From assembly GCA_027859095.1 (NCBI GenBank), contig JAQIBN010000244.1, forward strand, positions 1 to 38,528: DNA of 38,528 nt, given 5' to 3'. The DNA is from Spirochaetia bacterium. GTDB taxonomy: Bacteria > Spirochaetota > Spirochaetia > B11-G9. The first letter of the stretch is position 1. The number at the start of each line of letters is the position of its first letter. The notes under the pieces were generated by a model. It had not been told where the DNA came from, did not search any database, and saw only the letters and a program-made list of their open reading frames with translations. The position numbers and the translations under genes are program-made. Below, one piece after another: positions 1 to 38,528 of the stretch.

Positions 1-313
1 TAGAATTTGTTAGTAGAAGTTCTAAAAATGGACTTTTTTTTCTTGAATTCAGACATACCAGTTCTTTTGAGTCTGAAAGGAAATCAGAGAGTTCAGATTC
101 TACCTGAAAATATTCCGGAACTTCCTGAAACCCCCGTTTTATTTTTAACTTCAACTTTTTATTTGTTTCATCTTTTTGATAAAAACAAATCACATCAGAG
201 TTGAGTACACTATTTATATACTTTACAAGAATTTCGGAAATATCATTTTCTGATTTTGCAGTATTTAAAAAATTCCCAGCTTCCAGGAGAAGATCTGTAT
301 GGTAAAAACTCAT
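1..313 (-). CDS. GAF-domain protein, N-terminal part (cut by window edge)
   Basis: An open frame starts at ATG 313-311 on the minus strand and stays open for 104 codons to the left edge. The residues (start MSFYHTDLLLEAGNFLNTA, then a region around SDVICFYQKDE and KIKRGFQEVPEYF) read like the first helix and beta strands of a GAF domain, as found at the N-terminus of sensor kinases, diguanylate cyclases or sigma-54 activators. The output domain lies outside the window, so the function cannot be named. A weak AGG (321-323) is the only ribosome-binding signal. The gene diverges from fusA. Confidence 0.6.
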   Translation of the reverse strand, partial: MSFYHTDLLLEAGNFLNTAKSENDISEILVKYINSVLNSDVICFYQKDETNKKLKLKIKRGFQEVPEYFQVESELSDFLSDSKELVCLNSRKKSPFLELLLTNS

Positions 314-549
314 TTATTAACCTGTTTGTGTTACCCTTCCAGTTAAAAGGATAGCTTTTTTATTTTTTCCCATTACAAGGCTCAAGGGATTGAATATTAC
401 GTATTTTTACGGTAGAATCCCAGCCTGAATAGTAAGTCAGGCTAAATCTGCTTTAAGATCTTTTCTTTAACTGTTCAATAATAACATGAGAACACACAGC
501 CTTCAAGGGATATTGGGGGCTATCTATATTATGTGAGGTATAATTTTCT
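314..549. other. Intergenic region between GAF gene and fusA with one hairpin
   Basis: This 236-nt divergent intergenic region contains a perfect 7-bp inverted repeat, AGCCTGA (422-428) and TCAGGCT (437-443), with an 8-nt loop and no U-run on either strand. It could be an operator or an mRNA hairpin. A TATAAT hexamer (539-544) sits five bases before the fusA ATG. I see no other gene here. Confidence 0.4.
539..544 (+). promoter_or_regulatory. Candidate -10 box of fusA
   Basis: A perfect TATAAT lies 5 nt upstream of the fusA ATG (550). Transcription would then start at or next to the start codon. No convincing -35 box is found at 16-18 nt spacing (TTGGGG at 513-518 is 20 nt away), so this call is weak alone. 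It matches the spacing seen at pyrG and carD. Confidence 0.35.
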
Positions 550-2640
550 ATGAAGACAGATATTTCTAAAATGAGAAATATTGGTATCAGTGCCCATATT
601 GACTCGGGTAAAACAACTCTTACTGAGCGTATCCTTTTTTATTGTAAAAGAATACATTCAATCCATGAAGTTCGGGGTAAGGATGGAGTTGGTGCCACCA
701 TGGACTCAATGGAGCTGGAAAAAGAGAGAGGTATTACAATTGCCTCTGCTGCAACCAGCGTTAACTGGAAGGGTTATGATATAAATATTATTGATACACC
801 GGGACATGTGGATTTTACCATTGAAGTAGAACGTGCATTGAGAGTTCTTGATGGTGCTGTATTGGTTTTATGTTCAGTAGCTGGCGTACAATCCCAGTCT
901 ATTACTGTTGATCGTCAGATGAAACGGTACAATGTTCCGAGGATTGCATTTATTAATAAGTGTGACAGAACTGGTGCAGATCCACTAAAGGTAAAAGATC
1001 AGTTAGTTGAAAAATTAGGCCATAATGCAGTTATGATCCAGCTCCCTATTGGTTTAGAAGATAAGCATGAAGGTATAATTGATCTTGTTACAATGAAAGC
1101 TGTTTATTTTAGAGGTCCTGATGGAGAGGATATTGAGATAACAGATATTCCTACAGATCTCCTTGATGAAGCTGAGGGGAAAAGAGAAGAGATGCTCGAC
1201 TCTATTTCTATGTTTTCTGATGAGCTTATGGAAGCTATAATGGAAGAAAGTGTCACTGAAGACCTTATTCATGATGCTTTACGAAAAGGAACACTTTCTC
1301 AGGGATTAACACCTGTATGTTTAGGTTCTGCATATAAAAATAAGGGTGTTCAGGCACTTTTAGATGCTACAACCAAATATTTACCTAATCCAACCGAAAT
1401 TGAAAACATTGCTCTGGATCTGGATAATGATGAGAATGAGATTATTCTTGAATCAGTTGAATCTAAACCAAATGTAGCTCTTGCTTTTAAACTTGAAGAT
1501 GGACAATATGGACAGCTTACGTATATTCGTGTTTATCAGGGTAGTATTAAAAAGGGAAGTGAACTCTACAATACAAGAAGTAGAAAGAAGTTTAAGGTTG
1601 GACGTTTGATAAAAATGCATTCTGATCATATGGAAGACATTATCGAGGCAGAACATGGTGATATTGCTGCTCTGTTTGGTGTAGAATGTGCCTCTGGTGA
1701 TACTTTTGTTCAGACAGGCCTTAATTATTCCATGACAAGTATGTTTGTCCCCGCTCCTGTTATAAGCCTTTCTATTGCTCCTAAAGATAAAAAAGCTGCA
1801 GATAATATGGCCAAAGCTTTAAATAGATTTACTAAAGAGGATCCTACTTTTAGAACCTTTGTTGATAAAGAATCAAATCAAACAATTATTCAGGGAATGG
1901 GTGAGCTTCATCTGGAAGTTTATGTTGAAAGAATGAAACGTGAGTATGCTGCTGAGGTTGAAATCGGAAAACCACAGGTAGCGTATAGAGAAGCAATCAG
2001 CAAAATGGTTGATTTTAACTATACCCATAAAAAGCAAACTGGTGGATCCGGGCAGTTTGGTAGGGTAGCAGGTTTCCTTGAACCTCTTACTGAGGGTGAT
2101 TATGAGTTTGTCAGCAAAATCAAAGGTGGCTCAATTCCAACTGAATATATTCCAGCCTGTAATAAGGGTTTTAAGTCTTCACTTACGAAGGGTTCTTTAA
2201 TTGGATTCCCGATCGTTGGTGTAAAAGTAACTATAAATGATGGACAGTCTCATGCTGTGGATTCATCGGATATGGCATTTCAATCTGCAGCTATGGGTGC
2301 TTTCAGAGATGCTTATGCCAGGGCAAAACCAGTAATACTGGAACCTATTATGAGGGTCTCAATTGAAGGCCCCACTGAATTCCAGGGAAATGTTTTTGGA
2401 TCAATTAATCAGAGAAGAGGAATAATTATCAGTTCAGCCGATGAGGGAACATTTTCCAGTGTTGATGCTGAGGTTCCTTTAAGCGAAATGTTTGGATTTT
2501 CAACAACCCTCCGTTCTCTAACTCAGGGGAAGGCAGAGTTTTCTATGGAGTTTCTTAAATACGGGAAAGTTCCAAAGGGTATTTCAGATGAGCTGATTAC
2601 AGAGTATGAAGAGAAACGAAGAAAAGAGTCTGGTAAATAG
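550..2640 (+). CDS. fusA: Elongation factor G, mitochondrial EFG1-like (spdEFG1 type)
   Basis: Ribosomal translocase GTPase of 696 residues, full length for EF-G. G motifs are present: HIDSGKTT at 16-23, DTPGH at 82-86 and NKCD at 136-139, followed by domains II to V. The wording of the N-terminus ([15 protein letters not shown], then [15 protein letters not shown]) and of domain IV ([14 protein letters not shown]) is closer to mitochondrial EFG1 than to ordinary bacterial FusA. From family knowledge, spirochaetes carry such spdEFG1 (translocation) and spdEFG2 (ribosome recycling) proteins. The sequence favours the translocation member, but this is inference. The ATG at 550 has no good Shine-Dalgarno and lies just behind a TATAAT. 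A P-loop ATPase gene follows after 23 nt. Confidence 0.95.
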
Positions 2641-2663
2641 ATTCTTTCAGGAGGAATATATCA

Positions 2664-3368
2664 ATGGTAAGAGCTGAATTAAATAAAAGAGGCCCTTTAA
2701 GGGTTTTTGAAAAATCAATAAATGGTGGCCTTGGTAAAGGTCATATTGGTGTCCTTGCATCAAAGAAAGGCGTTGGAAAGACAGCATGTCTGGTTCATAT
2801 TGCTACAGATAAACTGTTTCGTGGCAGACATGTTATACATGTTTCGTTTTCACAAAAAGTTGATCATATTATAAGCTGGTATGAAGATATTTTTAAAGAG
2901 ATAGCAAAGAAACGTGACCTAGAAGATGCAATAGATATTCATGATGAAATTATAAAGAATAGAGTAATTATGAATTTTAATAGCCAGGGAACTACTATTG
3001 ATCAGGTTCTTGTAAGTTTAAGAGCTATGATGACTGAAGGTAATTTCCCTGCAGATTCAGTTATATTTGATGGGTATAAGCTTTCAGAAGCCTCCCCGGA
3101 CGATATGAATAAATTAAAGACTTTGGCTAGTGATGCAGATATTGAATTATGGTTTAGTGTATCATTAAATGGTGAAAATCCAACTTTTAATGAAAAAGGG
3201 ATCCCCACAGTTTTAGAGGATAGAGTAAAGGATCTTGATGTTCTTATAACTTTAAAATTCGAGGGTGATTATGTCCATTTTCAAGTAATTAAAGATCATG
3301 AAAATATGGAACTAAAAGATATGAGCTTGAAGCTGGATCCAAAGACAATGCTGATTGCAAGAGAATAA
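2664..3368 (+). CDS. RecA/KaiC-like P-loop ATPase, unknown role
   Basis: A 234-residue cytoplasmic protein with a Walker A motif KKGVGKTA at about 34-41 and a hydrophobic strand ending in aspartate (ADSVIFDGY, about 132-140) as a probable Walker B. The fold suggests a RecA/KaiC/RadA-like or SIMIBI-like NTPase. I do not recognise a named family and give no function. The start is firm: CAGGAGGA ends 8 nt before the ATG. It follows fusA by 23 nt and is probably cotranscribed. A diverged, frameshifted copy of its C-terminal third lies 1.8 kb downstream (5158-5380). Confidence 0.75.
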   Translation: MVRAELNKRGPLRVFEKSINGGLGKGHIGVLASKKGVGKTACLVHIATDKLFRGRHVIHVSFSQKVDHIISWYEDIFKEIAKKRDLEDAIDIHDEIIKNRVIMNFNSQGTTIDQVLVSLRAMMTEGNFPADSVIFDGYKLSEASPDDMNKLKTLASDADIELWFSVSLNGENPTFNEKGIPTVLEDRVKDLDVLITLKFEGDYVHFQVIKDHENMELKDMSLKLDPKTMLIARE

Positions 3369-3403
3369 AGTAATAACGATTTAGGAAGGGGTTATTCATG
3401 AAT

Positions 3404-3427
3404 CTCCCCCGACAGTAGGATCGGGAG
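3404..3427. repeat. Small hairpin after the P-loop ATPase gene
   Basis: CTCCCCCGA and TCGGGAG flank a CAGTAGGA loop. No U-run follows on either strand, so it is a poor intrinsic terminator. The loop resembles that of the hpf terminator at 25680-25717, where the plus strand reads GACAGTAGATC between the arms. It sits between the convergent ends of the ATPase gene and the DUF4143 pseudogene. Confidence 0.4.
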
Positions 3428-3439
3428 TCTGATTATATA

Positions 3440-4788
3440 TCAACTTCCGGGTTTATATTTATCTAGGATCTCTTCAATTTTTCCTATTAGGTAAAGCGGA
3501 ATGTTTTGAATTACATTTCCCGGTGCTATATTTAGTGGTTTAGCTGAAACTATTACAGATGTATCCGGTTTGTACTTAAGAATATACTGGGACAGACTCT
3601 TAGCCTGTGTTCTGTTTCCGGCCTTTACTTCTATAGGAAAAATTTTCCCATTACTATCTTGTTTTAGAAATTCTATTTCTGAATTTCGTTCTTTCCATGA
3701 TACAACAGATACACCTGCAGCGGTTAGTTCCTGCAAGACATAATTTTCTACAAAATATCCTTTTGTAATCCCATAATTTTGAAGAATCAGTTCTGATGGC
3801 GGTAGTTGCAGCATTGCTCCCAAAATACCAATATCAAAAAGAAAACATTTGAATATATTATCTGAAGTAAATGATTTTAATGGAATTTCTGATCGGTTTG
3901 CAATTCCTATCTTGTGAATAAGTGAGGCTTTATTAAGCCAGTGTATTGGTCCTTGAAGTGAGGCATATCCCTTTTTGCCGGGGATAACATTACTAAATTT
4001 ATACCTGGAGGTGGAAAGATTTTTAACTTTTGATAACTGGAGAGGGATGTTTTCGAAAACAGATACAATATGCATTGAATTGCTCTTTCCTGAGTGTTTG
4101 GCAAAATCACTTTCATACATGGTAATCAGATCATTTTGCATTTTCCTTATCTTAATAAATGTTGACTGATCCAATATTTGGTTTAAGGTTATAAACTCTG
4201 TAATAACTGCAGGCAGTCCTCCTGTTATAAAATAACTGTATAGTTTTTCTAGTAGTTTTGAGTGGGCTGTTTTAGAAATTTGTTTATTTTTAATAGCTGA
4301 GTAGTAAGCTTCTTCAAGGAGAGGAGTGTTTAGAGCCCATAAATATTCTTCAAATGAAAGGGGGTATAGATGAAGAAGCTCTACCTTTCCTACAGGAAAA
4401 GAATTACCTGATAACTGCAGTCCCAGTAAAGACCCTGCAGCACAAATATCTATATCAGGGAGATCTTCACAGAAATACTTTAGGCTTGTGAGGGCCGGGG
4501 GCAATTTTGAATTTCATCAAATATAATTAAATCTTCTTTATCAATAGCTCTTTCCTGAAGTAGAGATAATTCACCCAGTATTCTGGAGGGATCCAGATCT
4601 TTGTCAAAGATTTGATGCAGCTTACCACCTTTTTCAAAATTAAAATAATGGTAACTGGTAAAGTGGTTTTCTCCCAGTTATTTTAGAATATATGTTTTTC
4701 CTGTTTGTCTCGCTCCATTTAAAATGAGAGGTTTTTTATTTTTTTTATTTTTCCAAATAAGTAAGTTTCCCAGTATTTCCCGTCTCAT
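3440..4788 (-). pseudogene. Broken AAA_14/DUF4143 ATPase
   Basis: A family of roughly 400-450-residue ATPases with an N-terminal AAA_14 domain and a C-terminal DUF4143 domain with a nuclease-like fold. Reading from ATG 4788-4786, the Walker A (NGARQTGKT) appears at about residues 25-33. It is followed four codons later by an in-frame TAA (4680-4678) where a glutamate or glutamine codon is expected. After the Walker B segment (LIIFDEIQNC) the frame shifts by one base inside a CCCCCGG run near 4497-4505. The remaining 354 codons, 3440-4504, are open: DUF4143 with FLFDIGILGAML, YFVENYVLQEL and IPIEVKAGN. The nonsense mutation plus the frameshift make it non-functional as a whole. The downstream open part starts only at a TTG with no ribosome-binding site. 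Confidence 0.8.
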
Positions 4789-5042
4789 AATGTGTATTTT
4801 ACCATTAATAAGAAAAAGTGCAAGGAAAAAGTACATAAATAAGGAAATAATGCAACCACTCTTGTAAAAAATGAAGAATAACTTTTTTCATTTAATCAAT
4901 TAAAATCTGAAATTTTAGAAAGAGATTTATCTGGGAATACGTATATTTGTTTTGACTATTTCTGGTTTCTTCCAGCTTACTCTGAGGTTATGTCTGAATA
5001 TAGTATTCAGTTTCTTAAGATTAGCCCAGATGATCAGGTTTG

Positions 5043-5160
5043 ATATTCTGTGTCCAAAGACCCTTAAGACCCTTGAGGGTACGGAGGAATGAACGGGGAG
5101 GAATAAACGGGATAAAGGGATAAAGGGGACGGAGGTGGAAACAGAGGAATAAACAGGTGA
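5043..5160 (+). repeat. G-rich imperfect tandem repeats
   Basis: The stretch contains a doubled AGACCCTT (about 5058-5074), a short palindrome ACCCTTGAGGGT, then several imperfect copies of GGAGGAATAAACGG and GGATAAAG up to about 5155. It is noncoding, and the plus strand is strongly purine-rich. It sits between the DUF4143 pseudogene and the diverged copy of the ATPase 3' end. Confidence 0.5.
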
Positions 5161-5380
5161 TCTGACTAAATTTAAGGCATTTGCTAAAGAGACAGATATT
5201 GAATTATGGTTCAGTGTTTCAATAAATGGTGAAAATCCCACTTTTAATGAAAATGCAATCCCAACATTTTTAGTGGATAGGGTAAAAGATCTTGATGTTC
5301 TTATAACAAAAAAATACGAGGGAGACCATGTTCATTTTCAGGTAATTAAAGATCATAAAATATGGAACTAAAAGATATGG
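5158..5380 (+). pseudogene. Diverged, frameshifted copy of the 3' end of the P-loop ATPase gene
   Basis: From GATCTGACTAAATT onward the reading LTKFKAFAKETDIELWFSVS parallels MNKLKTLASDADIELWFSVS of the gene at 2664-3368. Similarity continues through NGENPTFNE, DRVKDLDVLIT and HFQVIKDH, roughly four residues in five being identical by eye. One G is missing after GATCAT near 5356 compared with the parent, so the frame breaks and stops at TAA 5368-5370. There is no start codon or upstream part. Similarity ends near 5380, where a terminator begins. Confidence 0.85.
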
Positions 5381-5382
5381 AA

Positions 5383-5419
5383 CCAGAAGATTGATAGATT
5401 ATCATCTTCCGGTTTTTTT
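5383..5419 (+). terminator. Rho-independent terminator after the ATPase 3'-end copy
   Basis: CCAGAAGATTGAT pairs with ATCATCTTCCGG (one bulged T, one A-C mismatch) and is followed by seven T residues. It probably terminated the ancestral copy of the ATPase gene. Confidence 0.65.
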
Positions 5420-5478
5420 ATACTCCTGTAAAAATACCATAGGGAAGGCTAACGGTAAGTCTAGTGGAATATAAATTG

Positions 5479-5507
5479 TTGTTATTATATTGATACTGAT
5501 TTATATT
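5479..5507 (+). promoter_or_regulatory. Candidate promoter of the decayed lipoprotein gene
   Basis: TTGTTA (5479-5484), a 17-nt spacer and TATATT (5502-5507) resemble a sigma-70 promoter. Transcription would start about 3 nt before the ATG at 5517, which has no Shine-Dalgarno. Confidence 0.35.
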
Positions 5508-5516
5508 TAATGGCAA

Positions 5517-6156
5517 ATGAAAAATAAAATTTGTAAAAAATCCTACATACAAAGGGTATGGATTGGAGTAATATTACCGGGTTTCATTGTTTTAGCATTT
5601 ACCGGATGTCCTGATTCTACTCCTCCATCAACTAATTCATTTCCTACAATTGCTGCTAATTATAATCCTACAACTGGAAATGTTGATATTACTGGTATTG
5701 ATACTGATGATGATTTTAAAGATGGCAATACTGTTAATTATTCTACTTTTGGTAAAAAATTAACAAAAGTTAAAGCAAATAATGTTGCAGGAGATACAAT
5801 ACAAAGTATTGATTTATACGTTCAAGGTAATTTTGATTTTGCATTAGATTCTTCTTCAGTAGAACACGATCATGACGATTCAACTTATGATTTAAAAAAG
5901 TAGATTGGGTTGGAACTAAAGATATTACTTCAAAACTTTTTGAAAATGGACAAGAAGTTGCACAGAGTAATTTAGCACAAAGTCTAGAAGGTTTGAATAG
6001 CGATCCATATCCAGTAAAATCAGGTTCATTTAATCTTACTGGATATGGATCCCTGCAACAAAAATTTTAGAAATAGATACTGTCGCAGGTGCTGAAGATC
6101 AGTACGGAGACTCTACTATACCTACTTCAAAATCAGTTAATTTAAATTATGAGTAA
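5517..6156 (+). pseudogene. Lipoprotein gene with two frame breaks
   Basis: The first frame (5517-5903) encodes 128 residues with a lipoprotein signal peptide (hydrophobic segment, then AFTGC at about 27-31) and a low-complexity, Thr/Asp-rich secreted region. It stops at TAG 5901-5903. The protein clearly continues in the -1 frame (KKVDWVGTKDITSKLFENGQ onward) and, after about 6048, in a further -1 frame (IPATKILEIDTVAGAEDQYG) to TAA 6154-6156. The first break lies on A_AAA_AAG (5894-5900), a textbook -1 slippery heptamer. The second break has no such site, so decay is the simpler reading. Function unknown. Confidence 0.65.
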
Positions 6157-6391
6157 GGGTTTGATTTATTTTTTGTTATTTATTATTTTATCTATTAGTG
6201 TTATTGCTATTTGTGAAGATTATAACAATGATTTTCAATTTAATTGTAATACTGAAACAGGTTCTTGTGATGGTGAATTTTCTACATTATCTTCTTTATT
6301 AGTATATATCAATTATATTGGGGAGATATGGGGAGGGAGGAATAAAATAATCCTTATATTTGAAGTAGAATCGTCTTTTTATCCATATTAG
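6149..6391 (+). CDS. Small secreted or membrane protein, probably a remnant
   Basis: An 80-codon frame whose ATG overlaps the end of the broken lipoprotein frame (ATGAGTAA). It begins with a hydrophobic segment (LIYFLLFIILSISVIAI, about 5-21) like a signal peptide, then an Asn/Asp-rich stretch with two cysteines. The last 20 residues look random, and it ends next to a transposase fragment, so its 3' part may have been replaced. I do not recognise the family. Confidence 0.35.
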   Translation: MSKGLIYFLLFIILSISVIAICEDYNNDFQFNCNTETGSCDGEFSTLSSLLVYINYIGEIWGGRNKIILIFEVESSFYPY

Positions 6392-6396
6392 TATAT

Positions 6397-6492
6397 ATGA
6401 GGAAACCAAGAGAAATCTATTATAATGCCGAGTATCATGTAACTGCCAAAATAAATCGTGGAGAATTTGCTTTTGAATCCAGATTTTATTGA
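6397..6492 (+). pseudogene. REP-associated Y1 transposase, N-terminal remnant
   Basis: ATG 6397 opens a 31-codon frame beginning MRKPREIYYNAEYHVTAKIN and continuing with RGEFAFES. This is the typical start of IS200-like REP-associated tyrosine transposases (RAYT, Y1_Tnp family, R-x-Y-H-V-T-x-R-x-N-R-x-x-x-F pattern), which are normally about 150-250 residues. A TGA (6490-6492) cuts it short, and neither the HUH motif nor the catalytic Tyr is present. It is dead, but it shows that this class of element has been active in the genome. Confidence 0.75.
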
Positions 6493-6549
6493 GCCCCCAG
6501 ATTCGTACCTGATAGTACTATTACCTGATTTATTTAAGAAATTATTTAT

Positions 6550-7512
6550 TTAAGAAATAACTATAATAATAGCTGAGAATAATAAAAATAAAGTCAGGGA
6601 TACAGCTATAATTCTTATTGATTTTAAAATATCTTTTGCCTCTGGTTGTCTTGTGTTATTCCCTATGGTTGGTTTTTCTATAATTTCCCCAAAATATGAG
6701 GCTTCTCCTCCCAGTTGTATGCTCAGAATTCCAGCCATAGCTGCTTCAGAATAACCGGCATTGGGACTGGCTGTATTTTTGTGGTCACGAATCATAATCC
6801 GCCATGTAGTAAGTGGGTTCCCCTCGTTCAATCCTGAACCCCATCTCGGGGTAAGTAGTGATGAAAAACAAATAAGTAGACCAGTAATCCTTGCAGGGAT
6901 AAAGTTGACAGCATCATCCAGGAGGGCTGCTGCTCTACCAAAATCAATAAACCGTTCATTTTTATATCCCCACATGGCGTCCATAGTATTTATTACTCTG
7001 TATGCCAGAGCACCCGCTGGTCCAAAGATAAGTCCCCAGAATATTGGAGCAATTATGGAATCAGATGAGTTTTCACTCATACTCTCAACAGTACCTGTAA
7101 TTATCTTATCAGGACTTAATTTGTCGATATCCCTACTTAAGATCATTCCCGCACTCTTTCTGGCCAGTAGAATATTATCATTATCTAATGCCTTTTTTAC
7201 CCTCATCCCGTGAACAACCAGATCTTTAATTGCAATAGTGGAATAGAATACAAGAACAGTAAATACTTCCTTTCCATAGGGAATAAAGCTTGTAAGATTA
7301 TATAGAATGAAAAATATAATCAGTACTGTTCCCAGAGAAATACTAACACCTATAAAGCCAGTAACTCTTTTGGAAAAACTAATGTTGTAGAGAAAATTTT
7401 CAATTTTTAAAATAAGATTGCCTATTAGTCGTACAGGGTGAATATAAGTAACAGGATCTCCAATAACAAGATCCAGAGCAATGGCAATAACAAGTAGAAT
7501 ATAATTCTTCAT
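6550..7512 (-). CDS. cbiB: Adenosylcobinamide-phosphate synthase CbiB
   Basis: A 320-residue integral membrane enzyme of the CbiB/CobD family. It joins adenosylcobyric acid to (R)-1-amino-2-propanol phosphate, or a related amine, to give adenosylcobinamide phosphate. The family start is evident (LDLVIGDPVTYIHPVRLIG, about 13-31), followed by SENSSDSIIAPIFW (about 155-168) and the conserved end SPNAGYSEAAMAG. Several hydrophobic helices span the chain. It is the last gene of the cobalamin operon, 77 nt after cobD-cobQ. The gap contains a 16-bp tandem duplication carrying two GGAGG boxes. AGAAG directly precedes the ATG. Confidence 0.93.
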   Translation of the reverse strand: MKNYILLVIAIALDLVIGDPVTYIHPVRLIGNLILKIENFLYNISFSKRVTGFIGVSISLGTVLIIFFILYNLTSFIPYGKEVFTVLVFYSTIAIKDLVVHGMRVKKALDNDNILLARKSAGMILSRDIDKLSPDKIITGTVESMSENSSDSIIAPIFWGLIFGPAGALAYRVINTMDAMWGYKNERFIDFGRAAALLDDAVNFIPARITGLLICFSSLLTPRWGSGLNEGNPLTTWRIMIRDHKNTASPNAGYSEAAMAGILSIQLGGEASYFGEIIEKPTIGNNTRQPEAKDILKSIRIIAVSLTLFLLFSAIIIVIS

Positions 7513-7517
7513 CTTCT

Positions 7518-7549
7518 AATACTTAATCCTCCGAATACTTAATCCTCCG
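7518..7549 (-). repeat. 16-bp tandem duplication upstream of cbiB
   Basis: Two perfect consecutive copies (plus strand AATACTTAATCCTCCG) occupy 7518-7533 and 7534-7549. On the minus strand each carries GGAGG, a strong Shine-Dalgarno core, but the nearer one is about 15 nt from the cbiB ATG, further than ideal. A recent slippage duplication is likely. Confidence 0.85.
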
Positions 7550-7589
7550 TCCCTCTAAACAGTTCCTCCATCAATCCTATCCTATAATC

Positions 7590-10205
7590 CTAGTCTAAGC
7601 CAATAATTGATTTTATTTGCTTTATATCCAGATTTTCTCTTAAAATATCTGCCAGTTTATCCAGGTGGGTATCTATATTATAAATTAATGGTGGCTCTTT
7701 TGATGGAGGGAGTCCTTTTTCTTTTCTAAGAATATTTAGAAACCAACGTCGAAATTCATCTGCATCGAAAATACCATGAAGGTAAGTTCCCCATACTTTT
7801 CCATCTATGGAAGAGGCTCCAAGAAGTTCATTTTTGGAGCCTATAATTACTTTACCATTTTGTAGTTGTGATATTCCGTGATGTATCTCATAACCTTTAA
7901 TCCAGCTTCCCGAAGGTGTATGTCTAAGTTCTTTTTGTGTAAGTTGCTTTTCATGATAAAATACAGTCTTCATATCAATAAGACCCAGGCCTTTCTTGCT
8001 GTTTTTATTAGACTCAGAGGATAATTCCACATATCCAGGGTCAGATATTTTATTACCCAGCATCTGGAACCCCCCACAAATACCAACAATAGTTACACCT
8101 TTTTGTTTCATGTCATTAAGTTTACCGGGGAACCCTTTTTTTATAAGCCAGGAAAGATCACTAGCTGTGTTTTTACTTCCAGGAATTATAATACAGTCAA
8201 AATTTTCATCCATATCTTCACTGTTTTTAATAGGAATAATTCTAATATCTGGTTCCATCATAAGTGGATCCATGTCTGTAAAGTTAGAAATATAGGGAAG
8301 ATCTATCAATCCAATTTTTATCTCTTTGCTTTTATCTTTTTTTAATTTCATAGAAGAAAAGTAACTTCCCTCTTTGAATGTAACAGAATCCTCTTCCGGT
8401 AAACTAAGATCAGAAATGAAAGGAACAGTACCCAGTATTGGTTTCCCTGTGTATTCAAAAAGATAATCATGTGCTGTTTTAAGAAGAGTTTCATCTCCTC
8501 TAAATCTATTTACAATAAATCCTTTTACCAGATTTCTTTCCCATTCTTCAAATACAGCCATAGTCCCTATAAATGAAGCATATACCCCTCCACGATCTAT
8601 ATCTCCTGCAATTAGAACTGGAGCATTTGCATACCTTGCCATTCCCATGTTAACAATATCATTTTGTTTTAAGTTTACTTCACCAGGGCTTCCCGCTCCT
8701 TCAATTATTATTACATCATAACCTGAAGCCAGTTGATCATAGTTTTGTTCAACCACTGTTCTTGCTGTCTGCTTAAATTCTTTCCAGTTTTTAACTGACA
8801 TATTACCTGCAGGTAATCCATTTAATATAACCTGGGATCCTTTTTCCGAAGATGGTTTTAAAAGAACAGGGTTCATCCTTACATCAGAATTTATGTTACA
8901 TGCCTTTGCCTGAAGGGCTTGTGCCCTTCCAATTTCCTTTCCTTTCAGTGTGACCGCTGAATTATTTGACATATTCTGAGCTTTGAAAGGAGCAATAGAG
9001 TATCCATCCTGATAGAGCACTCTGCACAAACCTGCTGTTAAAATACTTTTCCCAGCATTTGATGCTGTTCCCTGTATCATAAGAGGAAGAGCCTTCTTCG
9101 TCTTAGTCCCCATATTCTGGTTGGTATTTATACTTATATTCAAGACTTCCCTAGAAAAAGCTTTGAGACTGGATAAAAGGATATTATTTTCCTGGGATGT
9201 GCGGACTGCAATGCGAAAGAAAGTATTCTCAAGTCCTAAAAAACTATTGCATTGTCTGATAATTATTCCATTTTTCATTAAATAATTGTAGAGTTTTTTT
9301 GTACTCATTCCCGGTGATAAAATCTTTATTAGAAGAAAGTTAGCTTCTCCAGGAAAAGGTTTAAGCCAGGGTATTTTATCTAGATTTTCAAAAAGTTTTT
9401 TTCGTAAATTAGTTATAGTATTCACTGAATCCGTAAAAAACTGCTGATCATTAAACAGTTTTTCTCCTATCTTCATGGCGAGAGTGTTTACCGACCAGGG
9501 AGTTTGAGCATCCCTTATTTTTTGGATGATACCTGGATCACTCATACATATACCCAGGCGCAATCCTGGTATTCCGTAGAACTTAGTTAATGATTTTACA
9601 ACTATAATATTCAAATTATCTGTCTTTGCAAGTGTCTTGTATTTTGGAATAAAATCTGCAAAAGATTCATCTATGCAAAAATATGTGTCCTTATGTTTCT
9701 TAGCCAGATCTATAATTTCTTTTGTTGGAATTGATTTTCCTGTGGGATTATTGGGCTGTCCTATAAACACCAGTTTCCGTTTTGTTGTAGAGTTAATCAG
9801 TTTACTAAGTTTATTTGGTTCAAGTGTAAATTCTGTTTCCTCTTTTAGTTTTAAATAAGAAACTTTTACTTTGCTGCTTTGTTTTTCATACTCGCTATAA
9901 GATGGAACAGGAATTAAAATATGGTCTATTTCGAGTATGTCCGGAAGGATCGAAATAAACTCACTGGCTCCATTCCCGAAGATAATATTCTCCCTACTAA
10001 TAGAAAAATGCTTTGCTGCTGATTCCCTTATTACCTTCTGTTCGGAATCAGGATAATAAATAAGATTTTCAATATTTCTGTTAATCTCTTTTCGCAGCCA
10101 GGGCGGGAATCCTAATGGGTTTATATTGGCGCTGAAATCTATAGGATCATTTCCCTCTTTACTCTCTTCCTTAAATTTCCTTATATTGCCACCGTGGAAT
10201 TTCAG
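7590..10205 (-). CDS. cobDQ: CobD-CobQ fusion: L-Thr-phosphate decarboxylase plus cobyric acid synthase
   Basis: The frame is open from 10223 down and encodes about 871 residues when started at CTG 10205-10203. Residues 4-8 give the HGGNI motif that opens this PLP family, then IDFSANINPLGFP, NPTG at about 153-156 and the PLP-lysine motif SLTKFYGIPGLRLG (Lys about 208). This domain makes aminopropanol phosphate from L-threonine phosphate. From about residue 372 follows CobQ: P-loop-like GTASNAGKS, KAQNMSNNS, and a C-terminal glutamine amidotransferase with GICGGFQMLG and YLHGIF. It would amidate adenosylcobyrinic acid a,c-diamide. The CTG overlaps the cobS stop as CTGA and has AGGGAG six bases upstream. 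The first in-frame GTG (9770) would delete 145 conserved residues. Fusion of the two enzymes is uncommon. Confidence 0.9.
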   Translation of the reverse strand: MKFHGGNIRKFKEESKEGNDPIDFSANINPLGFPPWLRKEINRNIENLIYYPDSEQKVIRESAAKHFSISRENIIFGNGASEFISILPDILEIDHILIPVPSYSEYEKQSSKVKVSYLKLKEETEFTLEPNKLSKLINSTTKRKLVFIGQPNNPTGKSIPTKEIIDLAKKHKDTYFCIDESFADFIPKYKTLAKTDNLNIIVVKSLTKFYGIPGLRLGICMSDPGIIQKIRDAQTPWSVNTLAMKIGEKLFNDQQFFTDSVNTITNLRKKLFENLDKIPWLKPFPGEANFLLIKILSPGMSTKKLYNYLMKNGIIIRQCNSFLGLENTFFRIAVRTSQENNILLSSLKAFSREVLNISINTNQNMGTKTKKALPLMIQGTASNAGKSILTAGLCRVLYQDGYSIAPFKAQNMSNNSAVTLKGKEIGRAQALQAKACNINSDVRMNPVLLKPSSEKGSQVILNGLPAGNMSVKNWKEFKQTARTVVEQNYDQLASGYDVIIIEGAGSPGEVNLKQNDIVNMGMARYANAPVLIAGDIDRGGVYASFIGTMAVFEEWERNLVKGFIVNRFRGDETLLKTAHDYLFEYTGKPILGTVPFISDLSLPEEDSVTFKEGSYFSSMKLKKDKSKEIKIGLIDLPYISNFTDMDPLMMEPDIRIIPIKNSEDMDENFDCIIIPGSKNTASDLSWLIKKGFPGKLNDMKQKGVTIVGICGGFQMLGNKISDPGYVELSSESNKNSKKGLGLIDMKTVFYHEKQLTQKELRHTPSGSWIKGYEIHHGISQLQNGKVIIGSKNELLGASSIDGKVWGTYLHGIFDADEFRRWFLNILRKEKGLPPSKEPPLIYNIDTHLDKLADILRENLDIKQIKSIIGLD

Positions 10206-11002
10206 AATAATCTCCCTAAAATTTCAGTTAGTATTACAAGATGGATTATTTCTCCTGTTTCAATTGTTAGTCCTATGGAATCTCCTGTGTATCCTCCAAG
10301 CATTTGTTTAGAAAGTATGGATACGACTACTCCTGCAATAATTGATCCTGAGAAAGGCATAAAATATATAATTGTTTTAACTGACATTGGGGCTGAAAAT
10401 AAGATTATAATAACAGGTACTGAAAGAGAGAGTAGTATTCCTGTAATAACAGGTAGTGGTGAATACTCTTTTAGCAGTTCTGCCAGACCAGGATCTTCTG
10501 CAGGAGTTATGATTGCAGGCATAATGGCTCCTGCTATTCTCCCTGTTAGTGGGTATGAAAATAAAATCAGAATCCATATCCAGTTTGATCCGTGTAAGCT
10601 TAATATAGATATGGATGTGAATAATAGATAGATTTTAAAAAGGAGATATACAACCCCTGCAAATATTGCAAAAGCACCTGTTCTTTTATCTGTAAGAATG
10701 GAAAGGCGTCTTTCCTTTGATGTGTTATATAAAAAAGCATCTGCACAATCCAGTAGCCCGTCAAAATGAAATAGATTAAATGCCCCGTATTGTATAATGA
10801 GTACTAGAAATATAGTAATTCCTAATTGAGTAAAGATGGGATTAAATAATAAAAACACCCCTAAAACAAGTGCAGATACTATTAAACCAATAATAGGGAA
10901 AAAGAATCCAAACATAGTAAAGTCCATGTTATATTTAAACTTTACTGGTATTCTACAAATTAGACCAAAGGTTGTTAGAAAAGAATTGTGGAGTTTATTC
11001 AT
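10202..11002 (-). CDS. cobS: Adenosylcobinamide-GDP ribazoletransferase CobS
   Basis: A 266-residue membrane protein that joins alpha-ribazole (or its phosphate) to adenosylcobinamide-GDP, closing the nucleotide loop. The family's aspartate-rich metal site appears as HFDGLLDCADAFL at about 78-90, followed by DKRTGAFAI. There are six or so hydrophobic helices. It overlaps cobU by 8 nt, and its TGA overlaps the proposed CTG start of cobD-cobQ, indicating translational coupling. Confidence 0.92.
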   Translation of the reverse strand: MNKLHNSFLTTFGLICRIPVKFKYNMDFTMFGFFFPIIGLIVSALVLGVFLLFNPIFTQLGITIFLVLIIQYGAFNLFHFDGLLDCADAFLYNTSKERRLSILTDKRTGAFAIFAGVVYLLFKIYLLFTSISILSLHGSNWIWILILFSYPLTGRIAGAIMPAIITPAEDPGLAELLKEYSPLPVITGILLSLSVPVIIILFSAPMSVKTIIYFMPFSGSIIAGVVVSILSKQMLGGYTGDSIGLTIETGEIIHLVILTEILGRLF

Positions 11003-11495
11003 TTTGATTACCTTTTACCCACAAAGGCAAACCAGAGACCATAAATACAACTTCATTCATAGATTTTGCAATCATTTTATTAGCTGCTGCAAGATATTCA
11101 TTGTATTTACGGGAAACCGGATCCATAGGAATATTTCCCAATCCTACTTCGTTGGTCACAATTATAATATTACCAGTATTCTTTAATAAAAAAGATTCCA
11201 GGATTTTTCGCCATTCTTCTTCTTTTTCTTTATAAAACAGATTATTCATCCATACAGTCAGACAGTCCAGAATTAAATTATCTTTACTATGAAGATGAAT
11301 ATCCATAGGTTCTTCAATAGTGAAATAGTCAGACCCTCGTTCTTCTTTATGACGAATAATTCTGTCTTCCATCTCTTTATCAAATGGGATTGCAGTTGCA
11401 AGGAAGTTCTTTTTACCCGGTAGCTTATTAGCTCTTTCCAGAGCATATGAACTTTTACCTGACTTTATACCGCCTGAAATAAGCATTCTTGTCAT
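10995..11495 (-). CDS. cobU: Adenosylcobinamide kinase / guanylyltransferase CobU
   Basis: A 166-residue cytoplasmic enzyme that phosphorylates adenosylcobinamide and transfers GMP from GTP. The P-loop is GGIKSGKS at 8-15; the usual third position is alanine. The histidine that carries GMP in this family lies in RIIRHKEERG (about 46-55), and LDCLTVWMNNLF and TNEVGLGNIPMDP follow. AAGGAAA precedes the ATG. It overlaps cobS by 8 nt. Confidence 0.92.
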   Translation of the reverse strand: MTRMLISGGIKSGKSSYALERANKLPGKKNFLATAIPFDKEMEDRIIRHKEERGSDYFTIEEPMDIHLHSKDNLILDCLTVWMNNLFYKEKEEEWRKILESFLLKNTGNIIIVTNEVGLGNIPMDPVSRKYNEYLAAANKMIAKSMNEVVFMVSGLPLWVKGNQNE

Positions 11496-11515
11496 TTTAT
11501 ATTTCCTTATTGAAT

Positions 11516-12304
11516 TTAAATGTAGTCGTGAACCATATAAGGGTTCCCTGTAAATGGGTTTTTTGAAATATTAACATCCAGATTATAAACCTCTTTCATA
11601 ACCTTAGGGGTTATTACATTTTCTGGCGATCCCGAATTAACAATTTTCCCTTTATCCAGAAGGAAAATATTATCGCAATATTCAAGAGCATGGTTAACAT
11701 CATGTAGTACAGCAACTATTGTAAGACCTTCTCTTTTTGCCAGTGTACGTAGAATTGATAGAATATTTATTTGGTGATGAATATCCAGATGGCTTGTAGG
11801 CTCATCCAGGGCCAGTATTATGGGTTCCTGGGTTAGAGCTCTTGCAATAACAACTCTCTGCAGCTCTCCGCCGCTAAGATGAGTTATAAGTTTATTTTTT
11901 AGTTCCAGTATCCCTGTTTCCTTCATTGACCAATCTGCTATTCTAATATCTTCACTGGATTCTCTATCAAATCTTCCAAGAAAAGGAGTTCGTCCCATCA
12001 TTACAACCTGTTCTACAGTAAAATTAAAATCAATTTTTACACTTTGAGGAACATAGGCTTCTATTTGGGCTAGCTCCTTTCGGGAGTAGGTTTTTATATC
12101 TATACCCCTAATTAGAATTGAATTTTTTTCTACCTGAAGAAGATTAAGAATCAGTTTTAAAAGAGTTGTTTTCCCTGCACCATTGGGGCCTAGAATCCCA
12201 GTAAAAGTTCCAAATCTAATATCGATGGAGACATTATCGAGTACTTTAGTCCCATTATAGGACCAGTTAAGATTTTTTGTTTCAATTACAACTTCATCTA
12301 TCAT
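11516..12304 (-). CDS. btuD: Corrinoid/iron-complex ABC transporter ATP-binding protein (BtuD/FecE type)
   Basis: A 262-residue ATPase of the FecCD-type importer class. Walker A is GPNGAGKTT at 39-47, the Q-loop is at YVPQS, the signature is LSGGELQR, Walker B is ILALDEPTSHLD, and the switch His is in VLHDVNHAL. It overlaps btuC by four bases (ATGA). The riboswitch and cobalamin genes make corrinoids the likely substrate. From sequence alone, iron-siderophore import would look the same. Confidence 0.9.
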   Translation of the reverse strand: MIDEVVIETKNLNWSYNGTKVLDNVSIDIRFGTFTGILGPNGAGKTTLLKLILNLLQVEKNSILIRGIDIKTYSRKELAQIEAYVPQSVKIDFNFTVEQVVMMGRTPFLGRFDRESSEDIRIADWSMKETGILELKNKLITHLSGGELQRVVIARALTQEPIILALDEPTSHLDIHHQINILSILRTLAKREGLTIVAVLHDVNHALEYCDNIFLLDKGKIVNSGSPENVITPKVMKEVYNLDVNISKNPFTGNPYMVHDYI

Positions 12305-13344
12305 TTAGGATTCCTCATTCTGTTTAACAGGAACAGAAAGAATGGAGCACCTAATAAAGATGTTACTATGCCGACAGGAATCTCGGTAGGTGCCATGATC
12401 GTCCTGGCAATAGTATCAGAGATTAAGAGAAGAATTGCTCCCCCCAACATGCTGTATGGTATTAATGTCCTGTGATCCGGACCAGTTATTATTCTCATTG
12501 CATGAGGAACAATCAGTCCTACAAATCCTATTACTCCACTGACTGCAACTGCACTGGCTGTTATGATTGTAGAGATTAACAGGAATGTAAGTCTGGATTT
12601 TTTTACAGAAATACCAAGACTACTAGCTGAATCCTCACCCAGTACTATTAAATTTAAATCCCTTGAAAATAAAATAATAAAAATACTTCCAGGAAGGATT
12701 ACCGGCGCAGTTATACCTACTTTTTGCCAGTTAGCAGCATTAAAACTTCCCATTGTCCAGTAGATAATATTTTCCAGCTGTGATCTGTTAAAATACATAA
12801 GTAAGGACATCATAGCAGATAATAAAAAGCCCATTGCGATACCTGATAACAGTAGTGGCAGTATATCCCTGCCTCCACCCGAAATAAGATATACAACTAC
12901 AGATGCACTAATGGCACCAATAAATGCCGATATTGGAATTGCACCAATTCCCAGGAAAGTTATTTGAAGTCCCATTGTCATACCCAGAGTTACACCAAAT
13001 GCAGCCCCTGAAGAAATCCCCAGAATATATGGGTTTGCCATGGGATTACGAAATATTCCCTGAAAAACTGCACCACTGACTCCAAGACCCATACCTGCAA
13101 TTACTGTCAGGATAATTCTGGGAAGACGTATTTTCCAGATTATTATCCTGGATGTTTCTTTTAACCTTTCGTTTTGGATACCAGCAGGAGTAATTGGAGC
13201 GAATATAATTTTAATAATATTAGAGAAGGATATTTTGGCACTACCAAGTGATCCTGCAATTATGATTGTTCCTAATAGAATTATAATAAGTAGTAAAACA
13301 ATTGATTTTTTGTACTTCCCTAATATCATTTCTCTAAAACGCAT
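12301..13344 (-). CDS. btuC: Corrinoid ABC transporter permease (BtuC/FecCD family)
   Basis: A 347-residue inner-membrane permease of the FecCD family, with about ten hydrophobic helices. The family signatures GAVFQGIFRNPMANPYILGI (about 86-105) and GVIGFVGLIVPHAMR are clear. It acts with the neighbouring ATPase and binding protein. It overlaps btuF by 11 nt and btuD by 4 nt. Confidence 0.92.
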   Translation of the reverse strand: MRFREMILGKYKKSIVLLLIIILLGTIIIAGSLGSAKISFSNIIKIIFAPITPAGIQNERLKETSRIIIWKIRLPRIILTVIAGMGLGVSGAVFQGIFRNPMANPYILGISSGAAFGVTLGMTMGLQITFLGIGAIPISAFIGAISASVVVYLISGGGRDILPLLLSGIAMGFLLSAMMSLLMYFNRSQLENIIYWTMGSFNAANWQKVGITAPVILPGSIFIILFSRDLNLIVLGEDSASSLGISVKKSRLTFLLISTIITASAVAVSGVIGFVGLIVPHAMRIITGPDHRTLIPYSMLGGAILLLISDTIARTIMAPTEIPVGIVTSLLGAPFFLFLLNRMRNPK

Positions 13345-14239
13345 TCGGATGGATAATTTCAGCTAGAGCTTTTAGCCCTTCTGCCAGCCTTGGACCTTGT
13401 CTGTCCAGCATATTATTATCAATTTCAAAAAGATCTCCATTCCTGACAGCTTTTAGATCATTGTATCCGTTTGTGCTTTTTATTGAACTTTTTACACCCC
13501 AAAATTTAGAGCATACAAGAATATCAGGATCTGAATCAACTATTTGCTCCAGGCTAAAAGACCAGCCTTTAATACCGGATGCAATATTATTTCCACCTGC
13601 CATTTCAATAATTTGATTTATAAAAGTGTCACCACCGGCAGTAAAATCTCCATATTCACCAAATCCTATTACATAATACACAGAAGGTTTTTCTTTTCCA
13701 CTGACTGCTTTCTTAACTTTATTAACAGTATTTTTCATGTCTGTAGTTAATTTATTTCCTTCTATTTCAGCACCGATTATCCTGGAAATATCCTCGATTG
13801 TTTTGTATGCACCCTCGAAACTATCCTGATCTGCCAATATCACCACAGGTATAGATAGGGCTGTTAATTTATTTAGGGACTCTTTGGTAAAGTGTGTTGA
13901 TGCTATAACAACATCCGGTGAAAGCTCTGCAATTGCTTCAATATCAGGTTCCATTAGACTTCCAATACTTGCTATGCTCAGGGCCTCTTCAGGGTAATCG
14001 CAATAATCTGTTCTCCCTACCAGGAGGTTCCCCATCCCAAGGGCAAATATTGTTTCGGTAACACTCGGAGCAGTAGAAACCACCCGCATAGCCGGTTGTT
14101 CTATAGTAACAGATCTCTCAAAGGAATCAACAATTGTAATTCCCCGAACTATACTGGGAGATTGAATTTCACTTTGTCCTGCTGCGAAAAGAAGGGTAGT
14201 TGTAAATAATAAGATAGTAATACTGAATAATTTTTTCAT
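13334..14239 (-). CDS. btuF: Corrinoid-binding periplasmic protein (BtuF type)
   Basis: A 301-residue substrate-binding protein of the cluster that binds vitamin B12, haem and siderophores. The signal peptide ends in LLFAAGQSE, a pattern common in spirochaete binding proteins. No lipobox Cys is present, so a soluble periplasmic protein is likely. Family motifs include RVVSTAPSVTETIFALGMG (about 53-71) and LSPDVVIAS. GGTGAGG precedes the ATG. It is the first gene behind the cobalamin riboswitch, which supports a corrinoid ligand. Confidence 0.9.
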   Translation of the reverse strand: MKKLFSITILLFTTTLLFAAGQSEIQSPSIVRGITIVDSFERSVTIEQPAMRVVSTAPSVTETIFALGMGNLLVGRTDYCDYPEEALSIASIGSLMEPDIEAIAELSPDVVIASTHFTKESLNKLTALSIPVVILADQDSFEGAYKTIEDISRIIGAEIEGNKLTTDMKNTVNKVKKAVSGKEKPSVYYVIGFGEYGDFTAGGDTFINQIIEMAGGNNIASGIKGWSFSLEQIVDSDPDILVCSKFWGVKSSIKSTNGYNDLKAVRNGDLFEIDNNMLDRQGPRLAEGLKALAEIIHPNAF

Positions 14240-14340
14240 ATCCTCACCTTTAAAATAAGTATTTTTGGATATGGGTCATCTATATGGAAGAAGGAATCCA
14301 TACCCTGATCTGTTCCACGCAGACCAATGAACGGGTAATT

Positions 14341-14511
14341 CCAACAGGCAGGTCTCCTGGCTCTGGGGACTATTTGCTGCTACCTTCCCGCCCTATCACA
14401 TAATTCAAGTGAATCGACAGTGGTATCTTAGAAGCAAAACCCCATTACAGTGGCGGAACCGCGCAGGTATTTAACCTGCTTCCCTATTATCCGATAAACG
14501 GAACCTGTATG
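14341..14511 (-). promoter_or_regulatory. Cobalamin riboswitch
   Basis: Read on the minus strand, the conserved blocks occur in order: AATAGGGAA with an AGCAGG hairpin, GCGGTTCCGCCACTGTAAT (containing the GCCACTG B12 box), GGGCGGGAAGG, and AGCCAGGAGACCTGCC near the 3' end (14347-14363). This is the Rfam cobalamin aptamer. The downstream segment (GGAATTACCC pairing with GGGTATGGATTCC) has no U-run, so control of btuF translation is more likely than termination. It lies about 100 nt upstream of btuF and should lower expression of the whole operon when adenosylcobalamin is abundant. Confidence 0.95.
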
Positions 14512-14520
14512 AATGCTTAT

Positions 14521-14549
14521 ATCCTATAATGAACGTATGCTGCCGTCAA
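14521..14549 (-). promoter_or_regulatory. Promoter of the cobalamin operon
   Basis: On the minus strand TTGACG (14549-14544), a 17-nt spacer and TAGGAT (14526-14521) place transcription start near 14514, just before the 5' end of the riboswitch aptamer. Confidence 0.6.
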
Positions 14550-14559
14550 GTAGTGGTCA

Positions 14560-14660
14560 ATTATAAAACTATAATTATTATTAGATTGTTTGGGGCAGGT
14601 TTTCCACTACCCCCTCCGGGAATTTCCATTAGGGACGGTTTTATTTTTGTCTGGTAAATT
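14560..14660. repeat. REP-like fragment containing GGGACGG
   Basis: The noncoding region between riboswitch promoter and the DUF4160 operon contains GGGGCAGG..CCACTACCCC and, at 14633-14651, AGGGACGGTTTTATTTTTG. Short GGGACGG-T-rich boxes are familiar from genomes carrying REP-associated transposases, and a remnant of such a transposase lies at 6397. A full REP palindrome cannot be demonstrated. Confidence 0.3.
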
Positions 14661-14713
14661 ACACATTAAACTGGAAAGTTTGCTAGCAGTTTCTGTATCA
14701 CTTACTATTTTGC

Positions 14714-14742
14714 TTGACAACCGTTACCTTTGGCGGTAATTT
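14714..14742 (+). promoter_or_regulatory. Promoter-operator of the DUF4160 operon
   Basis: TTGACA (14714-14719) and TAATTT (14737-14742) are 17 nt apart. The spacer holds an inverted repeat, TTACC (14725-14729) and GGTAA (14735-14739), separated by 5 nt. The ATG of the first gene begins at 14748, so the predicted transcript is leaderless. The palindrome is suitably placed for autorepression by the HTH protein encoded next. Confidence 0.6.
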
Positions 14743-14747
14743 CAACT

Positions 14748-14942
14748 ATGGGAAAGGTGAAGAGAGGTGGTTATGTTTTTCTCTCATGGATTGGAGACCA
14801 TACTCCAAAGCATGTGCATGTATATAAGAATGGTAAATTGATTGTGAAATGGGATCTTGAAAATAACATGGCAATGAAGGGAGCTGAAACACGGGATATC
14901 TTAAAATATATAGAGGCTTTAGTTCAGGAGGGAAAGCTATGA
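14748..14942 (+). CDS. DUF4160 protein (possible toxin-like partner)
   Basis: A 64-residue protein. The hallmark of DUF4160 is seen in F-L-S-W-I-G-D-H-T-P-K-H-V-H-V (about 11-25), a short beta-hairpin with a His-rich motif. From family knowledge, DUF4160 genes are usually followed by a DUF2442 gene and are suspected, not proven, to be toxin-antitoxin-like. The ATG at 14748 is preferred over an in-frame TTG at 14730, because the promoter's -10 box covers 14737-14742. It overlaps the next gene by four bases (ATGA). Confidence 0.7.
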   Translation: MGKVKRGGYVFLSWIGDHTPKHVHVYKNGKLIVKWDLENNMAMKGAETRDILKYIEALVQEGKL

Positions 14943-15433
14943 TAATTGCAAATATTGAACGTAACAACCGAAAGAAAACATTCTCTGTTACAAGTTCTAA
15001 ATCTACTTTTATTTATCCTTTTGCAAAATTAGATCCACTTCCTACAATAGACAATCCAGTGGATATGATTTGGATTGATGATGATTTCGGGGGAGAGGCC
15101 TTCTCTTACAAACTAAGAGACGGCAAATCCGGAACTGTTCATATTGATCACATACTTGAATACAACCGGGAACCTAACTATATGACAGAACTTCTACTTT
15201 ATAAATTAACCATAGAAGCGAAAAAATATGTAGAGATATCACCTCTTAGCAAAAGAGAGATTATTCGTAACCTGGGGACTTCTCCGTCTCAGTATTATCG
15301 CCTTTTAGACCAGACTAATGTCACTAAATCAATTAATAAAATGCTGAACCTGCTTCAGGTTTTAGGCTGTGAAATGGACATAATATTTAGGGATAGCGAT
15401 ACAAAACAGGAAAGTACTCTTATATCAGTATGA
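14939..15433 (+). CDS. DUF2442-like / helix-turn-helix protein (possible antitoxin or regulator)
   Basis: A 164-residue protein. The middle (about 55-85, FSYKLRDGKSGTVHIDHILEY) resembles the DUF2442 pattern of a short acidic strand followed by DG and VD. The second half (about 100-155) reads as an XRE-like helix-turn-helix: L-S-K-R-E-I-I-R-N-L-G-T-S-P-S-Q-Y-Y-R-L-L, ending in LLQVLGCEMDIIF. It is coupled by ATGA overlaps to both neighbours. A role as antitoxin and as repressor of the upstream palindromic operator is inferred. Confidence 0.6.
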   Translation: MIIANIERNNRKKTFSVTSSKSTFIYPFAKLDPLPTIDNPVDMIWIDDDFGGEAFSYKLRDGKSGTVHIDHILEYNREPNYMTELLLYKLTIEAKKYVEISPLSKREIIRNLGTSPSQYYRLLDQTNVTKSINKMLNLLQVLGCEMDIIFRDSDTKQESTLISV

Positions 15434-16257
15434 AATACAATCTGATCCCTTCTGGAAACACTAGTAAAAAAGACTCAATTTTTATCTATATCCTTCCTTC
15501 TGGTTTTGAGAAATCCTCTTATCTAATAGCTTATCCTGATTTCGCTCCCGAAGATATTCTTGCAGGTCGAATTAGCATTAGAACATTTGAGGGCTGTTCT
15601 ACCGAGGCTTTTGAAGAGATTAAAGTTGAGCTGAAGGGAAGACTCAGGAAAAAATATGAAAAGTATTTAGAGAACATCAATACCTTGTTTACCCTAGGGT
15701 TAGGGTTTTTTATTTTGGGAATTATTGACTGGGTTATCCCCGATCCTGTGCTATTTATTGATGAGCTTGTTTTGATGATATTTGGAGGTTTTACAGCCTG
15801 GAAATCCTGGAGAGGTAAAAAAGAAAAACTTCCCATGCTAAAGAATAAGATTGATCATTACAATTATAATAGTATGTATCCGAAAATTGGGACAGATACT
15901 ATTCTTACATCAATATTCAAGGCTATAAGATGCAAGATTGATCCTATAGGCGCTGTTGAAATTGTTGATGGGATGGATGAAATTGAAATTGAATCTTTGT
16001 GGATGACCAGATATTTGAATATACAGGATCTGTCTGCTGCTGCTGATATTTCTGGAATTAAAGAGCTTCTAAGGGTTATTAAGAAGGTTTTTCCATTAAG
16101 AAGATTGCTCAAACTGGAAGGAAAAAAGCAGAATAAGTGGATAAGGAGTCAATTTCTAAATCTGGAACAGCAAACTGAAAGTAACACAGGGATTCTTCCC
16201 GAAGTTCTGGCTGTTTATCTTGAGTTTTATAAGCTTAGTCTTACATATCATTTATAA
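15430..16257 (+). CDS. Two-TM membrane protein of unknown function
   Basis: A 275-residue protein with soluble N-terminal region, a lysine-rich stretch (about 68-80), then two hydrophobic segments (TLFTLGLGFFILGIIDWVI at about 85-103 and VLFIDELVLMIFGGFTAW at about 107-124) and a soluble C-terminal half. It starts inside the previous gene's stop (ATGA). I do not recognise the family. The strict coupling to a toxin-antitoxin-like pair suggests that the three proteins act together, possibly with this one as a membrane effector. Confidence 0.55.
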   Translation: MKYNLIPSGNTSKKDSIFIYILPSGFEKSSYLIAYPDFAPEDILAGRISIRTFEGCSTEAFEEIKVELKGRLRKKYEKYLENINTLFTLGLGFFILGIIDWVIPDPVLFIDELVLMIFGGFTAWKSWRGKKEKLPMLKNKIDHYNYNSMYPKIGTDTILTSIFKAIRCKIDPIGAVEIVDGMDEIEIESLWMTRYLNIQDLSAAADISGIKELLRVIKKVFPLRRLLKLEGKKQNKWIRSQFLNLEQQTESNTGILPEVLAVYLEFYKLSLTYHL

Positions 16258-16273
16258 AATAAATCAAAATAAC

Positions 16274-16331
16274 TTAGCTAATAATTTGTGACTTAGCTAT
16301 TTATATGGTATACTTCTTTAAAGTTAGCTAA
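16274..16331 (+). promoter_or_regulatory. Promoter with three TTAGCTA operator sites
   Basis: TTGTGA (16286-16291), a 17-nt spacer and TATACT (16309-16314) form a sigma-70 promoter. The palindrome TTAGCTAA occurs at 16274-16281 and 16324-16331, and as TTAGCTAT at 16293-16300, just after the -35 box. Three copies around one promoter suggest cooperative autorepression by the Phd-like domain encoded downstream. Confidence 0.65.
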
Positions 16332-16346
16332 TATAAGGAGATTATC

Positions 16347-17147
16347 ATGTATGTTTCAGCCACGGAAGTCCAGAATAATTTTGGTAAGTACCTGAAGCTC
16401 TGTAAAATTGAGAATGTAATTATAACCCGAAATGGTAAGAAGCAGGCCATGCTCCTTTATTTCCCTCGTAATTCCAAAGGGTTTGAGGCAGGTGAACCAT
16501 TTGCTGACTATGGAACAAGTCCCGGGTTGCATGGGCGAGCAGCAAACTTGTTTGCGACCAGCCTTCGAAAAGAAGAGTATATAAGCTACCAACAATTTCT
16601 TGAAATGACAGAAAAGAGTGAAAATCGATATGAGTTAATTGATGGGGTTGTTTATCTTTTGGCTTCCCCTGCTTTCACTCACCAGAGGATCCTGGGGGTG
16701 ATTTACATTATTTTTCATGAATATCTTAAAAATTCAAAAGATTGTGATACTTTTATGGCACCTTTTGATATTGATCTTATTCGGCAGAATATTAAACTGC
16801 TTAGGGAAGAAACTGAAGATGATATAAATGTGGTTCAACCCGATTTGATAGTACTGTGTGACTATATGAAAGATATCAATGCGAAAGATAAATATAAGGG
16901 GACTCCTACATTAGTTGTAGAGATACTTTCTCCTTCTAGCCGTAGCAAGGACAGGGTTAAGAAACTTGATCTCTATATGGAAAGTGGAATTGCAGAATAC
17001 TGGATTATTGATCCAAAGACGGAATCTATTATGGTTTATTCTTTTAAGGAGGGGGGGCTGGATGGTGATGCTATATATACCAGCAGTCAAAATGCAGAAT
17101 CATTTCATTTTCCAGGACTTTTAGTTTCTCTGGATAAAATATTCTAA
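16347..17147 (+). CDS. Phd/YefM antitoxin domain fused to Uma2-type nuclease domain
   Basis: A 266-residue protein. Residues 1-50 are Phd/YefM-like: MYVSATEVQNNFGKYL, then VIITRNGKKQAMLLYF. From about 75 to the end is a Uma2 (DUF820) domain of the PD-(D/E)XK nuclease superfamily: YELIDGVVYLLASPAFTHQ, VQPDLIVLCD, TPTLVVEILSPSSRSKDRVKKL and YWIIDP. AAGGAG ends 6 nt before the ATG. The Phd part probably binds the TTAGCTA sites, while the Uma2 part may be nuclease-active or an inactivated fold. No separate toxin gene lies beside it. It converges on nth with 3 nt between stops. Confidence 0.8.
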   Translation: MYVSATEVQNNFGKYLKLCKIENVIITRNGKKQAMLLYFPRNSKGFEAGEPFADYGTSPGLHGRAANLFATSLRKEEYISYQQFLEMTEKSENRYELIDGVVYLLASPAFTHQRILGVIYIIFHEYLKNSKDCDTFMAPFDIDLIRQNIKLLREETEDDINVVQPDLIVLCDYMKDINAKDKYKGTPTLVVEILSPSSRSKDRVKKLDLYMESGIAEYWIIDPKTESIMVYSFKEGGLDGDAIYTSSQNAESFHFPGLLVSLDKIF

Positions 17148-17150
17148 ACA

Positions 17151-17819
17151 TTAACGGGATTTTCCAACACCAATCATAGGGCAATCAGCCTTAAATGGAC
17201 ACTCTGAACATTTTGGTGAAACAGGAGTACAGATAGTCTGACCAAAAGCAACAAGCAGTTCATTTATTTCAATCCAGTATTTTTTTGGCAATATTTTAGT
17301 AAGTGCGAATTCTGTTTTTTCCGGAGTTTTAGTTTCAATCAATCCCATTCTATTAGGAATTCTGTGCACATGAGTATCTACACATAGTGCAGGGATTCTA
17401 TAACTTAATCCCAAAGTTAAATTTGCTGTTTTTCGTCCTACACCTGGAAGTTCCAGCAGTGCTTCCAGATTTCTTGGAACAAGTCCTTCATATTTATCCA
17501 ATAAAATTTTAGAAATTTGCTTTATGTTTTCAGCTTTCCTTTTATAAAATCCTGCAGGGTAGATTAATTGTGCTATTTCCTTAGTATCAATTTTTAATAT
17601 TGATTGGGGGTCAGGTGCTTTATCAAATAATTTTTCTGAAGATGAAAAAGTTACAAGATCTCTGGTTCTGAGTGAAATTATTGTAGATATAAGAATTTGA
17701 AATGGAGTACTATTTCTGTATGAAAAATCAAATACAGTTGGCGTTTCAACATTTTCTGCCACGATTCTCAATGATTCAATTAAATTTTTCCAATTCTTTT
17801 TTGTAAAATTTAGACCCAT
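17151..17819 (-). CDS. nth: Endonuclease III-family DNA glycosylase/AP lyase
   Basis: A 222-residue base-excision repair enzyme with a helix-hairpin-helix LPGVGRKTAN (about 124-133, catalytic Lys130), catalytic Asp in VDTH (about 148), and a [4Fe-4S] cluster motif C-x6-C-x2-C-x5-C near the end. It removes oxidised pyrimidines. The segment SLRTRDLVT, where E. coli Nth has SAQATD, is closer to archaeal-type members and could alter base preference. It overlaps ispF by 10 nt. Confidence 0.93.
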   Translation of the reverse strand: MGLNFTKKNWKNLIESLRIVAENVETPTVFDFSYRNSTPFQILISTIISLRTRDLVTFSSSEKLFDKAPDPQSILKIDTKEIAQLIYPAGFYKRKAENIKQISKILLDKYEGLVPRNLEALLELPGVGRKTANLTLGLSYRIPALCVDTHVHRIPNRMGLIETKTPEKTEFALTKILPKKYWIEINELLVAFGQTICTPVSPKCSECPFKADCPMIGVGKSR

Positions 17820-18301
17820 ATAGAATTGTCAATCTTTTCTATTAAAACAGATGCCATAGATTCAATTGCTTTTCCTTCTCCTGTGGCATCTACATTCTCT
17901 TTTGTTTTTGCTTTTACAGAGATTCCATCTAAATCTATAGACAAAGCTCCTGCAAGTTTTTCTCTAATAATTTCAATATATGGTTTTAGTTTTGGTTCCT
18001 GTAAAATAATAGTTGTATCCAGATTAATTATTCTGTATCCAGCTTGAGCAAGAAGAGCTAAGGTCTTTTCTAGAAGAATAAGGCTGGAAATATTTTTGTA
18101 CTGCTTATCAGATGGGGGAAAGTGTGTTCCAATATCTCCCATAGCAGCAGCACCAAGAATTGAATCTATTATTGCATGAATAAGAACATCTCCATCAGAA
18201 TGTGCTTCTTCTCCTGAATGAAAAGGAATATGTACTCCTCCTAATATCAACCTCCGTCCCTCTGCTAGCCTGTGAAGATCCCATCCTGTTCCTATTCTCA
18301 T
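17810..18301 (-). CDS. ispF: 2-C-methyl-D-erythritol 2,4-cyclodiphosphate synthase
   Basis: A 163-residue enzyme of the MEP isoprenoid pathway. The metal site is GWDLHRL (Asp8, His10), followed by LGGVHIPFHSGEEAHSDGDV and AMGDIGTHFPP. The C-terminal T-T-x-x-x-x motif appears as KAKTKENVDATGEGKAI. It begins immediately after the ispD stop. The order carD-ispD-ispF is also common in Gram-positive bacteria. Confidence 0.95.
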   Translation of the reverse strand: MRIGTGWDLHRLAEGRRLILGGVHIPFHSGEEAHSDGDVLIHAIIDSILGAAAMGDIGTHFPPSDKQYKNISSLILLEKTLALLAQAGYRIINLDTTIILQEPKLKPYIEIIREKLAGALSIDLDGISVKAKTKENVDATGEGKAIESMASVLIEKIDNSIWV

Positions 18302-18988
18302 CTATTCCCCTTGTATATGTATATCAGATAGATACGTAATTTTTCTGTTAGCTGTATCTCCTGGAACTGTTGATACATCCCCTGCATATTTACTGTATAT
18401 TTCTGCATCATCAATATATGTTGAGTTATCTTTTTGAGCTTTCGTATGGCTGTTTAAAATTTTAGTGTAGTTAAATCCCTGTGGTGTTTGAGCAGCTACT
18501 GTAAATTCTCTTTTGAGGTTGGTTATTATTTTTCCTGATGAATCAATAAATTTCATTGCATTAACAGAAGCCACCACAGGAATAGCAGCACCTTTTAAAA
18601 TAGATTCCCTGTGCACTTCTTTAATTATATATTTACTTATCCAGGGTCTGGCACCATCATGAATCAGAACAATATCAGGAGCTTCGCTTTCTAATGCTAA
18701 AAGGCCATTATAAACTGATTCCTGCCGCGTTGCTCCCCCTGATGCGTAAATAAATTTTAACTTATCATCAAGGGAAGATAAAATATTTTGCCCTGTCTTA
18801 ATTTCTAATTCCGGTAGCACAATTACATAATTTGAAAATAAGTTAGAATTTACAAAGGGTTTTAATGATAGAAGAAGTACTGGTTGATTATTAAGTGTGA
18901 GGAACTCTTTTTTTGTTCCAGTCTCCATTCTTTGACTGGAACCCGCAGCTGTTATAATAACAGCTGCTTTTAGAGTCTGTTTGCCCAC
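18302..18988 (-). CDS. ispD: 2-C-methyl-D-erythritol 4-phosphate cytidylyltransferase
   Basis: A 228-residue enzyme that makes CDP-methylerythritol from MEP and CTP. The nucleotide loop AAGSSQRMETGTKKEFL (about 14-30) and the motif VLIHDGARPW are intact, as is the AAQTPQGF segment. Translation starts at GTG 18988, overlapping the carD stop as TAGTG. Confidence 0.95.
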   Translation of the reverse strand: MGKQTLKAAVIITAAGSSQRMETGTKKEFLTLNNQPVLLLSLKPFVNSNLFSNYVIVLPELEIKTGQNILSSLDDKLKFIYASGGATRQESVYNGLLALESEAPDIVLIHDGARPWISKYIIKEVHRESILKGAAIPVVASVNAMKFIDSSGKIITNLKREFTVAAQTPQGFNYTKILNSHTKAQKDNSTYIDDAEIYSKYAGDVSTVPGDTANRKITYLSDIHIQGE

Positions 18989-19476
18989 TAATTTTCCATT
19001 TTGCTAAATATTAACTGACCTGCTTCATCACGGGTTATATCCAAAGAGTACATAATTTCATCTGATAGTATTCTTAATGCACTATCGTATAGTTTCCTTT
19101 CCTGTATTGGAAGTTCTTTTATTTTACTTCGATGATAAAGTGCTCTAACTACAGTAGCATTATCAATGATTGTGCCGCTTTTTAAGAGATCAAGATTCAT
19201 TTGGTATCTCATTTTCCAATCTGCAGTAACTGGTTCGTATGAGGCAGCCAAATGATCTAAAGTTTCAAAAGTTTTATCTTTTGGTACTATAGGACGGAGT
19301 CCCAGATCATCTGCTTTATCAACAGGAATCATAACTGTCATATCCGATACTTCGAGATATATCATATAATAAAGAATCTGTTTATCTTTAAAGCTTCTTT
19401 CTGTAATTTCTCTGATTTCACCTACACCTAAAAGTGGGTAAACCAGATGTTGATTTGTTTTATATTGAGAATTCAT
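18988..19476 (-). CDS. carD: CarD/CdnL-family RNA polymerase-binding regulator
   Basis: A 162-residue protein. The N-terminal Tudor-like RNAP-interacting domain reads HLVYPLLGVGEIREI (about 10-24), followed by a helical C-terminal domain (LDHLAAS, DWKMRYQMNLDLLKSG, VVRALYHRSKIKEL). CarD proteins stabilise open promoter complexes. Start ATG 19476 is chosen over the in-frame GTG at 19500, because the -10 box lies at 19488-19483, between the two. The transcript would begin at the ATG. First gene of carD-ispD-ispF-nth. Confidence 0.92.
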   Translation of the reverse strand: MNSQYKTNQHLVYPLLGVGEIREITERSFKDKQILYYMIYLEVSDMTVMIPVDKADDLGLRPIVPKDKTFETLDHLAASYEPVTADWKMRYQMNLDLLKSGTIIDNATVVRALYHRSKIKELPIQERKLYDSALRILSDEIMYSLDITRDEAGQLIFSKMEN

Positions 19477-19482
19477 TAAGCT

Positions 19483-19511
19483 ATTATACCATTTTATCAC
19501 TCTCTAGTCAA
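19483..19511 (-). promoter_or_regulatory. Promoter of carD-ispD-ispF-nth with adjoining poly-G tract
   Basis: On the minus strand TTGACT (19511-19506), a 17-nt spacer and a perfect TATAAT (19488-19483). Seven nt after the -10 box is the A of ATG 19476, so the mRNA is predicted to be leaderless. Directly upstream of the -35 box is a run of eight C on the minus strand (eight G on plus, 19513-19520). Confidence 0.75.
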
Positions 19512-19603
19512 AGGGGGGGGCATGTTTCAAATTATAATTAACTGTATATTTATTGATACTAAGGATATACTAAATAATAAAAATTGTAATGGGAGCCTTG
19601 TGT

Positions 19604-19666
19604 ATGCTAAGCAATATTCCAGAACAGAAAATGGCAGAAATTGCTCAATTAAATCAGGATTTATAA
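19604..19666 (+). CDS. Possible 20-residue small protein
   Basis: ATG 19604 opens 20 codons ending TAA 19664-19666, with composition like a coding peptide (MLSNIPEQKMAEIAQLNQDL). GGGAG lies 8 nt upstream. It sits in the 133-nt gap between carD and holA, on the opposite strand, overlapping the holA 3' end by 13 nt. No promoter is convincing, and it may be chance. Confidence 0.25.
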   Translation: MLSNIPEQKMAEIAQLNQDL

Positions 19667-20649
19667 GCTTCCGGCAGGTTTCCTTTCTTTGTTACACAAT
19701 AATATATAAATAATTCCATAAGTATAAGGTGATTATCTTTATTCAATTCTCTTGCAAGAATATCATATTTTGCAATCAGCACAATTATTTTCTGTAGTTC
19801 CTGAGTTGAATAGTTTCTTAAACCGTCTATGTAGGTTTGTTGATTTCTTTTTCCCCTAATTTGAGCTTTGGAAAGTGCTTCCTCTCTACTGTATTGTTTT
19901 GAAAACAATTGCGACAAGGTAAGTAGTTTTCTAAATTGCCATTGTAATCCACTAATTAATTGAACCGGGGTTCCTTCTCCTGATAGTGCAATTTTATGGA
20001 GTATTTCTATCGAAGAAGAGAAATCTGCTGATGCTATTTTTTTAAAAAGTGTAAAAACATTTTCTTCTTTACTATGATAAATAAAATTTTCAATGTCTTC
20101 TTCTTCGATACGGGAGTTTATTCCGAAAAAAATGGAGAGTTTGCTACATGCATTTCTCATATCATTTGTATTATTTTCAACCATTTCCAAAATCATATCT
20201 ATGGCATCATCTGTTATCTCAATCTGCTCTTTTTTTAAATAACTGGATATCCATGATTTTTTTTGATTTTCAAAAAGTTCCCAAAATATGCGAACATTTT
20301 TTTTTGGTATAGCAGTTGTTATTTTTTTATCAACAGAGTTTTTTTCAGATACAAGAAATAAGGTACATTCAATTCCAGGTGACTTTATATACGAAATAAG
20401 TTCAGCAATACTCTCTTTTTTCAATTCTTCAATATTCATGAATGTTACAAACTTATAGTTTGAAAACAGAGATCCATTCAACATTAGAGAGATTACTTCT
20501 CCAATAGAAGTATCATAAGGATAAAATTTATGTATTTCTGGGCTTACACCAGACTGTGTTTGAAATGATTTCCGAATTTTAATTATTTCATCAGTCTTTT
20601 GACCAATTTCAGGCCCCAGGAAGAGGTATACAGGTTCTGGATTATACAT
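19654..20649 (-). CDS. holA: DNA polymerase III subunit delta
   Basis: A 331-residue clamp-loader subunit. The N-terminal part resembles family HolA (YLFLGPEIGQKTDEII at about 8-23; then LNGSLFSNYKFVTFMN), and the C-terminal collar domain includes GTPVQLISGLQWQFRKLLTL and IRGKRNQQTYI. No Walker A is present, as expected for delta. It overlaps lexA by 8 nt. Confidence 0.85.
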   Translation of the reverse strand: MYNPEPVYLFLGPEIGQKTDEIIKIRKSFQTQSGVSPEIHKFYPYDTSIGEVISLMLNGSLFSNYKFVTFMNIEELKKESIAELISYIKSPGIECTLFLVSEKNSVDKKITTAIPKKNVRIFWELFENQKKSWISSYLKKEQIEITDDAIDMILEMVENNTNDMRNACSKLSIFFGINSRIEEEDIENFIYHSKEENVFTLFKKIASADFSSSIEILHKIALSGEGTPVQLISGLQWQFRKLLTLSQLFSKQYSREEALSKAQIRGKRNQQTYIDGLRNYSTQELQKIIVLIAKYDILARELNKDNHLILMELFIYYCVTKKGNLPEAYKS

Positions 20650-21247
20650 AGCTTCTAATTAAGTACTGTAATTTTCCCAGAATTCTGACATTCTGTGAAT
20701 AAATTGGTGGATATACTGGATTTTCCGCTTTAAGTTTAATTCTATTTTTTTCTTTAAAAAATCTTTTTAATGTTACTGCTTCATCATTTACCATGGCAAC
20801 TATAATATCTCCGTTTTCAGCTGTTTGCTTCTGAACCATAATTGCTGTATCACCATCCATTATACCTATATCCTGCATACTGTCACCCTTTACTAATAAA
20901 GCAAAATGAGTGCCGATACTAAGATTTGATGCTGCAATTTTAATATAACCATCAAAATTCTCTTCTGATAAAAGAGGGACTCCAGCTGCAACATTGCCAA
21001 GTAGAGGGACCTCAATAATCTCTTCAATTTCCTTTTCTTCTTCAATAATACCAATAGCTCTGGATCGGTTTACATCACAATGAATAATACCTTTTTTTTC
21101 CAGGGCTTTGACATGGTCATATGCTCCATTAGCTGTTATATCAAAATTAGAAGCAATCTCCCTCATTGTTGGAGGATATTTATTTGAACCTATAAATCCT
21201 TTTATGAAGTTGAGGACTTCTTTCTGTCTTTCTGTTAATTCTTTCAC
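20642..21247 (-). CDS. lexA: LexA repressor
   Basis: A 201-residue SOS repressor. The winged-helix DNA-binding domain is at 1-65 (LTERQKEVLNFI; PPTMREIASNF). The self-cleavage site is Ala88-Gly89 in GNVAAGVP, with catalytic Ser123 (KGDSMQD) and Lys161 (AVTLKRF), so autoproteolysis should work. It overlaps ntrX by four bases (ATGA) and holA by eight. The binding motif in this organism cannot be deduced from the window. Confidence 0.95.
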   Translation of the reverse strand: MKELTERQKEVLNFIKGFIGSNKYPPTMREIASNFDITANGAYDHVKALEKKGIIHCDVNRSRAIGIIEEEKEIEEIIEVPLLGNVAAGVPLLSEENFDGYIKIAASNLSIGTHFALLVKGDSMQDIGIMDGDTAIMVQKQTAENGDIIVAMVNDEAVTLKRFFKEKNRIKLKAENPVYPPIYSQNVRILGKLQYLIRSYV

Positions 21248-22605
21248 TTAATTATTTCTATCCCGAATTTCTTTATTTTACCATGTAAGTTACTAGGGTA
21301 GATACCCATAGTTTCAGCGGCTCTGGATATATTATAACTATTTTCTTCCAATTTTTGTATAAGGAATTGTTTTTCAAATTTATCCTTTGCTTCATTTAGT
21401 TTCAAATTTGTATATTCATTATCCTTAATTGTTGAAGTATTTGTATCTTCCTGAATATAATATTTAACAGTTTCAGCAGAGATTTCTTTTTCATCAGTCA
21501 TTATGTTGATTCGTTCTATAAAATTTTTTAATTCTCTAATATTCCCAGGCCAATTATAATTTTGAAGAATATCCAATCCTTCCCTGGATATAGTTTTATT
21601 TGCTGCGTTATTCTTAGATCTAAATTTCTCTATAAAATAATAAATAAGTTCTTCAATATCACTTTTCCGTTCTTTCAATGAAGGTACGTGAATAGGAACA
21701 ACATTCAGTCTGTAAAAAAGGTCTTCTCTGAATCTACCTGCTTTAACTTCATTGGCAATATCTTTATTAGTTGCAGTAATAAGACGGGTATCCACTGTAA
21801 TTGAATTCTCACTGCCAATTCTTTCAAACTTAAGTTCCTGTATTGCTCTTAATACTTTCGCCTGGGCATTCATAGACATATCCGCAATCTCATCAAGAAA
21901 GAGTGTTCCGCCATGAGCCATTTCAAATTTCCCTTTCCGTCTGGCTACAGCAGAAGTAAAAGCACCTTTTTCATGGCCGAATAACTCACTTTCGATTAGT
22001 GTATCTGGAATTGCTGCACAATTAACCTCAATAAAAGGCCCTGTAGATTTGTTACTATTTTTATGGATTTCCCTTGCAATAAGTTCCTTTCCTGTTCCGT
22101 TATCACCTGTTATAAGTATTTTGGCATCTGTTGGGGCACTTTGCTTTATTCGAGTCCAGATTGCGTTCATATAATCAGAGGAACCTATCATTTCATCTTC
22201 CATAAAGGTTGCATTTTTTAGATTTACATTTTCCTTCTTTAACTCTTCCATTTTAAGAGCATTTTTAATTAAATTTATTATTTTATCCAGGGAAAGAGGT
22301 TTTTCGAGAAAATCATAAGCTCCAAGTTTAACAGCCTTAACAGCAATATCAATATTTGCATGTCCGGAAATCATAATTACTTCTATATTTGGATATTCCT
22401 TTTTTATTTCCTTAAGAACATCAATTCCTCCCATATTGGGAAGCCATACGTCGAGGATAACAAGGTCAATTGATTCTGATTTAAGAATACTCAGACCCTC
22501 AAATCCATCCCCAGCTGCAAAAACATGGTGATTTTCATCTCTAATTATATCTGACAGAACAGTTCTGATTCCCGGTTCATCATCAATTATCAGAATTTTA
22601 CTCAT
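21244..22605 (-). CDS. ntrX: NtrC-family sigma-54 response regulator (NtrX-like)
   Basis: A 453-residue protein: receiver domain 1-120 (phospho-acceptor Asp52 in VILDVWLP), AAA+ domain about 140-370 with Walker A GDNGTGKE at 167-174, Walker B GTLFLDEIADM, and a Fis-type helix-turn-helix at the C-terminus (NISRAAETMGI). The sigma-54 contact loop reads GAFTSA (214-219) rather than GAFTGA. The upstream gene encodes its probable kinase and rpoN lies 3.5 kb away. The hsp20 promoter at 35152 is a possible target. Confidence 0.9.
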   Translation of the reverse strand: MSKILIIDDEPGIRTVLSDIIRDENHHVFAAGDGFEGLSILKSESIDLVILDVWLPNMGGIDVLKEIKKEYPNIEVIMISGHANIDIAVKAVKLGAYDFLEKPLSLDKIINLIKNALKMEELKKENVNLKNATFMEDEMIGSSDYMNAIWTRIKQSAPTDAKILITGDNGTGKELIAREIHKNSNKSTGPFIEVNCAAIPDTLIESELFGHEKGAFTSAVARRKGKFEMAHGGTLFLDEIADMSMNAQAKVLRAIQELKFERIGSENSITVDTRLITATNKDIANEVKAGRFREDLFYRLNVVPIHVPSLKERKSDIEELIYYFIEKFRSKNNAANKTISREGLDILQNYNWPGNIRELKNFIERINIMTDEKEISAETVKYYIQEDTNTSTIKDNEYTNLKLNEAKDKFEKQFLIQKLEENSYNISRAAETMGIYPSNLHGKIKKFGIEIIK

Positions 22606-24365
22606 ACTGTATCCTCCATGGGGAGTTCAATGAAAAAAGTTGTACCTACTTCTTTTTCTGATTCATACCAAATAACACCTTTGTGATCTGCTATAATTCT
22701 TTCAATAATAGGTAGTCCCAGTCCTGTGCCACCATCTTTTGTTGTAAAATAGGGATTAAAAATATTTTTTTTCATTTTAGAATCTATTCCTGTTCCTGTA
22801 TCTGTTATCATTATTCTACAATAATAATTTTTACTTTTTCTAATAATTTCCGATTGAATTGTTACTATACCTTTATCTGCGATTGCATCAAATGAATTAC
22901 TAATAAGATTTGAGAATACTCTTTGTATTTGTCCCCGATCTCCCTTTAGTTCAGTGTTTTCTAATCCTTCAAGATCTAAAGTAATACGGGAATATGATTC
23001 AGAATATAACAGGGACACCTCTGTTACTAAAGATTTTAATTGAATGTTTTCCTTTAGAGGAGTTGGCATCCTTGAAAAATCTTTGAATTCAGAAAGTAAT
23101 TGCGTTAAATTCTCAACTTCGTTTATTATAGCATCAACAGCAGGTTCCAGTACAGACTCAATTGAATCTGGATCGTTTTTATATTTTTTCAATATTCTTT
23201 GGGCTGAAAGCTTTATTGGTGTCAGAGGATTCTTTATTTCATGGGCCATTCTTTGGGCAATTTCCTGCCAGGCTGTTATTTTTTCAGTGTGGACATAGTT
23301 GTTTCTGGATAATTCAAGATTTGAAACCATATCATTAAATGAATTAACAAGATTAGCCAGATCGTCTTTTGAATGGGTAAGGATCCTATAAGAATAATCT
23401 CCCTGAACAACTCTGCTTATTGCATTTTCTAAATGTGCTATTGGCTGAATTATTTCTTCGCTTAACAGAAAACTGGTAAGTATTGATAAAAGAATAATTG
23501 GTAATGAGAAATATGTGTAGAATAGTATTATTGACAATAAAAATGTTTGCTGAAAATCTTTATTTCTTGTAAATATTTTTAGAGAATCTGTTATTTTTCG
23601 AGCATTTTGATCAAAATTTTCAGGGAGAAGAATAGATAGCACCGCATATATATTTTCCCCATTCTGTAGAAATTCTTTTCTTGTTCTTAGAATACTTCTA
23701 TTCCCTTCTTTTGATCTTGTAACAGTGTTATTTTCAAAATTTAAAACATTTATTACTCTTAGATTACTCTCTTTTGATTTGTAGAATATTTCATTGCCCA
23801 GGGAATCAAACAAAGAAATACTGCTTACAGAAGGAAAAGCTCCTTTTATATTTCTCCATATGCTGTCAGGTGTAGCAACTGTATTCAATATAATATTTTC
23901 AAATATAAAGCTATCTCGAAATACTGCAATACCCTCCATGGAGGATCTATTATATTCAATGGCAATATCCAGCCCTCCGTTTAAAGCTTCTTCTGTACCA
24001 GAAGAAAACCATGATGTTATTGCCGAATTAATAAAATTTACTGCTAGTATACCCTGAGGAATAGAAGATAATATTGTAATAAATGTGAAAAATATAAGTA
24101 ATCTAGTTTTGAAGTTAGATCCAGGTTGATTTTTTTTTCTTTGTTTCAATAACTTTAATAAATTAAAGATAATTGTTGCTATCAAAAAAATGGGAAGTAC
24201 CATTGCCAGAGGAATGATTGTCAAGCTGGAAATAGAACCATTTGTAGCTATTTCAAGAAGAACTTTATTTGCAAAAATAAGAATTAATATTATTAATAAA
24301 ATATAGATTGAAACTATACTAATTAGACCAACATAAGCAGATTTTGTGTTTCTGTTACTGCCCAT
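22602..24365 (-). CDS. ntrY: NtrY-like sensor histidine kinase
   Basis: A 587-residue membrane kinase. Hydrophobic helices lie at about 11-33, 47-70, 87-108 and 275-300, enclosing an extracytoplasmic sensor region. HAMP is at about 300-355, HisKA has AHEIKNPLTPIK (phospho-His), and the HATPase domain has NLISNSFDA, DTGTGI and GGTGLGLPI. It overlaps the regulator gene by four bases (ATGA). The topology fits NtrY. The signal is unknown. Confidence 0.88.
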   Translation of the reverse strand: MGSNRNTKSAYVGLISIVSIYILLIILILIFANKVLLEIATNGSISSLTIIPLAMVLPIFLIATIIFNLLKLLKQRKKNQPGSNFKTRLLIFFTFITILSSIPQGILAVNFINSAITSWFSSGTEEALNGGLDIAIEYNRSSMEGIAVFRDSFIFENIILNTVATPDSIWRNIKGAFPSVSSISLFDSLGNEIFYKSKESNLRVINVLNFENNTVTRSKEGNRSILRTRKEFLQNGENIYAVLSILLPENFDQNARKITDSLKIFTRNKDFQQTFLLSIILFYTYFSLPIILLSILTSFLLSEEIIQPIAHLENAISRVVQGDYSYRILTHSKDDLANLVNSFNDMVSNLELSRNNYVHTEKITAWQEIAQRMAHEIKNPLTPIKLSAQRILKKYKNDPDSIESVLEPAVDAIINEVENLTQLLSEFKDFSRMPTPLKENIQLKSLVTEVSLLYSESYSRITLDLEGLENTELKGDRGQIQRVFSNLISNSFDAIADKGIVTIQSEIIRKSKNYYCRIMITDTGTGIDSKMKKNIFNPYFTTKDGGTGLGLPIIERIIADHKGVIWYESEKEVGTTFFIELPMEDTV

Positions 24366-24374
24366 TATATTTTA

Positions 24375-24641
24375 TTATTCTTCCTCAAATCTATTTTCAA
24401 AGAGTTTTACAAGTGCCATTACTGCTTTTTCTTCATCATTGCCCTCTGCTATAATTTGAATAATAGATTTATAGTTAGCTCCTAAAGTAATAATACCCAT
24501 AATTGATTTTGCATTTATTTTCATATCATCAAGTTCAAGAAATATTTCAGAATCATATTCATTTGCAGTTTTTACTATAAGAGCTGAAGGTCTTGCATGA
24601 ATCCCTGCCCGGTTATTAATTGTTACAGTTTCTTGTTTCAT
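24375..24641 (-). CDS. ptsH: Phosphocarrier protein HPr
   Basis: An 88-residue protein. It has phospho-His15 in RAGIHARPSA and the regulatory Ser46 in NAKSIMGI, the substrate of HPr kinase. It lies 20 nt downstream of hprK, so a kinase/HPr regulatory pair is complete. No PTS permease or enzyme I is in the window, so the role may be purely regulatory. Confidence 0.95.
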   Translation of the reverse strand: MKQETVTINNRAGIHARPSALIVKTANEYDSEIFLELDDMKINAKSIMGIITLGANYKSIIQIIAEGNDEEKAVMALVKLFENRFEEE

Positions 24642-24661
24642 AGATCACCTTAAAGTTCACC

Positions 24662-25648
24662 TTAGAATATACCACTATTATTTGAGTATAAATTTCTTGC
24701 ATTTTTACTTTCAAGCCACTTAAGTACATTGTTGTCAAATTCCTGGGCAGAATGGTATCCCAGTTTTTTTAATCTTTCATTCATAGCTGCAACTTCAATT
24801 AAAATTGGAATGTTGCGCCCTGCTTTTACTGGCATTTTAATAAGGGGCACTTTTACATTCAGCATCTCTTTATGAACATCTCCTGTTCCTATACGATCAT
24901 AAACAGCATCTGAATCCCATATTTCCAGTTCAATTAATAACTGAATCTGTTTTTTATCTCTAATAGAACCTACACCAAACAGATGACTTATATTTATTAT
25001 GCCCAAACCCCTTATTTCCATATGATATCCCAACAGTTCATTAGTTCCGGATCCCATAAGAAAATTGTCATTTACGCTTCGGAGTACCACAGAATCATCT
25101 GCTATTAGTCTGTGTCCCCTTTCTATAAGTTCCAGTGCCGATTCACTTTTTCCGACACCACTTCCTCCTGTAATTAAAACTCCTATTCCAAAGACTTCCA
25201 CTAAAACCCCATGGATTATCTTTCGGGGAGCAAAAATATCAGACAGAGCACGTATCAGCCGTAATTCTAATTCAGAAGATGATAAATCCGATTGAAGAAT
25301 AGAACATCCTGATTCTTCTGCAATCTTAAGAAATATATCTCCTGGAGTTCCAGAGTGACTAATAATACAACAGGATATATTGTAAGTAAATATTTTCTCA
25401 ACAGAATCCATCTGATTTTTTTCTTCCAACATACGCAGATACGCCATCTCACCCCGACCAAATAATTGAATTCTATGGAAGGCAAATTCTTCAAAAAAAC
25501 CGCTAAGAGTAAGCCCAGGCCTGTTTATTTCCGGATCAGTAATAATTCTATTCAGTCCTTTTCTTCCAGCAAGGCATTTAAGATTTAGTTTATTATGGTC
25601 TTTTAAATCGAGATCAATAAGGTTTAATACTGTAAAATTATTTATCAT
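24662..25648 (-). CDS. hprK: HPr kinase/phosphorylase
   Basis: A 328-residue bifunctional Ser/Thr kinase/phosphorylase acting on HPr Ser46. The Walker A GGSGVGKSE lies at about 160-168, followed by LIADDSVVL. The family signature near the capping helix, MEIRGLGIIN, and the phosphorylase segment NVKVPLIKMPVKAGRN are present. The promoter's TATAAT sits 9 nt before the ATG, and its -35 region overlaps the U-tract of the hpf terminator. Confidence 0.94.
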   Translation of the reverse strand: MINNFTVLNLIDLDLKDHNKLNLKCLAGRKGLNRIITDPEINRPGLTLSGFFEEFAFHRIQLFGRGEMAYLRMLEEKNQMDSVEKIFTYNISCCIISHSGTPGDIFLKIAEESGCSILQSDLSSSELELRLIRALSDIFAPRKIIHGVLVEVFGIGVLITGGSGVGKSESALELIERGHRLIADDSVVLRSVNDNFLMGSGTNELLGYHMEIRGLGIINISHLFGVGSIRDKKQIQLLIELEIWDSDAVYDRIGTGDVHKEMLNVKVPLIKMPVKAGRNIPILIEVAAMNERLKKLGYHSAQEFDNNVLKWLESKNARNLYSNNSGIF

Positions 25649-25657
25649 ATAGCATGT

Positions 25658-25684
25658 ATTATATCATAAATAGAGCAAAAACAA
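25658..25684 (-). promoter_or_regulatory. Candidate promoter of hprK
   Basis: A perfect TATAAT (25663-25658) lies 9 nt upstream of ATG 25648. The best -35, TTGTTT (25684-25679), has a short 15-nt spacer and falls in the U-tract of the hpf terminator. The predicted 5' leader is only 2-3 nt. Confidence 0.45.
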
Positions 25685-25717
25685 AAAGGGCTTCCTGACA
25701 GTAGATCCGGAAGCCCT
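25680..25717 (-). terminator. Rho-independent terminator of hpf
   Basis: On the minus strand GGGCTTCC (25716-25709) pairs with GGAAGCCC (25695-25688) and is followed by TTTTTGTTTTTG. The loop contains GATCTACTGTC, resembling the hairpin loop at 3404-3427. Confidence 0.9.
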
Positions 25718-25737
25718 GATAAAATATAAGATGTGAA

Positions 25738-26031
25738 TTAATTGTGAGAGCTAACCTTCTCTTTTTCTTTTCGTACTTTCAATTCAAGTTTGTGTAAAAA
25801 GCTTTCAATGCTTTCATACAGTTCTATGGATTCAACACTTAAATGAGATGAAACACCCCATCTGAAATGGATATTTCCATCTACTTTGTAACCATGTGTT
25901 TCTTTGGTAACTGTCAGTAAAAGATCAATAATATGATCTTTAGCATAGCTAATGTGCTCGAGCTTTTTATCTATGAATTCTCTTGTTGCATCACTAACAC
26001 TGTAATGTATTCCTTTTACTTCTACATTCAT
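25738..26031 (-). CDS. hpf: Ribosome hibernation promoting factor, short form
   Basis: A 97-residue protein of the HPF/YfiA family, with only the N-terminal ribosome-binding beta-alpha fold (start VEVKGIHYSVSDATREFIDKK; VDGNIHFRWG). It would bind the 30S decoding region in stationary phase. TGGAGG lies 5 nt before the ATG. It follows rpoN, as in the proteobacterial rpoN operon. Confidence 0.9.
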   Translation of the reverse strand: MNVEVKGIHYSVSDATREFIDKKLEHISYAKDHIIDLLLTVTKETHGYKVDGNIHFRWGVSSHLSVESIELYESIESFLHKLELKVRKEKEKVSSHN

Positions 26032-26132
26032 AAAACCTCCACAGCAATTTATACTTAAAGGATATTTAATTGTATCATGAAAAGCAATGTTTTTTTAAAT
26101 TTTAAAATCTATTTTTGAAGTAACTGATTTCC

Positions 26133-27503
26133 TTATCTTTCGAATGAAGAATCTATTAAAAGTTCAGATCTGTATTTTGCCACTGTTCTACGTGCAATTT
26201 TAATACCCTGAAGTTTTAAAAGATCGGAGATTTTTTGATCGGAAAGTTTTTTTGCAGAAATATTTTCTGTAAGTAATTCTTTAATTGTTGCTTTGACCCC
26301 TTCTTTTGAGAATCGTGAGCCTGTTGATCCAGCTCCTGAAATGGAATTTGTGAAAAAGTATTTAATTGGGTAAATTCCCCACTCTGTTTGCATATATTTA
26401 GCATTTGATATTCTTGAAACTGTGGTTTCATGAACCTTAACTTCTTCTGCAACATCCTTAAGGGTTAGTGGTAATAGGTATTTAGGACCTTTTATAAAAA
26501 AATTCCTTTGAAATTCAACAATTACTGTTGCTATTTTTATAAGTGTTTGATTTCTTAAATGAATACTGTTAATAAACCAACGTGCATCTCTTATACTGTT
26601 ATTGATATAGTGACGGGTCTCTTTATCCTGTTTATTATGCTGGGATTCCTCAAAAAAAGGGGATATTCCCAGAACAGGGATTTCTTCATCATTAAGAACC
26701 AAAACAAATTCACCGTTTTTTATTGTTACCATAATATCAGGTATTACATAAGAAGGAGGAGTCCTGGAATAGAGTCTTCCTGGATATGGATTAAGAGTCT
26801 GAATGAAGTCAATAATTTTAATAATTTCTTCAGAAGATAAATTGAGTTTTTTTGTAAGTTCCTTAATATCATTCTTTTTTACAAGCGGGAGATAGTTCTC
26901 AATTATTTGGACAGTACCCTCGGGGGTTTCAAAAGAGAGATCTGCCTGAACCAGAAGTGACTCTTTATAATCTTTTACACATATACCAAGAGGGTCAAAT
27001 GAGTGAATTATATCCAATATTTCAGGTAGAATTTTCTGTTGTTCTATATTCAACAGTAAATTGGGGTCTTCCTGAAAAAAACCATTACTATTCAGATTGT
27101 GTATAATTAGTTCCCCTGTTTCAAATTGATCTTCACTGAGATTTTGTACCGCAAGCTGGGCCATCAGATGTTCCTGAAGAGATTCTGGTCTGGATAAGGC
27201 GCCTTCTAAAAAATTTTGTTTTCTATCGGATGCTTCCTTCCCCTCATGTCTTATAAATCCAGGATCTGAGCTGTTTTCAAAGTAAATATCTTTATCTTCA
27301 CTTTTTTCTTTAGAATACTCATCTATAGATATTAGTGATTTATCTTCTAATAATTCAAGAGCCGGGTTTTTTTCCAGTTCTTCATGAATTCTAAAAGTTA
27401 GTTCCTGAAGAGGTAGAGCCATCAACTGGATTGATTGAAACATTTGGGGAGACATTTTTAAACGCTGTTCCTGCACGAGGACAGGCTTTTGATATTGTTG
27501 CAT
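26133..27503 (-). CDS. rpoN: RNA polymerase sigma-54 factor
   Basis: A 456-residue sigma factor. Region I is Gln-rich and leucine-rich (LKMSPQMFQSIQLMALPLQEL, about 16-36), the core-binding region covers about 100-300, the HTH is around LKDVAEEVKVHETTVSRI, and the diagnostic RpoN box ARRTVAKYR is near the C-terminus. It needs an AAA+ activator, such as the ntrX product in this window. lptB precedes it by 28 nt and hpf follows. Confidence 0.95.
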   Translation of the reverse strand: MQQYQKPVLVQEQRLKMSPQMFQSIQLMALPLQELTFRIHEELEKNPALELLEDKSLISIDEYSKEKSEDKDIYFENSSDPGFIRHEGKEASDRKQNFLEGALSRPESLQEHLMAQLAVQNLSEDQFETGELIIHNLNSNGFFQEDPNLLLNIEQQKILPEILDIIHSFDPLGICVKDYKESLLVQADLSFETPEGTVQIIENYLPLVKKNDIKELTKKLNLSSEEIIKIIDFIQTLNPYPGRLYSRTPPSYVIPDIMVTIKNGEFVLVLNDEEIPVLGISPFFEESQHNKQDKETRHYINNSIRDARWFINSIHLRNQTLIKIATVIVEFQRNFFIKGPKYLLPLTLKDVAEEVKVHETTVSRISNAKYMQTEWGIYPIKYFFTNSISGAGSTGSRFSKEGVKATIKELLTENISAKKLSDQKISDLLKLQGIKIARRTVAKYRSELLIDSSFER

Positions 27504-27531
27504 TAAAAATTACTCTTCATTAAATATATCC

Positions 27532-28260
27532 CTACATCCTAAAATCTTTGCCCAGGTAGATTTCTCTTGCCAGTGGATTTGCTAATAATTCTTCCTGGGA
27601 TCCTTCTGCAAGAATTTCACCAAGATTAATAATATAGGATCTGCTGGTAATTTCAAGGGTATCTCTAACATTATGATCAGTAATCAGGACTCCTATCCCT
27701 TTTTTTGATAGTCTGATAATTATATCTTTAATTTCATTAACTGCTATTGGGTCTATTCCGGCAAAGGGCTCATCAAGGAGTAGGAAATTTGGTTCAATTG
27801 CAAGAGACCTGGCAATTTCTGTTCTTCTCCTTTCCCCTCCCGAAAGTGTGAATGCTTTTTGCTTTCTAATATGCTCAATTCCAAATTCATCAAGAAGTTT
27901 ATCGAGGGCCATTTTTTTTTCTTTTATGGAAATATTATTTCGTGTTTCAAGAATGGCCCAGATATTATCTTCAACTGTTAATTTTCTAAATATGGATGCT
28001 TCCTGAGGCAGATAGGATATTCCTTCTTTAGCGCGGATAAACATGGGTTGGTGGGTTATTTCAAGGCTATTTAGAAAAATTTGGCCTCCATTTACTTTGA
28101 TGAAACCAACTATCATATAGAAAATTGTAGTTTTCCCTGCACCATTGGGGCCGAGTAAACCGACAACTTCACCTGCTTGCATTTTAAAAGAAACATTTTT
28201 TACTGCATATTTTTTTTTGAATTGTTTTGATAGGGATACAACACTGAGTATATTATTCAT
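27532..28260 (-). CDS. lptB: LPS-export ABC transporter ATP-binding protein
   Basis: A 242-residue ATPase of the Lpt exporter. Walker A is GPNGAGKTT (about 34-42), the Q-loop YLPQE, signature LSGGERRR, Walker B FLLLDEPFAGIDP, and the switch His in ITDHNVRD. It overlaps lptA by 8 nt. Together with the LptA- and LptC-like genes it indicates transport of a lipopolysaccharide or other outer-membrane glycolipid. Confidence 0.93.
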   Translation of the reverse strand: MNNILSVVSLSKQFKKKYAVKNVSFKMQAGEVVGLLGPNGAGKTTIFYMIVGFIKVNGGQIFLNSLEITHQPMFIRAKEGISYLPQEASIFRKLTVEDNIWAILETRNNISIKEKKMALDKLLDEFGIEHIRKQKAFTLSGGERRRTEIARSLAIEPNFLLLDEPFAGIDPIAVNEIKDIIIRLSKKGIGVLITDHNVRDTLEITSRSYIINLGEILAEGSQEELLANPLAREIYLGKDFRM

Positions 28261-28906
28261 TTAATTCTTCCTCAGTTTCTGTTGATCTGATAGTTCCTGA
28301 TACTTCTCCGGTCAGAGTTATATCATCAGTCTCAAGATTAATAGTAATTCTTGTAGCCTTGTATTCATCATCTTTCCAAAATACAATAGGCATACCTGAT
28401 AGTTCAAGAATTTCGCTATCTCTATAAAATTTAGCATATTCTGACCGGCAAATCATAGAATCGTTTTCACTGGCTTTAAGAATTCTAACTCCAATTTGAA
28501 TAATTGTAATATTATCCTTCCCTCTATTCTCAAAATAGCTTCCTTTTATAACAATTTCATTTTTTTGATCAATCATTTCTGCATAACCGGAAATAGTCAT
28601 TATTTCCTTATTTCTATCAAAAAATAAATTTTCTGTGGTAATTAGAATACCCTGTTTTTTATCAACTACCAATACATTTCCTGTACATCGGGCAAAACGA
28701 AAATCATCTCCAAAAAGTTCAATCGAATCAGCAGAAATGTTTGTTTCTTCTGAGCTTATATTCGCATTTCCTATTAAATTTGTAAGTTCATTTCCTTTTG
28801 CAAGAGAAATAGATGTTCTGTCACTTGAAAAAAAGAAGTCTTTGTTTTCTGGGAAAGTGGAACTTATAAAAACTGTAAATAAAATTAGAATACTAATCTT
28901 CTTCAT
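28253..28906 (-). CDS. lptA: LptA/OstA-like periplasmic LPS-transport protein
   Basis: A 217-residue protein when started at ATG 28906. It has a signal peptide (KKISILILFTVFISSTF) followed by beta-jellyroll repeats of the OstA type (ISSEETNISADSIELFGDD; GNVLVVDKKQGILITTENLFF). It would form the periplasmic bridge for LPS. The in-frame ATG at 28936 would add ten residues before the signal peptide and is less likely. It overlaps lptC by 14 nt. Confidence 0.8.
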   Translation of the reverse strand: MKKISILILFTVFISSTFPENKDFFFSSDRTSISLAKGNELTNLIGNANISSEETNISADSIELFGDDFRFARCTGNVLVVDKKQGILITTENLFFDRNKEIMTISGYAEMIDQKNEIVIKGSYFENRGKDNITIIQIGVRILKASENDSMICRSEYAKFYRDSEILELSGMPIVFWKDDEYKATRITINLETDDITLTGEVSGTIRSTETEEELNE

Positions 28907-29447
28907 AATGGTATTTGCCCTGTACAGTATTATCAAAAGTGAATTTTTTCAACTTTATATCACCTGTAAATCCAGATCCTGATATCTGAGTACCGGAATC
29001 TTTATTTAGTTTTACATGTCCTTCATCAGAGCCTGTAAGAGTTTTTTCTGAATCATTCCAATAAAGATAATCAGCAGTAATTTCTGCTTCATTCTCCGCA
29101 GAATAAATGATAAGTGATCCAGTTAATTCTGCATCATCAGAATCTGTATGGATAAGTCCTTTAGCGGCGGTTCCTTCAGTTATAATTTCATTTTTTGAAT
29201 TATATTCACGGAAAACAACTTTAGTCAGAAGCGTTTCATTTTTTTGGCTATAATTTTCTGCTTTTTTTGAGTATAGTCGAAAAGATATATTTCCATTATC
29301 AACATTTGTATAAGAGAAGTTTTCTATAACATTATCTGGAATATTATTACCAAGTTCTTCAACTATTTCCATATTTTCATAGTCCATACTACAGGACAAA
29401 ATAAAACTTATAAATAATAATGGGAAAAACAGTTTAATTTCTTGCAT
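28893..29447 (-). CDS. lptC: LptC-like lipoprotein
   Basis: A 184-residue protein beginning with a lipoprotein signal peptide (FFPLLFISFILSC, Cys at about 19), followed by an LptC-type repeat region (GNISFRLYSKKAENYSQKNE; VVFREYNSKNEIITEGTAAKG). The lipid anchor in place of a single TM helix is a variation seen in several non-proteobacterial LptC proteins. Its position before lptA-lptB supports the call. It overlaps pyrG by 14 nt. Confidence 0.75.
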   Translation of the reverse strand: MQEIKLFFPLLFISFILSCSMDYENMEIVEELGNNIPDNVIENFSYTNVDNGNISFRLYSKKAENYSQKNETLLTKVVFREYNSKNEIITEGTAAKGLIHTDSDDAELTGSLIIYSAENEAEITADYLYWNDSEKTLTGSDEGHVKLNKDSGTQISGSGFTGDIKLKKFTFDNTVQGKYHYEED

Positions 29448-31041
29448 AGGTAATACTTGCTTTTATAAAATCAATAAAAAGAGGATGAGGATTAACTGGT
29501 GTTGATATAAATTCAGGGTGAAACTGAACACCTATACTCCAGGGATGATTACTCCACTCTACAGATTCTACCAGATTATTATCCAGAGTGTATCCTCCTA
29601 TAATTAAACCTGATTTTCTTAGTTCTTCTATATAATCAGAAGATACCTCATATCTATGTCTATGGCGTTCCCAAATTTCTGTTTTACCATAAGCTTGATG
29701 TATTCGGGTTCCTGAAACTAAAATTGATTTACTTTTTCCCAGGCGCATTGTTCCACCCATAGTTCGTAATCCCCTTTGTTCTTCAAGAAGGCTAATTACA
29801 GGATATTTAGTTTCGGGGGCAAATTCTGTGCTATTAGCTGATTTTAACTCTAAAACATTTCGTGCATATTCTATAACCATTATCTGCATGCCCAAACATA
29901 TTCCAAGACAGGGAATATTATTCAGTCTTGCATATTCTGCAGCTTTTTCCATTCCGTTCATTCCCCGTTGACCAAACCCTCCAGGAATCAGAATCCCATC
30001 AATTTCTTTGAATATAGAATTTATATCTTCTGTTTTTTCAAGTTCTTCTGCATCAATCTTTATTAGATTTATTTTGGTTTTATTTGCAATTCCACCATGA
30101 TAGACAGATTCATAAATTGATTTATATGAATCATTAAGATTTATATATTTTCCCACAATACCTATAGTTGTAATTTTCTCTGCAGTTTTAAGAACTTCAA
30201 CAATATCTGACCATTCTGTGAGATCACATTTAGATCCCGAGAGTTTAAATTTATCAAGAATTAAATTATCTAAATTTTGAGCATGAAAAATTAGAGGGAT
30301 TTCATAAACAGAAGTTTTTACATCATAAGCTGAAATGATTGAATTCTCTTCTACATTGGTAAAAAGAGATATTTTACTTATCATTTCTTTTTCCAGAAAT
30401 TCCGGTGATCTACAAACAAGGATATCAGGCTGTATTCCTATTTCTCTTAATTTATTAACAGAATGTTGGGTTGGTTTTGTTTTTAGTTCTCCTCCTGCAA
30501 CTTCAGGAATTAATGTAAGATGTACAAAAAGGACATTTTCTCTTCCAAGATCATGAATAAATTGTCGTGCAGCTTCAAGAAAAGGAATGGATTCTATGTC
30601 ACCAACTGTGCCTCCTACTTCAATAATTGTAACATTAACATCTTCTCCATCACTTGCAAGAAAGATTCTTTTTTTTATTTCATCAGTAATATGGGGAATA
30701 ACCTGCACTGTCCGGCCCAGGTATTGGCCTTCTCTCTCTTTTTTTATAACTTCCTGATATATTTGACCAGTAGTAATGGAGTTAAGCCTGCTTAATGGTG
30801 CTTTTGTAAATCTGGCATAATTACCAAGGTCAAGGTCAGCTTCAGTTCCATCATCAGTTACATAGACTTCACCATGTTGATATGGACTCATTGTTCCTGC
30901 ATCTACATTCAGGTAGGGGTCAATTTTGATCATTCTAATACCTAACCCACGATTTTCAAGAAGGTTGCCAATTGATGTAGCTGTTACACCCTTACCCAGG
31001 CTTGAACAAACACCACCAGTAACAAATATGTATTTTTTCAT
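29434..31041 (-). CDS. pyrG: CTP synthase
   Basis: A 535-residue enzyme that converts UTP to CTP with glutamine. The synthase domain starts FVTGGVCSSLGKGV (about 6-19) with GTVGDIE. The glutamine amidotransferase domain has GICLGMQ (Cys nucleophile about 382) and a final HPEF triad motif (VQFHPEF). Full length. It is the first gene of pyrG-lptC-lptA-lptB-rpoN-hpf, with a strong promoter whose start point falls at the ATG. Confidence 0.97.
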   Translation of the reverse strand: MKKYIFVTGGVCSSLGKGVTATSIGNLLENRGLGIRMIKIDPYLNVDAGTMSPYQHGEVYVTDDGTEADLDLGNYARFTKAPLSRLNSITTGQIYQEVIKKEREGQYLGRTVQVIPHITDEIKKRIFLASDGEDVNVTIIEVGGTVGDIESIPFLEAARQFIHDLGRENVLFVHLTLIPEVAGGELKTKPTQHSVNKLREIGIQPDILVCRSPEFLEKEMISKISLFTNVEENSIISAYDVKTSVYEIPLIFHAQNLDNLILDKFKLSGSKCDLTEWSDIVEVLKTAEKITTIGIVGKYINLNDSYKSIYESVYHGGIANKTKINLIKIDAEELEKTEDINSIFKEIDGILIPGGFGQRGMNGMEKAAEYARLNNIPCLGICLGMQIMVIEYARNVLELKSANSTEFAPETKYPVISLLEEQRGLRTMGGTMRLGKSKSILVSGTRIHQAYGKTEIWERHRHRYEVSSDYIEELRKSGLIIGGYTLDNNLVESVEWSNHPWSIGVQFHPEFISTPVNPHPLFIDFIKASITYARN

Positions 31042-31049
31042 AATTACGG

Positions 31050-31078
31050 ATTATAGATCAGGGAACGGAAATAGGCAA
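31050..31078 (-). promoter_or_regulatory. Promoter of the pyrG-lpt-rpoN operon
   Basis: On the minus strand TTGCCT (31078-31073), a 17-nt spacer and TATAAT (31055-31050) are followed after 8 nt (CCGTAATT) by the pyrG ATG. There is no Shine-Dalgarno and room for only a 1-4-nt leader. Confidence 0.7.
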
Positions 31079-31114
31079 TTGCTGTAAATTAACTGCATGC
31101 TATATCTCTACAGT

Positions 31115-31603
31115 TTACATGATTTGAGAGTCAATATTTTCATGATTAAAGTAGAGTATTTCAGATTGATAATCTCCAGCACTTTTAAGTAGTTCTGGAT
31201 CAGTATATGCCGCAGCAGCTACTTTTTCCGAAGCATATATAGGAGCTTTTAATCTTAAAGCAAGAGCTATCCCATCACTTGGTCTAATTTCAATTGAAAA
31301 TGTTTTAAACCCTTTTTTATAGACAATTTTAGCTATGTGACTGTCAGTAATAAAATCATAAATATAGATATATTTTAGTTTATAATGGTGTTTTAAAAAG
31401 AACTCGGAAAGAAGGTCATGAGTAAGAGGCCTAGGGGGTTTTACCTTTTCAATCTCAATTATTATTGCACTTGCTTCAAATGGACCAATCCAGAGAGGTA
31501 TAATTTTGCTTGTTTTCAAACTTTGCAGGATAATAATAGGCATTTGGCTTTCATCATCCAATGCAATACCTTTAATTATAAATTGATACATATTTTCTTT
31601 CAT
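31115..31603 (-). CDS. Bifunctional nuclease (BFN, DUF151) family protein
   Basis: About 162 residues. The family pattern is clear: IIILQSLKTSKIIPLWIGPFEASAI near the N-terminus, RPLTHDLLSEFF, then FSIEIRPSDGIALALRLKAPIYASE (the conserved R-P-S-D-x-I-A-L-A). Plant and bacterial members are reported to have DNase/RNase activity, but for most bacterial members the role is unproven. Several ATGs (31615, 31603, 31591) are possible; the middle one is chosen provisionally. It is divergent from cheR. Confidence 0.85.
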   Translation of the reverse strand: MKENMYQFIIKGIALDDESQMPIIILQSLKTSKIIPLWIGPFEASAIIIEIEKVKPPRPLTHDLLSEFFLKHHYKLKYIYIYDFITDSHIAKIVYKKGFKTFSIEIRPSDGIALALRLKAPIYASEKVAAAAYTDPELLKSAGDYQSEILYFNHENIDSQIM

Positions 31604-31684
31604 TATAAATATCAATATAACACGGACTATAAATTTTTCATGTTTTTTTTATTACTTCCATAAAAAGTGCTTAAAAAAAGTCTA

Positions 31685-31713
31685 TTGACAGGAGGCTCTC
31701 AAAGAAATACAAT
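31685..31713 (+). promoter_or_regulatory. Promoter of cheR-cheB
   Basis: Consensus TTGACA (31685-31690), a 17-nt spacer and TACAAT (31708-31713). An AGGAAG box (31722-31727) stands 7 nt before the cheR ATG, so this transcript has a normal short leader. Confidence 0.78.
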
Positions 31714-31734
31714 TTTATTATAGGAAGTAATTTA

Positions 31735-32559
31735 ATGCCAATTGAAAACTTTTTGACTGAGTTGCAGTTTCGTAAATTCCGTGATCACATTTATAATGCC
31801 AGTGGCATCCATTTTTCCCCTTCTAACAGAACAATTCTTGAGAGTAGATTAAAGGAACGTCTTCGTAAGTCTGGAATTTCTGATATTGATGAATACTATA
31901 AACAGATTACATCAAATGAAGGAGAAATGAAGACCCTCCTTGATACTGTTACAACAAATCTAACCAGATTCTTTAGAAATACTGCTCATTTTAAGGCATT
32001 TGAACATTATGTTATACCTGAACTTCTTAAGTATAAAAAATCAAGAGGGCAAGATACTATTAAACTTTGGAGTGCCGGTTGTTCCACAGGTGAAGAACCT
32101 TATTCCCTTGCTATGGTTTTAAAGGACATACTTCCTCCAGGTTTTAAGTTTGATATAACAGCTTCCGATTTAAGTTTAAAATGTTTAATGACAGCAAAAG
32201 AAGGGTTCTACTCTGATCAGAAAGTAAATGGTGTATCAGAGAAATATCTTCAAAAATATTTTGATAAGAAACCCAATGGGTATCTTGTAAAAGAAGAAAT
32301 TCGAAACAGTGTGAAATTTGATTACCATAATCTGAAAGCTGATAGTGGACAAAGGGATTTGGATATTGTTTTTTGTAGAAATGTTATAATATATTTTGAT
32401 GAAGCTGCACAAAATAATGTAATAAATAAATTTTATGAGGCAATGAATAACCATGCTTACCTATTTATAGGACATTCTGAATCGCTCTTTGGGATGGATA
32501 CAAAATTTGAGTTTCTTAAAACTGATTTTGCAACTATGTATAGAAAATTTTCTAGTTAG
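31735..32559 (+). CDS. cheR: Chemotaxis protein methyltransferase CheR
   Basis: A 274-residue SAM-dependent enzyme that methylates glutamates of chemoreceptors. An all-alpha N-terminal domain (about 1-75) contains RLKERLRKSGI. The catalytic domain has TTNLTRFFRN, the SAM loop LWSAGCSTGEEPYS (about 104-117), and ITASDLS and FCRNVIIYFD. cheB follows after 9 nt. Confidence 0.95.
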   Translation: MPIENFLTELQFRKFRDHIYNASGIHFSPSNRTILESRLKERLRKSGISDIDEYYKQITSNEGEMKTLLDTVTTNLTRFFRNTAHFKAFEHYVIPELLKYKKSRGQDTIKLWSAGCSTGEEPYSLAMVLKDILPPGFKFDITASDLSLKCLMTAKEGFYSDQKVNGVSEKYLQKYFDKKPNGYLVKEEIRNSVKFDYHNLKADSGQRDLDIVFCRNVIIYFDEAAQNNVINKFYEAMNNHAYLFIGHSESLFGMDTKFEFLKTDFATMYRKFSS

Positions 32560-32568
32560 GATAAATCT

Positions 32569-33678
32569 GTGAAAGATATTTCTGTAATGATATGTGATGA
32601 TTCTGCTTTGATGCGAAATCTAATAGGCCGGATCATTGATGAGGCAGATGGTCTTGTTTTGGCTGGAAAAGCAATGAATGGTAAATTCCTTCTTGATAAG
32701 ATACCAAGATTAAATCCTGATATTATTCTTTTAGATCTGGAAATGCCGGAGATGAATGGTATAGAGTTTCTTAAAGAACGTAAGAGATTAAATATAGGTA
32801 TCCCTGTTGTTATTTTATCCTCTATTGCAGTTAGGGGAGCAAGGGTAACAATGGATGCTCTTTCTCTTGGTGCCTCAGATTTTATTTTGAAACCTTCCGG
32901 ATCAATTTCTGAAGATATTCATGTTGTAAGAGATAGAATTGTTGCAACCCTTCAGGCATATGGAAAAAAATCAGGAAAGGGCTCTGTTCCTCATCAGGCT
33001 AATGTAAATACTAAACAATTTGAATCTTCATTACCTGAAAAATTAAAACTGGATAAAAATCCTCCCGTTTCTTCTTCTATTCCAAGAGAAAAGGGTGGAA
33101 ACATTGATATTGTAGCTATAGGAATATCTACTGGTGGTCCCAATGCTTTAAGGCTTGTTCTTGCAGATATTGATCCTGATTTTCCTGTTCCTATAGTCAT
33201 TGTCCAACATATGCCTGCAGGATTTACCACTGAGTTCGCTAAGAGCCTTGACCGTATTTGTCCTCTAGATGTTAAAGAAGTAACAGATGGAGATGTTCTG
33301 GCAAAGGGAAGAATCTTTATTGCCCCTGGTAATTTTCACATTGAGGTGGTGAAAAAAAAGCTTGCAACAGTTATACACACATCTTCTGCAGATCTTGTAA
33401 ATGGACATAGACCTTCTGCAGATGTTTTGTTCTCTTCTGTAGCAGAATCATACGGAGGAAACAGTCTTGCCGTCATAATGACTGGAATGGGAAGGGATGG
33501 AGCCTCTGAAATAGGAACTATATATGCAAAGGGTGGAATAACTGTAGGACAGGATGAAGAATCCTCAATAGTTTATGGAATGCCGAAGGTTGCAGCAGAA
33601 AGAGGATTCATAGAGTACGTAGTATCAATAAATGATATGGCTGCAACACTTAATAAGCTTGTAAATGAGAAAAGATAG
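32569..33678 (+). CDS. cheB: Chemotaxis methylesterase/glutamine deamidase CheB
   Basis: A 369-residue response-regulator enzyme that demethylates chemoreceptors. The receiver domain is 1-125 with phospho-Asp56 (ILLDLEMP), then a linker, then the esterase domain from about 180 with catalytic Ser in IGISTGGP, His in VIVQHMPAGF and Asp in MTGMGRDGA. It starts at GTG 32569, nine bases after cheR, and pairs functionally with it. Confidence 0.95.
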   Translation: MKDISVMICDDSALMRNLIGRIIDEADGLVLAGKAMNGKFLLDKIPRLNPDIILLDLEMPEMNGIEFLKERKRLNIGIPVVILSSIAVRGARVTMDALSLGASDFILKPSGSISEDIHVVRDRIVATLQAYGKKSGKGSVPHQANVNTKQFESSLPEKLKLDKNPPVSSSIPREKGGNIDIVAIGISTGGPNALRLVLADIDPDFPVPIVIVQHMPAGFTTEFAKSLDRICPLDVKEVTDGDVLAKGRIFIAPGNFHIEVVKKKLATVIHTSSADLVNGHRPSADVLFSSVAESYGGNSLAVIMTGMGRDGASEIGTIYAKGGITVGQDEESSIVYGMPKVAAERGFIEYVVSINDMAATLNKLVNEKR

Positions 33679-33686
33679 CTGAAGAA

Positions 33687-34103
33687 TTACTGACCGTTGC
33701 TGATTCGTTTTGTTATCTGTGGTGTGTTTTTTCTTTTACTTATTTTGTTATAGTAAAATGTAATATAAAATCCTACAGCTAGTCCTGCAATACCTGAAAG
33801 AATTCCCAGACCTTCACTGCCACTGAAAATCCATGATCCTGCAAGAAAGAAAAGTATAAAAGAGAGCAATGGAAAAATTAGAACCATAAAACCTGCAAAA
33901 ATAGTTTGTCCTGGGGGTAGAAATATCTCTACAGTATCTCCGGATTTAAGATCAAAATTATTTTCGTTTAAAGCGCTGAAAATTTTTCCATTAGTTGAAC
34001 AAAATGAATTTCCACTACAGCTTTTGCATCCTCCACTTAAAGATGAACAGGAAAGAATAATTTCTTCTCCATTAATGCCGGTTATTTTACCTTGCTCAAC
34101 CAT
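33687..34103 (-). CDS. rseC: RseC/MucC-like membrane protein
   Basis: A 138-residue protein. A Cys-rich N-terminal motif, C-x8-C-x2-C-x5-C at about 19-37, is followed by a short beta domain (GDTVEIFLPPGQ) and two hydrophobic helices (about 72-92 and 97-118). This matches the SoxR-reducing/RseC family, associated in proteobacteria with Rsx/Rnf electron-transfer complexes and sigma-E control. Its role in spirochaetes is not established. It overlaps the YmdB-like gene by 8 nt. Confidence 0.8.
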   Translation of the reverse strand: MVEQGKITGINGEEIILSCSSLSGGCKSCSGNSFCSTNGKIFSALNENNFDLKSGDTVEIFLPPGQTIFAGFMVLIFPLLSFILFFLAGSWIFSGSEGLGILSGIAGLAVGFYITFYYNKISKRKNTPQITKRISNGQ

Positions 34104-34914
34104 TTGGAATCTCTGCTATTGGAACTTCTGTAATTGGATATCTGATTTCTTTAATACTTTCTGTTTTATTGTCATCATTAATCCCGACAATGGCACCCTG
34201 AATTTCTAAATCATTCCACCATTCCTTAGATCGTTCAGGAATTTGAGATAAAAATTGCTCAATTTCAATATCAGGAGCAAGGCCTCCAACTCCTGTAGAG
34301 CTTCCGGTTCTACCAGTATCACAGATTATCCCTGTACCCTTTGGAAACACAGCAGCATCTGCAGAAAGAGCTTTTGAATGGCTTCCAAGTACAGCATTTA
34401 AAGTTCCATCAACATGAAAAAACATAGAATATTTTTCTGCAGTTGTAGAAGCATGAAAATCTAAAATTATAATATCAGCTTCATCTTTAACCCTGTTTAG
34501 AATGTCTGGAATAAAAGTAAATGGATTACTAAGATGTATTCTATGAAAGCCGGATTGTCCCAATAAAGAAATTACCCCAATATTTTTATTGCCTGCTTTA
34601 TAGACCCTCCATCCACGACCAGGAGTTCCAGGAGGATAATTTGCAGGCCTTAAAATATAGGAACTATTTCCAATATGGCTAACCATATCTTTTTTAAAAA
34701 AAACTTTCTCTCCAGTTGTTATAACATCAATCCCAAGTTTATGAAGCTGAATGGAGTGATTTTTTCCAATACCAAAACCACCGGTTGTTCCTTCACCATT
34801 GGCCACAACGAAATCAATATCATATTCTTCTTTTAGCTTTTTAAGACCATTTTTTATACAAAAAATACCAGGTTTTCCTACTATTTCACCCAGAACTAGA
34901 ATTTTAAAACTCAT
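34096..34914 (-). CDS. YmdB/TIGR00282-family metallophosphoesterase homologue with degenerate active site
   Basis: A 272-residue protein aligning along its length with YmdB/DR1281-type phosphodiesterases: LGEIVGKPG at 8-16, VVANGEGTTGG at 36-46, RPANYPPGTPGRG, LDFHASTTAEK, and GTGIICDTGRTGS. Several metal-binding or catalytic positions are changed from memory of the family: Asp to Glu10, Asn to Gly42, the GNH motif to GEK (68-70, losing the catalytic His), and THTH to SHSK. Phosphodiesterase activity is therefore doubtful; a structural or regulatory role is possible. AAGAAGGG precedes the ATG. Confidence 0.82.
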   Translation of the reverse strand: MSFKILVLGEIVGKPGIFCIKNGLKKLKEEYDIDFVVANGEGTTGGFGIGKNHSIQLHKLGIDVITTGEKVFFKKDMVSHIGNSSYILRPANYPPGTPGRGWRVYKAGNKNIGVISLLGQSGFHRIHLSNPFTFIPDILNRVKDEADIIILDFHASTTAEKYSMFFHVDGTLNAVLGSHSKALSADAAVFPKGTGIICDTGRTGSSTGVGGLAPDIEIEQFLSQIPERSKEWWNDLEIQGAIVGINDDNKTESIKEIRYPITEVPIAEIPNG

Positions 34915-35115
34915 AAACCCTTCTTAGAGAAAAAATATTGTGTAAAGTTTGCAAATAGTAGCAGATTAACCATGTTTAGTCGACTTGCTCAGGATAAAAT
35001 GACACAGAATTTCAATCATATTAACCTGCTGTATCATTATGACTCTTTTAATATATTGATTACTACTAAAAATCTGGATAAAAATTATTTGTGGTTTGAT
35101 AAGTCTATATGTAAT
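34915..35115. other. Noncoding region upstream of the hsp20 unit
   Basis: AT-rich DNA between the divergent YmdB-like gene and the hsp20 promoter region. No open frame or clear promoter was found. A sigma-54 activator binding site would be expected here or in the inverted repeat just downstream. Confidence 0.4.
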
Positions 35116-35148
35116 AAGTATATAATTTAAAAATTATATTATATACTT
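35116..35148. repeat. Perfect 11-bp inverted repeat beside the sigma-54 promoter
   Basis: AAGTATATAAT (35116-35126) and ATTATATACTT (35138-35148) are exact inverse copies with an 11-nt spacer. The right arm ends 3 nt before the -24 element. It may be an activator or repressor site. Activator sites usually lie further upstream, so repression or IHF-like bending is also possible. Confidence 0.6.
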
Positions 35149-35151
35149 AAA

Positions 35152-35168
35152 TTGGCATAGTATTTGCT
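35152..35168 (+). promoter_or_regulatory. Sigma-54 promoter of hsp20
   Basis: TTGGCATAGTATTTGCT places GG (35154-35155) and GC (35166-35167) with exactly the -24/-12 spacing of sigma-54 promoters (consensus TTGGCACG-N4-TTGCA). Predicted start is near 35179. rpoN and an NtrC-type activator are encoded in the window. Confidence 0.75.
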
Positions 35169-35178
35169 GTATAAGAAT

Positions 35179-35330
35179 ATAGGAGTTGCCGAAAGGAACT
35201 CATTAAAAGTCGCCTTATATAAGGGACTTAACAACACGCAATGCCTGGTCGGGATTCTGTCCCCTGGTCATAGACTTCGTCTATTGCTCGGGTATGCAGC
35301 CTTCCCTGCTCGGCCATGCCACTAGAGAGG
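35179..35330 (+). promoter_or_regulatory. Structured 5' leader RNA of hsp20
   Basis: The predicted leader of about 158 nt folds by eye into at least five hairpins. Hairpin 1: GAGTT/AACTC (35183-35201) with a bulged G and CC-GAAA-GG. Hairpin 2: AAGTC/GACTT (35207-35229), again with a bulged G and CCTT..AAGG. Hairpin 3: GGGA/TCCC (35251-35263). Hairpin 4: ATAGAC/GTCTAT (35270-35284). Hairpin 5: GCAG/CTGC (35296-35309). ATGCC (35241-35245) can pair with GGTAT (35291-35295), enclosing hairpins 3 and 4. It is not SRP RNA, tmRNA, RNase P or a riboswitch class I recognise. It could be a thermosensor, a riboswitch or a processed small RNA. Confidence 0.6.
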
Positions 35331-35336
35331 TGTTTT

Positions 35337-35822
35337 ATGAGAGACAAGATGGTTATGGATCTTGGTCAGATTATGGACGAGATTTTCGAGGCTACAAAGG
35401 GTTTCGGAGATGCATTTAAAGAGGGTATGCATCATGAAGGAAATGAACATGTTGACTACTACCCTAACTATTCCTACCCACCTGTAAATATTTTTGTTAC
35501 AGGAGAAAAAAGCCTGATTTTTGAGTTTGCACTTGCAGGATTTAATGAAAGTGATCTACATGTGGAATTTAAGGGAGATTACCTGGTATTCTCTGCAAAA
35601 TCTCCGGATTTTGATCATGGAAATGGAGTAAAATATTTTAAAAGGCGACTTAAGTTTAAAGAAGTGGCTGAACAGAAGTTTTTTGTTCCTGAAAATAAAT
35701 TTGATCAAAAAAAGGTGAAAGCTGTCTTTAAAAATGGTATACTAAAAGTAGTCATTCCCCCAAGGGAAATTATAGAGACAAAAGAAGGCATAAAAGTAGA
35801 AATAGTTAAGGAGGATGAATAA
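35337..35822 (+). CDS. hsp20: Small heat shock protein, Hsp20/alpha-crystallin family
   Basis: A 161-residue chaperone that would hold unfolded proteins. The alpha-crystallin domain spans about 45-145 (VNIFVTGEKSLIFEFALAGF; FKRRLKFKEVA) and contains the hallmark FKNGILKVVIPP near its end. ATG 35337 is chosen over ATG 35316, because AGAGAGG stands 5-6 nt before it. It is transcribed from a sigma-54 promoter through a structured leader. A 43-residue membrane protein gene overlaps its stop. Confidence 0.9.
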   Translation: MRDKMVMDLGQIMDEIFEATKGFGDAFKEGMHHEGNEHVDYYPNYSYPPVNIFVTGEKSLIFEFALAGFNESDLHVEFKGDYLVFSAKSPDFDHGNGVKYFKRRLKFKEVAEQKFFVPENKFDQKKVKAVFKNGILKVVIPPREIIETKEGIKVEIVKEDE

Positions 35823-35953
35823 TGTTTTTTTGGATAATAGTAGGAATAGCAATTGGGTATTTTTTCAAACCACAACTTGATGGTCTGGTTGGTAAAGCAA
35901 TAAAAACAGTTAAAGATAACAGAAAAAATAAATTTAGTGATGACGATTATTAG
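35822..35953 (+). CDS. 43-residue single-TM protein
   Basis: ATG 35822 overlaps the hsp20 stop (TAATG), with AAGGAGG ending 7 nt upstream. The N-terminal helix MFFWIIVGIAIGYFF (1-15) is hydrophobic, followed by a short Lys-rich cytoplasmic tail ending in DDDY. It lies between hsp20 and their shared terminator, so it is almost certainly coexpressed. It resembles no family I know; it might tether the chaperone or sense membrane stress. Confidence 0.7.
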   Translation: MFFWIIVGIAIGYFFKPQLDGLVGKAIKTVKDNRKNKFSDDDY

Positions 35954-35977
35954 ATTTTGCATCTATATTCTAATACG

Positions 35978-36007
35978 AAACCCCGACATTAAGTGCCGGG
36001 GTTTTTT
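35978..36007 (+). terminator. Rho-independent terminator of the hsp20 unit
   Basis: AAACCCCG (35978-35985) pairs with CGGGGTTT (35997-36004), followed by a T run to 36007. Confidence 0.9.
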
Positions 36008-36059
36008 ATATTCAGGTTCCCTAATGGGAATTAACTAATGAAAGTTGGAGAAAAAAATA

Positions 36060-36620
36060 ATGCTAAATACAATGAAATTAAAACATTTTAATAAAGCTGC
36101 AGAAGAAGATGGAACAGAAGAAATACTTAAGCAGCTTGATATTAAAGATGGTTTTCAAATTGCAGATATAGGTTCAGGTGGTGGATACTACACTCTTAAG
36201 TTTGCAGATATAGTAGGTGATACAGGGATTGTGTATGCAGTGGATGTTGATCAGCAAAATTTGAATTATATCTCAAAAGAAGTTGAAAAGAGAAATTTAA
36301 AAAATAGAATAAAACTAATTCTTGCAGAAGCAAATAAAAGTAATTTGCCAGGAGGAGAGATGGATCTAATTTTTCTTAGGAACTCTTTTCATCATCTTGG
36401 TAATCGAACAGAATACATTAAAAATCTAGCATTATGCCTGAATGGAAATGGTAAGATAGTAATTATTGACCATAAGAAAGGCCACAGATCTGGTCCTTCC
36501 ATGAATCATGGAACCGGTGAAGGGGAGATTGAAGGTGTTATGGAAGAACTAGGTTTGATGCAATACCGCTCTTTTGACTTTCTGGAAGGTCAGTGGTTTT
36601 TTATATATAAGAAAAGCTAA
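36060..36620 (+). CDS. Class I SAM-dependent methyltransferase
   Basis: A 186-residue protein with the Rossmann motif I IADIGSGGGYYT (about 34-45), an acidic motif II (VYAVDVD), and a post-I region DLIFLRNSFHHLG typical of UbiE/Methyltransf_11 enzymes. The end is short (EGQWFFIYKKS). The substrate cannot be inferred. ATG 36060 is chosen, because GGAG stands 9 nt upstream; a TTG at 36045 would include that box in the coding region. Confidence 0.8.
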   Translation: MLNTMKLKHFNKAAEEDGTEEILKQLDIKDGFQIADIGSGGGYYTLKFADIVGDTGIVYAVDVDQQNLNYISKEVEKRNLKNRIKLILAEANKSNLPGGEMDLIFLRNSFHHLGNRTEYIKNLALCLNGNGKIVIIDHKKGHRSGPSMNHGTGEGEIEGVMEELGLMQYRSFDFLEGQWFFIYKKS

Positions 36621-36656
36621 ACTGAATCCATAAATGAGACCTGTACAAATTCTGTC

Positions 36657-36685
36657 TTGACAATGGAAGTTCAGTTCTTTAGTAT
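36657..36685 (+). promoter_or_regulatory. Promoter of tRNA-Leu
   Basis: TTGACA (36657-36662), a 17-nt spacer and TAGTAT (36680-36685). A stronger TATACT hexamer three bases further has a 20-nt spacer. Transcription would start a few bases before the mature tRNA. Confidence 0.6.
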
Positions 36686-36696
36686 ACTTTTGTGTT

Positions 36697-36780
36697 GCCC
36701 GGATGGTGAAATTGGTAGACACGCTAGTTTCAGGGACTAGTGTTCGCAAGGACGTGAGAGTTCGAGTCTCTCTTCGGGCA
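36697..36780 (+). tRNA. tRNA-Leu (anticodon CAG)
   Basis: The 84-nt gene folds as a class II tRNA. The acceptor stem is GCCCGGA with TTCGGGC, the D-arm contains GGTGAAATTGGTAGAC, the anticodon loop TTCAGGG sits between CTAGT and ACTAG (anticodon CAG, reading CUG), a long variable arm (TGTTCGCAAGGACG) follows, and the T-arm is GAGAGTTCGAGTCTCTC. The discriminator is A. CCA is not encoded. Confidence 0.95.
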
Positions 36781-36841
36781 GGATTATACCCTTATTGAGA
36801 TCGTTCCTCGAAGCACTGCTTCTGCGGTACGACTCATTGGC

Positions 36842-36876
36842 AAGAGATTATCTTTTAGGAGATAATCTCTTTTTTT
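36842..36876 (+). terminator. Rho-independent terminator after tRNA-Leu
   Basis: AGAGATTATCT (36843-36853) and AGATAATCTCT (36860-36870) form a perfect 11-bp stem, followed by a T run to 36876. Confidence 0.92.
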
Positions 36877-36881
36877 ATGCA

Positions 36882-36920
36882 GTACGGGAACTGACCCCTT
36901 TATCGACCCCTTTATTTTTG
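36882..36920. repeat. REP-like GGGAACTGACCCC box
   Basis: Noncoding GTACGGGAACTGACCCC is followed by a second GACCCCTTTAT (36904-36914). Short GGGAACTGACCCC-type boxes are often found with REP-associated transposases. This is a recollection, not a search. The rest of the gap to 37077 shows no gene. Confidence 0.3.
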
Positions 36921-37076
36921 TGATTGGTGTAGGGGGATTTGTATATAAATTGTACTATATCTGGTGAAATTGAATGTGGAAATGTTTCTATATTACAGCT
37001 CAAAATTACTCAAATACGAAAATATTACACTAAGAGTATAATAGCATGATTTTGTAATACTGGAATAATAACGAAT

Positions 37077-37613
37077 TTAGTTTTTGTATATATCATCTTC
37101 TAGAGCCTGCTTAGAAGGGGTTTCAGAAAAAGCATATTCTTTTAGAAATGATTTTAAAAGAAAATTGGCAATATTTTTTTGCCAGGTACCACCTGCTTTA
37201 CTTATTATATTATCATTTACATCATGAATAGAGAATTCAAAATGCCAATAGTTACATTTTGTGGGCTTATGTACAATTGATGTTGTTCCATGGAATTCTT
37301 GAATATTATTTTTATTTGGCATAGTCTTCTTATATGGAATTGTTTGCCTGTGTAAGTCTTTAATAAAGAAAAAAATAGGAAAAACATCATCAATTAATTC
37401 GTATTCTATCTTGGTTGCATCCAACACAGAGTCTCCTGGACTCCAATAATCGTGGAATGATTTATCAAGGGGATTGAAATTTAAGTGATTACAGACATAG
37501 ACTGCATATAGATTTGTTGAGAGCCCAAAAACTTCTCTTTCTTTATTGCAGATTGCATCAATTCTAATAATCTTATAATTGGATTGAGGAATCAATTCTT
37601 CTGGATAATTCAT
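37077..37613 (-). CDS. Hypothetical protein of unknown function
   Basis: About 178 residues from ATG 37613 (an in-frame TTG at 37619 is also possible; neither has a Shine-Dalgarno). There is no signal peptide or TM helix. The sequence mixes hydrophobic strands with several His/Tyr/Trp residues (CNYWHFEFSIHDVND; AGGTWQKNIANFLLKSFL). I recognise no family. It is the last of three minus-strand genes behind tRNA-Leu, 49 nt after its neighbour, and low in G+C. Confidence 0.55.
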   Translation of the reverse strand: MNYPEELIPQSNYKIIRIDAICNKEREVFGLSTNLYAVYVCNHLNFNPLDKSFHDYWSPGDSVLDATKIEYELIDDVFPIFFFIKDLHRQTIPYKKTMPNKNNIQEFHGTTSIVHKPTKCNYWHFEFSIHDVNDNIISKAGGTWQKNIANFLLKSFLKEYAFSETPSKQALEDDIYKN

Positions 37614-37668
37614 TCGCAATAATAGTTAATCTCATTAACAACTTTATATATTTTCCCATGACCATTTT

Positions 37669-38193
37669 TCATGCTTTTCTTATCCTTGAATATATTAAAG
37701 AAAGCATATTCTGAATTATTTTCCAATAAACTTCAATATGAGATTTCCACTCATTTTCAAAGAGAATATTAAAGAAGAATGAAGGCTCAGAAGTGAATTC
37801 AAGTGAAATCTCTTTATAATTTATATTTTCAATATATTGAACAATATTTTTAAAAGATGTTTTGATTCTCTCTTCTTTTATACTTTGAAAATATGAATAA
37901 TTTGACCCAATTTCTTTATCAAATTGTTCAAATAGATTTTCAACCTTATATTTTCTATTAACAATAGTACTCGATTCTTGTCTTGCCTCTGTACATTCTT
38001 GGATTTCACCACCTTCACTGAAAGATTGGAAATAATTTATAAAAGTTTTTTTCATTTCTTCAGTTCTCATAACTATCTGGTTCCCCCATAAAGTAAAAGA
38101 TGGTTCATCTGTTTTGGTATATGCATTAATGGATTGAAATGGGATTTGAGTACCTTGATCATAAAAAGGCTCTGTTATCAGCATTGCCATCAT
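37669..38193 (-). CDS. Hypothetical protein, partner of the TIGR04255-like gene
   Basis: A 174-residue soluble-looking protein. It begins MMAMLITEPFYDQGTQIPF and has a Glu/Lys-rich helical middle and a C-terminal helix (YWKIIQNMLSLIYSRIRKA). The start overlaps the upstream gene's stop by four bases (ATGA), so the two are translationally coupled. Family unknown. A two-gene cassette with a TIGR04255-like protein suggests an accessory module, but no activity can be assigned. Confidence 0.55.
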   Translation of the reverse strand: MMAMLITEPFYDQGTQIPFQSINAYTKTDEPSFTLWGNQIVMRTEEMKKTFINYFQSFSEGGEIQECTEARQESSTIVNRKYKVENLFEQFDKEIGSNYSYFQSIKEERIKTSFKNIVQYIENINYKEISLEFTSEPSFFFNILFENEWKSHIEVYWKIIQNMLSLIYSRIRKA

Positions 38194-38528
38194 GGTTCTC
38201 CATATTCAGGTTTAAACTTTTTTAAAAAGTCATCTTCAAGAAGATTAAAAAATAATTTCTTTTCTTCAAGATGTAAATTATTAACAACAGTCTCTAAATT
38301 ATCTATATTTGTACCTAAGGAAAACGAGTCAATATCAACAAGTAATCCTTCTTCTGCCTGATTTGTTTTTGTTTTATCTTGGATTTTTAGATTTAGTTTT
38401 ATATTATCGACTATCATTGTCGTATTATATGCCGTATGTTCAACTTTATATGAGTCTTTTTCTGAAAAATTAATTTCTAGTTTAAAACTATCAAAGATAT
38501 TTGTTTCATTTTTAAAAAAATTTATATA
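38190..38528 (-). CDS. TIGR04255-like protein, C-terminal part (cut by window edge)
   Basis: The frame is open from the right edge through 112 codons to TGA at 38190. The C-terminus, LLVDIDSFSLGTNIDNLETV followed by a helix with LHLEEKKLFFNLLEDDFLKKF, resembles the ending of sporadically distributed TIGR04255 proteins: a V/L-D-I-D strand, then a long helix ending in an I-T-D-like segment. The match is from memory and moderate. The N-terminal two-thirds lie outside the window. An internal ATG at 38417 should not be taken as the start, because the frame continues upstream. Confidence 0.5.
   Translation of the reverse strand, partial: YINFFKNETNIFDSFKLEINFSEKDSYKVEHTAYNTTMIVDNIKLNLKIQDKTKTNQAEEGLLVDIDSFSLGTNIDNLETVVNNLHLEEKKLFFNLLEDDFLKKFKPEYGEP

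What the first reader, a model, noticed from the sequence alone, without database searches (positions are those of the whole stretch)
35116..36007. A sigma-54-driven heat-shock unit with a multi-hairpin leader and a micro-membrane protein
Seen: a TTGGCA-N6-TTGCT element with exact -24/-12 spacing, an 11-bp inverted repeat abutting it, about 150 nt of leader rich in hairpins, hsp20, a one-base-overlapping 43-residue TM protein, and a terminator. Known: sigma-54 promoters need AAA+ activators; a few small heat-shock genes (E. coli ibpB, for example) are reported to use sigma-54. Inferred: the window's RpoN and NtrX-type regulator control a chaperone plus membrane micro-protein, with a second RNA-level control. 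I do not know such a unit described in spirochaetes.
Basis: partly seen in the sequence, partly recalled or inferred. Interest (0 to 1): 0.75.

Follow-up and report, generated by a model that had tools for sequence, protein, structure and literature searches.

The report
Sigma-54 heat-shock operon with bulged-G leader
A spirochaete small heat-shock gene sits behind a real sigma-54 promoter and an RNA leader built from hairpins with one invariant unpaired G, a shape that recurs in front of the same gene across spirochaetes and matches the little-understood first hairpin of the known ROSE RNA thermometers.

Summary
The -24/-12 element (35152-35168) is one of 25 perfect sites in this genome (0 for the reversed control). 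It recurs upstream of 22 of 132 relatives of this sHSP (0.84 expected) and of 16 of 20 ordinary hsp20 paralogues, so sigma-54 control of hsp20 looks general in class Spirochaetia. The 43-aa membrane ORF is a conserved, translationally overlapping partner in one branch.
The main finding is the leader. In 148 of 152 relatives it carries 1-5 hairpins with an unpaired G on the 5' side: 302 such hairpins against 75.5 in shuffles, while other bulge letters stay at chance. Stems covary. The shape is nearly absent from hsp20 paralogues and unrelated genes. Rfam does not recognise it, yet it is the architecture of hairpin I, and of the Shine-Dalgarno hairpin, of proteobacterial ROSE elements. In 22 of 131 relatives the last hairpin holds the Shine-Dalgarno; in the window a dispersed ~77-nt repeat separates its two arms, and no thermal switch is predicted. 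I read it as a ROSE-type translational control leader whose hairpins are probably bound by a protein, perhaps the sHSP itself (inferred). NtrX as activator is unsupported: the genome has 14 candidate activators.

The parts
35115..35149 (.). 12-bp AT-rich inverted repeat just upstream of the -24 element
   Evidence: perfect 12-bp arms, local P about 0.008; no comparable repeat in eight relatives checked, so probably not a conserved operator
35152..35168 (+). sigma-54 -24/-12 promoter element TTGGCATAGTATTTGCT
   Evidence: exact consensus and spacing, 25 vs 0 (reversed) genome-wide, conserved upstream of relatives and hsp20 paralogues
35179..35179 (+). inferred transcription start, 12 nt downstream of the -12 GC
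   Evidence: inference from sigma-54 geometry; not measured
35183..35201 (+). bulged-G hairpin 1: GAGUU-G-CC-GAAA-GG-AACUC, near the inferred mRNA 5' end
   Evidence: conserved bulged-G hairpin class
35207..35229 (+). bulged-G hairpin 2: AAGUC-G-CCUU-AUAU-AAGG-GACUU
   Evidence: best and only genome hit of covariance model R1, E 0.007; covariation 0.827 vs 0.301 shuffled
35234..35239 (+). ACACGC, the 5' arm that in relatives pairs with the Shine-Dalgarno (ACAC-G-CU / AG-GUGU); here its partner is 90 nt away
35243..35319 (+). dispersed repeat (CCTGGTC / TGCTCGG units with inner hairpins) lying between the two arms of the Shine-Dalgarno hairpin
   Evidence: about nine other matching places in this genome at 76-95% identity; related expansions at the same spot in L004 and L006, absent in L005
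35327..35332 (+). Shine-Dalgarno GAGGUG of hsp20
   Evidence: sequence; conserved in relatives
35337..35822 (+). divergent small heat-shock protein (Hsp20/alpha-crystallin), 161 aa
   Evidence: PF00011; subfamily alignment A1
35822..35953 (+). 43-aa membrane micro-protein, overlapping the hsp20 stop by one base
   Evidence: conserved family MxFWxIxGxxxGYFFKPQxD in about 50 relatives, mostly with -1 or -4 overlap; no confident Pfam or NCBIfam match
35977..36005 (+). intrinsic terminator
   Evidence: -14.8 kcal/mol stem followed by U run
26133..27503 (-). RpoN (sigma-54)
   Evidence: PF04552, PF04963, PF00309
21244..22605 (-). NtrX-type sigma-54 activator with receiver domain; the histidine kinase is 22602-24365
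   Evidence: one of 14 activator domains in the genome

Best explanation
An hsp20-micro-protein operon with two layers of control. Layer 1 (strong sequence evidence): transcription from a sigma-54 promoter, as for most hsp20 genes of this class. Layer 2 (structure shown comparatively, function inferred): a ROSE-type translational control leader made of hairpins with a conserved 5'-side bulged G. In about one sixth of relatives the last such hairpin contains the Shine-Dalgarno and would block ribosome entry. The hairpins that lack the Shine-Dalgarno are too stable to act as thermometers by themselves, so their invariant bulged G is most simply read as a recognition site for a protein. The likeliest candidate is the sHSP itself, repressing its own translation when not occupied by unfolded clients, as E. 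coli IbpA does. The micro-protein is co-translated by overlap. In the window, the insertion of a dispersed repeat between ACACGC and GAGGUG has probably relaxed the last switch while leaving hairpins 1 and 2 intact.
For: Sigma-54: 22/132 at >=11/13 against 0.84 expected; 2-3 hits when the spacing is changed, at the >=10 level where 27 are seen; 16/20 hsp20 paralogues; 25 vs 0. Leader: 302 bulged-G hairpins vs 75.5 +- 7.6; A, C, U bulges 72, 49, 61 vs 67, 59, 57; >=1 strong motif in 89% of sHSP leaders vs 8% of unrelated upstreams; >=2 in 42% vs 0%; hsp20 paralogues: 7 G bulges, no more than other letters; covariation 0.827 vs 0.301; bulged G and next C-G pair 41/41; Shine-Dalgarno inside a bulged-G hairpin 22 vs 3.9 +- 2.0; compensatory changes in the Shine-Dalgarno stem; significant genome hits of the models lie at this sHSP gene; weak extra hits lie mostly in coding regions. 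ROSE link: Rfam RF00435 consensus hairpin I has the same bulged G; the same motif in most ROSE leaders fetched and in E. coli ibpA and ibpB. Self-binding precedent: PMC10474464.
Against: Rfam ROSE models do not hit the window or relatives. Class-wide the Shine-Dalgarno is no more closed than in shuffled leaders. In the window P(unpaired) of the Shine-Dalgarno is about 0.6 at every temperature. The IbpA RNA-binding arginine (R93) lies in a loop that is shortened in this subfamily. No expression, TSS or binding data exist.
Confidence: 0.5

Rival explanations
1. Pure RNA thermometer: the leader is a spirochaetal ROSE element. The Shine-Dalgarno hairpin melts on heating; the upstream hairpins only help folding.
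For: Bulged-G hairpin holding the Shine-Dalgarno in 22 of 131 relatives with compensatory changes; same architecture as E. coli ibpA/ibpB and RF00435. In-silico stability of the hairpin does not exclude it, because the known ibpB thermometer is also predicted closed to 65 C.
Against: Most relatives, and the window, do not close the Shine-Dalgarno this way. The most conserved hairpins do not contain it and are very stable (median -12 kcal/mol).
Confidence: 0.25
2. mRNA-stability leader: hairpins near the 5' end and along the leader protect the transcript from RNases, and the bulged G is recognised by, or hinders, a nuclease.
For: Hairpin 1 starts about 4 nt from the inferred 5' end; hairpins are stable and serial.
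Against: A specific invariant G bulge is not needed for protection, and hsp20 paralogues under the same promoter type lack it.
Confidence: 0.15
3. Binding array for another RNA-binding regulator or small RNA (not the sHSP).
For: Serial copies with an invariant unpaired base suggest recognition in trans.
Against: Motif confined to this one gene per genome, which favours a self-regulator. CsrA is unlikely: loops are mostly GUAU, GAAA or GUAC, rarely GGA.
Confidence: 0.2
4. The hairpins are DNA operators (inverted repeats for a repressor such as HrcA).
For: They are inverted repeats near a promoter.
Against: Stem sequences change freely while pairing is kept, and one strand keeps an unpaired G; a DNA operator conserves sequence. 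They lie downstream of the promoter.
Confidence: 0.03

Closest known systems
ROSE elements (Rfam RF00435 ROSE, RF01832 ROSE_2)
   Same: Upstream of sHSP genes; serial hairpins; hairpin I of the form stem-G-CC-loop-GG-stem with a bulged G; in a subset a final bulged-G hairpin that holds the Shine-Dalgarno.
   Different: Found here in Spirochaetota; not matched by the Rfam models; 1-5 bulged-G hairpins; the Shine-Dalgarno hairpin is optional; stems unrelated in sequence.
E. coli IbpA self-repression through its 5' UTR (PMC10474464)
   Same: An sHSP whose gene carries a structured leader with bulged-G hairpins.
   Different: sHSP-RNA binding is untested here; the IbpA R93 loop is not preserved.
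ROSE-G thermometers (PMC12857270)
   Same: Bulged G opposite the Shine-Dalgarno region.
Sigma-54-dependent heat-shock genes
   Same: Chaperone genes behind -24/-12 promoters.
   Different: That survey's chaperone cluster containing COG0071 is described as enriched in Planctomycetota and Bacteroidota; in Spirochaetia it names another group (COG0533). Here 16 of 20 hsp20 paralogues carry the element.

Membership tests
Sigma-54 promoter | GG-N10-GC with -24/-12 consensus | tested here: met
   TTGGCATAGTATTTGCT
Sigma-54 promoter | conserved in relatives at the same spacing | tested here: met
   22/132 vs 0.84 expected, spacing controls 2-3 hits; paralogues 16/20. Other relatives lack it, about a third of these with sigma-70-like sites
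Sigma-54 promoter | RpoN and activators encoded | tested here: met
Sigma-54 promoter | transcription start and RpoN dependence | not testable with these tools
   needs 5'-end mapping or an rpoN mutant
ROSE element | matches Rfam RF00435 or RF01832 | tested here: not met
   positive controls hit
ROSE element | final hairpin pairs the Shine-Dalgarno through a motif with a bulged G | tested here: inconclusive
   met in 22/131 relatives, not in the window where a repeat separates the arms
ROSE element | hairpin I with bulged G before C-C/G-G | tested here: met
   same architecture as RF00435 hairpin I; R1 hits a Sinorhizobium ROSE hairpin I only weakly, E 0.027
ROSE element | temperature-controlled translation | not testable with these tools
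   needs reporter or structure probing
sHSP autoregulation (IbpA type) | protein binds its own 5' UTR | not testable with these tools
   needs a binding assay
sHSP autoregulation (IbpA type) | arginine equivalent to IbpA R93 | tested here: inconclusive
   loop shortened in this subfamily
Hsp20 / alpha-crystallin | PF00011 above cut-off | tested here: met
   42.7 bits vs 20.8

The most novel reading that the evidence does not exclude
The bulged-G hairpin is a widespread recognition element for small heat-shock proteins: it is what the sHSP binds to repress its own translation, in spirochaetes and in the unexplained first hairpin of proteobacterial ROSE elements. The thermometer function of ROSE would be a later or secondary use of the same hairpin when it captures the Shine-Dalgarno.
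Probability: 0.25. Interest if true: 0.85.

Novelty: new variant of a known kind. Interest (0 to 1): 0.68.

Why it matters
ROSE elements are the commonest known RNA thermometers of sHSP genes, and the role of their stable 5' hairpins is described as not fully understood (PMC3669281). A second phylum in which the bulged-G hairpin is kept and multiplied, often without the Shine-Dalgarno switch, separates the two functions and makes the question directly testable: change the bulged G in a hairpin that cannot be a thermometer and ask what is lost. It also suggests that spirochaetes, some of which lack RpoH (PMC12655853 for Leptospira), place hsp20 genes under sigma-54.

Tried and rejected
Known Rfam family: none at gathering, and nothing credible at relaxed thresholds. 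Class-wide Shine-Dalgarno closure: no signal. CsrA sites: loops do not carry GGA. Loss of rpoN explaining sigma-70-type relatives: rejected, rpoN is in 380 of 395 genomes. Anti-Shine-Dalgarno switch between hairpin 2 and the Shine-Dalgarno (CGCCUC/GAGGUG): noticed but not pursued as a claim, because both strands are constrained for other reasons. Motif at other genes: extra R1/R2 hits are weak and mostly in coding regions. IbpA R93 equivalence: not resolvable by alignment. Inverted repeat as conserved operator: not seen in relatives.

Full report
OBSERVATION. The window is contig 192 of a 4.2-Mb spirochaete draft genome; the nearest named records are Spirochaetaceae/Spirochaetia MAGs. The gene at 35337-35822 is a 161-aa Hsp20-family protein (PF00011, E 6.5e-11) of a divergent subfamily with its own N-terminal signature (A1). 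A 43-aa membrane ORF overlaps it by one base (TAATG), and a terminator follows at 35977-36005.

PROMOTER. The own genome holds 25 perfect TTGGCAY-N6-TGCW sites against 0 for the reversed pattern. Among 132 dereplicated relatives, 22 score at least 11 of 13 against 0.84 expected from dinucleotide shuffles. At the laxer threshold of 10, 27 are seen, but only 2-3 when the spacing is changed by 1 or 2. As a control I took 20 ordinary hsp20 paralogues of the same and related genomes: 16 carry the element 53-120 nt before the start (0.06 expected). The four that lack it look like second genes of operons, an inference from their upstream sequences. RpoN is near universal in the class (380 of 395 genomes), so relatives without the element still have RpoN; about a third of them (34 of 105) show a sigma-70-like hexamer pair. 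The genome has 14 activator domains, so NtrX (21244-22605) is only one candidate.

LEADER. Upstream regions of the same sHSP subfamily were collected from about 160 dereplicated loci. A mechanical search for hairpins with one bulged nucleotide on the 5' side found 302 with a bulged G against 75.5 +- 7.6 in shuffles, while bulged A, C and U were at shuffle level (72, 49, 61 vs 67, 59, 57); 148 of 152 leaders have at least one. Requiring the next base to be a paired C and at least two upper pairs, 89% of leaders have the motif and 42% have two or more, against 8% and 0% of 240 unrelated upstream regions from the same contigs. The hsp20 paralogues show 7 bulged Gs in 20 leaders, no more than other letters. 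For 41 hairpins of one size class (chosen for pairing, so percent paired is biased) the covariation score is 0.827 vs 0.301 shuffled, eight of nine pairs change on both sides, and the bulged G and the following C-G pair are invariant. Covariance models R1 and R2 find significant hits at this gene in the relatives searched; the extra hits are weak and mostly in coding regions. The stricter phylum-wide run lost sensitivity and gave five hits.

SHINE-DALGARNO HAIRPIN. In 22 of 131 leaders the 3' arm of a bulged-G hairpin covers the Shine-Dalgarno, against 3.9 +- 2.0 in shuffles, with stems as different as ACAC-G-CU/AG-GUGU, CAAUAC-G-CUU/GAG-GUAUUG, UCCUC-G-C/G-GAGGA and AUGAU-G-CCU/AGG-AUCAU (covariation). 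Class-wide, however, the Shine-Dalgarno is not more closed than in shuffles, so this is a subset. In the window the two arms (35234-35239 and 35329-35333) are separated by a repeat of about 77 nt that also matches about nine other places in the genome. Related expansions sit at the same spot in two congeners and are absent in a third (L005). The predicted openness is about 0.6 at all temperatures, so no thermometer is predicted for the window as it stands.

COMPARISON WITH ROSE. Rfam models for ROSE do not match the window or 18 relatives, although they hit E. coli ibpA and 10 of 12 alphaproteobacterial leaders fetched as controls. Yet the RF00435 consensus hairpin I is cCgGcc-G-CC-uuau-GG-ggCcGg, the same bulged-G shape. 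The motif finder recovers it in most ROSE leaders and in ibpB, and recovers the Shine-Dalgarno form CUC-G-CUG...CAG-GAG in ibpA and ibpB. Model R1 hits one Sinorhizobium hairpin I only weakly (E 0.027). I therefore say it works like, and is built like, ROSE, but do not file it as a member. Common descent is not shown.

MECHANISM. The hairpins without the Shine-Dalgarno are stable (median -12 kcal/mol) and cannot be simple thermometers, yet they keep the bulged G. E. coli IbpA binds its own 5' UTR and represses translation (PMC10474464), and the function of the 5' hairpins of ROSE is described as not fully understood (PMC3669281). The confinement of the motif to one gene per genome fits a self-regulator. 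This step is inferred: binding is untested, and the residue needed in IbpA (R93) lies in a loop that is shortened here.

MICRO-PROTEIN. About 50 relatives encode the same short protein (consensus MIFWLIxGxxxGYFFKPQLDxxVxKVxRxIKDxR) directly after hsp20, most with a 1- or 4-base overlap. It has no confident Pfam or NCBIfam match. Other branches, including the treponemes, lack it while keeping the leader. A role as membrane anchor or partner of the sHSP is a guess.

LITERATURE. In the open library I found no paper describing an RNA thermometer or sigma-54 promoter for a spirochaete hsp20. Subscription papers are not covered.

Noticed in passing
L287 (G000:C13:9774-9790) and L307 (G000:C299:218-234): Two sigma-70-family genes lie directly behind perfect sigma-54 promoters in this genome, suggesting an RpoN-to-sigma cascade as in the Borrelia RpoN-RpoS system.
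   Followed up: partly
25 own-genome loci L283-L307: Predicted sigma-54 regulon: type III glutamine synthetase, STAS, PRC-barrel, HD-domain, response regulators, amidohydrolase, both hsp20 genes.
   Followed up: partly
window 35243-35319; L034-L040: Dispersed repeat family built from CCTGGTC-hairpin and TGCTCGG-NATGCATCCT units with variable inner hairpins; L034 lies just upstream of a possible ATG start.
   Followed up: partly
L005, between hsp20 and micro-ORF: An insertion of about 150 nt, including an inverted repeat (AAAAAGATTT...AAATCTTTTT), separates the two genes in one congener, breaking the translational overlap.
   Followed up: no
window 14330-14523 (-): Cobalamin riboswitch, 95.7 bits.
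   Followed up: no
relatives G006, G012, G037, G051: In several relatives rpoN lies about 9 kb from this hsp20 gene, as in the window, so the neighbourhood is conserved.
   Followed up: no
L007, L008, L009, L012, L013, L017: Same leader class without a sigma-54 element, with sigma-70-like sites by eye: the promoter type seems to have switched while the RNA leader stayed.
   Followed up: partly
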